Of a stretch of DNA of 64,000 nt, positions 1 through 64,000 are shown piece after piece. The number at the start of each line of letters is the position of its first letter. Positions within the stretch are counted from its first letter, which is position 1. The notes below the pieces were generated by a model. The model was given only the letters and a program-made list of their open reading frames with translations, was not told the origin of the DNA and searched no databases. This DNA comes from Prosthecobacter dejongeii (GTDB taxonomy: Bacteria > Verrucomicrobiota > Verrucomicrobiia > Verrucomicrobiales > Verrucomicrobiaceae), in NCBI RefSeq assembly GCF_014203045.1, contig NZ_JACHIF010000010.1, forward strand, positions 62,001 through 126,000, in the 5' to 3' direction. The position numbers were made by a program, and so were the translations under genes.

Positions 1-13
1 AGACAACCCTTGG

Positions 14-735
14 TCAATATCCATCATACCAGACGCACCAGCGGCGGTGGTCCTGATCTGTGATCAAGTATAGGGGGCCAAAGGGCCCCTGAGTTGCCTC
101 TTTATCGGCCTCCCAACACCAGAATTCCGCAGGCACCCAGTTGGGGGAATCGTTCACGTGGACAAGCCGCCAAGGGAAACCTCGCGAGACGATATCCCAT
201 CGTAAATCGTCCTCTTCGATGCGCGGCCAGTTCCCACGCTGAAGAAATGCATCGAAGGCTGAAGGCTCACTCTCGAAAAACCAAAAGCGCTTGGAATTGG
301 CGAGTAAAAACGTGTGCCCGCTCGCCAACAGACGAGCGTTGGCAGGCCACTTCCTACCCGTGCTTCTTTCAAAAAACGTCGGTTGAAGTGAAGGAACCGT
401 GAACAGGGAAACCAGGCACAAGCACAAACCGATCATGAACCAGCAGGGCAGGCCCATCCACAGCCAGGCCATTCTGACGCTTCCCTTGCCTGAGCGACGG
501 CACAGCCAGGCATTCCAAGGAATATCCAAACCCCCGCCACGGCCAACCCCAAAGTGCCCGCCACAATCCCGACGATTGAAGCCGCTAGCAAACGCCCTTG
601 CCAAGGCAATAGCATGTTCCCACTCCACATCAGAGTTCCAAAGGCAAAAACCAAAACCAACCACAAAAAGACCAGGAAGCGGGTCATGCGGTAGCGCTGC
701 CAAGGTGCCAACAAGGATGTCACAGCCTCATTCAT
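14..735 (-). pseudogene. Three-TM membrane protein interrupted by a frameshift
   Basis: Two overlapping minus-strand frames together make one plausible protein of about 240 residues. The first frame starts at the ATG at 735, which overlaps the stop of the upstream gene as ATGA, and gives two hydrophobic segments (RFLVFLWLVLVFAFG and LLAASIVGIVAGTLGLAV). Around 475-520 it degenerates, while the other frame picks up a third hydrophobic segment (WFMIGLCLCLVSLFTV) and a well-formed soluble tail with DDLRWDIVSRGFPW and LYLITDQDHRRWCVWYDGY, ending at 14. No family is recognised. A real inactivating frameshift, a sequencing error, or (less likely, no slippery site seen) a programmed shift would all explain it. 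It sits last in a run with two pseudopilin-like genes. Confidence 0.5.
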
Positions 736-1295
736 CGCCAGCTTGTGATGTTATCCGCCCAGGTTGTTGGATCCCGATCTGGACCGGAGGAGTAGATGGC
801 AGAAGAAGCATTTAAAATGGCAGGAGGAAGAGGCACCTTCACCCACGGAAACCATTTCGAGGGCACTTGCTGGGCCGGGTTGACCAATCGGTTATCATAG
901 TTGGTGTCCAGTGAGATATAAAACATCTCGCCCCAGCGGTCCACCAAACGCCACTGATCTGCTTCTTGGATTAGGCCGGAGCGCTCAGGTTTGGCAAAGG
1001 GCAGATCCACAAATTGGATCCCTCTCGGATTGAGGGATTTATCGTTTCCCATCAAAGCCGCTAGAAGTGGCCCGCCGGATCGAAGGCTGACATCTTTGTC
1101 CTCAGATTTCGATGAAATAGGAAAGGTGTTGTATTCAGTCCTAAAATGCCCAATCGCGACACTGGTGACCTTCATCATTCCCTTTGTTTGGAGGATGGAC
1201 TGCTCCGCATCACGATATAGAAAAATCACAAAAAGAGGTGACGAAATCACCAGGACAAGCATCAACCATCCCAAGCAATTTCTGCTCGGTAGCAT
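732..1295 (-). CDS. Pseudopilin-like protein (type II secretion GspG-like), copy 1
   Basis: About 187 residues: one N-terminal hydrophobic helix (WLMLVLVISSPLFVIFLY) followed by a pilin-like globular part. The family signs are an amphipathic stretch with FRTEYNTFPI, then DRWGEMFYISLD, DNRLVNP and the closing IYSSGPDRDPTTWADNITSW, the pattern seen in GspG-type pseudopilins of Verrucomicrobia. A classical GFTLIE prepilin cleavage site is absent, so processing by a prepilin peptidase is doubtful. An ATG nine codons further upstream (1322) is in frame, but the one at 1295 has a purine-rich GGGAAG six bases ahead of it and was preferred. It shares its domain plan with the next gene upstream (tandem duplication) and overlaps the following gene by four bases. 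Exact role unknown. Confidence 0.7.
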   Translation of the reverse strand: MLPSRNCLGWLMLVLVISSPLFVIFLYRDAEQSILQTKGMMKVTSVAIGHFRTEYNTFPISSKSEDKDVSLRSGGPLLAALMGNDKSLNPRGIQFVDLPFAKPERSGLIQEADQWRLVDRWGEMFYISLDTNYDNRLVNPAQQVPSKWFPWVKVPLPPAILNASSAIYSSGPDRDPTTWADNITSWR

Positions 1296-1398
1296 AGATG
1301 TCTTCCCTTCCCATTGAGGCATAAAGTGAGATTACCGAAACGAGTTCGCCCGAGTCGAGAAAAACCGGTTCGGGCACCCACCCCGCTCTTACTCAAAA

Positions 1399-2046
1399 TC
1401 ACTCCCAACTGGTAATGTTATCCTCCCACGTCTTTGGATCATTGTCTGCGCCGGAGGAATAGATGGCGATGGTTGTCTCCAGGTAGATTGGGTTGTCTGT
1501 TCCCCTTGATTGAGGATCTACAAGCCTGCCATCCCTGTCTAAGTCCAGAAGCACATAATACCTTTCGCCAAACGCATCGAGCACGCTCAAGTCCGCAGGA
1601 TCGTCCGAGGTGCCACCGGACAAATCTTGAAGACCATTCATGGAATTTTTTGCCAGTGAGGGTTTGTAAAAAGGCAGGCCTTTAGGATTGAGCGATTTAG
1701 AACGCCCTAACAGAGCTGCGACAAAGACTCCGTCAGATCGCAATTCCAGATCGAGCGTCTGGCTGTGGCCCAACACTGGAAAACGATCGTACTCTCGTCG
1801 AAAGCGCTCAACGGACTCCTTCAGGTCCAGCATGCGTTTGCTCACCCACTTAGGACTTTCAGGACGTTCATGGCCCGTCGGAGCCGAACGGGGCACGAAA
1901 AGGCTGATCACGAACAAGCAACCGAGAACAGCAGCGCCCCATTTGAATGCCCTCCACGTCTTCGACTTCTTCGGATCTGCGGGCACTGAATTCACCTCGA
2001 TAGGGTAATGCCATTCGGGAAAAGGATGCAAGCTCAAGCCTGACAA
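1399..2046 (-). CDS. Pseudopilin-like protein (type II secretion GspG-like), copy 2
   Basis: About 215 residues with a single membrane helix near residues 33-50 (WGAAVLGCLFVISLFV) and the same C-terminal plan as its neighbour: RREYDRFPV, DAFGERYYVLLDLDRDGRLVDP and AIYSSGADNDPKTWEDNITSW. The pair is therefore a tandem duplication. The first in-frame initiator is a TTG at 2046; internal GTG codons near residues 18-21 are alternatives, so the start is uncertain. No prepilin leader motif is visible. A strong hairpin at 2086-2120 isolates it from nuoF, so it begins its own transcription unit, which runs through the next two genes. The likely location is the inner membrane with a periplasmic domain. 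Confidence 0.7.
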   Translation of the reverse strand: MSGLSLHPFPEWHYPIEVNSVPADPKKSKTWRAFKWGAAVLGCLFVISLFVPRSAPTGHERPESPKWVSKRMLDLKESVERFRREYDRFPVLGHSQTLDLELRSDGVFVAALLGRSKSLNPKGLPFYKPSLAKNSMNGLQDLSGGTSDDPADLSVLDAFGERYYVLLDLDRDGRLVDPQSRGTDNPIYLETTIAIYSSGADNDPKTWEDNITSWE

Positions 2047-2085
2047 ACAATGATGGCTTCAGGTGCGCAGATCAGAACACCTAAC

Positions 2086-2120
2086 AAAAAGGGTGAAGAC
2101 AAGTGCCTTCACCCTTTTTT
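2086..2120. terminator. Bidirectional intrinsic terminator between nuoF and the pseudopilin genes
   Basis: Perfect 8-bp stem GGGTGAAG (2091-2098) / CTTCACCC (2107-2114) with an 8-base loop, flanked by A5 on the left and T6 on the right. It works as a terminator read in either direction; here it ends nuoF transcription on the minus strand. Confidence 0.85.
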
Positions 2121-2150
2121 GATTCTATCAGCGGACTCAGAGTCGGCTCG

Positions 2151-3548
2151 TTACTTCATCGCCAGATTGGCAGCGGCAACGAGGCCTTCTTCGGAGACGA
2201 TCTTGCCAGCGAGTTCAGGTTTGCAGCTCGAGGTGAGTTCCTCGCGGAATTTCTTGATGAAGCTCTGGGTCGGCCAAGAACAAGCTTCACCAAAGGCGCA
2301 GATGGTCTTGCCTTCGATCTGGTTGGCCACGCTTTCCAGGGTGTCCACGTCATCCGGGCTGGCAGTGCCAGCGACGATGCGGTCGCTGATCTTTTTCATC
2401 CACAGGCTGCCTTCGCGGCAGGGAGTACACTGGCCACAGGATTCGTGGGCGTAGAAGTTATTCAGGTTGTTGATGACCCAAGTCATGCTGCGGCTGTCAT
2501 CCATGATGATGACGCCACCGGATCCAGCCATAGAACCGCAAGCGGCCATGGTGTCGAAATCCATCGGGATGTCCGTGATGGTGAGTTCACGACCATCCTT
2601 GAGTTTGAATTTCTCATCGGCACGCAGGACTTTGGAGGAGCTGCCGCCAGGGATGATGGCCTTGAGCTTGCGGCCAGGCTTGAGGCCACCACAGAGGTCG
2701 TTGATCACTTCGCCCATGGTCACCTTGCCCACTTCCACTTCGTAGTAGCCGGGCTTTTGCACGTCGCCGCTCACGCATAGAATCCGGGTACCGGTGTTAT
2801 TCGGTGTGCCCAGCTTGGCATATTCCGCACCGCTCATCTGAATAATGTGCTTCACATGGCAGAGGGACTCCACGTTGTTCACGATGGTAGGGCACATGTA
2901 CAGGCCCAAAGCTGCCGGGAAATAAGGAGGCTTGATGCGCGGGTACGGGCGCTTGCCTTCCAGGGACTCGATCAAACCGGTCTCTTCGCCGCAGATGTAA
3001 GCACCGGCACCACGGTGCACGTAGATTTCACAGTCGAAACCGGACCCCAGAATGTCCTTGCCCAGGAAGCCTTTAGCACGGGCTTCAGCGATGGCTTTTT
3101 CAACGATCTTGGCGGCGTAAGGGAACTCTTCACGGATGTAGATGTAGGCCAACTTGGCCCCTGTGGCGAAGCAGGCGATGGCCATGCCTTCCACCAACTG
3201 GTGCGGGTCCTGGTGCAGGATGTAGCGGTCCTTGAAAGTGCCGGGCTCAGATTCATCCGCGTTGCAGATGAGATAGACGGGCTTGGTGTTCGTGGGCGGG
3301 ATGAAGCCCCATTTCACACCGGTGGGGAAACCTGCACCGCCACGGCCGCGCAGTCCTGCAGTTTTGACTTCATTGATGATGGCGGTCTTCTCCATCTTCA
3401 ACGCCACCCTGAGCTGCTCATACCCGCCGTCGTTCAGGTAACATTCGATAGACGGATCGTAACCGACACGGTCAATGTTTTTGAAAATGAGCCGCTTCTC
3501 ACGTGAGTGCGGTTCTTTGCCAGGGAGATACTGAACAGCGGAGGCCAT
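2151..3548 (-). CDS. nuoF: NADH-quinone oxidoreductase subunit F
   Basis: The 465-residue NADH-oxidising, FMN- and 4Fe-4S-carrying subunit of respiratory complex I, located on the cytoplasmic arm. Visible signatures are the flavin-site GLRGRGGAGFPTGVKW (residues about 65-80), the nucleotide-site GAGAYICGEETGLIESLEG (about 180-198), and the iron-sulfur ligands ESCGQCTPCREG plus the later ICAFGEA cysteine. Length is normal for the family. No other nuo gene is adjacent in this window on the downstream side; a terminator follows at 2086-2120. A palindrome about 43 bases upstream of the start (3591-3608) may be an operator. Identification is by conserved motifs and is secure. Confidence 0.97.
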   Translation of the reverse strand: MASAVQYLPGKEPHSREKRLIFKNIDRVGYDPSIECYLNDGGYEQLRVALKMEKTAIINEVKTAGLRGRGGAGFPTGVKWGFIPPTNTKPVYLICNADESEPGTFKDRYILHQDPHQLVEGMAIACFATGAKLAYIYIREEFPYAAKIVEKAIAEARAKGFLGKDILGSGFDCEIYVHRGAGAYICGEETGLIESLEGKRPYPRIKPPYFPAALGLYMCPTIVNNVESLCHVKHIIQMSGAEYAKLGTPNNTGTRILCVSGDVQKPGYYEVEVGKVTMGEVINDLCGGLKPGRKLKAIIPGGSSSKVLRADEKFKLKDGRELTITDIPMDFDTMAACGSMAGSGGVIIMDDSRSMTWVINNLNNFYAHESCGQCTPCREGSLWMKKISDRIVAGTASPDDVDTLESVANQIEGKTICAFGEACSWPTQSFIKKFREELTSSCKPELAGKIVSEEGLVAAANLAMK

Positions 3549-3590
3549 ATTTTGCAGTATCAGGCTACGCTTGGAGGCGGCAACCGGGAT

Positions 3591-3608
3591 TTGTGAAAAA
3601 TTTCACAA
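3591..3608 (-). promoter_or_regulatory. Palindrome upstream of nuoF
   Basis: Perfect inverted repeat TTGTGAAA-AA-TTTCACAA, 43 bases ahead of the nuoF start codon. Its symmetry and position suggest an operator for a dimeric regulator. There is no T-run, so it is not a terminator. The binding protein is unknown. Confidence 0.4.
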
Positions 3609-3659
3609 GCGACCGATATGGAGAATCTTTTTTCCGTCTGCTGAGGCAGGCCAAGCCGC

Positions 3660-4115
3660 CTAACCCCGCTTTTTCAGCAAAATGCGCTTAAAACGGCTGT
3701 CTCCACCGTCCAGGCTCACGCTCTGCACTTCGGGATCGTTCACAAAGACATTGTGGATCAGGCGGCGGTAGTAGCTGTTCATGGGGTCCAGGGTCTGGCT
3801 CTGGCCCGTGGCCCGCACGCGCTCACCCATTTCGCGGGCCTGCTCCACCATCTTATCTTCGCGGATGGAGCGGAAGTATTCGATGTCCACCCGGATGCGC
3901 GGGGCCTGGGGGATGTGGCGCTGGAGGATGCGGTTCACCAGATACTGGATGTCTTCCATGGTGGCACCACGCCGACCGATGAGGAGCTGAGAATCCTCCG
4001 TGTGGAGCTGGAGGGTGGGGCCTTCAGGCCCTTCCAGTTCGTCAATCTTCACCGTGAAGCCGAGGTAACCCAGCATGGTATCCACAATCTGGCGGGCGTG
4101 AGAGAGAGGAGTCAT
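3660..4115 (-). CDS. KH/R3H single-stranded nucleic acid-binding protein (Jag/KhpB-like)
   Basis: A 151-residue cytoplasmic RNA-binding protein related to Jag/KhpB, a factor linked to cell-envelope growth in other bacteria. It has a KH-type module with the GxxG-like loop LLIGRRGATMEDIQYLVN and a C-terminal R3H module with the spaced Arg...His in YYRRLIHNVF, ending ...RFKRILLKKRG. The N-terminal Jag_N domain found in Gram-positive homologues is missing. The start was placed at the ATG at 4115 (MTPLSHARQ); the in-frame extension to 4262 runs through the yidC terminator and is not protein-like. It lies directly downstream of yidC, the usual genomic place of jag, but the terminator at 4225-4259 separates the two units. 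Confidence 0.85.
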   Translation of the reverse strand: MTPLSHARQIVDTMLGYLGFTVKIDELEGPEGPTLQLHTEDSQLLIGRRGATMEDIQYLVNRILQRHIPQAPRIRVDIEYFRSIREDKMVEQAREMGERVRATGQSQTLDPMNSYYRRLIHNVFVNDPEVQSVSLDGGDSRFKRILLKKRG

Positions 4116-4224
4116 GGCGCGTGATAGGAAAGTACGTCCGATTGCCGCCCGCCTCAATGAGGAACTGTGGAGATTCTTAGCAGAGCGACGGAGCGCCCCG
4201 AAGGCCCCCTGCCCTTTAGGGCAC

Positions 4225-4259
4225 AAAAAAGCCCCATTCAGTTGCCTAAATGGGGCTTT
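4225..4259 (-). terminator. Intrinsic terminator of the rpmH-rnpA-yidD-yidC unit
   Basis: An 11-bp perfect stem, AAAGCCCCATT (4228-4238) pairing with AATGGGGCTTT (4249-4259), with a 10-base loop. Read on the minus strand it ends in a T-run (complement of the A-run at 4225-4230), 10 bases after the yidC stop codon. Confidence 0.85.
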
Positions 4260-4269
4260 CAAAGAGGGA

Positions 4270-6144
4270 CTAGCCGCCCAGTTTCGGGGTTTTCGGCTTG
4301 GTCTTCTTCTCCTTCTGATTCGGATTCATGGGATTGAAGAAGGGATTTTGGGAAGGTGCGCCTTTGGGCTTGGGCTCCACTTTTTCCAAGACTGGATCTT
4401 TCATGTAGAGCTTCATCACGCGGCTCTGGAAGATGGCGAAAAGGTTCTGAGTGGACCAGTAGAGGGAAAGAGCAGCGGCGAAGTTATACGAGATGAACAG
4501 GAAGAAGAAGGGCATGATGGCAAACATGATCTTCTGGCTCTTGTCCACGGTGGCGGGCTGTGGCGTCAGCTTCATCTGCAGGATCATGGTCACACCCATG
4601 ATCAGCGGCAGTGGGTTGAGGTCGAAGTCCGTGCCCATGATCGGCAGGGAGAAGGGAAAGTTGAAGGTGTAGATGGTGTCGGAGATGGACAAGTCCTTCA
4701 CCCAGAGCCAGCCCTGGCCGCGCAGCTCAGCCGCGTTTTGCAGCACGCTGTAAAAGCCGAAGAAGATCGGGATCTGCATCAGCATGGGCAGGCAGCCGCC
4801 CACGGGATTCACGCCGTAGTCCTTGTACAGCTTCATGACTTCCATCTGCTGCTTCTGCGGATCGTCTTTGTATTTCTCCTGAAGCTCCTTCATCTTCGGA
4901 GCCAGCATGCCCATGCGCTTCATGGAGTATTGGGCCTTGGACTGCAGCGGCCAGAGCACCGTGCGGATGACGAGGGTGAGCAGGATGATGGCGACACCCC
5001 AGTTGCCACTGACATCATGCATCCAGCGCATGATGGTGTTCAGCGGCTTGCTGATCCAGCCAAACATGCCGTAGAACATGATGAAGTCGCGTTGACCTTC
5101 CAGCTTGCTCAGGCGGTGATACTCTTTCGGGCCTAGGTAGATCTCATACTGCTCGGTTACGCTAGCTCCCGGGGCCAGTTCCACAGGCGGCAGGCTCAGA
5201 GCGGACTCGATGCCATAATCGTGTTTGGCTGAGTCATAAGCGGCGTATTTGTCTCCCGCATGATCCACCAGGAAACGGGTGGCCCAGATCTTCCCAGGCT
5301 TATCACCACCGGGGGTTACACGACTAACGATCGTCGCATAAAATCGGCTCATGACACCCCCGTAACGAAGACGAGCATGGCTAGCGCGGTGCTCATTTTT
5401 TTCCTGAGAGAACCAACCGCCTGCAAAAGAATGGGTGTCTTTGTGATCTGCATCACCGGCATCATTCCAGAAGAAACTCGGTTTCAGCACTTCGTCCGGG
5501 CTGATGCTGGAGGCGGCACCCGTGTAGAGGTAGTATTCCTCAGACTTGTGCGGGACGGAGCCGGTATTCGTGAGCGTGATGGAAAGGGCCAGCAGGTGCT
5601 CGTCCGACTTTTCGCCTTCGGTCAGCTTGTAGGCTTTGCGAATGGTGATGCCATCGGCAGACACGCCTTCGAAAGTCACGCTTTTATCGCTCTTCTCGAT
5701 GATCTTGTAGGGAACGATGTCAATGCCAGTGGCCTCACGACGCAGGGCCCCGATGGGCTCCAGCGTTTTACGGCCCACTTCATTCAGGGTGATTTTGTCC
5801 CCGGCGGCCAGAACGGCCTTGGCCACACCGGCACCTTTGCTGCTGAAATGATAGGTCACGCTGCCCGAGACGAGGCTGTGCTTCTCTTCAGGCAGATTGG
5901 CCGTCGCGGCGGCTACGGCATCCGGCTTGGCAGCAGAAAGCGTGGGGGTGGTGGTGGCAGCGCCATCCGTTGAGGCTGTGGCCACGCCTGGCACGGCAGG
6001 CTGCGCCTCCGTATTTTTAGGTTTATTGGCCTCTGCCAGAGCCAACTGTGCCGCATAGGCCTGCTGGTTTTTGAAGGAGAACCATTGGTTCACACCAAGG
6101 CCAATGACACAGAGAGTAACGACGATCCAGGCTTTGCGATCCAT
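4270..6144 (-). CDS. yidC: Membrane protein insertase YidC
   Basis: A 624-residue inner-membrane insertase/chaperone that inserts and folds membrane proteins alone or with SecYEG. The N-terminal signal-anchor (KAWIVVTLCVIGLGVNQW) is followed by a low-complexity Ala/Thr/Pro linker, a large periplasmic beta-domain (about residues 95-350), and the conserved 60KD_IMP core with YGMFGWISKPLNTIMRWMH, GNWGVAIILLTLVIRTVLWP, the GCLPMLMQIPIFFGFYSVL segment and LSLYWSTQNLFAIFQ. The C-terminal tail is basic (KEKKTKPKTPKLGG), as expected for ribosome contact. It is last in the conserved cluster rpmH-rnpA-yidD-yidC and is followed by a terminator. Confidence 0.97.
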   Translation of the reverse strand: MDRKAWIVVTLCVIGLGVNQWFSFKNQQAYAAQLALAEANKPKNTEAQPAVPGVATASTDGAATTTPTLSAAKPDAVAAATANLPEEKHSLVSGSVTYHFSSKGAGVAKAVLAAGDKITLNEVGRKTLEPIGALRREATGIDIVPYKIIEKSDKSVTFEGVSADGITIRKAYKLTEGEKSDEHLLALSITLTNTGSVPHKSEEYYLYTGAASSISPDEVLKPSFFWNDAGDADHKDTHSFAGGWFSQEKNEHRASHARLRYGGVMSRFYATIVSRVTPGGDKPGKIWATRFLVDHAGDKYAAYDSAKHDYGIESALSLPPVELAPGASVTEQYEIYLGPKEYHRLSKLEGQRDFIMFYGMFGWISKPLNTIMRWMHDVSGNWGVAIILLTLVIRTVLWPLQSKAQYSMKRMGMLAPKMKELQEKYKDDPQKQQMEVMKLYKDYGVNPVGGCLPMLMQIPIFFGFYSVLQNAAELRGQGWLWVKDLSISDTIYTFNFPFSLPIMGTDFDLNPLPLIMGVTMILQMKLTPQPATVDKSQKIMFAIMPFFFLFISYNFAAALSLYWSTQNLFAIFQSRVMKLYMKDPVLEKVEPKPKGAPSQNPFFNPMNPNQKEKKTKPKTPKLGG

Positions 6145-6192
6145 GCTTGTAGAGAAAAGAGATGAGTGAAAAGAGACTAGAAAAGAGACAAC

Positions 6193-6531
6193 TTAAGGCC
6201 GGGTCTCATCGGCAGCGCTTGGCGCAGTGTCCACTGGACCGTGCTGACAAGAGCACGAAATATCCGTCTGTCCCTGACAGGAACGGTTTCCTTTTGTAAC
6301 GACTGGAGGCACGGGATCATGCCCATGACCGCCCCAGGGATTGCAACGAATGATGCGTAGGGTCCCCAGCCAGCTTCCTTTAAAAATGCCGTGTTTTTCC
6401 ACAGCTTGCAGAAAGTACTCCGAACAGGTCGGGGTAAAACGACAGCCAGTGTTCGGGCCGCCGATAAAATGAAGAACAGGTGAGATGACGCGCTGGTAAC
6501 CACGGATGAGGATGCGGACGAGCCATTTCAT
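6193..6531 (-). CDS. yidD: Membrane protein insertion efficiency factor YidD
   Basis: A 112-residue small protein of the YidD (DUF37) family, a peripheral inner-membrane protein assisting insertion. Diagnostic motifs are [33 protein letters not shown] and [17 protein letters not shown]. The core ends near residue 80; the last 30 residues (with [15 protein letters not shown]) are a lineage-specific, cysteine-containing tail. Its start overlaps the rnpA stop by four bases (ATGA), implying translational coupling, and yidC follows 48 bases downstream. Confidence 0.95.
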
Positions 6532-6893
6532 GGCGTGGGAGGCGCGGGTTTCAAAAGTAGCCCCTGACGTTTTGCCAGACGGACCCAGTCCTGTTCCAGC
6601 TCGGAAAAAGGGGCATCAGCCGCCCGCCAACGAGCGATGGTGACAAGCTGCCACCCCGGAGCGATCTCTGCCCGGTGAGCGCGAATGATTTCGCGCAGTT
6701 GGCGCCGGACGCGATTGCGCACCACCGCCTTCCCCAGTCGTTTGCTGGTGACCAGACCGAACTGAAAATCAGCGACAGAGTCATCACGCAGCAATGCCAG
6801 GACAAAAAAGCGGCCCGCCTGGCTGCGTCCCTTCTCTTTGATCCTCGCGAAATCGCGGGACTCCTTCAGATGAAGGCGTGAGGGAAGACGCAT
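6528..6893 (-). CDS. rnpA: Ribonuclease P protein component
   Basis: A 121-residue basic protein subunit of RNase P, which helps the RNA subunit remove tRNA 5' leaders. The signature is the conserved [19 protein letters not shown] stretch with the RNR motif, followed by [10 protein letters not shown]; the N-terminal [17 protein letters not shown] is also typical. Length is normal. It is cotranscribed between rpmH (18 bases upstream) and yidD (overlapping ATGA). Confidence 0.96.
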
Positions 6894-6911
6894 GGGGCGG
6901 GCCTGCCTGCA

Positions 6912-7094
6912 CTAGGCGTGCTGCTGCACGTGGCGCTTGTAATGTACTTCCACGCCCACTGGCATGAGGCGCTTGCGCCCACGGGCACGGCGGCGACGAA
7001 GGATGTCGCGGCCATTTTCAGTCTTCATGCGTTTGCGGAAGCCGAACTGGCGTTTCCGGGTGCGCTTGGATGCTTGGTAGGTCCTCTTGGGCAT
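6912..7094 (-). CDS. rpmH: 50S ribosomal protein L34, C-terminally extended
   Basis: A 60-residue L34 of the large ribosomal subunit. The N-terminal part [20 protein letters not shown] and the following arginine/lysine-rich stretch are diagnostic. Usual bacterial L34 has about 44-46 residues; this one carries about 14 more, ending [15 protein letters not shown]. It is first in the rpmH-rnpA-yidD-yidC cluster. dnaA, the classical neighbour of rpmH at many origins, is absent. Confidence 0.96.
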
Positions 7095-7250
7095 AATCGT
7101 GTGGGGTGCTAAAACGTATTTTCCTTTCGCAACGGGCCCGGCGCATCGTCAAAAACAGCCTAGCCCCAGCAACAGGGGGCGCGAGATTACGCAGAGTCCC
7201 CCCTTTGTCAAATGAGTGCTGAACCAGTCTTTGCGGCCAGACCTCTGGGG

Positions 7251-7646
7251 TTACCGCACTTTCAGCAGTTCCACGTCAAAAATCAGGGCTTCATTCGGGC
7301 CGATGTCACGGCCAGCTCCACGAGGGCCGTAGGCAAGCTTCGAAGGCAAATACAGGCGATGTTTGGCCCCTTCCTTCATGAGCTGCACCCCCTCAGTCCA
7401 GCCCGCAATGACACGGTTTAGAGGGAATTCGATGGGCTCACCGCGCTTATAAGAGCTGTCAAAAATTTTCCCATCAATCAGGGTGCCTTCATAGTGTACC
7501 AGCACCGTGTCTGTGGCGGAAGGGCTCTTGCCGGTGCCTTCGGTCAGTACTTTGTACTGAAGACCACTGGAGGTCACGACGACGCCTTCTTTTTTGGCGT
7601 TATCTTCAAGAAATTTTTCACCTTTGGCGAGTGCGATGTCGGACAT
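7251..7646 (-). CDS. FKBP-type peptidyl-prolyl cis-trans isomerase
   Basis: A 131-residue FKBP that catalyses prolyl cis-trans isomerisation. The catalytic domain spans about residues 22-131 with VVTSSGLQYKVL, DTVLVHYEGTLIDGKIFDSS, FPLNRVIAGWTEGVQLMKEG and LAYGPRGAGRDIGPNEALIF, so all usual active-site residues appear present. The N-terminus (MSDIALAKGEKFLEDNAKKE) matches the short helix of FkpA/Mip-like proteins but no signal peptide is visible, so it is probably cytoplasmic. It is transcribed separately from rpmH, 156 bases downstream. Confidence 0.93.
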   Translation of the reverse strand: MSDIALAKGEKFLEDNAKKEGVVVTSSGLQYKVLTEGTGKSPSATDTVLVHYEGTLIDGKIFDSSYKRGEPIEFPLNRVIAGWTEGVQLMKEGAKHRLYLPSKLAYGPRGAGRDIGPNEALIFDVELLKVR

Positions 7647-7746
7647 GATGGATGGAATGGAGGATTAACCTGCCTTTTTAAAAGGCAAGAGAGGTAGTCT
7701 AACGAGCCTGCCGCTCTGTGCAACTTCAGGCAGGCCGATTAAATCT

Positions 7747-8130
7747 TCACAGGCCAAAAGCTTCTGGCAGGAGTTGCGCCATCGTTCGTGTGACGGGCTC
7801 GCCGGCTTGTAAAAAAGTAACTTTAGTGAGCCCGCCCGGCAGGGAAAACTCTGCCATCACCTGTCGGCAGGCACCGCAGGGTGGAAATTCATGGCCCAGG
7901 CAGACAACGGCGAGGTGCCGGATTTTCATCTCGGGACCTTCTTGGGCAATGGCTTGAAAAATCGCATTCCGTTCCCCGCAGATCGTCAGGCCATAGCTGG
8001 CGTTCTCCACATTGCAGCCTTGGTAAAGCCCGCCAACATCCGTCTCCAGAGCACAGCCGACTTGGAATTTTGAATACGGTGCGTAGGCTTTTTCTGCCGC
8101 CATGCGGGCGTGGACGAGGAGGTCAGACAT
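7747..8130 (-). CDS. cdd: Cytidine deaminase
   Basis: A 127-residue zinc-dependent cytidine/deoxycytidine deaminase of the short homotetrameric class (pyrimidine salvage, cytoplasm). Active-site motifs are complete: the CGERNAIFQA stretch with Cys and the catalytic Glu, and the second zinc pair in PPCGACRQVMAEF. AYAPYSKFQVGCAL and GCNVENASYGLT are the substrate-binding N-terminal motifs. The gene has its own start, 91 bases after the DUF1080 gene and separated from it by a terminator. GC-rich hairpins in the next gap (7671-7735) are not convincing terminators. Confidence 0.96.
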   Translation of the reverse strand: MSDLLVHARMAAEKAYAPYSKFQVGCALETDVGGLYQGCNVENASYGLTICGERNAIFQAIAQEGPEMKIRHLAVVCLGHEFPPCGACRQVMAEFSLPGGLTKVTFLQAGEPVTRTMAQLLPEAFGL

Positions 8131-8144
8131 GAAGATAAGATGGC

Positions 8145-8178
8145 ATAAAAAACAGAGGCAGGTACTGAGACCTGCCTC
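8145..8178 (-). terminator. Intrinsic terminator after the DUF1080 gene
   Basis: A perfect 9-bp stem GAGGCAGGT (8155-8163) / ACCTGCCTC (8170-8178) with a 6-base loop. On the minus strand the stem is followed by a T-rich run (complement of 8145-8151), 43 bases after the DUF1080 stop codon. Confidence 0.85.
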
Positions 8179-8220
8179 CGCTGAAAATGAGAACTGATAA
8201 AAGAACCTTTGCCGCCTGGA

Positions 8221-8895
8221 TTACAGCGCTTTGAATTTCACTTCCTTCCACTGTACTTTATATGGGCCGGTGCCTTTTTTGATGCCATGCACCTGGAAGC
8301 CGATGTGGCCTTCAGGATCGCCTGGCTGGGTGAAATCGGCGGTTTTCACGCCATTCACGAAACTCTGGTAGTGGTCGCCCTTCACCACGATGCGGTAGTG
8401 ATTCCACTCGCCCTTTTTAAAGGCGGCCTTGGCTTCGTCACTGCGGACAGCTTCCGTCTTGGTGAGGATGCTCCACCAGGTGCCACGGCGAGCTTCGTCA
8501 TAAAAATCACCTGCAGTGCCGTTGATCGCGATCTCACACTGAGGCCCATAGAGGCGGCCTGCGGGCAAGGGTTTGTCGCCCTTAGCGCCTTCAGGTGCTG
8601 GGTCACCGTCTTTGGCGAGCTTGCTGCGTACCTGCACGCCTGAATTCAGTTCATTATCCACTTTGACCTCAAACTGGAGTTCAAAGTCTTTGAAGGGGCC
8701 TTTAGCCAAGAAAGTATTGCCACTGCCCTCCACCGTGGTGCCAGTGAGAATGCCGTTTTCGACGGTGTAGGTGGCTTGGCCGCTGACGATTTTAGCATCG
8801 CCGAGACCGTCTTTGAACCAGGTCTGCCAGCCTTCGTCAGCTTGTGCGCTGAGAGAGAGGGCGGCCACGAGAGAAATGAGGAGTTGGTTTTTCAT
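8221..8895 (-). CDS. Exported DUF1080 (3-keto-disaccharide hydrolase-like) protein
   Basis: A 224-residue protein with a signal peptide (MKNQLLISLVAALSLSAQA) and one jelly-roll DUF1080 domain. The family is expanded in Verrucomicrobia and Planctomycetes, and some members hydrolyse 3-keto-glycosides. Typical motifs are GWQTWFKDG, FELQFEVKVDNELNSGVQVR, YGPQCEI, EWNHYRIVVKGD and GHIGFQVHG. The start at 8895 was chosen because the signal peptide begins there; the upstream in-frame extension is not protein-like. It is a single-gene unit, with a terminator downstream and a divergent small gene upstream. The substrate is unknown. Confidence 0.85.
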   Translation of the reverse strand: MKNQLLISLVAALSLSAQADEGWQTWFKDGLGDAKIVSGQATYTVENGILTGTTVEGSGNTFLAKGPFKDFELQFEVKVDNELNSGVQVRSKLAKDGDPAPEGAKGDKPLPAGRLYGPQCEIAINGTAGDFYDEARRGTWWSILTKTEAVRSDEAKAAFKKGEWNHYRIVVKGDHYQSFVNGVKTADFTQPGDPEGHIGFQVHGIKKGTGPYKVQWKEVKFKAL

Positions 8896-8981
8896 GGGCC
8901 GAAAAGAACGCCGTTTGCAGGAAAATCCATCGCCAAGCCTCAAAAAAGCGCATATTATTAATACATCTTAAATAAAAGAGC

Positions 8982-9061
8982 GGGTTTTAACCCCATTAAA
9001 ACCCCAAAATAATCCAGTTCCAACTTGAACAAACAAGTTGGATCGGTTTTAATGCCATTAA
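8982..9061 (+). promoter_or_regulatory. Two hairpins and a 17-base direct repeat ahead of a small RHH-like gene
   Basis: GGGTTTTAA (8982-8990) pairs with TTAAAACCC (8996-9004), and CCAACTTG (9020-9027) pairs with CAAGTTGG (9034-9041). In addition GGTTTTAACCCCATTAA (8983-8999) recurs as GGTTTTAATGCCATTAA (9045-9061), 15 of 17 bases the same, 62 bases apart. Repeated symmetric sites next to a ribbon-helix-helix-like gene suggest autoregulation. The 183-base gap also holds the promoters of the divergent DUF1080 gene. Confidence 0.45.
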
Positions 9062-9078
9062 TTCCGGGTTTTTATCCC

Positions 9079-9315
9079 ATGGCTCGCCCTACAAACAGCT
9101 TCGATTCGGTCTCGATGACCATCGCAGTCACTCCCCAGATCAAGATGTATCTGGAGGATTTGACCCTCGATGGTACATACGGGAGCAGTCCAGCTGAGGC
9201 CGCACGGCTGCTGATCAGCCAAGCGATCGAGGCGAAGATCAAGGATGGGCTGCTGACTCGGAGAAAGTTCATGATTCAAGATGGCGACGTCGTGGCCCTG
9301 CCACTGCCCGCCTAA
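9079..9315 (+). CDS. Small ribbon-helix-helix-like protein
   Basis: A 78-residue protein beginning MARPTNSFDSVSMTIAVTPQ. The predicted order strand (SMTIAVTP), helix (QIKMYLEDLTLDG), turn (TYGSSPAEA), helix (ARLLISQAIEAKI) is that of ribbon-helix-helix DNA-binding proteins, although the family is not named with certainty. The start at 9079 was preferred over one at 9025 because the extra N-terminus would overlap the repeat region. The next small gene follows 15 bases later, so the two are probably cotranscribed. No toxin-like partner is recognised, so a toxin-antitoxin reading is not supported. Confidence 0.6.
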   Translation: MARPTNSFDSVSMTIAVTPQIKMYLEDLTLDGTYGSSPAEAARLLISQAIEAKIKDGLLTRRKFMIQDGDVVALPLPA

Positions 9316-9330
9316 CCTCATTCCACTCCG

Positions 9331-9534
9331 ATGACCATGCAAACCGATCTTCTCAGCGATACCCAGGTGTTTACCACCATCATGAGCCTGGAAATGACCG
9401 ACAAGGACCGCAGCTCCCGTGGCGGATGGAAGTCCGACACCCGGCTGGAAGTGCTGGCGAACGAAATCGTCCGCTACATGCCAGAACTGGCTCAGATGCT
9501 CGTGCAGGGAGGCAAGCGCAAGCTCGCGGCCTAA
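9331..9534 (+). CDS. Small hypothetical protein
   Basis: A 67-residue protein of unrecognised family, with an acidic N-terminal half (MTMQTDLLSDTQVF) and a C-terminal helix (EVLANEIVRYMPELAQMLVQ) ending in a basic GGKRKLAA. No signal peptide or membrane segment. A second ATG two codons in (9337) is equally possible. It lies 15 bases after the RHH-like gene and likely shares its transcript. Confidence 0.5.
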   Translation: MTMQTDLLSDTQVFTTIMSLEMTDKDRSSRGGWKSDTRLEVLANEIVRYMPELAQMLVQGGKRKLAA

Positions 9535-9675
9535 GCTCTGCTTTCATCGCACAGGATTATCCTGACCAGGACATGAGGCCAGCGTCGCTGACGTTGGCCT
9601 TGTCATTTCCAGACGTGGCATCCAGTGTCTCAATCGGGCGCGAATGCGCTGAGTCCATTACCCCTTTTCCTTTCC

Positions 9676-10374
9676 ATGCCTTCTTTTTCTAAAACCTTCT
9701 TGCCAGCCATGGGCTTACTCATCGGTCTCAGTGCCTGTGCGACGGTCAAACGCCTGACGCCTGATCTCACTAAGATCCCCGTGCCGCCGATGCCCAGTTT
9801 CACCACCTTAAAAAAGGTGACCCGTATTCTGCCTGGGATGCCCAGCAGTGATAAAGCGACTGAAGATGATCCACAGGTCCCCTTCAATGCGCGAGGCACG
9901 CTGGGGTATGGCCAGACCCTGAGACTGCATGTGTATGAAGGTAGCCGTAACACCAAACGCATCTACAATGGTGTGGCGATGATTGATTCCCAAGGAGTCA
10001 TCAACTTTGGCAACGAGATCGGCAGTGCGAAAATCGGTGGGGCGACGCTGCCGGAAGCCGTGACGGCTCTTACCGCCACCTTCCGTGTCGGTCTGCGGCT
10101 CACCCGCCCAGTCACAGTCCACATCTTGTCGGTGGAGGATGTGCCAGTGGTCTCCATCACGGGGGATGTGCTGAAAGACGAATTCATTCCTGCCTGGGAA
10201 GACATGACCATCAAACAAGCCGTGACTGTCGCGGGAGGGCGTAAGTTAGGCTCCCCTAACCGAGGTGTTTACCTCATCCGCGAAGGTTACCGCCGTTATT
10301 ACCCCAGCCTGGAAGCTGCGGATGAGCACGAACCCGAGCCTGGCGACATCATCTATCTTTCCCCCGACCTTTGA
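9676..10374 (+). CDS. Polysaccharide export (Wza-like) outer-membrane lipoprotein
   Basis: About 232 residues. The N-terminus has a lipoprotein signal (FLPAMGLLIGLSAC) with the lipobox cysteine at about residue 21. It is followed by a Poly_export domain (GYGQTLRLHVYEG, INFGNEIGSAKIGGATLPEA) and an SLBB-like repeat (VSITGDVLKDEFIPAWEDMTIKQAVTVAGG, given in part), ending EPGDIIYLSPDL. Such proteins form or contact the outer-membrane channel for exopolysaccharide. A sugar-phosphate transferase at 12918-14432 is the only other exopolysaccharide gene nearby. The start is at MPSFSKTF rather than the longer in-frame option, which would spoil the signal peptide. DoxX follows after 6 bases. Confidence 0.85.
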   Translation: MPSFSKTFLPAMGLLIGLSACATVKRLTPDLTKIPVPPMPSFTTLKKVTRILPGMPSSDKATEDDPQVPFNARGTLGYGQTLRLHVYEGSRNTKRIYNGVAMIDSQGVINFGNEIGSAKIGGATLPEAVTALTATFRVGLRLTRPVTVHILSVEDVPVVSITGDVLKDEFIPAWEDMTIKQAVTVAGGRKLGSPNRGVYLIREGYRRYYPSLEAADEHEPEPGDIIYLSPDL

Positions 10375-10380
10375 CCATTC

Positions 10381-10857
10381 ATGATTGAGCACATCGGCGG
10401 CAATCCAGCCGCAAACCAAAATCCTTGGAGCAGCCTCTTTAAAACCATCGCCGTTTTGCGGATCGGCGCTGGCGTGCTTTTGCTCACTCAGCATGGCTGG
10501 AAGGCAGCCGAGGGCGCGTATCACTTTCTCTGGGAGGAACAGGGATGGGATTGGGTGAAGGCCTTTAACGACGCAGGGCTGCCCTACGCAGCGCTACTAG
10601 CCCCCACCATCGCCATCCTCGTAGCCGCAGTTGCAGTGAGTTGGTGCATCGGCTTCCTCACGCGCCTCTTCGCTGTGGTCTTCATGCCAGTGGCCATCGG
10701 TGTGATTGTAAAGGCTGGGCCGATGTACATGGAGATCGGCTGGCTGTATCTCCTGGTCGCTTTCACCCTTCTACTCTATGGATCAGGAGCCGTCTCGATT
10801 GATAAGCTCTTTCGTTTAGGAGAGAGCTGGGGACAGCCCAAAAAGAAAAAGTGGTAA
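10381..10857 (+). CDS. DoxX-like membrane protein
   Basis: A 158-residue integral membrane protein with four hydrophobic segments: IAVLRIGAGVLLLTQHGW, LLAPTIAILVAAVAVSW, LFAVVFMPVAIGVIV and LYLLVAFTLLLYG. The layout and the conserved first-helix HGW/GxxLL pattern place it in the DoxX family, whose members are linked to redox or sulfur chemistry in other bacteria; the role here is unknown. It starts 6 bases after the export lipoprotein gene, so the two are cotranscribed, and a terminator overlaps its stop codon. Confidence 0.8.
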   Translation: MIEHIGGNPAANQNPWSSLFKTIAVLRIGAGVLLLTQHGWKAAEGAYHFLWEEQGWDWVKAFNDAGLPYAALLAPTIAILVAAVAVSWCIGFLTRLFAVVFMPVAIGVIVKAGPMYMEIGWLYLLVAFTLLLYGSGAVSIDKLFRLGESWGQPKKKKW

Positions 10858-10878
10858 GATCCATCTACCACGCTTTTT
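10846..10878 (+). terminator. Intrinsic terminator after the DoxX gene
   Basis: GTGGTA (10851-10856) pairs with TACCAC (10866-10871), flanked by A5 (10846-10850) and T5 (10874-10878) with a 2-base bulge. It overlaps the DoxX stop codon and separates that unit from ruvC. Confidence 0.7.
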
Positions 10879-10904
10879 GTTAGGCCAGGTTTCATCTGAT
10901 CTGC

Positions 10905-11447
10905 ATGCCCCTTCCCCGCCCATCTCCCCAGCCGCCCATCACTGAGCGCGTGCTGGCCATTGACCCAGCCCTGAGAAATACGGGCTGGGCCATTTTAGAA
11001 AAAACAGGAAGGGATCTCAAAGCCATCGCTTACGGGGTGATCACCAACAAACCCAAACTCCTGCACTCCGGCTGCCTCGTCGCCATCCGTGAGCAATTGC
11101 ACGAGGTCATTCGCCAGCACTCACCCACGGTTTGTGCCATTGAGGCCACCATCTACGTGCAGAGTTTTAAGACGGCCATCGTTTTAGGCACGGCCCGCGC
11201 CGCATGCCTCATCGCGGCGGCGGAACATGGCATGGCCATCTACGAGTATGCGCCGAAAGAAGTGAAACAAGCGGCGGTGGGACGCGGTGCTGCACAAAAA
11301 GACCAAGTAGCTTTCATGATCCGCTCCATGCTGCGTCTGAGGGAAACACCCCCTCCGGATGCTGCGGATGCGCTGGCGGTCGGCATCGCCCATTTCCAGA
11401 ATGCAGATGCTGGGGCTGCCATCACCCGAGAAATGAAACGAGTGTAA
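10905..11447 (+). CDS. ruvC: Holliday junction endonuclease RuvC
   Basis: A 180-residue resolvase that cuts Holliday junctions in recombinational repair with RuvAB. Catalytic acidic residues are visible: Asp in VLAIDPALRNTGWAI (about residue 20), Glu in CAIEATIYVQSFKTA (about 85), and the final DAADALAVGIAH pair. VKQAAVGRGAAQKDQV matches the DNA-binding loop of the family. ruvA and ruvB are not adjacent. No LexA-type box was seen in its short upstream gap. Confidence 0.93.
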   Translation: MPLPRPSPQPPITERVLAIDPALRNTGWAILEKTGRDLKAIAYGVITNKPKLLHSGCLVAIREQLHEVIRQHSPTVCAIEATIYVQSFKTAIVLGTARAACLIAAAEHGMAIYEYAPKEVKQAAVGRGAAQKDQVAFMIRSMLRLRETPPPDAADALAVGIAHFQNADAGAAITREMKRV

Positions 11448-11508
11448 ACTCCACTGCTGCCTAGCAAGGATCTCAGGCCAATTTTTCTTCTGGTGTCGTA
11501 TCCTGGAG

Positions 11509-12771
11509 ATGTCAGCCACATTTCCCATGACCCGCCACGCCGCTTTAGCCCGCTGGCATGAGTTCCTTCCCGCCACGCCAGCTTATCAAGCATGGCGAAA
11601 TCATGTGGAGCCCGGTCATGCGAATGTTTCACGACTCTCCCCCGCTCTACGCACTCGCGTGATGCTTGAGGATGAAATCATCGCAGATACCTTGGCCCAA
11701 TATCACCTGCCTCAAGTCGAAAAGTGGCTGCAAGAAGTCTGCTGGCGCCGCTACTGGAAAGGCTGGCTGGAAATGCGGCCACACGTGTGGCGACGATACC
11801 GGCAGGGCGTCCATGACGCACAAAGGCATCTGTCCACCGAACAAAAAGCACGGCAAAATGCCATTGAACAAGGCCAGGGAGGCATTGCCATCATGGATCA
11901 CTTGGCTCGTGAACTCATCCACACAGGCTATCTGCATAACCATGCCCGCATGTGGTTTGCTAGCTACTGGGTTCATGTGGAGCGCCTCCCTTGGGAGCTC
12001 GGAGCAGATTTTTTCTTTCGCCACCTGCTGGATGCTGACCCTGCCAGCAACACTTTGTCATGGCGCTGGGTGGCAGGACTGCAAACCCGAGGTAAAACCT
12101 ATTTGGTGCGGCGGAGCAATTTAGAAAAATACCTCACCCCCACTATCCTTCAAGACAGCACGGGCCTGGAGCTTTTAGAAGACTCTCTCGTTAGCCCCAG
12201 GCCCTTGTCACTCCCTGAGGAGGAGCTTCCTCACGCACTGCCGCAATTGCCTACTCTAGCGCCTTCGCTATCCAGCCGTTTTGGCCTCTGGCTGCATCCG
12301 GACGATTTGTGCCCCGAAGTGGGGCCACTCGCCCACATCCGCCCCACAGCCGTCGCTGCGTTTACCAGTTCACCCATTTACACCCATTACCGGTTAGGCC
12401 AAAATCGAATCCAGCATCTGCATGCCGCTTTGAAAGATGCCACCACACGTTCAGCGGAGCATTATGGTTGCCCAGTCACACTGGATGAGGCGCCCACCAC
12501 AGCAGACGGTCTGGTAACTTGGGCGCAGAGAGAACAGCTTCAGGACATCGTCGCTTTTGCACCTTTTATCGGCCCCATTGCGGATGCGATACCCCACATC
12601 CAGACACGTTTGGCGGAGATTTCTTGCCAGCTTCACCTCATCCGCCGTCCATCGGATCTTGCGGTGTTTCCTAAGGCGAAGGCTGGTTTCTTTCCGTTTT
12701 GGGAAAAGATGAAAACCGAACTCGTTAGGAAATCCACAGGCTCAGTTTTTGAAGGTAAGCCAATCCATTAG
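11509..12771 (+). CDS. Photolyase/cryptochrome-like flavoprotein with FAD domain first
   Basis: A 420-residue protein. Residues about 1-230 match the FAD-binding helical domain of photolyases: EVCWRRYWKGWLEMRP, NHARMWFASYWVHVERLPW, and LLDADPASNTLSWRWVAG. Normally this domain is C-terminal. Here the C-terminal part (about 255-405) looks like the alpha/beta antenna-type domain that usually comes first: FGLWLHPDDL..., a run to SRSAEHYG-like spacing, and FPKAKAGFFPFWEKMKTEL. The order therefore appears swapped. Functions known in the superfamily are light-driven DNA repair and light sensing; which applies here cannot be told. It stands alone, 61 bases after ruvC. Confidence 0.75.
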   Translation: MSATFPMTRHAALARWHEFLPATPAYQAWRNHVEPGHANVSRLSPALRTRVMLEDEIIADTLAQYHLPQVEKWLQEVCWRRYWKGWLEMRPHVWRRYRQGVHDAQRHLSTEQKARQNAIEQGQGGIAIMDHLARELIHTGYLHNHARMWFASYWVHVERLPWELGADFFFRHLLDADPASNTLSWRWVAGLQTRGKTYLVRRSNLEKYLTPTILQDSTGLELLEDSLVSPRPLSLPEEELPHALPQLPTLAPSLSSRFGLWLHPDDLCPEVGPLAHIRPTAVAAFTSSPIYTHYRLGQNRIQHLHAALKDATTRSAEHYGCPVTLDEAPTTADGLVTWAQREQLQDIVAFAPFIGPIADAIPHIQTRLAEISCQLHLIRRPSDLAVFPKAKAGFFPFWEKMKTELVRKSTGSVFEGKPIH

Positions 12772-12886
12772 AGCGAACCGAATTTAGTTAGCCTCAAACC
12801 ATCACTCTCAAAAATGATTTTATATGCATCTAATAGTCTCATATTTATAAATACACTTCTCTTGGGTTGATTTCTTCTTGTATTTA

Positions 12887-12913
12887 GCGATATATTTACA
12901 AATACCATATCGC
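12887..12913 (+). promoter_or_regulatory. Inverted repeat just ahead of the glycosylphosphotransferase start
   Basis: GCGATAT (12887-12893) pairs with ATATCGC (12907-12913), ending four bases before the ATG at 12918 in an otherwise AT-rich leader. It could be an operator or an mRNA hairpin that hides the ribosome-binding region. Confidence 0.35.
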
Positions 12914-12917
12914 AACC

Positions 12918-14432
12918 ATGCCTAAGGTCAGTCCAACCCCTTCCAATAACGACCGCATGCTCATCGGCACGCCCGGTGCCGTGACGGGAAATCTTTTGGA
13001 AAAGCTGGAAGAACGCCGCGCCTGGCGTCTTCAGGAAACCGCTTCTCCTCACTTGTGGGTGCTCGTCTCCATTTTGGGGGATTTGATCATGGCCGTCGCC
13101 GCAGGCCACGCCGCTTATTGGCTGCGCTTTCATTCCGCCTTGCGCGACTTTGGCAACTGGGATGACATGACCCTGCGCCAATACACGGGCCACATGACCT
13201 TGGGCACTGCCACCTTACTGTTAGCCATCGGCTGGCAAGGCATCTACCACCGGAACGTGCTGCTGCGGAACAGGTGGATTGCTTCTCGTCTAGGAAAAGC
13301 CGTGTTGATCTGGACCCTGGGGTTCCTGGCGATCACGCTGGCTTTAAAAATGCAGCCGTCCATTTCACGTGTGTATGTGGCTCTCAATGGTGCATGTGCG
13401 CTGCTTTTGCTGTTGGGCTGGCGCATGGCTTTCAATCGCTTCCTGCATTCCCCGAAACGCATTCGTAGCCTCCAGCAGCGCACTTTGTTCGTCGGCTGGA
13501 ATGAGGATGCCCAAAGGCTGTGGCAGACCCTCAGCCAGGACAAGGCGCATGCGTTTGAACTCATCGGCTGGGTGGATGCCTCGGGGTGGCGTGATGCATC
13601 CGCCCCCTCTTCAGACATCCCCTTTGTCGGGTACTTGGAAGACATCCATCGGGTCATCGCCAGGCATGAAGTGGACATGATCATCGTGGCCGATTTAGCC
13701 CGGCAGCACCTCGTGGAACTGGCGAATTTGTGCGAGAGGGAGATGATTCAGTTCAAGCTCGCTCCTTCCGTATTCCGGATTTTCGTTTCGGGACTCTCTT
13801 TGGAAACCATCGCAGGCACGCCAGTCTTGGGCGTGAACCGATTGCCGCTGGATAGCACTCTCAATGTGCTGGCCAAGCGCGCCCTAGACATCGTAGGAGC
13901 CAGCGTGGGACTGCTGCTCAGTGCGCCCATCATCGCATTTTTCGGATTCATGGTCTGGTGGGAATCAGGTGGGCCCATCTTTTACCGCCAGCGCCGCTGG
14001 GGCATGAATGGCGTGGCTTTTGACATCATTAAAATCCGTTCCATGAAGCTCAATGCTGAAGCCAATACCGGGGCTCAGTGGTGTGTGCAGGATGATCCAC
14101 GTCGCCTCAAAGTAGGGGCCTTCATGCGGAAATGGAATATTGATGAAGTGCCTCAATTTTGGAATGTGCTCAAAGGGCAGATGAGCCTCGTTGGCCCACG
14201 GCCTGAACGGCCCGAGTTAATCGCCGATTTTAAGCACGAGATCCCTCACTACAATGCCCGCCATCATGCCAAACCGGGGATGACGGGCTGGGCGCAGGTA
14301 AAGGGCTTGCGCGGAGATACCGACCTAGCCGAGCGAATCAAATGTGACCTTTGGTATCTGGAAAACTGGAGCTTGCTGCTCGATATCCAAATCATGTTCC
14401 TGACCTTCTTCAAGCGTGACAATGCCTACTGA
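12918..14432 (+). CDS. Exopolysaccharide polyprenyl glycosylphosphotransferase (WcaJ-like)
   Basis: A 504-residue inner-membrane enzyme that transfers a sugar-1-phosphate to undecaprenyl phosphate, the first step of exopolysaccharide repeat synthesis. Four N-terminal membrane segments (for example LWVLVSILGDLIMAVAAGH) are followed by a CoA-binding-like Rossmann domain (LFVGWNEDAQRL, about 190-300) and the C-terminal Bac_transf catalytic domain beginning KRALDIVGASVGLLLSAP, with RQRRWGMNG, IIKIRSMK, MRKWNIDEVPQFWNVLKG and SLVGPRPERPE. Architecture and length are those of WcaJ/PssY-type enzymes. It is preceded by a 146-base AT-rich gap with an inverted repeat at the start codon. Confidence 0.92.
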   Translation: MPKVSPTPSNNDRMLIGTPGAVTGNLLEKLEERRAWRLQETASPHLWVLVSILGDLIMAVAAGHAAYWLRFHSALRDFGNWDDMTLRQYTGHMTLGTATLLLAIGWQGIYHRNVLLRNRWIASRLGKAVLIWTLGFLAITLALKMQPSISRVYVALNGACALLLLLGWRMAFNRFLHSPKRIRSLQQRTLFVGWNEDAQRLWQTLSQDKAHAFELIGWVDASGWRDASAPSSDIPFVGYLEDIHRVIARHEVDMIIVADLARQHLVELANLCEREMIQFKLAPSVFRIFVSGLSLETIAGTPVLGVNRLPLDSTLNVLAKRALDIVGASVGLLLSAPIIAFFGFMVWWESGGPIFYRQRRWGMNGVAFDIIKIRSMKLNAEANTGAQWCVQDDPRRLKVGAFMRKWNIDEVPQFWNVLKGQMSLVGPRPERPELIADFKHEIPHYNARHHAKPGMTGWAQVKGLRGDTDLAERIKCDLWYLENWSLLLDIQIMFLTFFKRDNAY

Positions 14433-14576
14433 TGCGGCCATCTTCAGGCCCGCCCGTGCCTCTGAGGCAGTGCCAGTAAACAAGCCTACATCTAAGAACG
14501 ACGTCTTTTTTGCTTGATGTGAGAAGGCTGCCACCCTGATGTTATCAGGCTTTTACCAAACCCCCGCCCCAACACC

Positions 14577-15470
14577 GTGTCTGCGAGTCTTTCGAGCTTC
14601 TCCAATCTGCTGGACAATCATGCTGCCAATCTTTTGAGCCAGGGACGGCTGGAGGAAGCCCTGAGCGCCGCCACTAGTGCCCTTTCTGGCCTGCGTGAAG
14701 CCGTGGAGGACGATGCCGCAGAAATGCCTCGCCTCTTTACGGGCATCCAAGTCCTGGCCGAAATCCAGCGTGAGATGGGAGATGTCTCTGGCTCTGAAGC
14801 CAGCTATGGCGAAGCCCTGGAAATTGCTGGGCGCACCGCCATCCCGGCGGATGAAGTCGCGCGCATCCGCACTCAGCTCGCCACGCTGCTGGATTTCAGC
14901 CAACGCGAGGCGGAGGCCATTCCCCTCTATGAGCAGGCTATCAGTGATTATGAGGCCCTAACTCCGCCAGATGAGGAGACGGCTGCACAACTGCGCAACA
15001 ACTTGGCCATGATCTACAAGGGCCTGGGTAAATTTGCTTTGGCTGAACAGCACTACCTTCGCTCGCTGGAAACTCTGGAAGCAAAGCGAGGTCGCGAGAC
15101 GGAAGAAGTTGCCGCTGTTTACAACAACCTCGGCAGCCTCTATTACACCGCAGGCTTTCCAGACCAGGCCAAGGAGATGTTCACGGAAGCTCTGCAAATC
15201 CGGACCAAACTCCTAGGCTCAGACCACCCCGATGTCGCGCAGTCTCACTGTAACCTCGCCACTGCGAACCACGAACTCGGGGATAATGCCGCTTCCATCC
15301 GTGACTTTGAGCAGAGCCTTCGGATTCTGGAACTGCACTTAGCCGATGAAGCCGTGAGCTACGAGGCCGTGAGTCTGGACTACATCGCCCTGCTGGAAAA
15401 CCAGGGTGAAGACAAAAAAGCGGCGGCGGCTCGCAAGAGACTGGATAAGATGCTGGCCACTTTAGATTGA
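14577..15470 (+). CDS. Tetratricopeptide repeat protein
   Basis: A 297-residue protein made of about six TPR units, the clearest being NLAMIYKGLGKFALAEQHYL, YNNLGSLYYTAGFPDQAKEM and HCNLATANHELGDNAASIRD. The kinesin-light-chain-like spacing (42 residues) is visible. No signal peptide or membrane segment, so probably a cytoplasmic scaffold. The reading frame opens with GTG; no ATG occurs until about residue 50, where the first repeat would be lost, so GTG is preferred. Partner unknown. A solute-binding protein follows after 75 bases. Confidence 0.8.
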   Translation: MSASLSSFSNLLDNHAANLLSQGRLEEALSAATSALSGLREAVEDDAAEMPRLFTGIQVLAEIQREMGDVSGSEASYGEALEIAGRTAIPADEVARIRTQLATLLDFSQREAEAIPLYEQAISDYEALTPPDEETAAQLRNNLAMIYKGLGKFALAEQHYLRSLETLEAKRGRETEEVAAVYNNLGSLYYTAGFPDQAKEMFTEALQIRTKLLGSDHPDVAQSHCNLATANHELGDNAASIRDFEQSLRILELHLADEAVSYEAVSLDYIALLENQGEDKKAAAARKRLDKMLATLD

Positions 15471-15545
15471 GGATAAAAAGAGGCTCCTATTCCTTTACTT
15501 TCTCTTCTGGCACTCAGGTGCTTTCTGGTGCGTAATGGCTGTGCC

Positions 15546-16337
15546 ATGAGAGCCACCGCCTTTTGCATCGCCCTATTTGCCTGTGTCCTTTGCCTCACCA
15601 CGTTTACCGGCTGTGCACGCCGGGATGTATTAGTGATTGGCATGGATGCCACATACCCACCTTTCGAATTCAAAGACCCTCAGGGGAAAGTCAGCGGTAT
15701 CAGCGTGGCCATCGGTGATGAGATCGGCAAGACACTGGGCAAAACAGTGGAGTATAGAAACATGGGCTTTGACGGCCTCATCCCTGCCCTGCAAAGCGGC
15801 CAGATTGACCTCATCATCTCCTCTCTCACAGCCAGCCCTGAGCGGCGGAAGTCCATTGATTTTTCTGACCCTTATGTAAAAACCGGCCTCTCCATTCTGG
15901 TGGCGAAAGACTCTTCTGTAAAATCTAGTGAGGACCTACGCGCCCCTGGCCGCAAGCTGGCTGTGCGACTCGCCACCACGGGTGAACAGTGGTGCCGTAC
16001 GGAATTACCCAATGCCCAAAAAATCTCGCTGGATACAGATGCCGCCTGCGTGCTGGAGGTAGTGAATGGCACGGTTGATGCCTGGGTATATGACCAAGTC
16101 TCCGTCATGAATTATCACGCTCAGCATCCCAGTCGCACCCGCGCGCTGCTGGCCCCACTGAGGGAGGAATCCTGGGCAGTCGGGGTAAAACAAGGGCGCG
16201 AAGATTTAAAGACGAAGGTGAATGAAACCATCGCCCGCATGAAAAAAGAGGGCGTCTTCGCCAAATTGGCCGATCAATACTTGGCCAAAGAAAGGGATCT
16301 CATGAAAGCGCAGGGGCTGCCCTTTGTGTTTGAGTGA
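15546..16337 (+). CDS. Amino-acid ABC transporter substrate-binding lipoprotein
   Basis: About 263 residues, SBP family 3. A lipoprotein signal (FCIALFACVLCLTTFTGC) leads into the bilobed domain: LVIGMDATYPPFEFKDPQGK, GFDGLIPALQSGQIDLIISS, SLTASPERRKSIDFSDPY and VVNGTVDAWVYDQ are diagnostic of polar amino-acid binding proteins. The protein would capture a small solute at the membrane for an ABC importer, but no permease or ATPase gene is adjacent, so its transporter is elsewhere or the protein acts alone. The start was set six codons inside the longest frame so that the signal peptide begins MRATAF. Confidence 0.88.
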   Translation: MRATAFCIALFACVLCLTTFTGCARRDVLVIGMDATYPPFEFKDPQGKVSGISVAIGDEIGKTLGKTVEYRNMGFDGLIPALQSGQIDLIISSLTASPERRKSIDFSDPYVKTGLSILVAKDSSVKSSEDLRAPGRKLAVRLATTGEQWCRTELPNAQKISLDTDAACVLEVVNGTVDAWVYDQVSVMNYHAQHPSRTRALLAPLREESWAVGVKQGREDLKTKVNETIARMKKEGVFAKLADQYLAKERDLMKAQGLPFVFE

Positions 16338-16371
16338 AGGGTTTTCTCCTCAAAGGCCGTTTGTCTGCCTG

Positions 16372-17346
16372 ATGATCATTGACTGTCACAATCATGTCGG
16401 TGTGGACGTGCTATTTTATCTGCACGGTGACTTCCCTTATGCTCAGCACCTCGTCGCCATGGTGGAGGAAGGAGGGGCACTAGGGGTGGATCGCTGGATC
16501 GTCTTCCCCTTTGTCAGTCACATGGCCCTGGATGCCAGCGGCTTCTTGACCAACGAGATTCGCGAAGGCGGCATGCAGCTCACTCAAGTGCCTTACGCTC
16601 TGGAAAACCGTCGTCTGTTGAAGGAAATTTATGATCTCTTCCCAGAATACGCGCCACGCTTACTCCCCTTCATCATGGTGGATCCCATGCGCAATCCCGC
16701 CGCCCAGGCCGAGGAACTGCGCCGCCTGCGCCAGGATTACTCCTTCTACGGCATCAAGATGCAGACCACGATTCTACAATCTGACATCAAGCATCTGCGG
16801 GATCGTGGCAAGGTCTTCCTGGAACTTGCCGAGGAGTGGGATCTGCCTTTGCTCATCCACTCCAGCGTTGCCAAAAGTGATCTCTGGGCTCAAGCCAGCG
16901 ACATTCTCGACATTGCGGAAGAAAACCCGCAGGTGCGATTCTGTCTCGCCCACTCCTGCCGTTTTGACAAAGAGTGTCTGGACAGAGTGAATGCACTGCC
17001 TAACACATGGTTCGACAATTCTGCTCACTGCATCCACTGCGAAGGGGCCGTGAAAGACATGCCCTTCATCGCTCCTCGGGAGCGACGGTTTGACAGCGAC
17101 TACAGCGACCCAGCACGGGTCATTGCAGACCTCGCCGCTGCTTACCCCACGAAGTTCATGTGGGGCAGTGACTCGCCTTTTTACAGCTATGCGGCAGAGA
17201 TCAATCACGAGATCGTCCGCCTCATCTGCACTTATGAAAAGGAGCTGACGGCCTTGAAAAAGAATCCCCCTGCCGTGGTGCAACGGATTGCTGAAACAAA
17301 CACCTGCGCTTACCTGAAGCTGAAAGATGAAAGCATTCTCGCTTGA
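16372..17346 (+). CDS. Amidohydrolase-family metal-dependent hydrolase
   Basis: A 324-residue TIM-barrel hydrolase of the amidohydrolase-2 type. Metal-binding and catalytic signatures appear in order: the HxH of MIIDCHNHVGVD, a central His in PLLIHSSVAK, FCLAHSCRF, and the Asp of MWGSDSPFYSYA. Substrate unknown; related enzymes act on carboxylated aromatics or sugar-derived acids. The ATG at 16372 opens directly on the first strand. Its 3' end overlaps the next gene, an SDR dehydrogenase, by 20 bases, so the two are probably one operon and may act on the same compound. Confidence 0.82.
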   Translation: MIIDCHNHVGVDVLFYLHGDFPYAQHLVAMVEEGGALGVDRWIVFPFVSHMALDASGFLTNEIREGGMQLTQVPYALENRRLLKEIYDLFPEYAPRLLPFIMVDPMRNPAAQAEELRRLRQDYSFYGIKMQTTILQSDIKHLRDRGKVFLELAEEWDLPLLIHSSVAKSDLWAQASDILDIAEENPQVRFCLAHSCRFDKECLDRVNALPNTWFDNSAHCIHCEGAVKDMPFIAPRERRFDSDYSDPARVIADLAAAYPTKFMWGSDSPFYSYAAEINHEIVRLICTYEKELTALKKNPPAVVQRIAETNTCAYLKLKDESILA

Positions 17347-18073
17347 AGGCCATCGCGCCCTCGTCACTGGCTCCTCCCAAGGCATTGGTTTAGCCATCGG
17401 CCAGGCACTGCATGATGCGGGCGCAGAGGTGGTACATCACGGCCTTCAGGCACGCCCAGAGGATCTGCACGATGCAGCCAGTTACGTGAAGGCGGATCTG
17501 CTGGATCCTGAAGGAGCGCAGCTGCTGATGGATGCGGCAGGAGATGTGGACCTGCTCATCTGCAATGCGGGCAGCTTCTTTGATCTGCCCGTCCTAGAGA
17601 TGACGCGCGAACTCTGGGACCGCACCTTTCAGCTCAATGTCACTGCCACCTTCTTCCTTGCTCAGGCCTTTGCCCGGCAATGCGTAGCACGCGGAGTCCC
17701 CGGTAGCATTGTCATCACTTCCTCCACCAATGGTTTCCAAGCCGAAGCGGATTCCTGTGCCTACGATGCGAGTAAAGGGGCTTTGGTCATGCTCACACGC
17801 ACACTGGCAGTCTCCCTGGCACCCATGCAGATCCGTGTGAATGGCATCGCGCCAGGCCTCATTCGCACACCGCTGACCTCCGTCTGGATGGAGCCCCGCT
17901 CGCAGGACCTGCTGCGCCATTACGAGAAAAAAATACTGCTTGGAGAGGTGGGAAAGCCAGAGGATTGCGCCGGGGCCGTGGTGTTCCTATGCTCTCCAGC
18001 GGGACGTTACCTGACAGGAGAAATCATCACCATTGATGGTGGCCTCACCGTCGGCCAGATCGGCAAAATGTAG
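17327..18073 (+). CDS. Short-chain dehydrogenase/reductase
   Basis: A 248-residue NAD(P)-dependent oxidoreductase of the classical SDR family. It has the cofactor-binding GSSQGIGLAIG, the structural CNAG in LLICNAGSF, the catalytic Ser (VITSSTNGF) and Tyr-x3-Lys (YDASKGALVML), and the closing GEIITIDGGLTVG. Substrate not predictable. It starts inside the 3' end of the amidohydrolase gene and the two likely form a translationally coupled pair. Confidence 0.9.
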   Translation: MKAFSLEGHRALVTGSSQGIGLAIGQALHDAGAEVVHHGLQARPEDLHDAASYVKADLLDPEGAQLLMDAAGDVDLLICNAGSFFDLPVLEMTRELWDRTFQLNVTATFFLAQAFARQCVARGVPGSIVITSSTNGFQAEADSCAYDASKGALVMLTRTLAVSLAPMQIRVNGIAPGLIRTPLTSVWMEPRSQDLLRHYEKKILLGEVGKPEDCAGAVVFLCSPAGRYLTGEIITIDGGLTVGQIGKM

Positions 18074-18149
18074 CCTCCAAAAGAACAGGGTATTTTAAGC
18101 CCCGCCCCCCTTGCCAACGTGAGGCCGTGTTACAGATTGCTTGCCTGCC

Positions 18150-20792
18150 ATGCGCCTTCATTCCATCACCGTCCGCCATTACCGCCGCCACAAAGAGCTG
18201 CGGGTGGATCTGGACCCAGAGCGCACGCTCATTGGCGGAGCGAACGAATCTGGCAAAAGCACCCTTGTCGAGGCAGCTCACCGAGCCTTGTTTTTGAAGG
18301 CCAAAGGCAACAGCAAAGAGCACCGAGAAATGCTCTCCCTCACCCACGGTGGAAAGCCTGAAGTCGAAGTGGAATTTGAAGCTGCGGGGAAACAATACAG
18401 TCTCACGAAAAGCTTCAAAGGTGCCAGTGGCATCACCCGCTTGGTGCAGGCCAGTGGCCCTACTTGGCAAGGCGATGAAGCCGAAGAAAAACTGGCCTAC
18501 CTTCTTCAAGCCAGTGGACGCAAAGTAGCGGAGCAATGGAACCATCTATGGGTGTGGCAGGGCAGTTCATCTGACGATCCCCTCGACCAAGCGAATGCCG
18601 AGCGGGAAAGTCTCGTCCAGCGACTTCAATCTCACGGGGGAGCAGCCGTCATCCAGTCCGCCCTCGACACCCAGGTGGCAGACCATTTTGCGACTCAGAT
18701 CAAAGCGCTCTTTCAGGACAAAGGCGAACCCCGAAAAAACTCCGCATTAGGCCTAGCTATACAGGCTGAAGAAGAGGCCCTAGAGACCGAGAAGCAGGCC
18801 CAAAATACACTGCAAAATCTCCAGCATGCCATCACACAGCACGAACAATCCACTGCACACATCACCGAGGCGGAAGCAGCCCTGAAACACCTGGAAACGG
18901 AGCAGTCCTCCCTGCTCCGACGCAGCCTTGAAATCACCCGCTTGCGCCAGCTTGAACAAGAGCACATTCGCACAGCTCAGGAGATGCTGCGGACTTATGA
19001 AACAAGGTTAGGTGCCGAACAAAAAATATCGGAACTGCGTCGTGTTATAGCAGGTAAAAGAGCCAGTCTAACTCCGCAGGCTGAAAAGTTAGCCAGCTTG
19101 AGGCACACAGTTACCTCCACCCAACAACTCTTGGAAGCAGCAGAGGAGGCGCTGAGGCAGTCCGATCAACTCTTGTTAGAAACCCGTGCTCGTCATGATC
19201 TAGCACAGGCACTTTCCAGCAGGCTGGAGAAAACCCAAATCCTGGATCGGTTAAAAGCGCGCTCAAAGCAGATTGAGGCTCTCCAGACTCAGCGCACCCA
19301 GATTGAACAACAGGCTGACCGCCTCCCCAAAGTGGATGCAACCGCGCTGCGCCAACTCCAGTCCCTGGAACGTGCCCATGATAAAGCCCAGGCCAGCCTG
19401 GCAGGCGTGGCCACTGAGATCGAAGTCCTCACCTCCACCCAGTCCCTCCAGGTGGGAGAGAAAACTCTCACAACCGGGCAGCGCCTGACCCTCACGGACG
19501 AAACCGAACTAACTTTAGGAGACACTCGCCTACGCATCCGCCCCGGTGGGGGTACCTCGCTGGCGGAAGCGCGCCAGCAAGAACAAGAGACTCAACGTCA
19601 ACTCCAGGAAGCCCTTCTCAAACTCGGAGTGAAGACCCTCACAGAAGCCAGCACGGCCCAAGCGAGCCGTGAGCATTTGCAGTCGGAATGGAAAACCGTT
19701 AATGCCGAACTCAGAGGGCTCGATTCCGAGAAATTCGCGGCAGAATGGACCACCGCCGAACGTGAGCTCATCGCTGCTCAAGCCGAGGTGGAAAGGCGAC
19801 AAACCAAAGAGGCGCTAGACACACCAGATTTAGCGCTCTCGCAGCGCCATTTGCGCGAGGCTGAAATTAACCAAGAAGCCTGTCGCAAACAACGAGAGGT
19901 ACATCAATCCGCCTTCAAAAAAGCCGAAGCCGCCCTGGCCCAGCACGGGGACTCCACACGTGCGCTGGAGACCGAAATCACGCAACTGGAGACACGACTC
20001 ATCGTCTTGGTTGAGCATGAAGGGGAGGATCTTCTGCGTACCCAAGCGCTCCAGCAGGCACAGCTTCAACATGAAGCCGCAGAGGCTCAAGTGACCACCA
20101 CACGGCAATCTCTGAGTCAGCACCAGCCTGAGCATCTGGAGGCCGATCAAGCGCGCTTTGATCGTGCCTGGAAAGCGCAAAACGACAAGCGTGCTCAAGC
20201 GAATGAAAAACGCATTGCAGCCGCAGCTCTGCTCCAGAACGACGGCAGCAGCGATCCCGCAGCCAGCTTAGCGCTCGCGCAGGCCCGTCGTCAGTCAGCA
20301 CAGGCACATCGAGAGTCCACGGAGCGCCACGCTCAGGCCCTGCGTCATGTGCATGAATTGATCTTGGAAGAGCAGCAGATACTGGCAGACCAATTCACTC
20401 GTCCTCTAGCAGAAAGGGTGACCGGCTACTTACAGCGTCTATTCGGCACCGATGTTCAAGCGACGGTTACTTTAGAAGAAAACCAGTTTCAGGGACTCAC
20501 GCTCAGCCGCAATAACCAATCCGCTTTCTCCTTTGATAGCCTCAGTCAAGGAGCCCGGGAACAAGTCGCGGCCGCGTTCCGTTTAGCCCTCGCAGAAATC
20601 CTGGCAGAAGCCCATGACGGCACGCTACCGGTGGTGTTTGACGATGCCTTTGCCCATTCCGACCCGGACCGAGTTCAGAATCTCCAGCGAATGCTGGACT
20701 TAGCAGCCACTCGCGGCCTCCAGATCATTTTACTTACCTGCACCCCAGGTGATTACGCACTGATGGGAGCCAAAGAAATCCGACTCAGTTAA
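18150..20792 (+). CDS. Rad50/SMC-like ATPase with a central beta insertion
   Basis: A 880-residue ABC-type ATPase with long coiled coils. Walker A is GGANESGKST near residue 30; the C-terminal head has the signature-like FDSLSQGAREQVAAAFRLAL and Walker B in LPVVFDDAFAHSDPDR (about 827). Heptad-rich helices fill the middle, but the hinge has no CxxC zinc hook. Instead a short beta-rich insert (about 422-470, with SLQVGEKTLTTGQRLTL and TRLRIRPGG) lies between the coils, as in YhaN-type proteins. A MRE11/SbcD nuclease partner is not adjacent. The ATG at 18150 was chosen over an upstream in-frame TTG. Probable DNA-end or repair role, unproven. Confidence 0.8.
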   Translation: MRLHSITVRHYRRHKELRVDLDPERTLIGGANESGKSTLVEAAHRALFLKAKGNSKEHREMLSLTHGGKPEVEVEFEAAGKQYSLTKSFKGASGITRLVQASGPTWQGDEAEEKLAYLLQASGRKVAEQWNHLWVWQGSSSDDPLDQANAERESLVQRLQSHGGAAVIQSALDTQVADHFATQIKALFQDKGEPRKNSALGLAIQAEEEALETEKQAQNTLQNLQHAITQHEQSTAHITEAEAALKHLETEQSSLLRRSLEITRLRQLEQEHIRTAQEMLRTYETRLGAEQKISELRRVIAGKRASLTPQAEKLASLRHTVTSTQQLLEAAEEALRQSDQLLLETRARHDLAQALSSRLEKTQILDRLKARSKQIEALQTQRTQIEQQADRLPKVDATALRQLQSLERAHDKAQASLAGVATEIEVLTSTQSLQVGEKTLTTGQRLTLTDETELTLGDTRLRIRPGGGTSLAEARQQEQETQRQLQEALLKLGVKTLTEASTAQASREHLQSEWKTVNAELRGLDSEKFAAEWTTAERELIAAQAEVERRQTKEALDTPDLALSQRHLREAEINQEACRKQREVHQSAFKKAEAALAQHGDSTRALETEITQLETRLIVLVEHEGEDLLRTQALQQAQLQHEAAEAQVTTTRQSLSQHQPEHLEADQARFDRAWKAQNDKRAQANEKRIAAAALLQNDGSSDPAASLALAQARRQSAQAHRESTERHAQALRHVHELILEEQQILADQFTRPLAERVTGYLQRLFGTDVQATVTLEENQFQGLTLSRNNQSAFSFDSLSQGAREQVAAAFRLALAEILAEAHDGTLPVVFDDAFAHSDPDRVQNLQRMLDLAATRGLQIILLTCTPGDYALMGAKEIRLS

Positions 20793-20865
20793 ACACACCC
20801 TGTTTGGCTCCGTGCCTGAATGACTTGAATAATGATGCAGCCCAAGGCATATCACCACTGAGTTG

Positions 20866-21894
20866 ATGTCCTACACGCATGTGCAGGCATCCCCCTTGCG
20901 CATGCCCCCCAAACGCAACTCCACGCTTGATATTTTTCGGCTCATCTTCGCCTTGGGTGTCGTGTTTGTACACCTTGGGCCTAACGAGCCAAATGCCGAG
21001 TGGTTAGGAAGGGCATTCAATGCCCTGAGTGTGCCTTTCTTCGTCATCACCGCGCTGTACTTTTTCATTCGCAAGGTGCTGTCGGCATTGGACCAGTCCG
21101 CCCCTCTATTTTCAGGCCTGCATCTGGATCGGCTGTGGGTACCTTATCTGACTTGGACTGTTATTTACCTCGGGATGCGTGTGGCCAAACATCATCTGTC
21201 AGGCATCAGTTTCACGCCCGATTGGTTTCGCCTTCTGGCTTACGGAGGTTCTGGAGTACAGCTTTACTTCCTGCCCTTCTTATTGCTCTGTCAGGCTTGG
21301 GTTCTAGCGATCATTTTAATCAGCAACCGGCGCCACTGGCTTTTGGCTTTGACCACAGTGGGCGCTGCTTTTGTCTATGATTATCTAGGCAGCACCCGCG
21401 AATATTTTGAATTCGGTGACGCTTCTCAATACAGCTTGTTCTACGTTGCTGCGGCGTTCTTACTCATCGCCGTCCAGCGTTCCGCTCGTCTTCGCACTCT
21501 GAATTTTTATGTAGGCTGCATCGTTGCAACTATCGCTGCCGTGGTTTCAGCACTCGCTGTTATTCCTGCGTCCTTCATGCCCTTAGTTAGCCCTATTGCA
21601 GGCTATGCAGCCACAAGCGCGATCTTGGGCCTTCCAGCGATCCATCTTCACTCCACCAGACTGCTCTTCATCTTGAGCACCACCTATGGCATCTACCTCA
21701 TCCATCATGCGCTCATTGAAAGTTTGGAAGTCGTGGCCCATAAAACCGGGGTCAGTCTAGTGCCTTACAGCCTGGGAGAAAAACTGGTGATCGCCCCTGC
21801 GGTCTGCTTGGTCTGCATCGGAATCATTTGCGGACTGCGCCGCAGCCGTGTTTTGCGATATCTTTTACTGGGAGAAAAGACAGCCGCTGCGTGA
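20866..21894 (+). CDS. Acyltransferase 3 family membrane protein
   Basis: About 342 residues with some ten membrane segments. The family-3 acyltransferase signature is the N-terminal STLDIFRLIFALGVVFVHLG with the catalytic His, then VPFFVITALYFF and RLWVPYLTWTVIYL. Such proteins O-acetylate or succinylate surface polysaccharides and other envelope molecules. A second start at 20902 (MPPKRNSTLD) sits nearer the conserved region and could be the real one. No polysaccharide cluster surrounds it, so the acceptor is unknown. Confidence 0.85.
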   Translation: MSYTHVQASPLRMPPKRNSTLDIFRLIFALGVVFVHLGPNEPNAEWLGRAFNALSVPFFVITALYFFIRKVLSALDQSAPLFSGLHLDRLWVPYLTWTVIYLGMRVAKHHLSGISFTPDWFRLLAYGGSGVQLYFLPFLLLCQAWVLAIILISNRRHWLLALTTVGAAFVYDYLGSTREYFEFGDASQYSLFYVAAAFLLIAVQRSARLRTLNFYVGCIVATIAAVVSALAVIPASFMPLVSPIAGYAATSAILGLPAIHLHSTRLLFILSTTYGIYLIHHALIESLEVVAHKTGVSLVPYSLGEKLVIAPAVCLVCIGIICGLRRSRVLRYLLLGEKTAAA

Positions 21895-21924
21895 CATGCC
21901 GCTTACTTGGTGTCATCCAGTCTT

Positions 21925-22671
21925 ATGTCCTCGGCTGAGTCCCCCGCCATCACCACTTGCTCCATTCTGCATCGGGATCGGTTTATCGTGATCGTAAACA
22001 AACCCGCCGGCGTGCTCTCACACCCCAACACGGCACGCAGCACGGAACACGCAGCTTTTGAGGGGCGCTACGACTTGGAAGAAAAATGCTTCGATTCACC
22101 CGCTGGAAAAGTCTGGCTCATTCATCGCCTAGATCAGGATACTTCGGGTGTCCTGCTAGCAGCACTCGATGAAAAAACCGCCGCGAAATGCCGCGCCTTG
22201 TTCGATGAAGATGCCATCCAAAAACAATATCTGACCCTAGTGCGCGGAAACCCCGGCAAGGAAGGAACCTGGCTGGACCACCTAGCAACCACGCGTGAAA
22301 AAGGACGCGTGCGCACTGGTGTGATCAAAGGACGACTTCCCAATGCCAAACTTGATTTTCAAACCCTAGCGCATCATGCCGGAGAAAAAGTGTCGCTGCT
22401 CAACATTGACCTCATCACGGGCAAGACACACCAAATCCGCGTACAGGCATCCTCGCGTCAGCATCATGTGTTAGGCGACGACGTTTACGGGCACTTTGAT
22501 CTGAACCGAAAACTCAAGAAAGATCTGGGACTCAAAAGACTCTTCCTGCATGCCCATCGGTTGACACTCAAACATCCCGCCAGTGGCCAAAAATTGAGCG
22601 TGGAAGCCCCTTTGGCGGAAGACCTCGCCAAAGTGCTCGACCGATTGGGACTGGACTGGAAACCCACCTAG
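21925..22671 (+). CDS. RluA-family pseudouridine synthase
   Basis: A 248-residue enzyme isomerising uridine to pseudouridine in rRNA or tRNA. The catalytic motif is HRLDQDTSGVLLAA (Asp in HRLDxxTSG). FIVIVNKPAGVLSHPN and the C-terminal ITGKTHQIRVQASSRQH are also typical of the family. No S4 domain is present, as in RluC/TruC-like short members, so the target position is not assigned. It is convergent with nspC; only 14 bases separate the two stop codons. Confidence 0.92.
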   Translation: MSSAESPAITTCSILHRDRFIVIVNKPAGVLSHPNTARSTEHAAFEGRYDLEEKCFDSPAGKVWLIHRLDQDTSGVLLAALDEKTAAKCRALFDEDAIQKQYLTLVRGNPGKEGTWLDHLATTREKGRVRTGVIKGRLPNAKLDFQTLAHHAGEKVSLLNIDLITGKTHQIRVQASSRQHHVLGDDVYGHFDLNRKLKKDLGLKRLFLHAHRLTLKHPASGQKLSVEAPLAEDLAKVLDRLGLDWKPT

Positions 22672-22685
22672 ACCTGCCATCCGTT

Positions 22686-23876
22686 TTAAGACAGCTTGCG
22701 CTTAAAGTCCTCGTAACCAAACCGGCGGATCACGCGCACTTCTCCCACGGCAGGATCATAGAGATCAATGTCTGGGTGAGGCACGCCATTAAAGGTGCTG
22801 GTCTTCACCATGGTATAATGCGCCATATCGGTGAAAACTAGCTTTTGGCCTAACTGCAAAGGTTCGGCAAAACTATATTCATTAATCACGTCGCCAGCCA
22901 GACAGGTTAGGCCACCCAAACGATATGTATGAGGCAGCACACCGGGAAGCTCAGCCCCCAGAATGTGCGGGCGGTAGGGCATCTCCAGCGTGTCTGGCAT
23001 GTGCGCTGTGGCGGAGGTATCGAGGATGGCCGTGGGAATATCCGTCGGCACGATGTCCTGCACACTGGCAATGAGGTAGCCTGTATTCAGCGCCACGGCT
23101 TCGCCAGGTTCCAGATACACTTCTTTGCCCCAGCGTTCGCGGAAGCTGCGGATCACCCGCACCAGGCGCTCCACGTCATAGCCGTTGCGGGTGATGTGGT
23201 GGCCACCTCCCATGTTCACCCATTTCACCTGAGCCAGCAGCTTGGGAAAACGCCGCTCAACAGCCGCGAGCGTGCGCTCCAGCACATCCGAATCCTGCTC
23301 GCACAAAGCATGGAAATGCAGCCCTTCTAGACCACTGAGATCTTCATTTTCAATGCTTTCATCCCGGGTGCCCAGGCGGCAGCTTGGCGAGCATGGATCA
23401 TACAGACTCACTTCCACCTCGCTGTGCTCTGGGTTCACCCGAATGCCCGGGCTAGGCGCATGCAGCCCCGCCGCACGCGCAGCATCCAACATCGGACGAA
23501 AGCGACGCCACTGACCAGGCGAGTTAAAACTGATGTGATGGGCGATGGGGATGATCTCCCGCATCTCTGCATCTTTAAAAGCAGGCGCATATACATGCAG
23601 TTCTTTGCGGAACTCCTCGTGGCCTAACAACGCCTCATGGATGCCACTAGCACAGCAGCCATACAGATACTGGCGCACCAGATCGAAAGTGGAGAACATG
23701 GAAAATCCCTTTAGCGCCAGCAGGATACGGGCACCGGAGCGCTGCTGCACATCCGCCAGCTTTTCCAGGTTTCGTTTTAGCAGGCCCAAGTCCACGACAT
23801 AGGCAGGCGTCTCGACACTGGAGACATCGAAGGCTGGAGCAGGCTGTTCAAAGACATGGGGAGGGGTTGGGGCCAT
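22686..23876 (-). CDS. nspC: Carboxynorspermidine/carboxyspermidine decarboxylase
   Basis: A 396-residue PLP-dependent decarboxylase with an alanine-racemase-like barrel, last step of the alternative (carboxy)spermidine route. Evidence is ETPAYVVDLGLLKRNLEKL, the PLP lysine in LLALKGFSMFSTF, GIRVNPEHSEVEVSLYDPC, and the C-terminal CLAGDVINEYSF with the substrate-site Cys. The partner gene for carboxynorspermidine dehydrogenase is not adjacent. The start was set at MAPTPPHVF (23876); the longer frame has an unrelated-looking N-terminus and crosses the divergent promoter region shared with the metalloprotease gene. Confidence 0.92.
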   Translation of the reverse strand: MAPTPPHVFEQPAPAFDVSSVETPAYVVDLGLLKRNLEKLADVQQRSGARILLALKGFSMFSTFDLVRQYLYGCCASGIHEALLGHEEFRKELHVYAPAFKDAEMREIIPIAHHISFNSPGQWRRFRPMLDAARAAGLHAPSPGIRVNPEHSEVEVSLYDPCSPSCRLGTRDESIENEDLSGLEGLHFHALCEQDSDVLERTLAAVERRFPKLLAQVKWVNMGGGHHITRNGYDVERLVRVIRSFRERWGKEVYLEPGEAVALNTGYLIASVQDIVPTDIPTAILDTSATAHMPDTLEMPYRPHILGAELPGVLPHTYRLGGLTCLAGDVINEYSFAEPLQLGQKLVFTDMAHYTMVKTSTFNGVPHPDIDLYDPAVGEVRVIRRFGYEDFKRKLS

Positions 23877-23975
23877 ACGCGCAGCTTTTTTAGAGAGGTG
23901 CAGCGTCTGTGCCAGTGATAGTTTGCACACACCTCTTGCACGAAGGCAGCGGCCCATGATAAACCGGAATCTGTC

Positions 23976-25262
23976 ATGCATAAAATCACGCCCTGCCTCT
24001 GCCTCCTCACCCTTTGCTGCCTGTCATCCCAGGCCCAGGCGGCGCCGCGTGACTGGACGGATGATACCGGACGAAAAGTGCAGGCAGAATTTGCCGGGAT
24101 GCAGGGAGACAGTGTCCTGCTGCGCGTCAGCCCCGAAAAGACGATCCCCTTTCCCCTAGCTCGTCTTAGCGCAGAGGATCAGGCTTTCATCAAAGCTCAA
24201 TCTGCCGCCCCCGTTGCCCCGCCGACAGCGGCGGATCCGAAACGCCTCCCCATCGAGCAACGCACCTGGCCTCAAAACGTCGAAGTCCCTGCACGCTCGG
24301 TGGAAATCAGCGTGGTTTCTGAAAGCGTGGCCGAACGAAAGTATGTGTATCAATCCGAAGCCTTCGAATTCACCTCTCAGGCCAAACTCGCCGGCAGCGT
24401 GATGAAGGAAGTCGCACGCACCTTTGAGGCCACCCGCTCCGTCGTGGAGGCGCTACCTTGGGGCATCGTCTGCCGCCCTCCAGAGGGCATGCCGCGTTTT
24501 AAAGCCGCCCTCTATGAATCCCGCCAGGACTACATCGAAGCTGGTGGACCGGAAAACTCTGGCGGTGTTTACAGCACAGGAGACAAGATTTTCAAAATCC
24601 CGTTCCCCAGCCTGGGTATGGAAAAGCGCGGCCAGACCTACTTCAAAAACGACAACTACAGCAATGGCACGCTGGTGCATGAAATCACCCACCAGCTCAT
24701 GGATGAATACCTGGGTTTCCTACCCACCTGGATCATCGAGGGCACGGCAGAATACACCGAAATGCTGCCCTATAAATCCGGCACCTTTCGTGCCGATGCC
24801 CACAAGAGCGGCATGAAAGAAGATGCCAGCGTGTGGGAAAAGCAGGAAGGCTTCCAACCTGACATTGGCAAACTGGAAGAGCACATGACCATGACCCGGG
24901 AGGAGTGGACCGCCGCCTGCAGCAGCCCCACCAAAATGCGCGACATGTACCATCGCTCGCAACTGTTGGTCTATTATTTCTGCCACCTGGATGGCGACAA
25001 AAAAGGCACCCGCTTCATCCGCTTCATGGAGGCCGTGCATGGCGAAGTCACCGCCATGCGCGCCTTCTTTGCCGACCCACGTGTCAAACGCATGGAAGGC
25101 GGTCGTTTCAGCTACCCGCGCGAGCTTACCCCTCCTGACATGAGCGGGGCCGCCGCCTTCAAGCACCTGCCCATTCTGCTCGATGAACGTCCCTACGCCA
25201 AAATCGCCAGCGAGATCATCGCTGGCTATAAGGACATCGGCATCAAAGTGCGCGTGGAGTAA
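23976..25262 (+). CDS. Exported SHD1-domain zinc metalloprotease-like protein
   Basis: A 428-residue protein. A signal peptide (MHKITPCLCLLTLCCLSS) is followed by an SHD1-like domain (RDWTDDTGRKVQAEF ... IPFPLARLSAEDQAFI, about 25-75), a spacer, and a gluzincin-type peptidase domain with HEITHQLMDE (zinc site HExxH) and IIEGTAEYTEM carrying the third Glu ligand. SHD1 next to hydrolase domains is common in exported Planctomycete/Verrucomicrobia proteins and is thought to mediate binding. Probably periplasmic or secreted; the target is unknown. It is divergent from nspC with a 99-base gap. Confidence 0.85.
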   Translation: MHKITPCLCLLTLCCLSSQAQAAPRDWTDDTGRKVQAEFAGMQGDSVLLRVSPEKTIPFPLARLSAEDQAFIKAQSAAPVAPPTAADPKRLPIEQRTWPQNVEVPARSVEISVVSESVAERKYVYQSEAFEFTSQAKLAGSVMKEVARTFEATRSVVEALPWGIVCRPPEGMPRFKAALYESRQDYIEAGGPENSGGVYSTGDKIFKIPFPSLGMEKRGQTYFKNDNYSNGTLVHEITHQLMDEYLGFLPTWIIEGTAEYTEMLPYKSGTFRADAHKSGMKEDASVWEKQEGFQPDIGKLEEHMTMTREEWTAACSSPTKMRDMYHRSQLLVYYFCHLDGDKKGTRFIRFMEAVHGEVTAMRAFFADPRVKRMEGGRFSYPRELTPPDMSGAAAFKHLPILLDERPYAKIASEIIAGYKDIGIKVRVE

Positions 25263-25274
25263 CGTTGTAGTGGC

Positions 25275-25619
25275 TCAGTGATGCCCCGGCTTGCGCTTAT
25301 GAATGCAGATGGAGTTACCATCGGGATCTGAGATCAGCGCCATGTGGCAGACGGGGGATTCATAAGGACCAAAGTAGGGCTCCACGCCCTTCTGCTTCAG
25401 CCACTTCAGGGACTCCTCAAAGTCCTCCACCTCCAGAGCCACCCCACCGCCATCCTTGCTCGGCTTCCACATCTCCCCACCAATGGTGATGGCCAGCGTG
25501 TGCGGCCCGATCTCATACTCTACCCAGGTCGGCTCCTGACCTTCTACTTCCGTCCACGCCTCTTCAGTGAGCATCGGAACAGGGATTTTGCAGCGCCAGC
25601 AGAAGTAGGTTTTTGGCAT
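25275..25619 (-). CDS. VOC (glyoxalase/bleomycin-resistance) family protein
   Basis: A 114-residue single-domain vicinal-oxygen-chelate protein. Fold signs are VALEVEDFEESLKWLKQKGV, the metal-side VCHMALISDPDGNSICIHKRK with the Glu/His-type pair, and an N-terminal strand YFCWRCKIPVPMLT. The substrate is unknown. The start at 25619 is preceded by GAAGGA at normal spacing, so the longer frame to 25718, which runs into the sucC terminator, was rejected. It lies downstream of sucC but has its own start after that terminator. Confidence 0.8.
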   Translation of the reverse strand: MPKTYFCWRCKIPVPMLTEEAWTEVEGQEPTWVEYEIGPHTLAITIGGEMWKPSKDGGGVALEVEDFEESLKWLKQKGVEPYFGPYESPVCHMALISDPDGNSICIHKRKPGHH

Positions 25620-25716
25620 GATGAATGGTCCTTCAATCAGCAGGCCATGTTCAAGACTAACTTGGTTGACCTTGTCCATCAATCCCATCACTCGGAGAGT
25701 GATGAATACTGTACGC

Positions 25717-25746
25717 AAAAAGCTCCGAGGTCGCCCTCGGAGCTTT
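25717..25746 (-). terminator. Intrinsic terminator of sucC
   Basis: A 12-bp perfect stem AAAGCTCCGAGG (25719-25730) / CCTCGGAGCTTT (25735-25746) with a 4-base loop, followed on the minus strand by a short T-run. It lies 27 bases after the sucC stop. Confidence 0.85.
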
Positions 25747-25773
25747 GAATGTTAAACTTGGACTGACCGACGC

Positions 25774-26964
25774 TTACGCCGCCTTGCCCACCGCCGCCAC
25801 GATCTTCTGAGCCGCATCGGTGAGACCGTCGGCACTGGTGATGGCCAGGCCACTGCTGGCCAGAGTGGCCTTGCCAGCTTCGACGTTGTTGCCTTCCAGA
25901 CGGACGACGAGAGGGATATTCAGGCTAACTTCCTGGGCTGCGGCGATGATGCCGTTGGCGATGATGTCGCAGTCCATGATGCCACCAAAGATGTTCACCA
26001 GGATGCCCTTCACATTTGGGTCGCCCAGGATGATTTTGAAGGCTGCGGTCACCTGCTCTTTCGTGGCACCACCGCCCACGTCGAGGAAGTTGGCAGGCTC
26101 ACCCCCGTGCAGCTTGATGATGTCCATCGTGCTCATGGCCAGACCAGCACCATTGACGAGACAGGCGATGTTACCATCCAGACCGATGTAGCTCAGGCCG
26201 AACTCACTGGCAGCGACTTCACGTGGGTCTTCTTCAGTCGTGTCACGCATGGCGACGACGTCCTTCTGACGATAGAGAGCATTGTCGTCGAAGTTGAACT
26301 TCGCATCCAGAGCCACGACCTGACCATCGGTGGTGATGGCCAGCGGGTTCACTTCCACCAGGGAGCAGTCGCTTTTCAGGTAAAGATTCCAAAGTGCTGT
26401 GATGAGCTTCACCGTCTGGTTGGCCTGAGGACCTTTGAGGCCCAAAGAGGCAGCGATCTTACGGGCTTGGTAGCTCTGCAGACCGAGAGTCGGGTGGACG
26501 AATTCTTTGAGAATCTTCTCCGGGGTCTTCTCCGCCACTTCTTCGATGTTCATGCCGCCTTCCGTGCTGGCGATGAGGGCGTGACTGCTGCTCTGGCGAT
26601 CAAACAGAATAGCGAAGTAATGCTCCTTGGCGATATCCACAGACTTGGCGATGAGCACCTTGCTCACCAGCTTGCCTTCCGGCCCTGTCTGGTGGGTGAC
26701 GAGGGTCTGGCCCAGCATTTTGCCAGCGATGTCCTGCGCTTCAGCCGCTGTGTTGATCACATGCACGCCGCCTTTGAAACCGTTTTTAAAGGTGCCTTTG
26801 CCGCGGCCACCCGCATGGACTTGAGCCTTCACCACGAGGCCAGCGCCACCCAGTTCTTCGGCAATCTTGCCAGCTTCTTCAGCCGTGGAGGCAACTTTGC
26901 CAGGAGGTGTGGCGACACCGAATTTCTCAAACAGTTCTTTGGCCTGGTATTCGTGGATGTTCAT
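25774..26964 (-). CDS. sucC: Succinyl-CoA synthetase (ADP/GDP-forming) beta subunit
   Basis: A 396-residue beta subunit of the TCA-cycle enzyme converting succinyl-CoA to succinate with nucleotide phosphorylation. The N-terminus [17 protein letters not shown] starts the ATP-grasp domain; [25 protein letters not shown] and [20 protein letters not shown] are diagnostic. The start was moved nine codons in from the longest frame to the canonical MNIHEYQ. The alpha subunit gene sucD, usually next, is not on either side here; a terminator follows directly. Confidence 0.97.
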
Positions 26965-27186
26965 GGAGCGGAAATGGGGGAAGGTCTGCACGTCCCGGCG
27001 CTGGGACGGTCGAGCATAGGAGGCAGAGGGCAGAGGTCAAGGAGAGGACCGTCAAAAGTCTCGCCTTTCCGTCATTCCTTTGCTCGACACAGCTCTGATC
27101 AGCTTAGTTGGGCAGGCTAGGGCTCTTTTTTCAGGTCGTCTCGCCACCAGGATCTGCCTTTGCGCTTTGGGCTCGGCCCTTTCTTT

Positions 27187-28011
27187 TCAGGAAGGGATCT
27201 TCACCACACCAACGGTCGTGTTATCCTGACGATCATAATTGATCCGACGAATGGCGAAGATGATGGCATCGGCGATCTTATCCGCCGTGGTGTTTTGACC
27301 AAAGTGAAGCAACTCCTCCAGAGCCTTTGAAGTAAGCGTGAAAATGCCGTCGCTAGCCGCGATGACGATGTCATCCGGAAGCAGCTTGATCGGATCCGCC
27401 GCGAAATCAATCAGCGCCATCTGTACCCCCATGACCGCGCTCTGCAAGGTGTGGCGATCTGGGTGGTGGGCAGCTTCCTCCACCGTCATCGTCCCAGCGC
27501 GCACGCGTTCCTCGAGGAGAGGCGTCAGCGAATGGTCGGCATTCAGTCGTGTGAGCAACCCGCGACGGTAAAGAAACAACGGCGAATCCCCCACACTGAT
27601 CCATTGTACCTCCCGATGACTGACCAATACAGAGAGCATGGTGGTACCCATGGGAGGGGCCACCGATGGCATACGATCGGTGATGTATCCCAGCGTTTCA
27701 TTGGCCGTATCCAGAGCCGTGCGTAGGCGCCAGCTAGCGTCACCCGGCTGCTCATGAAAGGCGCGGACAAACGCATTCACCGCGAGATAACTGGCCACAC
27801 TGCCGCCCGCATGGGCACCCAGGCCATCCCCCACCACCAGCAGCAGCTTTTGCAGAGGCTCCTCGGTCATTTCAGCCGCATCGGCGAAGGCATAATAATC
27901 CTCCTGATTATCGCGACGCCCCTTGTATTGACGAGCGGCAAAGTCCTGCTCCTGCACAAAGGCTGGGGCAGTCGGTGGCGTGAAAACAGGCAGTGGAACA
28001 GGTGCGGTCAC
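27187..28011 (-). CDS. PP2C-type serine/threonine protein phosphatase
   Basis: A 274-residue soluble phosphatase of the PPM/PP2C family. Metal-binding signatures are GRRDNQEDYYAF, VVGDGLGAHAGGSVAS (in place of the common DGMGGH), IAASDGIFTLT and the closing DRQDNTTVGVV. A substrate kinase is not in view. Its start codon overlaps the galM stop (ATGA), so the two are translationally coupled, an unusual partnership. The 222 bases between this gene and sucC hold no gene; only the sucC promoter region is expected there. Confidence 0.88.
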   Translation of the reverse strand: MTAPVPLPVFTPPTAPAFVQEQDFAARQYKGRRDNQEDYYAFADAAEMTEEPLQKLLLVVGDGLGAHAGGSVASYLAVNAFVRAFHEQPGDASWRLRTALDTANETLGYITDRMPSVAPPMGTTMLSVLVSHREVQWISVGDSPLFLYRRGLLTRLNADHSLTPLLEERVRAGTMTVEEAAHHPDRHTLQSAVMGVQMALIDFAADPIKLLPDDIVIAASDGIFTLTSKALEELLHFGQNTTADKIADAIIFAIRRINYDRQDNTTVGVVKIPS

Positions 28012-29114
28012 TCGGCGTAAAACTTGAAGATCGTGGTGTGCAGGTAAGGCTCTCCCGGGCGCACGGTCGCGCTGGGGAACTGCGGCTTATTGGGGCTATC
28101 GGGGTACTTCTGAGTCTCCAGGCAGAAGCCATGGCGGGCCTCATACACATGCCCAACTTTTCCCTTCACACCTTTGAGATGATTCCCGGTGTAAAGCTGC
28201 ACCGCAGGGTCAGTGGTATGCACCTCCATCACACGGCCACTTTGGGGGTCTTTGGCACGCGCGGCCAGCTTCAGCCCGGGGCCGGGGAGCACGTAGTTGT
28301 GATCGTATCCCTTACCCTGTACCAGGGGTTTAAAATGGGCCGAAATGCGCTCCCCGATGAGATGAGGAGAGGTGAAATCCAGCGGTGTGTCCAGCAGGCT
28401 CACAATCTCCCCGGTCGGAATCAGGGCATCATCCGTCGCCGTGTAAGTCTCGGCCGGAATGCTGAGTTCGTGCCCCAAAACATCGCCACTGCCTTCCCCC
28501 GCGAGGTTAAAGTAACTGTGGTTCGTCAGGTTCACCACCGTGGGTTTATCTGTCGTGGCACGGTAATCAATCTTTAGCGCCCGGTCTCCAGTGAGGCTGT
28601 AGGTCACCGTACAGTCCAATTTACCAGGGAAACCCTCTTCACCATCGGCGCTGGTGTAGGCCAGTTCCACTGCGGTTTGCCCTTCCAGCACCCGGGCTTT
28701 CCAGACCTTTTTATCAAAGGCATCTTTACCGCCATGAATGTGATTTTTCCCAGAGTTCGCCGTCACCTCATATTGCACCCCATCAATCTGAAAGGAGGCC
28801 CCACCGATGCGGTTGGCATAACGGCCCGTGATGCAGCCAAAGTGCGGGTGCTTCCCCAGGTAGGGTTCCAAACTTTCAAAACCCAAAACCACATCCGCAA
28901 TGGTGCCTTTCTTGTCGGGGACCTTCACAGAGACCAGGATGCCACCGTAGTTCGTGACCTGCACCTCAAGCCCTGCGGCATCGCGGAGGGTGAAAAGTTG
29001 CACCTCCTCCCCAGCCACCGTTTGTCCCCAGGGGGTGGAAACAACTTCGGCAGTAAGAGGCAGGGGCGACGTCATAAGAGCAGAAACAGCAGCGAACAGG
29101 GCGCAGCGAAACAT
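28008..29114 (-). CDS. galM: Exported aldose 1-epimerase
   Basis: About 368 residues. A signal peptide (MFRCALFAAVSALM ...) precedes a mutarotase domain that interconverts alpha and beta anomers of aldohexoses. Active-site residues are visible in NSGKNHIHGGKDAF, VVNLTNHSYFNLAGEG, GYDHNYVL, and the catalytic Glu in GFCLETQKYPDSPN. Export implies action in the periplasm on incoming sugars. The start at 29114 was chosen because the signal peptide begins there; the longest frame adds 22 unlikely residues. The stop overlaps the PP2C start. Confidence 0.92.
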   Translation of the reverse strand: MFRCALFAAVSALMTSPLPLTAEVVSTPWGQTVAGEEVQLFTLRDAAGLEVQVTNYGGILVSVKVPDKKGTIADVVLGFESLEPYLGKHPHFGCITGRYANRIGGASFQIDGVQYEVTANSGKNHIHGGKDAFDKKVWKARVLEGQTAVELAYTSADGEEGFPGKLDCTVTYSLTGDRALKIDYRATTDKPTVVNLTNHSYFNLAGEGSGDVLGHELSIPAETYTATDDALIPTGEIVSLLDTPLDFTSPHLIGERISAHFKPLVQGKGYDHNYVLPGPGLKLAARAKDPQSGRVMEVHTTDPAVQLYTGNHLKGVKGKVGHVYEARHGFCLETQKYPDSPNKPQFPSATVRPGEPYLHTTIFKFYAE

Positions 29115-29215
29115 GAAGGTAGGTGGGTTACAGCCTACCAGTGTGGCCTCTCCCACGGTCGGGCGCAAGACTCGATTCACGCCCCACTCCTTCCGCTAAC
29201 TCTCTGAGCGTCAAA

Positions 29216-29932
29216 CTATCGCAAGCGGCGGCGCAGCAGTAAAACCAGGCCCGACATACCGATCAGCATGGCACCACCCGGTTCAGGAATCGGCGCACAA
29301 TCTCCCGTCAACGTCACATTATCCAAATAAAGAGCCCCACCAGAGCCACCCCAGGCATACAGCTCGACGTTGAAAGTCTCCCCACTGTATTCCGTCCCGA
29401 AGGGCAAGGGGGCGCTCCCCTGGGCAAAATCAAAGTCCAGCGCCGTCCACCCCGTGGCCGCAGCGAGGCTAACCGGGCCCGAATTCCGCTGCTGGATAAC
29501 GCCAGCGGAATCAGCCCAGAAGATGGAGGCCATGATCGTATCTGGAGACGACAAATAGGGCCGCTTCACATCTACCGAAAGTCCGCTCAGCGTTCCCAGA
29601 CTCGTCGCACCTGCCTGAACTTCGAAAGCCAAGGTCTTTGGCCACTGCCATAGCCCACTGCGATTGAGATATTCTGAAGCATCCGAAGGATTTCGATCCC
29701 AGCCCGAATACGTTCTGAAAGCACTGCCGTCAGGCCCACCCGCCGTGCGCAGACCTTCCGTCAGGCAACAGGCGTCCAGATCGGTCACATCAATGCAAGG
29801 TGAAATGCAGCTTGCTTCATTCGCTGACGTCACACTGGCCAAATGATTGAAGTCAAATCGCCCTAGGACAGCCCCCTGCGCGGTTGTCGCGAGCAAAGCC
29901 ATAGCACTCAAGGTGGCGAATAAATTTTTCAT
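29216..29932 (-). CDS. PEP-CTERM sorting-domain exported protein
   Basis: A 238-residue protein with an N-terminal signal peptide (MKNLFATLSAMALLATTAQG) and a C-terminal PEP-CTERM tripartite tail: Pro-Glu-Pro in CAPIPEPGGAML, a hydrophobic helix, and an Arg cluster (RRRLR). Such proteins are anchored or processed by exosortase, typically together with exopolysaccharide. The middle (about 25-205) resembles a beta-sandwich, carbohydrate-binding-like domain and includes paired cysteines (CISPCIDVTDLDACC). Function unknown. It is divergent from the DUF1460 gene with a 212-base AT-rich gap. Confidence 0.85.
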   Translation of the reverse strand: MKNLFATLSAMALLATTAQGAVLGRFDFNHLASVTSANEASCISPCIDVTDLDACCLTEGLRTAGGPDGSAFRTYSGWDRNPSDASEYLNRSGLWQWPKTLAFEVQAGATSLGTLSGLSVDVKRPYLSSPDTIMASIFWADSAGVIQQRNSGPVSLAAATGWTALDFDFAQGSAPLPFGTEYSGETFNVELYAWGGSGGALYLDNVTLTGDCAPIPEPGGAMLIGMSGLVLLLRRRLR

Positions 29933-30038
29933 GATTGGCAAGGGGTAATTACACAACTGACACTCAAACATGATCCCTTTATCACATTTGATAGATCATT
30001 GTGAAAATCATAGCCGCCGTATCTCAACCATCAATATC

Positions 30039-30062
30039 AAAAATGGAAATTTTACCATTTTT
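30039..30062. promoter_or_regulatory. Hairpin in the divergent gap before the DUF1460 gene
   Basis: AAAAATGG (30039-30046) pairs with CCATTTTT (30055-30062) around an 8-base AT-rich loop, inside the 212-base region shared by two divergent genes. A hairpin with a T-run in a leader suggests attenuation or a bidirectional block rather than ordinary termination. A second imperfect repeat with ATGATC/GATCAT arms lies near 29970-29998. Confidence 0.35.
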
Positions 30063-30144
30063 GTATTTCATTTATGCTAATTATTACAAAGAGTTAGCCG
30101 CATCCTTCTTTGCATCGTCTCAGGCCGTCACGTATCCTTTGGTG

Positions 30145-31029
30145 ATGAATCGCCGGGCTCTTTTCCACCTCCTCGCCGCTGCTACGCTGCCCTCTTTCCT
30201 TCGGGCGGCTGAACACTTGCCGCAGAGCCTCACCTTCATTGGGGAAGACAAATTTGATCGCATTGTGGCCCAAGCCCTTCAGGAAAACTGGCGTGCCTTA
30301 CCCATCGGAGCTCGGATCACCCACGCCGCACTTGCCATGGCAGGCACTCCGTATGTCGGCTTCACCCTGGAGATCCACGACCATATCGAATCTCCTTCAG
30401 CGAATTTCGACGGCCAGGACTGCTGGACCTTCTTCGAGATCGCCCTGGGCCTTGCCCGCATGCTAGCCATTCGCCAAGATCACTACTCACCCGCAGATCT
30501 CCTGCGCCAGATCGAGATCACCCGCTACCGACACGGCACATGCCAAGGCGGCTACCTAGACCGAATCCATTACCTGGATGAATGGTTTCAGGATAATCAA
30601 AAACGTGGACACGTGCGCAACATCACCGCCAGCCTCGGCAAAACCGTCCCCCTCGAAGGCCGTCGCATTGATGAAATGACCGTTCTGTGGAAAAGCTATC
30701 GCTACCTGAAAAACAATCCTCACCTCCGTTCTGGCATGGCCCAGATCGAGACTGAACTCCAGACCCGTCCCTTCCGCTACCTGCCCAAGGACCAAGTCAA
30801 CCGCATCGAGCCCCAACTTCAGAGTGGTGACATCGTCGGCATCGTCACCCATAAACCTCACGTTTATTGCAGTCACGTCGGACTCATCGTCCGCACGGAA
30901 GACGGTGTATCTCATTTCATGCACGCTTCCCAGACGCATAAGCGAGTGCTGGTGGATAAAGCACTGCATGCCTATTTGGCCGACTTCAAAAGCCACGCCG
31001 GAATCGTGGTGGCGCGCCCGCTGGAATGA
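30145..31029 (+). CDS. DUF1460 (NlpC/P60-like amidase) exported protein
   Basis: A 294-residue protein with an N-terminal signal region (MNRRALFHLLAAATLPSFL). The DUF1460 fold belongs to the NlpC/P60 cysteine-peptidase clan and includes N-acetylmuramoyl-L-alanine amidase-like enzymes. The likely catalytic Cys is in FDGQDCWTFFEIALG and the His in VYCSHVGLIVR, with GTCQGGYLDRIHYLDEW between them. It probably acts on peptidoglycan fragments in the periplasm. The start at 30145 removes an AT-rich, non-protein-like extension. The next gene follows after 15 bases. Confidence 0.82.
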   Translation: MNRRALFHLLAAATLPSFLRAAEHLPQSLTFIGEDKFDRIVAQALQENWRALPIGARITHAALAMAGTPYVGFTLEIHDHIESPSANFDGQDCWTFFEIALGLARMLAIRQDHYSPADLLRQIEITRYRHGTCQGGYLDRIHYLDEWFQDNQKRGHVRNITASLGKTVPLEGRRIDEMTVLWKSYRYLKNNPHLRSGMAQIETELQTRPFRYLPKDQVNRIEPQLQSGDIVGIVTHKPHVYCSHVGLIVRTEDGVSHFMHASQTHKRVLVDKALHAYLADFKSHAGIVVARPLE

Positions 31030-31044
31030 TGCCACACTCTTTTT

Positions 31045-31710
31045 ATGTTGCTCGCCGAGATTGATCCCATCCAGGTCGTCATCATCGTCATCGCAATGGG
31101 GGCTGGCTTCGTGCAGTGGCTATGGGGTCTTTTCAAACAAGGTCAAGAAGAGGCCGAGCGCCGCAAGGCCGACCTTCCCAGCCCCGAAGAACGCGCAGCT
31201 CGTGAACAGGCCTGGAGGCGTCAAGTCGAACAAAAGGGTCAGCCCTCACGCCCCGCCCCCAAAACACCACCGCTGAATCCCTGGGATACCGTGCGGGATG
31301 TCTTTGAACAGATCAAAGAAGAAGCGCGCAAAGACCAAAGCCCAGCCGCGCCACCACCGCTACCTCACCGTCCGAGTTCCCCCCCGCCACCCGCCGCCAG
31401 GCCGCGCTCCTACACCGTGCGGGCAGAGTTGCACCCCACTCCCGTCCCACCACCCACTCCTGCCGCCCCCTTCCCCACAGCCCCAGCTTCCGCCAGTTCT
31501 GCCAGCACCCCACCCATCTTTTTTGCCCAGCCCCCAGCTCCCGCTAAACTCTTTCCCACCCCAGATCAGACGCTCCATCGCTCCCGCCCAGAACTCCAGG
31601 GCCTACGCCAACTCCTACAAACCCCCGCCACCCTTCGCCAGGCGGTTTTACTCCGAGAAATACTTGGGCCACCAAAAGCCTTGCAATCCGCGGAAGACGC
31701 GCCATTCTAA
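31045..31710 (+). CDS. Proline-rich membrane-anchored hypothetical protein
   Basis: A 221-residue protein with one N-terminal hydrophobic helix (IQVVIIVIAMGAGFVQWLW), a charged segment rich in Glu/Arg/Lys (about 30-95), a long proline/alanine tract (about 100-185), and a C-terminal conserved-looking motif LRQLLQTPATLRQAVLLREILGPP. The last element occurs in membrane-anchored Verrucomicrobia proteins of unknown function. No catalytic motif. Likely cotranscribed with the DUF1460 gene. It is the last core gene before the tRNA. Confidence 0.7.
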   Translation: MLLAEIDPIQVVIIVIAMGAGFVQWLWGLFKQGQEEAERRKADLPSPEERAAREQAWRRQVEQKGQPSRPAPKTPPLNPWDTVRDVFEQIKEEARKDQSPAAPPPLPHRPSSPPPPAARPRSYTVRAELHPTPVPPPTPAAPFPTAPASASSASTPPIFFAQPPAPAKLFPTPDQTLHRSRPELQGLRQLLQTPATLRQAVLLREILGPPKALQSAEDAPF

Positions 31711-31734
31711 CAGTCCGTTCGCAAGAACTTACAT

Positions 31735-31818
31735 GCCGGTGTGGTGAAATGGTAGACGCGCTAGACTCAAAATCTTGTTCTTAACAGAGTGTCGGTTCGA
31801 GTCCGACCACCGGCACCA
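31735..31818 (+). tRNA. tRNA-Leu (anticodon CAA)
   Basis: An 84-base gene with encoded CCA. The acceptor stem is GCCGGTG (31735-31741) / CACCGGC (31808-31814), followed by discriminator A and CCA. The D-arm has GGTAGACGC, the anticodon loop CTCAAAA gives CAA, a class-II long variable arm follows, and the T-arm contains GGTTCGAGTCC. It is the boundary between core genes and the repair/defence region. Confidence 0.95.
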
Positions 31819-31882
31819 CCCCTTGAAAATCAAGAGGTTACCCCAAAAGGGGTTCTCCGTTCTCCCCGCCCCTTGGGAAATC

Positions 31883-31904
31883 TGATGGCAGTTTGATGGC
31901 AGTT
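31883..31904 (+). repeat. Tandem 11-base repeat just past the tRNA gene
   Basis: TGATGGCAGTT occurs twice back to back (31883-31893, 31894-31904) in the 156-base gap after the tRNA. It may be residue of an integration site. No matching copy or integrase gene was found within the window. Confidence 0.5.
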
Positions 31905-31974
31905 TTTGAATTCTGTTCTTGGACGTTCTCCAATGTTCACGGATGTCAGAATCAAGGTTTAGGTCTCGGAAACC

Positions 31975-34900
31975 TCAGCTCTTTCTCACCCTCGGCTTCT
32001 GGACCCGTAGCACCTCAAGTGTGTAACCAGCGCCGTTGTCAAAAGGCTGTACCTCCCCTGTCACTTCGACGACTGGGTATCTCACGGTGGCTAGCCCATG
32101 GTAGCGATAGGTCTCGGCAAAGATCTCGCATTCCACGATCCCACTTTGATCACAGATGGAGATGAATTTCATAGGCTCTCCGTTGGCCTGAATATGGGAT
32201 CGAGTCACGATGATCAGCCCGCAAACAGTCACTCTCTGCCTATGATACCGATGTAGGTCTGCGATGCGGCAATAAGTCCCCCAGCCGACTTCTGGAAATC
32301 GTTCCAAGGGATGCCCTGTGATTGTGTATCCCAGGAGCTCGAATTCATCACACAAGCGTTGCAGGCGCGACGGCTCTTCACGGAACGTCGTGCGCAATTC
32401 CTCATCCGTGCAATTCTGCAACAGCCATCCATCACCGACACTGCCATCGCGACTGGTATGCAGGCAGTGCCAAAACTGTTCTGTCCTTGGCATACCAAAT
32501 CCGTCCAAAGCCCCCACTCGAATAAGGCTCAGTGTTTCAGCAGGCTCGGGACGAACACGCTCACAAAAATCGCGAACCCCCAAGAATGCAGATCTCAGTT
32601 TTTCAGCTCTCCAACGCTCCAGCAGTGATTCACTAAGACCCTTGATGGAACGCATTGGCACTCGAATAGCTCGGCCTAGGTTCCGCGCTGGCGTTCCGCT
32701 TTCCACGGTCATTAATTCAACGTCAAACGAGTCCGTAGAGACGTTCACGTCAGGCGATAAAAAACCGATCCCCAACCGCCGACACTCCAAGGTGTAAACC
32801 AGAGGTGAATAAAACCCTTTCCCATTGGAGAGCACCGCAGCCATGAACTCCGCAGGGTGGTAACACTTGAGATAGGCACCTAGGTACGCCTCAACCCCGT
32901 AGGCCGTGCTGTGTGCCCGGCAAAAGGCATATCCTTGGAACCCACTCACCAACTGCCAGACCTTTTCAATGATTTCATCGTGGTGCCTCTTTGCTTTGGC
33001 TGCCGCAACAAACTCCACCTTCAGCTCTGCCACTTTCCTCATGTCCAGTTTGACCAAGGCTCGGCGCAACATGTCAGCTCGTCCAGGTGCCAGACCCGCA
33101 AAGGCTTCACAGATTTGTAGAATATGCTCTTCGTAGGCCACAACGCCAAAGGTTGAGCGAAGCACTCCGCTCAAGCTTTCATGGGTGTAATCCACAGGCT
33201 CCAATCCTTGAGCACGCCGTGCAAACTGGCTCTTTTTCAATCCATTGGCCGCGCCAGGTCTGATCACTGAGACAATGGCAATAAGCCGATCAATGTCCCT
33301 TACCGCAGCCATGCACGCTAAGCTTGTCATGGCAGGGCTTTCGATGTGGTGCACGCCTCTAGCATTACCTGAGGCGATCATCTCCCACACCGCTTCATCA
33401 GACCAAGCTTCCACACTCCCAGGACGTGGCGGGGATTCAGAGCCTCCCAAGCCGCCAATTTCCAAAGATTTTAAATCAACCGAGACTCCTTGTCGGCCTA
33501 AAGCTGTCTGAGCATCACGTAGAACAGCGAGTCCGCCTTGGGCGAGAATATCGAGTTTAATGAGCCCGACCGCCTCGACTGCATCCATGTCAAAATGAGT
33601 CGTTGGCCAGCCTTTTGCACTGGTAAAAACCGGAGTCAGAGTGCGGATGGGATCACGAGACAAGACCACGCCGCAGGGATGCATTTTGGCGTAACGTGGA
33701 AATCCGTCCAGCATGCCAGACATCAGCAAAGCCGTTCTGAGCGGCTCTTCTTTCCACTCCTCAAGATCACACTCACGCGAGACTGCTAACGCATCAGCCG
33801 CATGCTTGGCATCCGTCCAGGGCATGTGCTGGGTGAGTCGGCGAATCTCGTTTTCTGCGACTCCTAAAACCTTGGCAATATCGCCGAAAGCCGACCGCGC
33901 TTGAAAGGTATTAAAACCACCCACGATGGCAGCGTGCTCTGGCCCGTAGTGAGACAACAGGAGTTCCACCACGTCGTCTTTACGGTCATGCGCAAAATCA
34001 ATGTCGATGTCCGGCAGCTTTTGCAGCGCCATGCGGTCGCGATTAAGGAATCTCCGAAAATAGAGCTCAAAGCGGATGGGGCAGACATTGCTGATTTTCA
34101 GGCAATAACAAACCAGGGAATCGGCTGCGCTTCCTCGTGTGATCCAGTCAATACCCACAGCCTGACAGCGCTGCAATAGATCCCACACCATCAAAAAATA
34201 TTCCTCGTAACCGACTTCAGAAATGATCTCGAGTTCCTCATTCAACTGGGCCTCATATTGCCCCGCTTTCACTCCATACCTTGAGCGCAAACCCTCATGG
34301 GCCAAACGACGTAACATTATCGCTGGAGCACTGCCATCTTGAGGCTCATACTGCGGAAATCGCAGGGTCTTAAAGTCGAACGAAAAATTGCACTGCTCCC
34401 CCAGCTCATGCGCGGCTTGCAACGCCTCAGATGAATAGCAACCTGCCCAGTGAGTGGAATCATGAAACGCGAAGTCACCTCTGCGTTTTTTGGGATGACT
34501 CTCATGCAGGAGCGTGAGGGTCTTCATGCTCTGCAAAATGTCGAAGAACACTTTATCCTGCGGAGATCCATACCGAATCTCGGGCAAAGCTATTTCACTG
34601 CTATTAGCGGGCATGATGATCAGGCCTTCGTGGTGATCGTCGAGTTGCTCAGACGTCACACCAGCGTCTTCACCGAAGGACAAGAGACGGCAGAGATTCT
34701 GATATCCTCGGGTGCTTTGCACGTAAGCTAAGAGACGCTTTTTCCCGTGGTTGAGTTCCGCACCCACCACAGGCTTAATGCCGGCGGCTGATGCGGCCTG
34801 GAAAAACGGAATCGCAGCGTGCAGGTTGGGATCTGTGATCGCCACCATGGGCACTTCATGAGCTACCGCTTTCTCAATGATGGCGGGGATGGTGAGTGCC

Positions 34901-36231
34901 GAATCTAAAAAGCTGTAACAGCTCTTCACATTCAGTGCAGGCACAGAAGATTTCACAAATTTACGAACCAGGATCTCGGGTTTCAGGGTGACACGTTCCT
35001 GCAAGACTCTGTTCGTTGTCGAAGCACTCGCATCTGTGACCAGTCGAGGTTTGGGGAGCACCTGTCTTGGCGCATGCCGATGTTGCGACAACCACAAGTC
35101 ATGTCCACGCATAATGCTTTGATGACCACGCTTTAAATCATCCACCACCATCGCCAATGAATGCAGCCTTTCTCTTTTGGCATCAGATGCCTCCAGAGGA
35201 AGTAGCGCTGAAAAACTGGCGTGGTAAATTTTGGTGAAGCGCACCCCTACCAGACGAATGCTCACACGCCTTTCCCAGGCCTTCTTCAGCATCGCCTGCA
35301 TCAGCGGATAAACATCATGCTCCAGATCGGTTGGCTCATCCAAGCTCATAGAGCGTGTCACTTCGTCCATGTCATTGTAGCGAAGACGCAGAGTCACCGT
35401 GCGAATGCTTTTTCCGTCCTGCCTCACCCTCTGCATCAGCGTATCCACCATCGCTCGAAGCCTCGCGACAATGAAGGCCGTATCCGTGGTATCCTGGGGA
35501 AAGGTTTCCTGTTCTCCATAGCTCTTAGCCGCAGGGGCTTCACAGATCACCGGCCGCGCATCCAGACCCAGGGCATAATCTCTCAGCTCCACAGCACTCT
35601 TTCCTAACAGCAAAGACAGCTCGTCCAAAGGCGCTGAGGCGATGTGTCCTACACGGCAAAGCCCGGCTGTGTTTAATCTTGCTGCCAGTTGAGGGCCTAC
35701 CATGGGCAACCACTTGTTTTCCAGCGGCCATAAAAACCCCTGCTCATGCCCCGGTGCCACTTCAATGAAGCAGTGGGGTTTGTGCAGCTTGCTCGCGATT
35801 TGTGACACCAGCTTATTCGCACCCACTCCCACGGACACCGACAGTTTTAGACTCTGTGCAATCGCCGTCTGAATGGTCGCTGCGGTGCTGCCAGCCTTGC
35901 TTTGCAATGAGCCTGTTAAATCAAGGTAGCATTCATCAATGGAGGCCACTTCCACCACCGGAGTGAAGTCATAGGCGTAGCTGAACATCAGCTTGGAAAA
36001 GCGCTCGTATTTTTCAAAGTCCCCTGGCAACACAATCAGGCTGGGGCACAGCTTCTTGGCCTTAGCCGTTGGCATGGGGGTATAGACGCCCAGCTTTCGC
36101 GCCTCATAACTGGCCGAGGCAATCACCCCTCTTTTTTCTCCCCCCACGGCTACAGGCCTGCCTCGCAGTTTGCTATCAGCAGCCTGCTCAACGCTCGCAA
36201 AGAACGCATCCGCATCAAAGTGCAGGATCAT
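31975..36231 (-). CDS. Fused Y-family (DinB) and C-family (DnaE) DNA polymerase
   Basis: One 1418-residue frame containing two polymerases. Residues about 1-385 are a full Pol IV: catalytic Asp in ILHFDADAFFASVEQ (D6), D99/E100 in ASIDECYLDLTG, a helix-hairpin region and a little finger. After a linker (about 385-430) a DnaE-type polymerase follows: a PHP domain (NVKSCYSFLDSALTIP) that lost the His metal ligands, the palm with D741/D743 in LPDIDIDF and D894 in IKLDILAQGG, fingers, and a C-terminal OB-fold (VTVCGLIIVTRSH...). Both polymerase active sites look intact, unlike ImuB. It lies 6 bases after a UmuD-like gene under an SOS box, so DNA-damage-induced translesion synthesis is the likely role. 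Confidence 0.92.
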   Translation of the reverse strand: MILHFDADAFFASVEQAADSKLRGRPVAVGGEKRGVIASASYEARKLGVYTPMPTAKAKKLCPSLIVLPGDFEKYERFSKLMFSYAYDFTPVVEVASIDECYLDLTGSLQSKAGSTAATIQTAIAQSLKLSVSVGVGANKLVSQIASKLHKPHCFIEVAPGHEQGFLWPLENKWLPMVGPQLAARLNTAGLCRVGHIASAPLDELSLLLGKSAVELRDYALGLDARPVICEAPAAKSYGEQETFPQDTTDTAFIVARLRAMVDTLMQRVRQDGKSIRTVTLRLRYNDMDEVTRSMSLDEPTDLEHDVYPLMQAMLKKAWERRVSIRLVGVRFTKIYHASFSALLPLEASDAKRERLHSLAMVVDDLKRGHQSIMRGHDLWLSQHRHAPRQVLPKPRLVTDASASTTNRVLQERVTLKPEILVRKFVKSSVPALNVKSCYSFLDSALTIPAIIEKAVAHEVPMVAITDPNLHAAIPFFQAASAAGIKPVVGAELNHGKKRLLAYVQSTRGYQNLCRLLSFGEDAGVTSEQLDDHHEGLIIMPANSSEIALPEIRYGSPQDKVFFDILQSMKTLTLLHESHPKKRRGDFAFHDSTHWAGCYSSEALQAAHELGEQCNFSFDFKTLRFPQYEPQDGSAPAIMLRRLAHEGLRSRYGVKAGQYEAQLNEELEIISEVGYEEYFLMVWDLLQRCQAVGIDWITRGSAADSLVCYCLKISNVCPIRFELYFRRFLNRDRMALQKLPDIDIDFAHDRKDDVVELLLSHYGPEHAAIVGGFNTFQARSAFGDIAKVLGVAENEIRRLTQHMPWTDAKHAADALAVSRECDLEEWKEEPLRTALLMSGMLDGFPRYAKMHPCGVVLSRDPIRTLTPVFTSAKGWPTTHFDMDAVEAVGLIKLDILAQGGLAVLRDAQTALGRQGVSVDLKSLEIGGLGGSESPPRPGSVEAWSDEAVWEMIASGNARGVHHIESPAMTSLACMAAVRDIDRLIAIVSVIRPGAANGLKKSQFARRAQGLEPVDYTHESLSGVLRSTFGVVAYEEHILQICEAFAGLAPGRADMLRRALVKLDMRKVAELKVEFVAAAKAKRHHDEIIEKVWQLVSGFQGYAFCRAHSTAYGVEAYLGAYLKCYHPAEFMAAVLSNGKGFYSPLVYTLECRRLGIGFLSPDVNVSTDSFDVELMTVESGTPARNLGRAIRVPMRSIKGLSESLLERWRAEKLRSAFLGVRDFCERVRPEPAETLSLIRVGALDGFGMPRTEQFWHCLHTSRDGSVGDGWLLQNCTDEELRTTFREEPSRLQRLCDEFELLGYTITGHPLERFPEVGWGTYCRIADLHRYHRQRVTVCGLIIVTRSHIQANGEPMKFISICDQSGIVECEIFAETYRYHGLATVRYPVVEVTGEVQPFDNGAGYTLEVLRVQKPRVRKS

Positions 36232-36237
36232 AGCTGA

Positions 36238-36690
36238 TCACCTCTCTGGGAGCCTCAGAAGAGCAATCTGCACGCCTTGGATGACCAGCTCTCTAGCCGG
36301 GATGAGGTCTGGGTATTTCACATTGGCTGCCCGCAGGTAAGGCACGCCTGCCTGCAAAATGAACCGCTTCAGGGTGGTTTCACCATCAATGAGAGCTGCA
36401 ACAATGTCTCCATGCCGGGGCTCCCGAAACTCCATGATCACCACATCTCCCTCCAAGATGCCCGCCCCCTTCATCGAATCTCCGCGCACTTTAAGGGCAA
36501 AGGTCCTGGCATTCTTCGGCAACCTCAGCGTGTCGAAATCCACATCCAGGCAGTAATCCTGCCTCCCTTCCTGAATCTCCGGCCTTCCCGCCACAATGCT
36601 GCCAAGCAACGGTACACGGCGGAGAGAGAAGCGGTTGGCGAGAGTTTGCCAGAGCATCTGTAGCGATAAAACTTGGCGTGAGGTGAGCAT
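36238..36690 (-). CDS. UmuD/LexA-like self-cleaving S24 peptidase
   Basis: A 150-residue protein with the S24 serine-lysine autoprotease fold. The scissile Ala34-Gly35 lies in GSIVAGRPEI, the nucleophile Ser72 in VRGDSMKGAGI, and Lys108 in GETTLKRFI. Only about 33 residues precede the cleavage site, too few for LexA's winged-helix domain, so it resembles UmuD (139 residues, cleavage at 24-25) rather than a repressor. UmuD' activates an error-prone polymerase after RecA-stimulated cleavage. The gene is first in the operon with the double polymerase and has a palindromic SOS box 15 bases ahead of its start. Confidence 0.85.
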   Translation of the reverse strand: MLTSRQVLSLQMLWQTLANRFSLRRVPLLGSIVAGRPEIQEGRQDYCLDVDFDTLRLPKNARTFALKVRGDSMKGAGILEGDVVIMEFREPRHGDIVAALIDGETTLKRFILQAGVPYLRAANVKYPDLIPARELVIQGVQIALLRLPER

Positions 36691-36705
36691 GGCCCCACTG
36701 AATAC

Positions 36706-36719
36706 TGTTCATTAGAACA
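36706..36719 (-). promoter_or_regulatory. LexA/SOS box
   Basis: Perfect palindrome TGTTC-ATTA-GAACA ending 16 bases before the UmuD-like start codon. It matches the TGTTC-N4-GAACA motif I recall as the verrucomicrobial LexA site. It overlaps the expected promoter and would repress the operon until DNA damage. No second perfect copy was seen in the window. Confidence 0.75.
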
Positions 36720-36752
36720 TTTTCAAGAGCCTCCTGTGTTTTTTCACCCGCT

Positions 36753-36813
36753 CCCCAGAGAGAACACGACCGTTGCCCCAAAAAGGACATCAACCAATGG
36801 TTGATTATGTGAA
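36753..36813 (+). repeat. Dispersed direct repeat, copy A
   Basis: Starts CCCCAGAGAGAACACGACCG and ends with a hairpin ATCAACC (36789-36795) / GGTTGAT (36799-36805) and TGTGAAG. Copy B at 37727-37796 shares this order with small insertions. Together they bracket two small plus-strand genes. Confidence 0.55.
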
Positions 36814-36933
36814 GCAGCAAAATGCAGGTGGAACATACCTAAGACAAGATGGAACGCCGTCGCTTTTGCCAAAAGGCGGGCTACACGATGGCGACGCCCA
36901 CATGCCACTAGATCAATTCCAATTTCGTCTGTA

Positions 36934-37299
36934 ATGAATTTAGAGCTTATCCATGAATCGTTGAGGGAGCTTTCAGATGAAGTGCTTCAGAGTGCTCTTT
37001 GGACGGGCAAGTCGGACGGGGAGCAATCTTCCTTCACTGAAGCAGTTTGCGTATTGTTCAACGATGCTGGATTGGAAAAAGCGTTGGACTCTGGAAATTT
37101 GGATAAGGATTATTCAAAATCACTGTGCCGTCGGGCTCGGCAGCTTCGTGCGCTGGTAAATATGATCGATGACACGGGAACGCCTGAGCAGACGCTAGGT
37201 CACGCCAAAATGGACGCACTGCGTGATGCTGCACGTGAACTCATGGAACTGTTCACCACTGAAACAAGGCACCAAACACCCGGTTCTCCTCCAGCATGA
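36934..37299 (+). CDS. Small cytoplasmic protein of a cassette
   Basis: A 121-residue, largely helical, acidic protein (MNLELIHESLRELSDEVLQ, YSKSLCRRARQLRALVNMID, ALRDAARELMELF). No membrane or catalytic motif and no recognised family. Size, charge and position next to an Imm8-like gene make an immunity- or antitoxin-type role possible, but this is inference. 44 bases separate it from the next gene. Confidence 0.55.
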   Translation: MNLELIHESLRELSDEVLQSALWTGKSDGEQSSFTEAVCVLFNDAGLEKALDSGNLDKDYSKSLCRRARQLRALVNMIDDTGTPEQTLGHAKMDALRDAARELMELFTTETRHQTPGSPPA

Positions 37300-37343
37300 A
37301 CTTCGAAACAGCGGCAAAGCATCGGACACATTAACGTAACACC

Positions 37344-37700
37344 ATGATGCGAGCAGAACTCAAACGGCTTCACTATCCAGATATGGACATCGAGTCCTTT
37401 TGGCCGGACGATCCAGAGTGCTTTCATTTCCTCATGCAGGCCATGATTGGGCCAGAAGGCACTGACACAGAGGAGTCGTTCGACTTTGAGGTATCCACGC
37501 CCAAGTGGCTGTTACAGCACCGCGCTTCACAATGTTTCATGTTCGGTCATCACATGATACTCGCCTTCGATTATGACCTAAAAGTCATCGAAGCACGAGT
37601 GAGAAGCCTTTGCTCTAGGACCACGGGAGAGACTTGGGAACAAATAGCCTCAAAACTATCGCAATTCGGAAGATGGGAATTTGAAGATTATCGTCCATAA
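37344..37700 (+). CDS. Imm8-like immunity protein
   Basis: A 118-residue protein resembling the Imm8 family of polymorphic-toxin immunity proteins: MRAELKRLHYPDMDIESFWP, FLMQAMIGPEGTDTEESFDF and STPKWLLQH are the family's characteristic order. Such proteins neutralise a specific toxin. No cognate toxin gene is adjacent, so it looks like an orphan, carried in a cassette bounded by direct repeats. The frame could start at the first or second ATG (37344/37347). Confidence 0.7.
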   Translation: MMRAELKRLHYPDMDIESFWPDDPECFHFLMQAMIGPEGTDTEESFDFEVSTPKWLLQHRASQCFMFGHHMILAFDYDLKVIEARVRSLCSRTTGETWEQIASKLSQFGRWEFEDYRP

Positions 37701-37726
37701 AATCCCCGTCATTCGATTCGCCATGT

Positions 37727-37796
37727 CCCCAGGGAGAACACGACCGTTTTACAACCAAAAAGGAACAAGGAACATCAACCATTGGATGATGTGAAG
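37727..37796 (+). repeat. Dispersed direct repeat, copy B
   Basis: Begins TCCCCAGGGAGAACACGACC and ends with hairpin ACATCAACC (37772-37780) / GGATGATGT (37784-37792). It parallels copy A, about 975 bases away in the same orientation, with a small internal length difference. Confidence 0.55.
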
Positions 37797-37808
37797 GACC
37801 GAGGTGCA

Positions 37809-38603
37809 TCACAATTCCAATCCCAATTCAGGCGTCTCATTTTCGTCCGCGACCGACACATCATCCATTTGAGGAACGGGCGAGCTAATGGGAACCAAAG
37901 ATTCTGCGGATTTATTCTGAGGCAGCAAAGCAGCATTCGACACCCGGTAAGCCTCCAACAGCTCACTTTCGTAAGGCTGGAAAAAAGACTGCAGCTCCTC
38001 TTTTGCTTGTCCAGGTGACAACCAGGCCAAAGCCCTTTCACCGTCCAAAACTAGCGGACTACGGTCATGGAACTTGGCCATGTATCGGCCCGGAGGCGTC
38101 GTCACCACACTCATTGAGGTATGCATAGGGCCTGAAGCCTGATCCTCAGCCAAAGGGCTTTGCCAAACATCCCAGATAGCAGCCAGCAGCAGAGGAGACC
38201 CGTCCGCATTGTGAATGAAATAGGGTGTGCCACGGTCGGGCCACTCATGCCAGCCGGTCACAGGAACAAGGCAGCGTCTTTGCATCACTGCCTGACGATA
38301 GGAGGCCAATTCAAAAATCGTCTCGGACCGGGCATTGAACGTGAGCCTGAATTTCTTGTTCACCTCCGCCTTGCCACCTTTTGCCCAGCTAGGAATGAGG
38401 CCAAACCGCATCCGTGTCGCCACGAGTTCACTTTCCTCCATCGTCAAAACATCAGCATAATCTGTGGGGCACAAATTGTGAATGCTAGGAGCCTGAGAAC
38501 GCACATCCTCCTTCCCTGAGTCTTTCCGTCGCTCCACACGCAAAGCCCGCCCCGCTAGAGACAACGCAGGGAGCTTCGCAAACTGATTGAGACGACCGCA
38601 CAT
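37809..38603 (-). CDS. SRAP (HMCES/YedK) abasic-site processing protein
   Basis: A 264-residue protein that crosslinks through its N-terminal cysteine to abasic sites in single-stranded DNA and shields them. The catalytic Cys2 is in MCGRLNQF; NARSETIFE, CLVPVTGWHEWPDRG (with the conserved Glu) and FHDRSPLVL (with the active-site His) complete the family set. The last 40 residues are a lineage-specific acidic tail. SRAP genes often accompany SOS translesion polymerases, and one lies 1.1 kb away here. The gene has no visible SOS box. Confidence 0.93.
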   Translation of the reverse strand: MCGRLNQFAKLPALSLAGRALRVERRKDSGKEDVRSQAPSIHNLCPTDYADVLTMEESELVATRMRFGLIPSWAKGGKAEVNKKFRLTFNARSETIFELASYRQAVMQRRCLVPVTGWHEWPDRGTPYFIHNADGSPLLLAAIWDVWQSPLAEDQASGPMHTSMSVVTTPPGRYMAKFHDRSPLVLDGERALAWLSPGQAKEELQSFFQPYESELLEAYRVSNAALLPQNKSAESLVPISSPVPQMDDVSVADENETPELGLEL

Positions 38604-38848
38604 GGATGGATAGTATCAATAAACCTGCTCAAGCTTTGGCTTTCTTGTGCTTTTTTCTAGATCTTTAGCGCATTCACTGCGTCTTGGCAGCACATCGCAA
38701 CCATCATGAGATTTCAGTATTAAGATTGCAAAAACACCAGCTCAAGAGAAGACTTGTGGCATTAAATTTAGCCATCTAGAGCCAATAGGGCGCAACTCCA
38801 AAACCCTGTTCTCGGTGCAAGAAGGATGTCCTCCCTGCCTTTCAGATT

Positions 38849-38862
38849 TACGACCGGTCGTA
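38849..38862. promoter_or_regulatory. 14-base perfect palindrome
   Basis: TACGACCGGTCGTA, extended by partial symmetry to 20 bases. It lies 74 bases ahead of the CARF regulator start. It looks like a dimer-binding operator; the binding protein is unknown. Confidence 0.45.
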
Positions 38863-38881
38863 GATTTCCATCAGATTCAGC

Positions 38882-38897
38882 ATCAACGTGAATTGAT
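38882..38897 (+). promoter_or_regulatory. Putative activator site 1 (ATCAA-N6-TTGAT)
   Basis: Symmetric 16-base element with flanks that match site 2 at 40445-40460: both read CATCAACG..AATTGAT.TTC. It is 39 bases before the regulator's start codon and may mediate autoregulation. Confidence 0.5.
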
Positions 38898-38936
38898 CTT
38901 CCCTCAAAGGCCGGTTGATGCTAGTAAAATGTCACA

Positions 38937-40436
38937 ATGAACATCCTCCTGAGCTTCACGGGATTCCACGATCCGTTTGTTCCCACTGCCGTGGAGGGAG
39001 AAATGGGGACCGGGCCGGTTCTAACGGTGGTGGCAGAGAGGCAATTTGACCATGTTTACTTGTTCAGCACTCCCAGGCTTGCAGAGAAATCGGAGGAGAC
39101 CCGTAAGGCCATTGTTGAGCGCAAATCCAAGACAAAAGTCACGGTGCTTGATGTGCCACTGAAGGACCCCACGAATTACCTTGGCATATTACGCCAACTT
39201 CGTGGGCACTATAAAAAGATCAGGGCTGCCCATCCTGATGCCAACTACTCGATTTCTGTTTCGTCTGGCACCCCCCACATGCATGCCAGTTGGATACTTC
39301 TGTCTGCAAGTGGTGAGATACCTGCGACCATACTTCAGTCAACGCCTCCCGAATTTGTCCTTGAGGGTAAACCTCGCGTTAAGGAGATTGATCTGACGCA
39401 GCCAGAATTCCCACAGATCACACGCCCGATCCGTGAGGCCAAAAGTGAAGATGATGAGACCGAGGTCATCGCCCAAGCGTGTCGAGAGCTTGGAATTGTT
39501 GGACAAGATCCGGCCTTCATAAAAGCCCTCCGTGAGGCCCATGTGTATTCCCAGTATGACGATGTTCATGTCTTGCTGCTTGGCGAGACGGGATCCGGGA
39601 AAGAATACTTCGCACGGTTCATCCACAACCTCAGCTCACGCGGCACCAGGCCACTCATCACCATCAATTGCAGCAGTATTCCAGAGAACTTGGTAGAGAG
39701 CCAACTCTTCGGGCACAAACGAGGTGCATTCACCGGCGCATCATCTGATCAGCAGGGAAAATTCAAAGCAGCAGATGGCGGGATCATCTTCCTCGACGAA
39801 TTGGGAGAGTTGCCTTTGAGTGCGCAAGCAAAGCTGCTTAGGGTGCTTGAGGAAGGCGAGATTGAGCCCGTGGGGACAAACAGGCCCGTGAAGATTGATG
39901 TGAAGGTGATCGCCGCCACAAATCGGGATCTCAAAGCCATGGTCTGCGATGGCAGTTTCCGGGAGGACCTCTACCAGCGCTTTGGCACCAGTGTCAATAT
40001 CCCTGCTCTACGTCAGCGCCGTATCGACATCCCGCAACTAGCTCTGCACATCCTGGATAGTTGGAATGCTCGACATCAAAAGCAACGACGCCTCACGACG
40101 GATGCTCTCGCCAGACTCTCCCAGTATTCGTGGCCAGGAAATGTGCGTGAGCTTCGCAAAGTCATTACCCAGTCTGCCATGCTCTGCGCAGGAAAGGTCG
40201 TCGGGGCTGATGATCTACGCTTCGACGAATATTTGGTCGGATCGCAGGCTTTGAATCTACCTGAACCCGAAGAAGGTTTCAGTCTCACGTCATTTCTTGA
40301 TGATGCCAAGAACCGCCTGATTGAGCGTGCTCTGGAGAAATCGGATCATGTTCAAGCCAGAGCAGCGAGACTCCTCGGCCTTACTCCTCAGGCAGTGAAC
40401 CAGCACCTAAAGGCCCGAGAAGGTAAACAAAAGTAG
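38937..40436 (+). CDS. RtcR-like CARF / sigma-54 transcriptional activator
   Basis: A 499-residue regulator. Residues about 1-165 look like a CARF sensor: the start MNILLSFTGFHDPF and the SISVSSGTPHMHASWILLSA loop match RtcR/Csm6-type CARF domains that bind cyclic oligonucleotides or RNA-end signals. An AAA+ domain follows (about 190-425) with Walker A GETGSGKE, the sigma-54-contacting GAFTGA, Walker B FLDELGELP and YSWPGNVRELRKV. The end is a Fis-type HTH (ARAARLLGLTPQAVNQHL). No rtcA/rtcB is nearby. Instead hsdR follows with a sigma-54-type promoter, so this is likely its activator. Confidence 0.88.
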   Translation: MNILLSFTGFHDPFVPTAVEGEMGTGPVLTVVAERQFDHVYLFSTPRLAEKSEETRKAIVERKSKTKVTVLDVPLKDPTNYLGILRQLRGHYKKIRAAHPDANYSISVSSGTPHMHASWILLSASGEIPATILQSTPPEFVLEGKPRVKEIDLTQPEFPQITRPIREAKSEDDETEVIAQACRELGIVGQDPAFIKALREAHVYSQYDDVHVLLLGETGSGKEYFARFIHNLSSRGTRPLITINCSSIPENLVESQLFGHKRGAFTGASSDQQGKFKAADGGIIFLDELGELPLSAQAKLLRVLEEGEIEPVGTNRPVKIDVKVIAATNRDLKAMVCDGSFREDLYQRFGTSVNIPALRQRRIDIPQLALHILDSWNARHQKQRRLTTDALARLSQYSWPGNVRELRKVITQSAMLCAGKVVGADDLRFDEYLVGSQALNLPEPEEGFSLTSFLDDAKNRLIERALEKSDHVQARAARLLGLTPQAVNQHLKAREGKQK

Positions 40437-40444
40437 ATGCAAAC

Positions 40445-40460
40445 ATCAACGGAAATTGAT
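40445..40460 (+). promoter_or_regulatory. Putative activator site 2 (ATCAA-N6-TTGAT)
   Basis: Same element as at 38882-38897, placed about 93 bases upstream of the -24 box, a usual distance for sigma-54 enhancer sites. Further TTGAT half-sites occur near 40502. Confidence 0.5.
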
Positions 40461-40537
40461 TTTCTCACCGCCCATGAAAAGCGTTAAACAACCTCAATCC
40501 ATTGATTTACAAGGCCTTCAGGTGGTCTCACACCACT

Positions 40538-40553
40538 TGGCACGCAACGAGCG
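40538..40553 (+). promoter_or_regulatory. Sigma-54-type promoter of the hsdR operon
   Basis: TGGCACGCAACGAGCG has a perfect -24 element (TGGCACG) and, at the obligatory 10-base distance, the GC of the -12 element. The -12 TT is GA here, so the match is partial. Initiation would fall near 40563-40565. Confidence 0.55.
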
Positions 40554-40651
40554 AATGTATATACCAAGTCATGGACACCTCGTCTCCAGCAGCGGTAACT
40601 ACCGCACCAATTCAACCATCCCCTGCAAAAGCGGGATCGCTGCCTTGTGTC

Positions 40652-43600
40652 ATGACCTCCATTAATTTCGAGTTCCTCCGGGCTAAGCGTCGTGAACTCG
40701 CCGATCTGGGCGGGTTTGCAGAGCAATACGCCTTCACAGATCTCACCAGTGCTCTGGTGAAGCTCCGCACTTTTGCTGAGTCACTGGTGAAAGCAGTGTT
40801 TGCTCATCATCAGTTGCAGATGGGTTATCAGAGCAATCTGAATGACCTGCTCAATGACTCTTCCTTCAAGGCCATCACACCAGCGGTTGTTCAGGACAAA
40901 CTTCACCTCCTGAGGATCAAGGGCAACCATGCCGCCCATGGAACCCTGCACCCGTTGCCTCCAGGAAAGATCATCGAGCTGGTTCGCGAGGCTCATGATC
41001 TAGGGAAATGGCTTCACCTCTCACTGGATAGCGGCCGTCTCGATCTGGTTTCCCCCTGGAAAACCATCACTCCGGATACGGTTGATGCAGCAGTCTCACT
41101 GAAAAAAGAGAACCGGGCAGCTCTACAGAAGTTAGCAGAGCAGGAAGCCCTGATGGCAAAGCTACTGGCAGACTTGGAGACAGCGCGCAGTCAGGCAGAA
41201 GCAGCACAGAAGTCCGAGGATGAAATTAAGCTCATCCTCAAGCAAGCACAGCAGGCTGCCAGCGTTCTCGAATTCAGTGAAGAGGCAACACGGTTCAAAC
41301 TCATTGATGAACAGCTCACGGCTGCTGGTTGGAATGTGGGTCCACGAGGCAAGAGCACGAGTCAGGTAGGACAGGAAGTTGAAGTGCTGCATCAGCCAAC
41401 GGCTTCTGGCATCGGATACGCCGATTATGTGTTCTGGGATGAAAATGGCAAACCCCTGAGCGTCCTCGAAACCAAGAAGACCGCTGTGGATGCTGAAAGA
41501 GGGAAGATGCAGGCCAAATACTATGCGGATGGTCTGGAGAAAATGTATGGGCAGCGCCCAGTCATCTTTTACTCGAACGGTTACGAGATATTCATCTGGG
41601 ACGATGCCAAAGGCGAACCTCCACGCCCTCTGTTCGGCTTCTATTCCCCTGACAGCCTTCAATACTGCCTCTTTCAGACGAAGGAACGTGTATCGCAGTT
41701 GGCTTCGCTGAATCCAAAAGAAGCCATCATTGACCGCCTCTACCAAATCGAAGGTAACAAGCGTGTGGCTGAGACCTTTGATCGGCGGCGGCGCAAAGGC
41801 CTTATCATTCAAGCGACAGGCACAGGCAAAACTCGTGTGGCTATCGGTCTGTGCGAGCTGATGATTCGTGCGCGCTGGGCCAAGCGCATCCTCTTCCTCT
41901 GTGACCGCAGAGAGCTGCGCAAACAGGCTCTGAATGCTTTTAGCGACCATCTGCCCTCTGAGCCTACGGTTATCGTCAATAGCCGCACGGCGCAGGATCG
42001 AAACAAGCGCATCTACCTAGCCACCTATCCGGCGATGATGAAGTCCTTCCAGAATTTTGATGTGGGCTTCTTCGATTTGATCATCGCGGACGAGTCCCAC
42101 CGAAGCATTTACAATCGCTACAGGGACCTGTTCCGCTACTTCGATGCCTACCAGGTTGGCCTCACCGCCACGCCAGTGAAGTTCGTGTTCCGCAACACCT
42201 ACCGCCTGTTTGATTGCGAGACGAGCGACCCCACGTTCAACTACACCTACGAGGAGGCGGTGACACATGATCCGCCGTACCTGTGCCCGTTCAAGGTCAT
42301 CAAGCACACCACCAAGTTCCTGCGCGATGGCATCAAATACAAAGACCTGACCAAAGAACAGCAGGAAGAGCTGGATGATCAGGTGGATGATCCTGAATCT
42401 ATTGATTTCAGCCGTGAACAGGTCAGCCGTGCGGTGTTCAACAAGGACACCGACAAGCAGATCATTCGTAACTTGATGGAAAACGGCATCAGGAACGCAG
42501 ATGGGACTCGTCTTGGCAAAACCATCATCTTCGCCCGCAACCACACCCACGCCAAGCTGCTCGTCTCCCTGTTTGATGAGATGTATCCACAGTTCGGTGG
42601 AGACTTCTGTGTCAGGATCGACAACTACGAGCCACGTGCTGAGCAGCTCATTGATGATCTCAAAAGCAACGATGGCACCAAGAACATCACCATCGCCGTG
42701 TCCGTGGATATGCTCGACACTGGCATCGACATCCCCGAAATTGTGAACCTCGTCTTTGCCAAGCCGGTGAAGTCGTATTCCAAATTCTGGCAGATGATCG
42801 GTCGTGGCACACGCCTTTGCTTCGATCTCTTTGGCCCCGGCAAGGACAAGCAGTTCTTCCAGGTCTTCGACCACTGGGGCAACTTTGAATACTTTGACGA
42901 ACTGGTGAAGGAGGAGGAGCCAGCCAAAGGCAAAAGCCTGCCGGAGATTCTGTTCGAGGCCCGTATCAAACTTGGCGAGACAGCCATCAGCACCCAGGAT
43001 TTAGATGCTCTTAAACTTGCCACCAAGCTACTGGCTGCGGATGTAGCGTCCCTTCCTGCAGACTGCCTGTCCGTCCGGGAGAAGTGGAAAGAAGTGAAGG
43101 GTGTCCAGAAAGATGGCGTCCTGCCAGGATTCCAGACGGCCACCGTAGCAGTGCTCAAAAAGGACATCGCACCTCTGATGCAATGGCGGGATGTGCGTGG
43201 CAGTGAGGCGGCTCATCAGTTTGATCTGTTGGTCACTCATCTCCAGGACTCCAAGCTCACCAAGTCAGCCGCCGCCGCAGACATTCGAGACACCATCATC
43301 AATCAGGTTTCCGATCTCCCCATCAATTTGACTCAGGTGGCGGAGAAGCTACCGACCATTCAAAAAGCCAAGTCCACGGCATACTACGAGACCGCCACTG
43401 TTTCCGACCTGGAAGTTCTGCGCACTGAACTTCGCGGTATCATGCGCTTCAAAAAGAAGGGCACGGTAACTCCCATTGGACCTCTGATTCTGAATCTGCG
43501 TGAAGATGCCACCGAGTTTCAGGTCAATCAGCACAAGCCCAAGCTGGAAGGTCTCGACCTTGCTCATTATCGCAGTCGTGTGGAAGGGGTGCTTCGTGCC

Positions 43601-44038
43601 CTCATGGAGGATAGCACCGCTTTGAAGAAGATTCGTGCGGGGCTGCCTGTGGCTGCTGGTGATCTCGAAGAACTCACCACCGATGTCCTGCTTCAGGACC
43701 CGGACCTTCACCTGGACGAGCTTCTCATCCATTATCCCAACAAAGCCCAGCGCATTGACCTCGCCATACGGCAGATCATTGGCTTGGAAGCTGATAAGGT
43801 GGACGAGAAGTTCCGCGTCTTCGTCCAGAAATATCCAGCACTGAACGCCAATCAAATTCGCTTCCTGGAACTCCTGAAGTCCTACATCTCCCGCTACGGC
43901 GCGATTGAACTGGAGAAGCTCTGGGAAGCCCCCTTCACCACCATTCACGGCAGCGGCGTCGATGGTGTGTTTACCAATTCCCAACAGGTCGATGACCTCC
44001 TGTCGCTGCTCAATGACATCAACCAAGTTACCGCCTAA
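40652..44038 (+). CDS. hsdR: Type I restriction endonuclease subunit R
   Basis: About 1128 residues: the ATP-driven translocase and nuclease of a type I restriction-modification enzyme. A DUF4145-like N-terminus (NFEFLRAKRRELADLGGFAE, residues 4-23) precedes a coiled coil, the PD-(D/E)xK nuclease (GYADYVFWDENGKPLSVLET, about 254-275), and helicase motifs: ATGTGKTRVAIG (about 387), IIADESHRS (about 478), GLTATPVKF. The start at 40652 opens on the conserved region; an ATG at 40571 (MDTSSPAAV) is possible but would leave a very short leader after the predicted promoter. A probable UDG-like gene and hsdM follow in the same direction. Confidence 0.93.
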   Translation: MTSINFEFLRAKRRELADLGGFAEQYAFTDLTSALVKLRTFAESLVKAVFAHHQLQMGYQSNLNDLLNDSSFKAITPAVVQDKLHLLRIKGNHAAHGTLHPLPPGKIIELVREAHDLGKWLHLSLDSGRLDLVSPWKTITPDTVDAAVSLKKENRAALQKLAEQEALMAKLLADLETARSQAEAAQKSEDEIKLILKQAQQAASVLEFSEEATRFKLIDEQLTAAGWNVGPRGKSTSQVGQEVEVLHQPTASGIGYADYVFWDENGKPLSVLETKKTAVDAERGKMQAKYYADGLEKMYGQRPVIFYSNGYEIFIWDDAKGEPPRPLFGFYSPDSLQYCLFQTKERVSQLASLNPKEAIIDRLYQIEGNKRVAETFDRRRRKGLIIQATGTGKTRVAIGLCELMIRARWAKRILFLCDRRELRKQALNAFSDHLPSEPTVIVNSRTAQDRNKRIYLATYPAMMKSFQNFDVGFFDLIIADESHRSIYNRYRDLFRYFDAYQVGLTATPVKFVFRNTYRLFDCETSDPTFNYTYEEAVTHDPPYLCPFKVIKHTTKFLRDGIKYKDLTKEQQEELDDQVDDPESIDFSREQVSRAVFNKDTDKQIIRNLMENGIRNADGTRLGKTIIFARNHTHAKLLVSLFDEMYPQFGGDFCVRIDNYEPRAEQLIDDLKSNDGTKNITIAVSVDMLDTGIDIPEIVNLVFAKPVKSYSKFWQMIGRGTRLCFDLFGPGKDKQFFQVFDHWGNFEYFDELVKEEEPAKGKSLPEILFEARIKLGETAISTQDLDALKLATKLLAADVASLPADCLSVREKWKEVKGVQKDGVLPGFQTATVAVLKKDIAPLMQWRDVRGSEAAHQFDLLVTHLQDSKLTKSAAAADIRDTIINQVSDLPINLTQVAEKLPTIQKAKSTAYYETATVSDLEVLRTELRGIMRFKKKGTVTPIGPLILNLREDATEFQVNQHKPKLEGLDLAHYRSRVEGVLRALMEDSTALKKIRAGLPVAAGDLEELTTDVLLQDPDLHLDELLIHYPNKAQRIDLAIRQIIGLEADKVDEKFRVFVQKYPALNANQIRFLELLKSYISRYGAIELEKLWEAPFTTIHGSGVDGVFTNSQQVDDLLSLLNDINQVTA

Positions 44039-44045
44039 ATTTCCG

Positions 44046-45299
44046 ATGAATTACACCGATCCATATACATCAAGCTGCTTTGACGATGACCTGGCAGCCA
44101 ATGCCGCTTTGACGTGGGTTCCCTGGGTGGGGAGCGCATATAGCAAACTCCCTGCTGGTCGCAAGGTGCTTATCGTCGCTGAATCGCACTACTCCAATGA
44201 GCAGAAAGCAGACGAGGTTCCGCGTAAGATCGAGGAACTCATGCAGGACAAAAGCTACACGCGTGCGGTTGTATCTGAAAGCTTGGTTCACAACGAGTGG
44301 AGCACCCGCACACTGAGCACAATGCATCAGCTCCTCTTTAGCCCAAAGGACCGTGAGGCGTTCTGGAGTCACGTTGCTTTTTTCAACATCGTGCAGCGTC
44401 CCATGTGGTTCCGTGATGGTGCCCCGGAGCGTCCAACGTGGGAAGATTACTGGAAAGGCTGGCGGGCGTTTCTTGTAGTCGTGCAGGTCCTGAGGCCTGA
44501 CCATGTCCTGTTCATCGGAGTCGAGGCGGCCAATCACTTTAACGGTGTTATGGCTGCTGAGCAGCGCGAGCACGTGGCGGTCGAATGGATCGAAAAGGTC
44601 GGCTCAGCATACGCACGCACGGCTAGTCTCGTGATGGATGGCACTCGGATCCCTATCCACTTTATCAAGCACTGTGGGAAATACTTCAGCACAGATCGCT
44701 GGTCGGATTACCTGCATAGAAATGCGACCGACATGATGCGTTCAATCGCAGTATCGGCAGGTGCTAGCCTGCCTGATGCGCCCGCTCGCTCCTTGCATGT
44801 GCTGGGGATGGCTAAGTCGTGTCTTGATCTGCGAGGTGCGAATGCACCCAAACTCGAACTCGACTTTCTTCGGCTCGTGATGGCTATCCGAGATTTTGAG
44901 GATGTGGGAGATGAAGCTGTCGGCTACTTGCTGGTGCTTAATGAGAAGGTCGCCACCCGCGCCAAAGAGTGGCAGAAGAAGTATGGCATTGGCGACAAAG
45001 TGATCGTTCGTGTTGCTTCCATTTCCGAGGATGACCTAGCAGCACTGCGATCAGAAAAGCTGCGAAATGCGACTGGAATGCTACAGTTGCAGCGGATCGA
45101 CGATGCCGAGGCTCTGCTCTCCCTTGCGGAAGATGGAAAGCGGTTTGGTGAGGCTCATTTGGCAACAGAGATCACCAAAGACTACCCGGGAATCTTGCCG
45201 TTGCAGGACACCACACCTCGTGAGGCCCTGCCTTTGCACATTGCTTGGGACTATTACGGTACCATCCCGATTTCCACACCCACGGATCAAGAATCATAA
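44046..45299 (+). CDS. Uracil-DNA-glycosylase-fold-like protein in the hsd operon
   Basis: A 417-residue protein not recognised as a standard family. The N-terminal half has the layout of the UDG superfamily: GRKVLIVAESHYSNEQ (motif 1-like), HVAFFNIVQRPMW, RPTWEDYWKGWRAF, and RPDHVLFIGVEAANHF. Whether it excises bases is unknown. The C-terminal half (about 245-417) is a separate unassigned domain with LLVLNEKVATRAKEW. The start at 44046 (MNYTDPYTS) lies 7 bases after the hsdR stop, which argues for cotranscription. An accessory nuclease or modified-base sensor is possible (inference). Confidence 0.6.
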   Translation: MNYTDPYTSSCFDDDLAANAALTWVPWVGSAYSKLPAGRKVLIVAESHYSNEQKADEVPRKIEELMQDKSYTRAVVSESLVHNEWSTRTLSTMHQLLFSPKDREAFWSHVAFFNIVQRPMWFRDGAPERPTWEDYWKGWRAFLVVVQVLRPDHVLFIGVEAANHFNGVMAAEQREHVAVEWIEKVGSAYARTASLVMDGTRIPIHFIKHCGKYFSTDRWSDYLHRNATDMMRSIAVSAGASLPDAPARSLHVLGMAKSCLDLRGANAPKLELDFLRLVMAIRDFEDVGDEAVGYLLVLNEKVATRAKEWQKKYGIGDKVIVRVASISEDDLAALRSEKLRNATGMLQLQRIDDAEALLSLAEDGKRFGEAHLATEITKDYPGILPLQDTTPREALPLHIAWDYYGTIPISTPTDQES

Positions 45300-45321
45300 C
45301 TCAAGAATAACGAATTCCCTC

Positions 45322-46845
45322 ATGGTCACCAACCGCCTCAAATCCAAAATCGACGCCCTCTGGCTGGAGTTTCACTCCGGTGGCGTCACCAATCCGATCA
45401 CAGTTATCGAACAGATCAGCTACCTCATGTTTGCCAGGCTGCTTGATCTCACGGAGTCTCGCAATGAGAGCCGTGCGGCAAAGCTTAACCGTCCCTTTGA
45501 AGGTACCTTTCCGGCTGATAAACAGCACCTACGCTGGTCCCACTTCCGCAACCGGGGTGGCGATGAAATGCTCAAGATCGTGCGTGATGAGTTCTTCCTC
45601 TTCATGCGGACAGAGATCGTGAACCGGTCAGCTCTCGGCCGATTCTTGAAGGATGCCAACTGCTTGATCCCCAATGGCAACCTCCTGGTTCGCGCTGTGA
45701 ATGCCATTGAGGATCTGCCTCTCACTCAGGGCGATACCAAAGGTGACCTCTATGAATACCTGCTCTCAAAGCTGAGCACGGCAGGCATTGCGGGTCAGTT
45801 CCGCACACCGCGTCACATCATTCGTGCCATGATCGAGATGCTCGATCCCAAACCCACCGAACGCTGCTGTGATCCCACTTGTGGCACCGCTGGCTTCCTG
45901 GTCGGTATCATGGACTACCTGAAGCAGAAGTATTCCAGCCCCGAATTGGTGGAGGAGGAGCGTGACGATGATGGGCACATTGAGAAGCATTATCCCGGCG
46001 ATCTCTTGGAGCCCTACCGGGACCACATACAAAACGACATGCTTTATGGATTCGACTTCGACCAGACCATGCTGCGTATCGCCGCCATGAACCTGCTGCT
46101 TCACGGCATCGAGTCCCCCAGCATCCAGTATCAGGACACCCTCAACACCAGCTTTGCCGAGCGCTTCCCAAAACAGGCGTCGAATGGCTTCGATGTCATG
46201 CCCGCCAATCCACCCTTCAAAGGCACCATTGATGCCGACAACATGGACCCCAATCTCCGCAGCCGGGTCAAGACCAAGAAAAGCGAATTGCTGTTTTTGG
46301 TGCTCATCCTGCGGATGTTGAACCAAGGAGGTCGCTCCGCTGTGATTGTGCCGGATGGAGTGCTTTTTGGCTCCAGTGGGGCTCATCTCGGGGTTCGCCA
46401 GATGATCGTGGATGAGAATCAGTTGGAGGCGGTTGTCTCACTCCCCTCTGGGGTGTTCAAGCCTTACGCTGGCGTCTCCACCGCCATTCTCTTCTTCACC
46501 AAGGGAGGCCGCACGGACAATGTGTGGTTTTATGACGTGCAGGCGGATGGTTTTAGCCTTGATGACAAACGCACCCCGCAGCCTGACAAGAACGACCTTC
46601 CCGATCTCGTAGCGCAATGGAAATCCCGTGATCCGAAGAAGCCCTCTGATCGCACCGCACGTCACTTCTTCGTCCCAGTCTGTGAGATCCAAGGCAATAA
46701 CTACGACCTCTCACTCAACCGCTACAAAGAGACTAGTCACGTAGAAGCTGTGTATGATCACCCCAAGGCCATCCTCAGCGATCTGCGGGAGCTGGAGCTG
46801 AGTATTCTTGCAGACATCAATGAACTGGAGGGGCTGTTGAAATGA
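45322..46845 (+). CDS. hsdM: Type I restriction-modification DNA methyltransferase subunit M
   Basis: A 507-residue N6-adenine methyltransferase subunit. The helical N-terminal domain begins MVTNRLKSKIDALWLEFHSG; the SAM site is DPTCGTAGFLVG (about residue 184) and the catalytic motif IV is PANPPFKG. QFRTPRHIIRAMIEML is the usual bridge. The start at 45322 was chosen because the longer frame is the out-of-frame shadow of the preceding gene. Its stop overlaps the hsdS start (ATGA), so the two subunits are translationally coupled. Confidence 0.95.
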   Translation: MVTNRLKSKIDALWLEFHSGGVTNPITVIEQISYLMFARLLDLTESRNESRAAKLNRPFEGTFPADKQHLRWSHFRNRGGDEMLKIVRDEFFLFMRTEIVNRSALGRFLKDANCLIPNGNLLVRAVNAIEDLPLTQGDTKGDLYEYLLSKLSTAGIAGQFRTPRHIIRAMIEMLDPKPTERCCDPTCGTAGFLVGIMDYLKQKYSSPELVEEERDDDGHIEKHYPGDLLEPYRDHIQNDMLYGFDFDQTMLRIAAMNLLLHGIESPSIQYQDTLNTSFAERFPKQASNGFDVMPANPPFKGTIDADNMDPNLRSRVKTKKSELLFLVLILRMLNQGGRSAVIVPDGVLFGSSGAHLGVRQMIVDENQLEAVVSLPSGVFKPYAGVSTAILFFTKGGRTDNVWFYDVQADGFSLDDKRTPQPDKNDLPDLVAQWKSRDPKKPSDRTARHFFVPVCEIQGNNYDLSLNRYKETSHVEAVYDHPKAILSDLRELELSILADINELEGLLK

Positions 46846-48056
46846 CAGAGATGATAAAATTGGAAAAGCTTCTCGAAGATGCGGAAGTCTTCAACGACGG
46901 GGATTGGGTTGAAACAAAGGACCAAGATCCGAGCGGAGCTGTGCGCCTCACACAACTGGCTGACATTGGTGTGGGTTACTGGGTCGACAAGTCTTCGCGA
47001 TTCATGACAAAGGAAACGGCGGTCGAGTTGAAGTGCACTTTCCTCAAGAAAGGCGATGTGCTGCTTGCACGAATGCCAGATCCTATCGGAAGATGTTGTG
47101 AATATCCCGGCGGCCTAACGCCTGCGGTTACAGTGGTCGACGTCTGCATAATGCGACCCAACCCTCACAAAATAGCACCGCGTTACTTGATGCATGCCTT
47201 GAATGCGCCGGTGTTTTCGACTCAAATCCATCAGCATGTAACCGGCACGACCAGACAAAGGATTTCGCGTGGAAATCTAAAAACCTTGTCCGTTCCAATG
47301 CCTTTCCAAAATGGGAAGCCCAATCTTGACGAACAAAAGCGCATCGCCGCCATTCTGGACAAAGCCGACGCGATCCGCCGAAAGCGCCAGCAAGCTCTCC
47401 GGCTCACCGACGACTTCCTGCGCTCCGTCTTCCTCGACATGTTTGGTGATCCCGGAAGCAATCCACATTCGTGGAAGGTTAAGAGACTTGCCGACCTAAT
47501 CCCTGATGATGATGTGATCAACTATGGAGTCGTTCAACCGGGCGAACACGTTCCAGGAGGCATACCCCTCATAAGAGCGGGTGATGTTGATGCTGAAGTG
47601 CAGGAACCCCAGCGTCTCAAACAGATCAGCCAGGAGATCGACAAGCAATACGATCGCTCGCGTCTCCATGGTGGTGAAGTCCTCATCGGTTGTGTTGGAG
47701 CCGTGGGTAGCACCATGATCGCCGGGCCGAAACTGGCAGGCGCAAACATCGCTAGAGCAGTCGCCCGCATTAATCTTCGCGCAGATATTCAAGCCGAATA
47801 CATCCTTGGGCTTTTGCGGATGCCACATCTTCAGAACTATTTTCAGAATGAGATTCGGGTGGTGGCTCAGCCAACATTGAACATCAAACAGATCAAGGAA
47901 ACGCCTGTGATGCTCCCCCCCGAGAATCTTCGCAAACAGTTCACTGCCATTTTCAGGAAGGCAAAAGATGCGCATGCCATCGCGAGGAAGGCAGAACTCC
48001 AAAGCTCAGCACTCTTTTCGTCCCTTCAACAACGCGCCTTCAGCGGGCTCCTTTGA
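46842..48056 (+). CDS. hsdS: Type I restriction-modification specificity subunit S
   Basis: A 404-residue DNA-recognition subunit with two target-recognition domains, each followed by a conserved spacer helix. TRD1 is about residues 1-155, closing with RQRISRGNLKTLSVPMP and EQKRIAAILDKADAIRRKRQ; TRD2 (about 205-350) closes with QPTLNIKQIKETPVMLPP. It sets the bipartite recognition sequence, which cannot be read from the protein. Overlaps hsdM by four bases. Confidence 0.93.
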   Translation: MTEMIKLEKLLEDAEVFNDGDWVETKDQDPSGAVRLTQLADIGVGYWVDKSSRFMTKETAVELKCTFLKKGDVLLARMPDPIGRCCEYPGGLTPAVTVVDVCIMRPNPHKIAPRYLMHALNAPVFSTQIHQHVTGTTRQRISRGNLKTLSVPMPFQNGKPNLDEQKRIAAILDKADAIRRKRQQALRLTDDFLRSVFLDMFGDPGSNPHSWKVKRLADLIPDDDVINYGVVQPGEHVPGGIPLIRAGDVDAEVQEPQRLKQISQEIDKQYDRSRLHGGEVLIGCVGAVGSTMIAGPKLAGANIARAVARINLRADIQAEYILGLLRMPHLQNYFQNEIRVVAQPTLNIKQIKETPVMLPPENLRKQFTAIFRKAKDAHAIARKAELQSSALFSSLQQRAFSGLL

Positions 48057-48097
48057 TGTAACGCTGATTTTCCACACCCCTAAAACTTACTCCTCAT

Positions 48098-49357
48098 ATG
48101 CCTGAGCTGAATCCAGCAATTGAAACAATCACGGAAGCGTGGGCCGCAAGCCTGCCCATCCTTCAGGCCAATTCGAGCATCGTCGAAAGCGTTGCGCCAG
48201 GGTGCAGTGTTGAACAGTGTGATGAGGCTGTTCAGACCATCCTTAAATGGGCCTCAAGCAACCGTGCACCTCACGGCTTCCGCCCCATCTACCCGATTGT
48301 CAGACTTCAACTGGCATCCTCTCTCACAGGCCTTTCTCAGCACGCTCAAAATCTGAAAGGAAACCCCGCTGCCCATTTCCCAGCTTTTTTCACGCAACTT
48401 TTACAGTGCATTGCGCCCATTACTGCAGCCTGCACATTTTCCGATAAAGCGGAGTCACACAAAAGCATTGGTGAGCTGGGAGGTGAACTGAGCCAGCACA
48501 TTTCATTGATGCATACAGCGCAGGGAGAGTTGGGGAAGAAGATGGCATTGCTGGAAAAGTCGGAGGCCACAGCCGCATTGGTTGATGAACGTGCCTCTGC
48601 GGTTGAAACCGCTGCGACAGAGATTGAAACGGCCGTTGCCAAACTCGCTGAGCAATCAGCCAGCGCATCGACGCATCTGGAAGAGATTGAGGAGGGCCAT
48701 ACGGAGATCGAAGCCCTAAAGAACCGTCTGGATGGATTGATCAAACAGAACGAGACGCTTCAATCTCAGCTTCAAGAGCAGGCCAAGCACGCTCAGGACA
48801 TTGCCAACAAGGCTGATCAGCAGCAGAAGCTGCTGGACGAACTGTTACCTCGTGGAACAAGCGCAGGCTTGGCATCCGCATTTAATCAACAGCGGACCCG
48901 CTTTGGATGGTCGCAGACGGGATGGGCCGCCGTGTTCCTGGGGAGTGTTATCACTCTGATCGTATTCGCCTGGAGCATCAAATTGGGCCTACCAACATCC
49001 ACGCCCTCTGAAATCTGGAGCTATCTGCTTTTCAGGATTCCTCTCGCTTCACCGTTGATCTGGTTGGGATGGTTCAGTGCTATTCAGTATGGAAATGTTC
49101 TCCGCCTGAAAGAGGATTATGCGTTCAAAGAGGCCACCTCCATGGCGTTTGCTGGCTATCGCGATCACATGGAGCACCTCCGAGAGGTGGATGATTCCGA
49201 TGCTGGCAATGCTCTCAACAAGCTAGCCTTGGTTACCATATCCATTCTCGGCAACGATCCGTTGCGGCTGCTTCAGGGGCAGTCTGCTGACGCTTCGCCA
49301 CTCGATAAGATAAGCACTCTTCTGAGGGCACAACCCAAGCCCACGAAGGCAGAATAG
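48098..49357 (+). CDS. Coiled-coil membrane protein in the restriction-Druantia operon
   Basis: A 419-residue protein without a recognised family. Residues about 135-250 form a long coiled coil (EIETAVAKLAEQSASASTHL, ETLQSQLQEQAKHAQDI). Two hydrophobic segments follow (TGWAAVFLGSVITLIVFAW and FRIPLASPLIWLGWFSAI), then a 95-residue soluble tail. The coil would lie on one side of the membrane. Such a layout could be a membrane sensor or anchor for the neighbouring complexes, which is inference. Gaps of 41 and 22 bases link it to hsdS and the DUF488 gene. Confidence 0.65.
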   Translation: MPELNPAIETITEAWAASLPILQANSSIVESVAPGCSVEQCDEAVQTILKWASSNRAPHGFRPIYPIVRLQLASSLTGLSQHAQNLKGNPAAHFPAFFTQLLQCIAPITAACTFSDKAESHKSIGELGGELSQHISLMHTAQGELGKKMALLEKSEATAALVDERASAVETAATEIETAVAKLAEQSASASTHLEEIEEGHTEIEALKNRLDGLIKQNETLQSQLQEQAKHAQDIANKADQQQKLLDELLPRGTSAGLASAFNQQRTRFGWSQTGWAAVFLGSVITLIVFAWSIKLGLPTSTPSEIWSYLLFRIPLASPLIWLGWFSAIQYGNVLRLKEDYAFKEATSMAFAGYRDHMEHLREVDDSDAGNALNKLALVTISILGNDPLRLLQGQSADASPLDKISTLLRAQPKPTKAE

Positions 49358-49379
49358 TGACGCATTTTTTCCACTGATC

Positions 49380-49784
49380 ATGCCCCTCCGTCTCAAAACC
49401 TACCAAGCAGGTACTGATCGCAAGTGCGGTGAAGGTCTGCGAATTGGCACCGTCCGGTTCCTGCCTCGCGGTGTGTTGAAGAAGAACTACGCCAAGGAGA
49501 ACTACTTCGATGTCTGGCTTCCCACCCTGGCACCCAGCCGAACGCTGCTGGACGACATGAAACAACAGGAGAAGAAGGGTGCTGACTGGGAAACCCTCTG
49601 GCCCATTTTCAAGGCCCGATACGAACGTGAGATGCTCGGCAATACCGAGAGCCGCCAGACCCTTCTCCTCCTCGCCAAACTGGCTGCCCAAACACCTATC
49701 GCCATCGGCTGCTACTGCGCCAATGAGAAGCGCTGCCATCGCTATCTCCTCCACACCCTCATCCGTAAAGCCGCAACCACCTGA
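49380..49784 (+). CDS. DUF488-family protein
   Basis: A 134-residue protein of the DUF488 (YeaO-like) type. Diagnostic parts are IGTVRFLPRGVLKKNY, YFDVWLPTLAPS, and the C-terminal GCYCANEKRCHRYLL with the conserved Cys/His cluster. The molecular function is unknown. Family members are frequent next to restriction and other defence genes. Its stop lies 6 bases before the DruH start, so it belongs to the same transcript. Confidence 0.8.
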   Translation: MPLRLKTYQAGTDRKCGEGLRIGTVRFLPRGVLKKNYAKENYFDVWLPTLAPSRTLLDDMKQQEKKGADWETLWPIFKARYEREMLGNTESRQTLLLLAKLAAQTPIAIGCYCANEKRCHRYLLHTLIRKAATT

Positions 49785-49790
49785 TGAGTC

Positions 49791-52700
49791 ATGTCTGCCT
49801 CTCCCGACCAACTCGAACAGGCGCTTGCCATCAAGATCGCGAAGTCCATCCAGACTTCGCCCGAAGATGCCTTGCTGGGCTTTCTCGACGTGGATGAGAG
49901 TGCTCAGCAGGATGTTTTGCAGTTCTTGCGGAATCGCCCGAGTTTTCTGAGTGTCAGCCACTACCTGAACCGATACCCGGCCCTCACCTGTTACGGGCTC
50001 GCTGTTGCTGCCCCAATTGGATTGCAGGACGACGAGGTTGGTTCGAGCGCTCTTTACGGTGCGTGGCAGTCTGCCTTTGGATTTTTTCCGCCACCCCAGG
50101 ATCGGGAGACCTTGGCGCATGAGTTCCTGTCCAGTCTTGAAAGACTTGGACTTCAAACGGGCACCATTTCACCTGATCATGATCTACATTGGAAGGGCGG
50201 CTGCTACTTGTTTCATGGAGCAATTCTTCCTCACTACATCGAGCCATTACGTGGGGCTTTAGAAAGCGCACAGAAGACGAAGCCATTGCCCGACCCTGAT
50301 GACGCAGACAGGGCGAGGACGTTCGCCATGTATCTCGCGGAGAAAGTCCATCCCGCCCAGCAAAGGCTGCGAAAGACGCTGCAATCACCAGTCGGCTCCT
50401 TCTTGGTGAGGCGTTTGGTCCGCTGGCTTTTGACGAGAGATGACTCTTTGTTCCCGGCTCATATCAAGCCACTGCTTCAAGAACAAAAGGGACGGGGTGT
50501 CTTTCTGCGAAGTCCCTACATTCAGTTTGATGAGACTGAAGGACAATTGCAGCTCGTCCTACCCGGACAGACTTCGAGCGTGGCAGACTCCAATACTCGC
50601 TGGCTTGTGGCCGGACAGCAGTATCGAGCTTCATCTGAGCGTCCCCCGATTCCCTTGGAGGATCTTGGGATCGAAGGGACTGAGTTTGATGTGATACTTG
50701 CGCACCTGAAGGACGAGCGGGAGAACATCACTTATCATCTTCAAGCTGGTATCCCTGCAGATCGTGGCTTCCGAATTTTTGATGCCCTTACGGGGAAAGA
50801 GCGAAAGTTGGGAGGGGCGATCAATCACTCCATTGAGCTGACGCCTGGTCAGATCTATCTGATCGTGCTCGATGAGGCATCCGAGGTGAAAAGTGATCAC
50901 GCCGAGGAACAGGCTGGTGATTCGCGTTTTATTCGTATTGAAACGACACCAGGTAGCGAACCCGTGATCGTCGAGCACGAAGGCCACATCTGGACTTTCA
51001 AAGCCAAAGTGCGCCCAGGTCTATATCTGAGCCAAGTAGATGATCACGTCTTCAGGGCAGTTCGATCCGTGGAGGGGACGGATGTGAGGGTCAACTATGG
51101 TAGAGGTCCTGAACTGACCTGCGCCATCCCCGCAAAGTGTGAGACTCCGGCGACCTTGCACTTCTCAACACGATTGGATGCTGGATTCAATGAGTCAGTC
51201 GTGTGTCCCTCCGGCTCATTGCGCGAGGGCTTTCGACTTGCGAGTGCAGGAGAGTTGCTAACACAGTGGCTAGCCAAGCTGCCACCAGCAGTCCATGCCA
51301 TCACCGTTTGCCTAGAGTGCGATGGCAGCAGAATGACCCAGGAGTTTTTCCACTGGAAGGGACTGCAAAGAATCTCCATCTACGGTGACTTTTACTGTGA
51401 GAACCTGCCTTCCAATCTCGGTCCCATCAAAGGATTCAGGATACATGAGCAAGCACTGATCCGCCCTAGAACGAGAGGCGGAAAAGCCGAACTCGCTTTC
51501 ACCGGGCTTGGACGACTGGATTCAGAGAGATGGGAAGTGCCCGCCAATCGAGTGCGAATCACGGTAGTGAGTGCGGATGGTGCGCCGACTGAGCTTGAAG
51601 AGGGCTCTGAGGTGGAAGTGCTATCTAAAGACAATCGTGTGGTTCAGTTTCGCACAGGAGGTCTGCTGCCTGTTCGCCTCACCTGCAACGGTGTCTCCCT
51701 CGGTGAAATCTCCTCAGATAAACCTCTGGTATCGAGATTCCTGAGCACCATCGCTGCTGAGCATGGTCGGACAGGTGTTTTGAAAGCCGAGGCGATGATT
51801 GATATTCCCGGCGATAGAACATGGACAGTTCTCAACTGGAGGACACCTCAGACTGCCAGGGAATGCCGTTTAGAGCCAAGTGACAGAACGCAGGTTGTGT
51901 GGCTTATACGCAAGGTCTCCGTCAGCGGTTTAGCTGGTCTGCGGATGAAGCTATATGACTTTGCCAGCCTGGTTGCCGGCGAGGAAGCAGAAGGCGTCGT
52001 CTCTTTGCCAATCCCAATCGAAGTCGAATCCAATGTGGAAGTCTCGCTGGGCAAAAGCTTCTCATGCTCAGTCCGACGAAAACCCGACAACCTGGCACAA
52101 GTTCGTGTGTCATTTGACCGGGAAGAAATGCGCGGTTCTGTATGGGTCACTGAGCTGGAATGTCTGCTGAGCGACAGCAACGTCTGGCAGCCCGTCATGA
52201 GTCGAGAGTCCCATGGTCGTCTCGCGGTGACACGTCTTGTCTTCATTGGCGGGACACCCGTATCCAGTGAATCACCATCTGTTCTGGCTGACCTCTTTTG
52301 GGGCAAGCCCATGGAGCCACTTGCTGCCAACTCAGGGGCCTGGCAGCTCAGAAGCGAGCAACTCGGAAGATGGCTAGATGGAGTCCAATGGTTGCTCGCC
52401 TGTAAATATCCGACACCTGTCTGGCACCAGAACGGGCATCGCTTTAAATCTCTCTATAATCGCCTTTCCTCCATCTGCCTGATCCAAGGTGAAGCCGAAA
52501 AAAACCTGTGGTGGGCACATGCTGTTCAAGAGATTCAAAAACATGCAGATGAAGTCCAACCTGTGATCATGCCCTGCCTGCTGCTAACCAATAGCCTCAA
52601 GATGGCATCAAACCCTCTGAAAGGATGTGATCTTGGAACGATTGCGGATTCTGGCTGCGTGGCGAAAGCCTTCCATGAGGCAAGTCTTTATGAGGGCCGT

Positions 52701-53405
52701 GGTGCATCTGATGCTTTAGGTTACGTCAGCCAAGCGTGTGCGGACAGGAGGGTTGATTCGGTCTTTCTATCGCATTTCACCAAATGGCCGCAATTGATGG
52801 CTAATCACCCGGTGAAGCTGGGGGACTTCCGCTACAATGAATGGTCGAACAAAATTGCCGATAAATGTGTTGGTCGTGCACTCAACAATGACGGCGGTGA
52901 CGCTGAAATGATGTCGGTCACGCACTTCATTTCATGCCTTTCCAAGGCGAAGCGGAGGGCTGACGTTTTACTCAGCGTGTCTGAACAGGAATTTGGCCAC
53001 TGGTTGAGCGGTCCTATTTCACACCTTTGGGCTTCAAAAGACAAAGTGCTGACGTCAATTCGCACCATTCTGGGCTCACGCCTATCTGGGGCACCTGCGG
53101 AAGTGCTTCTACGCCCTCTGACCCAATCCGATCTTATGGCTCATGATCTGCACCGAAGAGAGCTTCTGTGCAATCTGATGGGGGCTTGTTGCTTTGTTGC
53201 CTTGGTTTTCCGAGCGAAGAACGCCGGTGTCATCACGACTTCACAAGCCTCAGCGCATCTGCAAAGCCTCATTGCCACACACCTGCAGGCTTCAGAACTC
53301 GAAGAAAAAGTGCAAGCGCAGGTGGCTCTCATTCTGGGGACCGCTCCTGAGTTATTTTCCTTCTATTTCCTTCTCTTCACCCTTTCAATTCCACCAGTAT
53401 CATGA
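49791..53405 (+). CDS. druH: Probable Druantia type III protein DruH
   Basis: A 1204-residue protein with no recognised catalytic motif. It is called DruH from its size and its fixed position directly upstream of, and overlapping (ATGA) with, a DruE-type helicase, the two-gene layout of Druantia type III. The N-terminal region (about 1-230) is helical with RYPALTCYGLAVAAP; a beta-rich middle (about 250-780) and a helical C-terminus follow. DruH function is unknown in published systems. The call depends on context and should be checked by profile search. Confidence 0.7.
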   Translation: MSASPDQLEQALAIKIAKSIQTSPEDALLGFLDVDESAQQDVLQFLRNRPSFLSVSHYLNRYPALTCYGLAVAAPIGLQDDEVGSSALYGAWQSAFGFFPPPQDRETLAHEFLSSLERLGLQTGTISPDHDLHWKGGCYLFHGAILPHYIEPLRGALESAQKTKPLPDPDDADRARTFAMYLAEKVHPAQQRLRKTLQSPVGSFLVRRLVRWLLTRDDSLFPAHIKPLLQEQKGRGVFLRSPYIQFDETEGQLQLVLPGQTSSVADSNTRWLVAGQQYRASSERPPIPLEDLGIEGTEFDVILAHLKDERENITYHLQAGIPADRGFRIFDALTGKERKLGGAINHSIELTPGQIYLIVLDEASEVKSDHAEEQAGDSRFIRIETTPGSEPVIVEHEGHIWTFKAKVRPGLYLSQVDDHVFRAVRSVEGTDVRVNYGRGPELTCAIPAKCETPATLHFSTRLDAGFNESVVCPSGSLREGFRLASAGELLTQWLAKLPPAVHAITVCLECDGSRMTQEFFHWKGLQRISIYGDFYCENLPSNLGPIKGFRIHEQALIRPRTRGGKAELAFTGLGRLDSERWEVPANRVRITVVSADGAPTELEEGSEVEVLSKDNRVVQFRTGGLLPVRLTCNGVSLGEISSDKPLVSRFLSTIAAEHGRTGVLKAEAMIDIPGDRTWTVLNWRTPQTARECRLEPSDRTQVVWLIRKVSVSGLAGLRMKLYDFASLVAGEEAEGVVSLPIPIEVESNVEVSLGKSFSCSVRRKPDNLAQVRVSFDREEMRGSVWVTELECLLSDSNVWQPVMSRESHGRLAVTRLVFIGGTPVSSESPSVLADLFWGKPMEPLAANSGAWQLRSEQLGRWLDGVQWLLACKYPTPVWHQNGHRFKSLYNRLSSICLIQGEAEKNLWWAHAVQEIQKHADEVQPVIMPCLLLTNSLKMASNPLKGCDLGTIADSGCVAKAFHEASLYEGRGASDALGYVSQACADRRVDSVFLSHFTKWPQLMANHPVKLGDFRYNEWSNKIADKCVGRALNNDGGDAEMMSVTHFISCLSKAKRRADVLLSVSEQEFGHWLSGPISHLWASKDKVLTSIRTILGSRLSGAPAEVLLRPLTQSDLMAHDLHRRELLCNLMGACCFVALVFRAKNAGVITTSQASAHLQSLIATHLQASELEEKVQAQVALILGTAPELFSFYFLLFTLSIPPVS

Positions 53406-56400
53406 GCCGCGAAATTGATCCCATTGCTCTCCAGGATGAGCTGCAACAGCGTATTCACCGCTACTTGCTTACGGCATTGCCCATCAGTCGCCGCTTCCCT
53501 AGCCTGCGTGCTCAAGCAGAGAAACTTATCAACAAGCCTGAGACAGTCATCAAAGGCCCATTTCTGGAAGCCATCCCCGACTTCCCCAAGGGCCTCTCGC
53601 TGAAGCAGCTTGTTGAGAAGGGTATGCTTCACGAGGGCTTCGCTCATCTAGGATCACCGGTCTTCGAGCGCCCATTACATGAGCATCAGGAGAAGTCCAT
53701 TCGGCAGGTGGTTACCGAGAAAAAGAACATCGTTGTGGCGACAGGAACGGGCTCCGGAAAGACAGAGTGCTTTCTTTTCCCCCTCATTGACTGCCTGCTC
53801 AAAGCGAACCTGTCTGGTAAACCGGGCATTCGTGCGATTATTGTTTACCCGCTAAACGCATTGGCAAACGATCAACTCTACCAGCGACTGGCTCCGATCC
53901 TCGCTGACAAGCTGGCTCACTATGGTCTCAGTGTTGGACGCTACACTGGACAAACACGGGCCGACATGTCGCGTAAGAAGATCGAGGAACAATTGCTTGC
54001 TAGCGACTTCATTAAACAACTCTTCCCAAAGGGCATCCCTCAAAACTGGTTACTGTCACGCCAGGAAATGTTGGAGACACCTCCGAACGTTCTGGTGACC
54101 AACTACGCGATGTTGGAGCATCTATTGCTGCTTCCTCATAATCGCCCTCTGTTTCACGGTGTTGATTTGAAGTTTCTCGTCCTCGATGAACTGCATAGCT
54201 ACGCAGGAACTCAGGCCACTGAGGTGGCAATGCTTCTGCGCAAGCTGGTCAATCGCTATGCCAAGGACAAAGATGTTCGTTGTGTGGGAACCAGTGCGAG
54301 CCTCTCATCTGAAGCGGGTGAGGAGAAAAAGGTGGCGGCCTTTGCTTCGCGCCTGTTTAACGCACCCTTTGAAGGGCCAATCAAGGCAGCTCGTCAGCGC
54401 CATCGTTTGCTGAGCACAGCACCACACGCTTCTGAATTCTCGATGCCGCAATGGCGCAAGCTAAAGGATCTGCTGTCACGGGTCAGAGAGATCAAGGCTA
54501 CAGCCGAGGCCATCACCGCTTGGAATGAGGCGGTGATCAGTGAGGAGATCGACCTTTTGGTGGACGACACCCAGGAAAGTCTGCCTCAAGCCCTTTCTAA
54601 AGCTCTGGGTGCAGATCCGGGAATTCAAAGACTCGCAGAGATTCTCGCCACCGAGGGCAGCATTCTGGTTTCTGAGGTCGCGGATCGTATTTTCGGTGCC
54701 ACAGGCAGCAATCATGATCGCCAGGATGCCCTGCGAGCCATGGTCACAATAGGTGCCTATGCTCGTGAGACACCTGAAGGCTACCCCTTACTTCCGGCTC
54801 GGTATCACATTTTTACCAAGGGTGTGGAAGATGCCACTATCCAACTGGCACCTGCCACAGTTTCCAAAGAGCATGCCATCAACCTTCGGCTAACCAGCGA
54901 GTTTCGTGACGCCGATACACAGACTCCTAGGTTTCGCCTGCTGACCTGCCGCAAGTGTGGCGAACTCTACTTCGAGGGTTGGGAAAGCACAGGCAGGCAG
55001 ATGATCCAGCCTGAGCGAGGCAAGGGGCTGAAGCGCAGCGTCTTCTGGCTTCGCCCCAAGGATTCAGTGGTTCTAGCAGATGATGAACCTGACAGCGATA
55101 CCGACCCGCTACTTGATTCTCACAACGAGCATGAATGCTTCATTCATCCCGAATTGGGAAAGTGCTGCGACTTCCTTCCAGAAGGAGAAGACGAATCCGA
55201 ATGGATCAAGACTTGGCGGGCACAGATGGCAAAGGAAGATGATGACGACAAACTGAGCGGAACAGCTCGTGTCACCCACTGTCATTCATGTGGGAGTGTG
55301 GAGCGAACAGAGATCATCACTCCCTTCCACCCTGGGGATCAGGCCCTTTCTGCAACCATCTGTGACACGCTGTATGAAGCTATCCCCAAGAAGCAGGGAG
55401 GAGAGCGTTATCCTGGCGAAGGGAGAGCCTTGCTAGTGTTTAGTGACAATCGTCAGGATGCTGCGTTTTTCGCACCTAGCCTTCAGCGGAGCCATGAGGA
55501 AATCCTAATGCGTTGGCGGGTGGTGCGCGATTTACAGAAGCAAGATGGAACAGCCAGTCTGATGGATATTGCCACCTCACTGGGGGACGATGGGTTGCTC
55601 AGAAAAGGCTTTACGGATGAGAACGGTCGTCCCCTGAAGCCAGAAGATGCAGGGAAACATTTTAAAGCACTACTGTTGGGCGAGTTCTGCACCCCAGGAG
55701 GAGCACGTTCCTCTCTGGAGGACCTTGGCATCGTGGAAGTGAGATACACGCTGAACTTGGCTGAAATCGCTGAGAAAGCTGGAATCATTCACGGCAATGG
55801 AGCTGAGATTGTCCGGTTTATCCTGGATGTGATGAGATCCAATCGTGCCATCAAGATGCCTTCGGGTATCAGTGCTGTGAATGATTTCTATTGGGGTCAT
55901 TACGCCCAACTTGACAGGGTATATCGTCTGCAATCTGAGGAGCATCGTTTCAATCTTCTGCCACAGATTCGACCCAACGGGCAACCCTTCTCAAACCGAT
56001 TCGTTCATGTGCTGCGCGACCGCCTCGGCATAGCGGATTGGAGTGCCTTGTTGTCGAACCTCTGGAAGGTCTTTACCGAAGACACTGACAGCAGTGGGAT
56101 GGAGCATCCGACAGATGGCGATGCCACATCCTTGGTTCTTCGGCCTGGAATATTGCGCCTGAAGCTGGGAGAGGATGATGCTCCAGTCTATCGGTGCACT
56201 AAATGTGGAACCCGGAGTCGATGGCACCTGGCAAACCAGTGCCTACGATGGAAATGTTCTGGCGTCATGGAACAGATTCCAGTGGCAGAGTGGAACGAGG
56301 AAACCGGACGCAATCACTATCAGCAATTGTATCGTTCCAAGAAGCCCATCCCGACACTACTGGCGCGAGAGCACACGGCAGCTCTTGGCGCTGATTTGAA

Positions 56401-59400
56401 GGAAAAGATCGAAAGCGGCTTCAAAAAAGGAGAACTGAACCTTCTCTCATGCTCCACAACCATGGAGATGGGTATCGACCTCGGGGATCTCTCCGCTGTA
56501 ATGCTGCGAAACGTTCCTCCTGGCGTGGCCAACTACCAACAACGTGCCGGTCGAGCTGGCAGACGTGGACAAGGGGCACCTGTTAGCCTGACGTATGCAC
56601 GAAATCGCCGTTACGATCAGACCACTTTTGACGAGGCCCAGACTTTCCTCCGCAAGCCCCCAAGAACACCCTTTGTTCATCTGGCGAATGAACGCCTTTT
56701 GATGAGGCATCAGTTTTCACTGCTTCTCTCTGACTATCTTCAACATAATGGTCTTGATCAGCACGGCCTTCAAATTGGGCAGTTGTTCGGTTTGGCAAGG
56801 ATCGGGATGAAAGATGGCAGGCTGTCCACGGACCACCCTACACCATTTGGACTGAACGAAGTTGCTGCCTTTTCATCGAAGCTGACTGCATGGGCAGATT
56901 CGGAATCCTCTGTCAATGCCCTTCAGGCTGCCTCTGACTTATACAAGAAGATCATTGCTGATCTAAGTGATGATGAATCCTCACGTTTGGTCTTCGACGG
57001 GCAACGCTTAAAATCAGCTTTCGTTGAATTGCTTTCGAGTGTCGCGGACAATTTCAGCAATCGCTACAGCTTCTACTGGGACCGACGAGATCAGGCGATG
57101 AATGAAGGGCAGCCAGAAGTGGCGTCAAGAAATCAGAATCAGGCGCTCAGACTGGCTAACCAGCAGATGATCAACTATCTCTCGAAGCATGGAGCAATCC
57201 CGACGTATTCCTTCCCAGTGGACAGTATAGAACTGGAGGTGATCGATGGCTCATTTGGAGGTCAAGGGGGTGATGATATTGAGCTGAATCGAGATGCTCG
57301 CGTTGGTATTGTGGAATACGCCCCTGACTCAGAGGTCGTCGCCAATGGAAGGGTCTGGATCTCACGCGGCATTGATGCCAATCCCCGCGCCTTCATGCCG
57401 ACCATGCACTACAAAGTGTGCGCGCAGTGCCGACACATCGAACAGCAGCCTGATCGCTCACTGATCCCCACGGCTTGCCCTGCTTGCGGCACTGCACTTG
57501 AGGGCTTTCCACGGCGATACATCGAGCCATTATCATTTGTGACTTCCTTGAAGGAAAAGGATGGATTTGAGCCTGGAGTTCGCCGGATCAAGCCACCACC
57601 TGCATTGGAGCAAATGCTCATAGGCAACGCAGCAGAGAGTGCCTTCCAAAGCACAGATCTGACACATGTCTCTATGGCTTATCAAGACTCCCGTGCAGGG
57701 CGGATGGTGGTGATCAATCAGGGGCGAAGCAATGGATTCCTGAAATGTAATCGTTGTGCGGCTACTCAGATGAAGCGGAAGGCTAGCCAGACACTGGGCG
57801 CACATGACAATCCAAGGACTGGCAAGCCCTGCGAAAGTAACGAAGCTCAAGACACTTCTGCCGCCCGTTCTACCACCCTTGATCTGGCGCATACTTTCTT
57901 CACCGACGTTCTCCAGATCCGCACAGGTTTGAGTATTGAGCTCCCCATAGATCTTCCTAATGGGGTGAGCCCCTTGGACTTCAGGGATGAGGTAGCGCGA
58001 ACCGTGGTAGAAGCGCTGCGTCTGGGCTGTGTGGAGATTCTCTCAGTTCCCGATGGCGAGGTAACGGCTTCATTCCGTTGGACTGGTCCCGGCCATCTTG
58101 AGATCATTCTGTCAGACTCCGTATCTGGTGGTGCGGGATATGTCGGACAGGTCAAAAACTTTGGGGCTAAGCGACTCTTCAACGAGGCAAGTCGCGTTTT
58201 GGAATGCCCAAAGCACTGCACAACTGGATGCTCGTCCTGCCTGCGCAGCTACTCGAATCAGTTCTATTGGGACAAGTTCCGCAGAGAAGAAGCTGCAAAC
58301 TACGTCACCAAAGTTCTCAGTTACAAGCAAGACGACCCCTTCCTAGCCATGGGGGCGAAGCAGATTCAAGGAGCTGATTTTGGCTCGTTGGTGAATCAGG
58401 CTGTCGAGATCGTCTGGTTCAGCAAGAGACTTGGCGACTTCAGTGGAGCAATCTCATATGAGCCGGATGCGGTAAGCTCCAAGGAGCCTCATATCCAAGC
58501 GCTGCTTCTCGGCGCGGGCCACCTTCGGGAATGGTTAGGAACAGGAAAAGCAGTCCAAGTTATTGCCGCTCAGATTCCTGACTTCACCGCTTTCCAGTTG
58601 CCTAAGGCAAGACGCTTCGTCGAAGCCTTCCAGGAAGATCTGCGGACGGACCGCTTAAAGATTGCGAAGATCCCCCCTGATGCCCTGAGTGGTGTGTTGA
58701 CTCCGATGGCAGCGCTACGTCTCCCTGGATCACTTCATTGGGTTGGCATTCATTGCCTTCACGGAAGCCCTGGCTTGCTTGATTGCTCCCAGTTTCCCGA
58801 ACCACTCATGTGCACTGAGATCCCCATCGGAAAGCTGGATGAATGGCTGGGCAAGACGCAATTGGTGGATACCTCAACCGAAAAAGCAGACAACAAGCTC
58901 AAGCGGTTTCTGTTGGAGCCTCACCGCAAATCTACGACGGCTCTCAAGCCTGTTCTTGATGAACTGCTTCGAGACAGTCCAAAAGTCATTTCAATTCAAG
59001 ATCGCTACGTTGTAGCAAAAGCGTCTAACAAGAACTCTCTGAGGGATTTTCTCTCGCTTTTGGCTGACATGTTTACCGCATCAGGAAGCAGTGCTCCTTC
59101 AGAGTTGCGGATAATTGTCGGTCCCGTTTCGCCACATGGTGGCACAAGGGAACGTGAGGAGTGGCGGGCAAACCTCAAGGAAATCAAACAGTGGTTTTGC
59201 TCCCACAAGTTCTGGTCCAAGGTTCGATTCGATGAGAAGCTTCGTGAGCTTTCAAGAGGCTGCGAACGCGACTACCATGATCGACTCATCACTGCCGAAA
59301 CACCACCCACGGGTAAAGCAAAGGGCAAAAAAGTGATCATCGAAATGACGGGAGGTATCGACATCCTGATGGATGAACGCGAGACAACCCGCCTGTTTGT

Positions 59401-59425
59401 TTGCCGATTCAACAACGAGAACTAG
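53402..59425 (+). CDS. druE: Probable Druantia helicase DruE (DEAD/DEAH, DUF1998)
   Basis: A 2007-residue SF2 helicase. Walker A is VVATGTGSGKTECF (about 117), motif II LVLDELHSYAGTQATE (about 260), and the second RecA domain has STTMEMGIDLGDL and QQRAGRAGRRGQG (about 1020-1060). Several cysteine clusters (LTCRKCGELYF, THCHSCGSVERT, YRCTKCGTRSR, CAQCRHIEQ) and the MrfA-like zinc domain DUF1998 (about 1500-1630, with CPKHCTTGCSSCLRSY) match DruE. The C-terminal 350 residues end with an H-D-R-L-I motif (RDYHDRLITAE, about 1955) reminiscent of PLD-like folds. It would move or unwind phage DNA as part of the defence. Confidence 0.82.
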   Translation: MSREIDPIALQDELQQRIHRYLLTALPISRRFPSLRAQAEKLINKPETVIKGPFLEAIPDFPKGLSLKQLVEKGMLHEGFAHLGSPVFERPLHEHQEKSIRQVVTEKKNIVVATGTGSGKTECFLFPLIDCLLKANLSGKPGIRAIIVYPLNALANDQLYQRLAPILADKLAHYGLSVGRYTGQTRADMSRKKIEEQLLASDFIKQLFPKGIPQNWLLSRQEMLETPPNVLVTNYAMLEHLLLLPHNRPLFHGVDLKFLVLDELHSYAGTQATEVAMLLRKLVNRYAKDKDVRCVGTSASLSSEAGEEKKVAAFASRLFNAPFEGPIKAARQRHRLLSTAPHASEFSMPQWRKLKDLLSRVREIKATAEAITAWNEAVISEEIDLLVDDTQESLPQALSKALGADPGIQRLAEILATEGSILVSEVADRIFGATGSNHDRQDALRAMVTIGAYARETPEGYPLLPARYHIFTKGVEDATIQLAPATVSKEHAINLRLTSEFRDADTQTPRFRLLTCRKCGELYFEGWESTGRQMIQPERGKGLKRSVFWLRPKDSVVLADDEPDSDTDPLLDSHNEHECFIHPELGKCCDFLPEGEDESEWIKTWRAQMAKEDDDDKLSGTARVTHCHSCGSVERTEIITPFHPGDQALSATICDTLYEAIPKKQGGERYPGEGRALLVFSDNRQDAAFFAPSLQRSHEEILMRWRVVRDLQKQDGTASLMDIATSLGDDGLLRKGFTDENGRPLKPEDAGKHFKALLLGEFCTPGGARSSLEDLGIVEVRYTLNLAEIAEKAGIIHGNGAEIVRFILDVMRSNRAIKMPSGISAVNDFYWGHYAQLDRVYRLQSEEHRFNLLPQIRPNGQPFSNRFVHVLRDRLGIADWSALLSNLWKVFTEDTDSSGMEHPTDGDATSLVLRPGILRLKLGEDDAPVYRCTKCGTRSRWHLANQCLRWKCSGVMEQIPVAEWNEETGRNHYQQLYRSKKPIPTLLAREHTAALGADLKEKIESGFKKGELNLLSCSTTMEMGIDLGDLSAVMLRNVPPGVANYQQRAGRAGRRGQGAPVSLTYARNRRYDQTTFDEAQTFLRKPPRTPFVHLANERLLMRHQFSLLLSDYLQHNGLDQHGLQIGQLFGLARIGMKDGRLSTDHPTPFGLNEVAAFSSKLTAWADSESSVNALQAASDLYKKIIADLSDDESSRLVFDGQRLKSAFVELLSSVADNFSNRYSFYWDRRDQAMNEGQPEVASRNQNQALRLANQQMINYLSKHGAIPTYSFPVDSIELEVIDGSFGGQGGDDIELNRDARVGIVEYAPDSEVVANGRVWISRGIDANPRAFMPTMHYKVCAQCRHIEQQPDRSLIPTACPACGTALEGFPRRYIEPLSFVTSLKEKDGFEPGVRRIKPPPALEQMLIGNAAESAFQSTDLTHVSMAYQDSRAGRMVVINQGRSNGFLKCNRCAATQMKRKASQTLGAHDNPRTGKPCESNEAQDTSAARSTTLDLAHTFFTDVLQIRTGLSIELPIDLPNGVSPLDFRDEVARTVVEALRLGCVEILSVPDGEVTASFRWTGPGHLEIILSDSVSGGAGYVGQVKNFGAKRLFNEASRVLECPKHCTTGCSSCLRSYSNQFYWDKFRREEAANYVTKVLSYKQDDPFLAMGAKQIQGADFGSLVNQAVEIVWFSKRLGDFSGAISYEPDAVSSKEPHIQALLLGAGHLREWLGTGKAVQVIAAQIPDFTAFQLPKARRFVEAFQEDLRTDRLKIAKIPPDALSGVLTPMAALRLPGSLHWVGIHCLHGSPGLLDCSQFPEPLMCTEIPIGKLDEWLGKTQLVDTSTEKADNKLKRFLLEPHRKSTTALKPVLDELLRDSPKVISIQDRYVVAKASNKNSLRDFLSLLADMFTASGSSAPSELRIIVGPVSPHGGTREREEWRANLKEIKQWFCSHKFWSKVRFDEKLRELSRGCERDYHDRLITAETPPTGKAKGKKVIIEMTGGIDILMDERETTRLFVCRFNNEN

Positions 59426-59439
59426 CCAATCTACGCACA

Positions 59440-61008
59440 ATGCCAATCACTCGAATATCAGTTCAGAATTTCAAAGGAATCGGTCAGAGGACTGAAATTA
59501 CATTGAAGCCCATCACGCTCTTCTTTGGGGCGAACAGCGCAGGGAAAAGCACGTTGCTTCAAGCACTTCTCTACCTTCGTGAGGTTCTCGAACGAGGAAA
59601 TGCCGATGCGGATGTCGTTGAGGGTGGCGGAAGTGCCATTGACCTAGGTGGGTTCCGTCAGATTGTGCATCAACACAATCTCGCCAACACTTTGTCTGTC
59701 GGTGTAACTGTTGCTCTGGATGACGATGGACTTCCAATGCCAAAGAAGGCTGATGGAAGGAACGCTGCGACTGAGGAGCTGCACAGAAGTATCAGCGAGA
59801 TCAAGGAGATTGGCGTGGAAGTCGGTGTGGAATGGAGCTTAGACACGCATAAACCTGTAGTTGCCCGATACAACGTTGTCGCAGACGGCACGCCCATTCT
59901 GAGAATCAGCCAGCAAAGACTGGATCGACCAAGACTGTGGCTTAACGAGGCGCATCCATCCGTTAGGCGGGTGATCGGCGCTGAAGACGAAGATCCGTTC
60001 TTTGAGTCTGATGGAAAGAACTCAGTTCCAACGATGGTCCTTGAGCAGACCACGGTAATCCCGTCATGGCACGAGCCGTTGGTAGGGTCGCTTCCAGGGG
60101 GTGATACTGAGTTGGAACCTCCTGAACTCCCAATGATTGAAGAGATTGTGGAGAGATTGGCACTCGGCGCAGGAAAGGTTGTTCTTCAACTACTGAATCA
60201 AATCCGTTATATTGGACCGTTGCGCGAGTATCCCCCCCGTAGGAGCACTGCCCAGCGGACTCCTTCGAATGATCGTTGGGCTACGGGTCTTGCTGCATGG
60301 GATTGGCTCGGAACAGAAACAAATGACCCCGTCCACAAGAGGCAAGTGAATGCCATTGGGGAGTGGATGACCGACACATGCCATTTGGATCTTGGCTACA
60401 CAGTCCGACACCAGTCATGGCTTGAGATTGATGCGGAGTCTGACTTGTATCGAGAACTCAGCATGGCGCAGTATGGGGATGAAGAAGGGATTGCTGAACG
60501 CCTTCGGCTTCTTGTTTTGCCGCGACTGCTTCAACTGCCCTTGATGCATCGAGTTCTCATGAACGATATGCGCAACGGTGCTGAGGTTGATCCACAAGAT
60601 ATTGGGAATGGAGTGACCCAAGTCATACCCGTGCTCGCAGGATTGAAGGCCGAGGGCGGAAACATTCTCGCGGTTGAACAACCTGAATTGCACCTGCATC
60701 CTGCGGTCCAGTGTCGGCTGGCGGATATTTTCATCAGGTCGCTTCATGATGGTCGGGAGAGACTGATGCTCCTTGAGACACATAGTGAGCACCTCATGCT
60801 GCGTCTAATGAAACGGATGAGGGAAACCTCTTCAGATTCACTCAACGCTCCAGAACTAGCGCTGAGCAAAGAAGACGTGCAGGTAATTTATGTGGAAAGC
60901 TTTGAGGGAAGAACCGTTCTGCGTGAAATGCCGCTCAATTCACGAGGTGAATGGGTCAAGAGCTGGCCAGGCGGATTTTTCGATGAAGACATTAACGAGA
61001 TCTTTTGA
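59440..61008 (+). CDS. OLD/DUF3696-type AAA ATPase
   Basis: A 522-residue ABC-type ATPase. Walker A is FFGANSAGKSTLLQALLYL (about 28-46), Walker B lies in ILAVEQPELHLHPAVQCRL, followed by LLETHSEHLMLRLMKRM. The C-terminal part resembles DUF3696 and lacks a TOPRIM nuclease, unlike OLD/GajA. Such ATPases are trigger subunits in two-gene defence modules such as Septu or PARIS. The start at 59440 is the first ATG on the conserved domain, 14 bases after druE. The partner gene starts 3 bases after its stop. Confidence 0.82.
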   Translation: MPITRISVQNFKGIGQRTEITLKPITLFFGANSAGKSTLLQALLYLREVLERGNADADVVEGGGSAIDLGGFRQIVHQHNLANTLSVGVTVALDDDGLPMPKKADGRNAATEELHRSISEIKEIGVEVGVEWSLDTHKPVVARYNVVADGTPILRISQQRLDRPRLWLNEAHPSVRRVIGAEDEDPFFESDGKNSVPTMVLEQTTVIPSWHEPLVGSLPGGDTELEPPELPMIEEIVERLALGAGKVVLQLLNQIRYIGPLREYPPRRSTAQRTPSNDRWATGLAAWDWLGTETNDPVHKRQVNAIGEWMTDTCHLDLGYTVRHQSWLEIDAESDLYRELSMAQYGDEEGIAERLRLLVLPRLLQLPLMHRVLMNDMRNGAEVDPQDIGNGVTQVIPVLAGLKAEGGNILAVEQPELHLHPAVQCRLADIFIRSLHDGRERLMLLETHSEHLMLRLMKRMRETSSDSLNAPELALSKEDVQVIYVESFEGRTVLREMPLNSRGEWVKSWPGGFFDEDINEIF

Positions 61009-61011
61009 GCC

Positions 61012-61950
61012 GTGCTTCCTGAATTATCACTATCACCCTCAATCTTTTGTAGCTCGGCTTTCGCGTTGCCCGAGGTTTGTGCGGCTCATCTCCAAGCACT
61101 GAAGAACACTTTTCTTGAAGACGCATTGATACATGACCTTCGATCTGGCGATTTTTGCGCTGCCGCCTTGGGTGACGCGAATATCCATCCCAAAGGCAAG
61201 GAATTGATGAAGAAGATGATCAAGAAGCGTCGTCTGTTCTCTGTAAGGTCTGCGCTGGCTGCAACTCCAGTTTTCCCCGCTGATTGGGTTCAGGAGGCTC
61301 TTGAGTCGCACAAGGCAACGCCTGTTAGCGGAATTGTAGCGTGCGGGACTGCGAAACAAGCCTTCAAAAGCGACAATATGATTGCTGATGTGGCTAACTG
61401 TACATCAGCAACTTGGTGGGGCGCCTCCGTAGCCCGTCAATCATGGAACACTGCTCGCACCGTTGCTGGCTATTCTCATCTATTGGAGCCACTGCTCCGT
61501 CACGCAAACTCGCTAGTGATAATTGACCCCCATTTTGACCCATCCGTTGAGCGGTATCAGGTGCTAGATCAACTCTTGCTTCCTTTGCGCGCCAGGACGG
61601 AGCGGCCGACGGTGGAATTACATCGAGTCTGCTATGAAGGCTCAGGGCGTAACCGAAATACCTTGAGTAACATCGCCATCGAACAGCGCTTCAGCGTTCT
61701 CTCAGACTGTCTTCGAGCCATCGGAGTTGTCGTGGAGGTATTTGTATGGGACGATGACCACAACCGCTATCTGTTGACCGACTTGGGAGACTTTCTTCTA
61801 GGCAATGGCCTGGATGTCTCCAGCTCTGTGGGTGCTCAGGATACCTGGTCTCGAATTGATCGCATAACCGCTGACGACATCAAAAGACGCCATGATCCTG
61901 GAGTTATGGCTGGAAAGCTTAGACATCGTTTTGTGATCGGAGCGCAATGA
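61012..61950 (+). CDS. PLD-like partner (possible effector) of the ATPase
   Basis: A 312-residue protein starting at GTG three bases past the ATPase stop. The C-terminal half resembles phospholipase-D-like folds: LEPLLRHANSLVIIDPHFDP, TVELHRVCYEGSGRN, and VFVWDDDHNRYLLTDLGDFL, which has an H-N-R-Y-L motif. The N-terminal half is unassigned (CSSAFALPEVCAAHLQALKN). Coupling with an ATPase suggests a sensor/effector pair. Nuclease or other enzyme activity has not been shown for this family and is inference. Confidence 0.65.
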   Translation: MLPELSLSPSIFCSSAFALPEVCAAHLQALKNTFLEDALIHDLRSGDFCAAALGDANIHPKGKELMKKMIKKRRLFSVRSALAATPVFPADWVQEALESHKATPVSGIVACGTAKQAFKSDNMIADVANCTSATWWGASVARQSWNTARTVAGYSHLLEPLLRHANSLVIIDPHFDPSVERYQVLDQLLLPLRARTERPTVELHRVCYEGSGRNRNTLSNIAIEQRFSVLSDCLRAIGVVVEVFVWDDDHNRYLLTDLGDFLLGNGLDVSSSVGAQDTWSRIDRITADDIKRRHDPGVMAGKLRHRFVIGAQ

Positions 61951-61982
61951 ATGACGCGTCGGCAGAGAACCCACAGCTAAAG

Positions 61983-62012
61983 AAAAGGGTCCCGGAAAAT
62001 CCGAGGCCCTTT
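61983..62012 (-). terminator. Terminator after the DUF932 gene
   Basis: AAAGGG (61984-61989) pairs with CCCTTT (62007-62012), with an inner CGGA/TCCG pairing. A short T-run follows on the minus strand. It lies between convergent genes, so it may serve both directions. Confidence 0.6.
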
Positions 62013-62017
62013 CCTTC

Positions 62018-62797
62018 TCACGCGGCTAGGCCGACATGAGTGTCTAACAGCCCGTGGAGTGCCTCGGTGCGTTTGGGCAGCTCTGCGAGGTTGCCGCTTT
62101 TCAGGGACTCGGTGAAGGCATTGAACAGGCTCCAAACATTTCGGCTGGCAAAGGCCTCGTATCTGGGTTCCCTCCATTCATTGAGCACTGAGGGGATGAG
62201 GCGGTTGGAGCACACGCCGACATCCGTTGCGCGGATGATGAGGTCATGGGCATCTGCTTCACCGATGTCCGCTTCCTTGTAGGCGGCGATGCGTTTGTCC
62301 TGGTCGTGCCACTTGACCATGAGTTGGCCGATGGAGCGTCCCACCAGTTGCGGCAGGTCACGGACAATGAAGCGGGTGTGTTTGCGGGCGAATTTGATCT
62401 CTCCTGAAAAGGAAAGGTTGTCGCACACAAACACACTGGCACCGGCCACGATCCCAGCGGGGAAGGTTTTATCATGGCTGTTACGCAATCCCAGCACCCA
62501 GCAATAATCTTCGCTGGACTGATGAGAGGTCACTTCCATGAGACCAAAATAACGCATGCCATCGTGTGACAGCGAATGCGCCTGCGTGCCAATCTTGAGC
62601 CGGGAACTGGACAGGGTTTTCTGGACGGTGGTGATGAGCTGATGATGTGGAATTGGACACCAGCTATCGGTGGGTGCAGGAGTCGGCACAGAACGGACTT
62701 CTTGAAGGTCGGCTGTGTGAGCACCGCAATGCAATATCAGGTTAGGGGATTTACGAGGCTTAGCCATAGGGGCGATTAAATCGAGGTTTGCGATCAT
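62018..62797 (-). CDS. DUF932-family mobile-element protein
   Basis: A 259-residue protein of the DUF932 type found on plasmids, phages and integrative elements. Recognisable segments are YCWVLGLRNSHDKTFPAGIV, GASVFVCDNLSFSGEIKF, and a helical C-terminus (WSLFNAFTESLKSGNLAEL). Function unknown. A second start at 62767 (MAKPRKSPN) is possible. The 246-base gap to the next gene upstream contains that gene's terminator and no other gene. Its presence supports a mobile origin for this region. Confidence 0.8.
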   Translation of the reverse strand: MIANLDLIAPMAKPRKSPNLILHCGAHTADLQEVRSVPTPAPTDSWCPIPHHQLITTVQKTLSSSRLKIGTQAHSLSHDGMRYFGLMEVTSHQSSEDYCWVLGLRNSHDKTFPAGIVAGASVFVCDNLSFSGEIKFARKHTRFIVRDLPQLVGRSIGQLMVKWHDQDKRIAAYKEADIGEADAHDLIIRATDVGVCSNRLIPSVLNEWREPRYEAFASRNVWSLFNAFTESLKSGNLAELPKRTEALHGLLDTHVGLAA

Positions 62798-62971
62798 GGG
62801 GATGTGGTAGTTAGAGGAGGTTTTAAATTATTTAATTGATGACTGATTTAATGGGTGAATGGCCTGGTCATGACAGGGAACCCATGAGGTTTATTCTTTG
62901 GATGGCGACACGTTTGAGACGTTCCTACAAGCGAAAGAAGACCGGGGTGGTGTGTGCAGTTGAGGGCCGAT

Positions 62972-63013
62972 AAAAAAAGAACCCGGCACGTCGGTGAAGA
63001 CGCAGCGGGTTCT
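62972..63013 (-). terminator. Terminator after the clamp-like gene
   Basis: AGAACCCG (62978-62985) pairs with CGGGTTCT (63006-63013). On the minus strand it is followed by a 7-base T-run (complement of 62972-62978), 30 bases after the stop codon. Confidence 0.85.
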
Positions 63014-63043
63014 GTTTCTCAAATGATGGATGGATTGTTCGGC

Positions 63044-64000
63044 TTACAACTTGAGGCCTTGCAGGGTACGTAGCGTGGAGCGGACAGAACTCATTTCTCG
63101 GGCACTGGTTTTCTGTTCACGCTGGAGAAGCTTGAGTTTATTGGCCAGGTCACGGATTTGGTTAAGCCCGTCCTGAAACCGATCCCGTAGGAGGTTGCAG
63201 AGGTTGAGCGCTTCTTCCATGGCAGGAGCGCTAGGCCCTGATTCAGGAGCATCGGAGTTGGGACGATTGAGCATTGGATTTGGAGTTGGGGGTTTAGGGT
63301 TCTGCTGAGGGACTGTCGCCGTATCCACCTTTCGGATGGGAGTGGGTTGAGGCGATGTGCCTGCCTTGTCAGACCTCACGGGCATGATGATGAGTTGCTT
63401 GCCTTGCGCATGAAGACGCAGAGGTGAACGTTCATCAAAGAGGCTGATGTGATGCAGACCGAATTGCAGAGCTTTGATGAGGAAACGACGGTCCAAAAAG
63501 ATCGTCACTTCCGGTCCATGGCCTTGCGTCGCTTCTAGAGGGATGTGCAGCCAAGGTTCTTCGGCACTGGGTTTTGCCAGCAAGTTGAGGGTGTTGCCTT
63601 TCCACTGCATGCCCAGCGTATGAAACTGAGTGTCATGGTTAGGCAGGCGCTGTATCAACTGGATCACTGCTTCCAATTGATCTGGAGGCAAATTCAGGTG
63701 TGTCTTCGCTTGGGTTGGGTCTGGAACTGCAACCTGCCAGTCCGGGTATTTATCCGGGATCTGACGGGATACGAATCTCCATCTGCGGCTGCTGATTTGC
63801 ACCCACTCTTCGTTGCTTTTGATCTGCCATTCACCATCCCAAAGAAAATCCTTCCACCCCAAGAATTTATGGCTGGGGATGAGGACAGATTGTTTCAGTG
63901 GGAGGGTGAAGGAATTTGCGGAGTAGAGGTGTTTTCCATCGGTGCCCACCAAGTAGTTGGCCTTGGGGTTTCGGACATCAATGAAGGTGCCATTGAGCAC
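63044..64000 (-). CDS. DNA polymerase sliding-clamp (beta)-like protein, 5' end outside the window
   Basis: At least 318 residues; the true start may lie beyond position 64000. The middle part resembles the DnaN fold: PDQLEAVIQLIQRLP, VTIFLDRRFLIKALQFG, and the closing FDERSPLRLHAQGKQLIIMP, which mirrors the DnaN C-terminus. After about residue 215 comes a Pro/Gln-rich linker and a C-terminal coiled coil (EEALNLCNLLRDRF, LANKLKLLQREQ) absent from normal clamps. It is probably an element-encoded clamp homologue; clamp function is inference. Confidence 0.55.
   Translation of the reverse strand: MLNGTFIDVRNPKANYLVGTDGKHLYSANSFTLPLKQSVLIPSHKFLGWKDFLWDGEWQIKSNEEWVQISSRRWRFVSRQIPDKYPDWQVAVPDPTQAKTHLNLPPDQLEAVIQLIQRLPNHDTQFHTLGMQWKGNTLNLLAKPSAEEPWLHIPLEATQGHGPEVTIFLDRRFLIKALQFGLHHISLFDERSPLRLHAQGKQLIIMPVRSDKAGTSPQPTPIRKVDTATVPQQNPKPPTPNPMLNRPNSDAPESGPSAPAMEEALNLCNLLRDRFQDGLNQIRDLANKLKLLQREQKTSAREMSSVRSTLRTLQGLKL

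Follow-up and report, generated by a model that had tools for sequence, protein, structure and literature searches.

Lesion bypass by two polymerases, an inserter followed by an extender, has mostly been investigated using individual proteins that swap places on the clamp, a setting in which the order of events and the hand-over are hard to see. The pairing of an active Y-family polymerase (PolY) with DnaE2, encoded as dinB-dnaE2, is described for Bacteroidetes in the available parts of two reports (PMC6511836, PMC12926913). The nearest known system to the locus presented here is the unfused DnaE2B-PolY-RecA module of these bacteria. Within the window (the whole stretch of 64,000 nucleotides of Prosthecobacter dejongeii DNA that was analyzed), both polymerases are encoded in one chain. 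An initial sequence-only reading had held that bacterial mutasomes use separate proteins; the fusion appears to be new, but two active polymerases in one module were already known from Bacteroidetes, as the same portions of PMC6511836 and PMC12926913 indicate. The novelty lies in the fusion, not in the PolY-DnaE2 pairing, and no report of such a fusion was found in the literature searched, as that reading had supposed. A single chain fixes a 1:1 stoichiometry and tethers both active sites, so mutations in single sites would give a direct test of the exchange.

The gene is an uninterrupted frame of 1418 codons, as originally read, and it lies on the minus strand, which the reading had left unnamed. 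The full-length protein has an estimated mass of about 158 kDa. Its assignment as a DinB-like polymerase and a DnaE-like polymerase in a single frame was confirmed by the order of Pfam domains (Table 1), by NCBIfam matches with E values as low as 1.9e-165, by a paralog and by loci elsewhere. The chain terminates with the OB domain, and no further Pol III C-terminal domain was found with Pfam.

Table 1. Features of the fusion cassette (positions in the window; residues numbered along the fusion protein)
Feature	Position	Strand	Basis
PolY::DnaE2 fusion gene, 1418 aa	31975..36231	-	open reading frame and Pfam domain order
Y-family palm/fingers (IMS), residues 6-148, catalytic D6/D99/E100	35788..36216	-	Pfam and alignment
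Y-family little finger (IMS_C), residues 236-335	35227..35526	-	Pfam
RecA-NT-like motif, residues ~348-378	35098..35190	-	profile-profile match, predicted helix
Linker, residues ~384-427, predicted disordered	34951..35082	-	pLDDT, low conservation
PHP of DnaE2 half, residues 433-540, metal ligands lost	34612..34935	-	Pfam and alignment
C-family polymerase core (DNA_pol3_alpha), residues 639-897, catalytic D741/D743/D894	33541..34317	-	Pfam and alignment
C-family finger domain, residues 943-1081	32989..33405	-	Pfam
Tandem HhH (HHH_6), residues 1154-1251	32479..32772	-	Pfam
Candidate beta-clamp motif DGWLL, residues 1267-1271	32419..32433	-	alignment; function inferred
OB domain, residues 1334-1411	31999..32232	-	Pfam
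UmuD-like S24 peptidase gene, 150 aa	36238..36690	-	6 bp upstream of fusion; Pfam and alignment
LexA box TGTTCATTAGAACA	36706..36719	.	exact match, 15 bp upstream of S24 start codon
SRAP (SOS-response-associated peptidase) gene	37809..38603	-	same direction; recurrent cassette neighbor

Both catalytic centers had been predicted to be intact, and the alignments support this. Aligned with E. coli Pol IV chains, D6 and D99/E100 occupy the positions that are catalytic in DinB. In the C half, two Pol III alpha motifs hold the corresponding residues, D741 and D743 belonging to PDIDxDF and D894 to LxKxDxL; we take these three to be the catalytic residues of the C-family core. In an alignment of relatives, where some genomes are entered twice under two identifiers (L038/L071 and L039/L090), all 70 filled rows have D6, 70 of 71 have E100 and 69 of 71 have D99, while D741 and D743 are present in all 68 filled rows and D894 in all 65. 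At locus L065, one catalytic Asp of the Y half is replaced by Glu.

By NCBIfam scores, the Y half is closer to Pol IV/DinB than to UmuC, reaching up to 269.5 bits with Pol IV models compared with 60.8 bits for UmuC (cut-off 431); the Pol IV scores likewise lie under the cut-offs of their models. The palm is poorly predicted in a structure model of this half (mean pLDDT 69, pTM 0.37), and because of this low confidence the integrity of the fold rests on sequence. Following the little finger is a segment, not noticed in the initial reading, that resembles the N-terminus of RecA. When 71 fusion rows were compared by hhalign with RecA rows (a usable N-terminus from 16 of 26 loci), the score was 22.3, with a probability of only 61% and an E value of 8e-5 for a single comparison. 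Column shuffles gave 8.4 ± 1.9 with a maximum of 14.1, and none of 100 reached the observed score. The segment had no match in a lax Pfam scan (E up to 10), and it is modeled as a helix. These characteristics place the Y half among predicted active PolY proteins with a RecA-NT motif. Only ∼55 residues, mostly modeled with low confidence, separate this motif from the PHP domain, and the linker within them has a pLDDT below 50, is poorly conserved and varies in length between relatives.

The C half resembles DnaE2. Loss of the PHP metal ligands, proposed earlier, is evident when the fusion is aligned with DnaE1 of the same genome (LNVKSC versus LHLHSE, and TDP-NLH versus TDHGNL), and it is a usual feature of DnaE2. 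The fusion scores 464.8 bits against the NCBIfam error-prone polymerase model PRK05672, under its cut-off of 939. The best PDB match to the C-half model is Pol III alpha of M. tuberculosis (7pu7, TM 0.74). The candidate clamp motif, degenerate in the window protein, aligns with QGGLF, QVSLF and QVSMF of three Verrucomicrobiota DnaE1 proteins.

In trees built without L036, L038, L039, L081, L087, L109 and L115 (broken, cut or duplicated loci) and without short parts, the C halves form one clade whose nearest outgroup is a solo DnaE2. The next outgroups are the DnaE2 proteins of Bacteroidota dinB-dnaE pairs, on plasmids of Chryseobacterium, Emticicia, Persicobacter and Adhaeribacter, and of a Desulfosarcina plasmid. 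In a quick tree with long branches, the C halves group with these Bacteroidota and Desulfosarcina proteins (SH-aLRT 98), apart from those of Novosphingobium/Manganitrophus and from the DnaE2 of Streptomyces (the published DnaE2B), which is placed elsewhere.

The fusion is not confined to one gene. A second copy in the same genome is 74% identical to that of the window, and when about 85,000 genomes were scanned, the fusion was present at 68 of 76 loci, nearly all titled Verrucomicrobiota; the patterns used to scan genome contigs are clade-specific, so fusions of other phyla are poorly covered. These 68 loci comprise 53 frames that span both halves (including L081, which has a frameshift in Y), 10 cut by contig ends and five broken within a contig. 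Values of omega are 0.03-0.22 in 15 pairs for the Y half and 0.06-0.14 in 13 of 14 computable pairs for the C half, and purifying selection acts on both halves. It is exceedingly improbable that assembly or annotation wrongly joined two adjacent genes: we found no point in favor of this, and the second genomic copy, the same order in many separate assemblies and the low omega of both halves argue against it. An assembly error, which the sequence-only reading had named as grounds for rejection, thus fails as an explanation, since the copy and the many assemblies share the join.

The other ground named there, homologs that are consistently split, fails as well. Three loci (L117, L120 and L121) carry PolY-only genes that end after the RecA-NT motif, and these genes nest within the fusion clade. 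Most simply, they would be later losses of the C half. They keep LexA and PolY without DnaE2, indicating that the C half is dispensable at these loci. Inserts of 65-127 amino acids in L077, L082, L085, L100, L114 and L115 raised the question of inteins, which we rejected since the inserts, judged by eye, resemble low-complexity or repeat-derived stretches. A viral origin was likewise rejected: the scan of viral contigs gave no relative, and none of the phage records matches as much as 80% of the chain. Fusions on plasmids were also sought. Among at least 5000 plasmid matches listed, eight records have a place covering 80%, all in two pieces; six carry separate annotated genes, and two from Persicobacter, where gene annotation is absent, have two frames.

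Upstream of the fusion are an S24 gene and a LexA box that had escaped the initial reading. The S24 protein has no DNA-binding domain detectable with Pfam, and its A-G cleavage site, Ser and Lys are kept in 24 of 24 rows from the window's clade. This layout of cleavage site, Ser-Lys dyad and absent DNA-binding domain fits UmuD, as judged by sequence; the protein scores 66.6 bits with NCBIfam UmuD (PRK10276, cut-off 110) and 76.9 bits with the lexA model (cut-off 110.95). An S24 frame lies upstream at 60 of 68 fusion loci, within 60 nt at 51. At five of five fusion loci tested beyond the window's clade, a complete LexA that includes the DNA-binding domain is encoded upstream, and thus a UmuD role is not general.

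The LexA box is the sole one in the 64-kb window at up to one mismatch, and the same box recurs close to lexA and recA of this genome. An exact box is found at 24 of 24 cassettes of the window's clade. It is missing at 43 of 46 S24 loci outside that clade, four of which have one mismatch; that scan began at the frame rather than the true start, and boxes may have been missed. The cassette is predicted to be SOS-regulated, with damage induction as the presumed consequence. Together, the RecA-NT motif, the UmuD/LexA-like gene and the LexA box are more telling on mechanism than the join itself.

We consider it probable that the fusion is an SOS-induced, single-chain translesion mutasome that combines a predicted-active DinB-like PolY carrying a putative RecA-binding motif with a predicted-active DnaE2-type C-family polymerase. 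DNA damage would load RecA onto single-stranded DNA, LexA would be cleaved, and the operon of umuD-like gene and fusion would be derepressed. RecA might also make the UmuD-like protein cleave itself, and the product could join the Y half in the manner of UmuD'-UmuC. The RecA-NT motif may bind a RecA protomer, activating or targeting the complex. The Y half would then insert opposite the lesion and the DnaE2 half extend, without PHP proofreading. The ∼45-residue disordered linker would keep the DnaE2 half nearby, and a QGWLL/DWLF loop possibly contacts the clamp. The fullest form of this proposal is more tentative, a little short of an even chance: insertion at the Y site and extension at the C site would take place on a single primer end through switching within the molecule. 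RecA would exert control in two ways, by docking at the RecA-NT motif and through a UmuD-like subunit descended from a LexA that had lost its DNA-binding domain.

Two other readings were considered. The fusion might be a device for co-expression, its chain being processed into two polymerases or its halves acting independently on different lesions with no hand-over. The disordered and loosely constrained linker is what a protease-prone or functionless spacer would look like, and relatives carry two consecutive genes. However, a deep clade retains the join, PolY-only cases being few, and between codons 381 and 461 the window gene has no ATG, nor any GTG or TTG with a clear ribosome site (judged by eye, in one gene). 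We regard this reading as unlikely. Less likely still is a chain with one catalytic half, in which Y serves mainly as scaffold and RecA receiver, like the dead ImuB, its own site rarely used, while DnaE2 performs the mutagenic synthesis. Such a division of labor matches how ImuB-DnaE2 is described to work in the available parts of PMC6511836 and PMC3919608, and the Glu substitution at L065 is in keeping with it. The Y catalytic residues are otherwise invariant, though, omega is lower in Y for 11 of 14 comparable pairs (with one tie), and the nested PolY-only genes also speak for a working Y half.

The genome's polymerase set bears on the place of the proposed fusion mutasome. The C-family members are DnaE1 and the two fusions; besides these fusions, the Y family comprises one Pol IV-like gene and a 40-aa remnant. 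A second RecA-family match above the cut-off was not found. ImuB and the imuA-place protein of a sister genome have no ortholog in this genome or in G187, with all controls (G190, G408 and G234) positive. Across 59 genomes of the family, the fusion occurs in 21, an ImuB-like gene in 21, both in two and neither in 18-19. Here, a fusion is any frame of 796 aa or longer, defined by length and IMS score only, and ImuB-like denotes frames of 479-645 aa that match IMS weakly; the short frames of G417 (94 aa), G410 (93 aa) and G434 (288 aa) are excluded. This near-exclusion gives a Fisher p of 0.0019 with phylogeny ignored, and p values of 0.044 within the genus and 0.27 in the 20 other genomes.

A DnaE2A-like gene adjoins the ImuB-like gene at all seven loci opened (of 21). 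In six of these seven, the gene before imuB resembles an unnamed Manganitrophus plasmid protein at that place (E 9e-5 to 4e-10). The annotated Novosphingobium ImuA had no match at the opened loci, and the NCBIfam ImuA model gave three weak matches, under its cut-off, among the six genes. ImuA is likely present at the ImuB-like loci of sister genomes, and the fusion appears to replace an imuA-imuB-dnaE2 cassette in many genomes.

Compared with known systems, the cassette shares with the Geobacter lexA-imuB-C-polY operon a leading lexA and a predicted active PolY, whereas that operon, in the available part of PMC6511836, has a standalone ImuB-C and neither DnaE2 nor a fusion. Like Pol V (UmuD'2C-RecA), it has an upstream UmuD-like S24 gene and a Y-family polymerase with RecA-NT motif, but its Y half is by score of the Pol IV/DinB type, not of the UmuC type, and an entire second polymerase follows. 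With ImuA-ImuB-DnaE2 it has in common a LexA-box cassette of DnaE2 and a Y-family protein; those cassettes combine a dead ImuB bearing ImuB-C with ImuA and an A-branch DnaE2, whereas here the Y residues are intact, only ∼55 residues lie between the RecA-NT motif and PHP, and no ImuA ortholog was found in the genome. The likeness to the DnaE2B-PolY-RecA module, as far as the available parts of PMC12926913 and PMC6511836 describe it, extends to a predicted active PolY with RecA-NT motif beside DnaE2 and to a genome in which no ortholog of ImuA or ImuB was found, yet an ImuB-like gene is also present in two of 21 fusion genomes. The fusion is usually preceded by a LexA- or UmuD-like gene, which is not listed for the Bacteroidetes module in those parts of the two reports. 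As in the Bacteroidota dinB-dnaE pairs of Emticicia and Adhaeribacter, an SRAP gene is nearby; unlike in those two-gene pairs, PolY and DnaE2 are here one chain.

The minus-strand frame encodes, in Pfam order, IMS and IMS_C, which make up a whole Y-family polymerase (PolY), followed by the PHP, polymerase core, fingers, tandem HhH and OB domains of a C-family polymerase. The sequence-only reading of one uninterrupted 1418-codon frame with two polymerases is thus borne out. Among NCBIfam models, those for Pol IV match one half and those for Pol III alpha or error-prone polymerases match the other; scores fall below the curated cut-offs for all but one model (polc superfamily), and no model covering both halves as a pair matched the fusion. 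The predicted structure for residues 336-1418 (mean pLDDT 75.6, pTM 0.73, with pLDDT below 50 at residues 384-427) has M. tuberculosis Pol III alpha as its best PDB match (7pu7, TM 0.74). The Y palm is unreliable in the model of residues 1-637 (pLDDT 68.9, pTM 0.37).

Coordinates of the fusion cassette, its surroundings and related loci
Feature	Location	Strand	Details
PolY-DnaE2 fusion	window 36231-31975	-	1418 aa, no stop
LexA box TGTTCATTAGAACA	window 36706-36719		sole match in 64 kb at <=1 mismatch
121-aa gene and Imm8 immunity-like gene	window 36934-37700	opposite	between SRAP and cassette
Imm8-to-umuD comparison	window 36200-37700; L034 4700-6200		two P. dejongeii cassettes
Defence-island-like run	window 38937-61950		RtcR-type CARF sigma-54 activator; type I restriction, methylase and specificity genes; AAA/OLD-like ATPase; very large frames of 1204 aa and 2007 aa
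Remnant of third P. dejongeii cassette (L152)	contig C3 198252-198814
Solo DnaE2 (L040)	2788-6270		1161-aa frame
Fusion with discordant halves (L102)	844-5145
Fusion with nearly all DnaE2 lost in frame (L109)	5236-6777		PolY, RecA-N-terminus-like motif and PHP start joined directly to OB tail

An artefact, in which an assembly error joined two separate genes, is ruled out by a second copy in the P. dejongeii genome (5,995,932 bases in 22 contigs, with one DnaE1 and two fusions that are 74% identical) and by the fusions at 68 of the 76 loci returned by a pattern scan of genome_contigs. A frame spans both halves in 53 of these loci, including one with a frameshift in the Y part (L081); ten fusions are interrupted by a contig end and five are broken within a contig. 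The other eight loci are cut in Y or just past it (L066, L110, L116 and L119), PolY-only (L117, L120 and L121) or a distant Microbacterium match (L122). Record titles name Verrucomicrobiota or Kiritimatiellota in nearly all cases, and titles such as Klebsiella pneumoniae and Akkermansia muciniphila on bins of the fusion clade look like mislabels. At least four of 387 genomes drawn from the phylum show the fusion among the matches listed (G000, G187, G339 and G294, the last split in two by contig ends), a lower bound with two candidates scored per genome. Six fusion frames (L077, L082, L085, L100, L114 and L115) have inserts of 65-127 aa that by eye resemble coding copies of repeat elements, and one Prosthecobacter bin holds two fusions (L065 and L067).

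Nor are the homologues consistently split. The three PolY-only rows are nested within a single Y-tree clade of 73 fusion, cut and PolY-only rows (support 98). A quick maximum-likelihood tree of the C part, with DnaE1 as the root, unites 58 fusions in a single clade (SH-aLRT 100), whose sister is a solo DnaE2 from another genome of the phylum (L040) with no PolY in the 12 kb around it. The next outgroup comprises Bacteroidota and Desulfosarcina DnaE2s from adjacent Y-C pairs, with the DnaE2s of Novosphingobium, Manganitrophus and Streptomyces further outside. Because the PolY-only rows lie inside the one Y clade, the simplest reading of these sequences is a single fusion event with later loss of DnaE2, although long branches limit fine detail. 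In L102, the Y half goes with another lineage (dN 0.21 to L083) and the C half lies near L083 (dN 0.06); the two may have recombined, and the record, titled Klebsiella pneumoniae, is probably a mislabelled bin.

Both catalytic centers appear intact, as had been proposed, judging from near-invariant residues in an alignment of 73 rows (some genomes present twice) and low omega in both halves. Of the residues that align with Pol IV, D6 is conserved in 70 of 70 filled rows, D99 in 69 of 71 (the exceptions being L065, with Glu, and L081, within its frameshift) and E100 in 70 of 71. Among those aligning with Pol III alpha, D741 and D743 are conserved in 68/68 rows and D894 in 65/65. Omega is 0.03-0.22 across 15 pairs for the Y half and 0.06-0.14 in 13 of 14 computable pairs for the C half, with L101/L107 at 0.61; the linker, computable in 13 pairs, is under looser constraint (0.02-0.41). 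The PHP domain has indeed lost its ligands, reading LNVKSC and TDP-NLH where the same genome's DnaE1 reads LHLHSE and TDHGNL. Among fusions beyond the window's clade (the group in which its fusion falls), several retain HxHSH in the first motif but lack the TDH histidine. Such loss is normal for DnaE2, according to PMC12926913.

A spacer of 6 bp separates the fusion start from an upstream gene for a 150-aa S24 (LexA/UmuD-like) protein. Of the 68 fusion loci, 60 have an S24 frame upstream, no more than 60 nt away in 51 of them, and three of the eight lacking one are cut at the 5' end. In the window's clade, assigned to Verrucomicrobiaceae by record title or tree position, all 24 rows have the A-G cleavage site together with Ser and Lys. 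Because no DNA-binding domain was found in the window's 150-aa protein, whereas LexA_DNA_bind is present in all five S24 frames tested outside the clade (where lengths are mostly 205-240 aa, full range 134-343), the operon's LexA seems from sequence to have turned UmuD-like in this clade. A full LexA (217 aa) is retained elsewhere in the P. dejongeii genome.

The motif TGTTCATTAGAACA, which fits the LexA-box consensus, occurs at all 24 cassettes examined of the window's clade (at G187 by direct scan of the upstream stretch) and near lexA and recA of P. dejongeii. Of 46 loci outside the clade, three carry it exactly and four with one mismatch. SRAP lies near 15 of the 24 cassettes, some other loci being incomplete. 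The 121-aa gene has no Pfam match and, with its Imm8-like neighbor, is confined to the two P. dejongeii cassettes among the loci fetched. Between these cassettes the stretch from Imm8 to umuD is ~94-97% identical and the flanks have diverged (SRAP 65%, polymerase ~74% in amino acids); the stretch looks like a recent gene conversion or a copied insert. In the third-cassette remnant, a partial S24 gene and the first PolY codons, 92% identical to the window, abut the DnaE2 half's final 89 bases, with an integrase-like frame (by eye) nearby. PADLOC gave no match for the 1204-aa frame of the defence-island-like run.

In genomes of the family, the fusion cassette appears to be an alternative to ImuA-ImuB-DnaE2. 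A fusion-size frame occurs in 21 of 59 genomes (22 counting one cut) and an ImuB-like match, defined as a weak IMS match within a frame of 479-645 aa, also in 21; both occur together in two, and neither in 19 (18 counting the cut one). Fisher p for this near-exclusion, with kinship ignored, is 0.0019 (0.0016 with the cut one), 0.044 for the window's genus alone and 0.27 for the other 20 genomes. All seven ImuB-like loci opened have an exact LexA box and a DnaE2 gene far nearer to Novosphingobium DnaE2A than to the fusion C half, and in six the imuA position is occupied by a gene that is likely, if tentatively, ImuA. Queries with the ImuB and imuA-place proteins of such loci find orthologues in three genomes (G190, G408 and G234) and none in P. 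dejongeii or G187; where orthologues are lacking, the ImuB query, at E 5e-7 and 1e-6, hits the two fusions and nothing else.

Past the little finger, residues ~348-378 resemble the RecA N-terminus (RERLHSLAMVVDDLKRGHQSIMRGHD in the window, RSRNLDLAIQQIQKDFGEGSILRM in the RecA of the same genome). PMC6511836 and PMC12926913 describe this motif, which most Y-family groups carry, and its proposed RecA-binding role. When the profile of 71 fusion rows was compared with that of 16 RecA rows, the probability was 61%, with E 8e-5 for a single comparison and a score of 22.3, against a top score of 14.1 for 100 column-shuffled RecA profiles. A helix is predicted at residues 349-368; Pfam, with the cut-off relaxed to E 10, returned no match for this segment. 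Clamp motifs of Y-family polymerases sit after the little finger, where the fusions read ELPLE or similar. The HhH-OB loop, a candidate clamp contact by its sequence, is QGWLL, QGWLI or xDWLF in many fusions; three Verrucomicrobiota DnaE1s have QGGLF, QVSLF and QVSMF.

By its sequence, the cassette comprises one chain with intact sites, a dead PHP domain and a RecA-like motif, together with a UmuD-like gene and the box. In a working model, damage would induce the cassette, and the fusion may dock on RecA, bind UmuD' and contact the clamp. The Y half would insert and the DnaE2 half extend, with hand-over between polymerases occurring within the single chain.

As the sequence-only reading supposed, no PolY-DnaE fusion appears in the literature searched, including passages of PMC12926913, PMC3919608 and PMC6511836, a search that most subscription papers fell outside. 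PMC12926913 surveys over 3000 complete genomes and distinguishes 11 module types. Two active polymerases working as a pair are already known from Bacteroidetes. What is new is their fusion in one chain with a LexA/UmuD-like partner.
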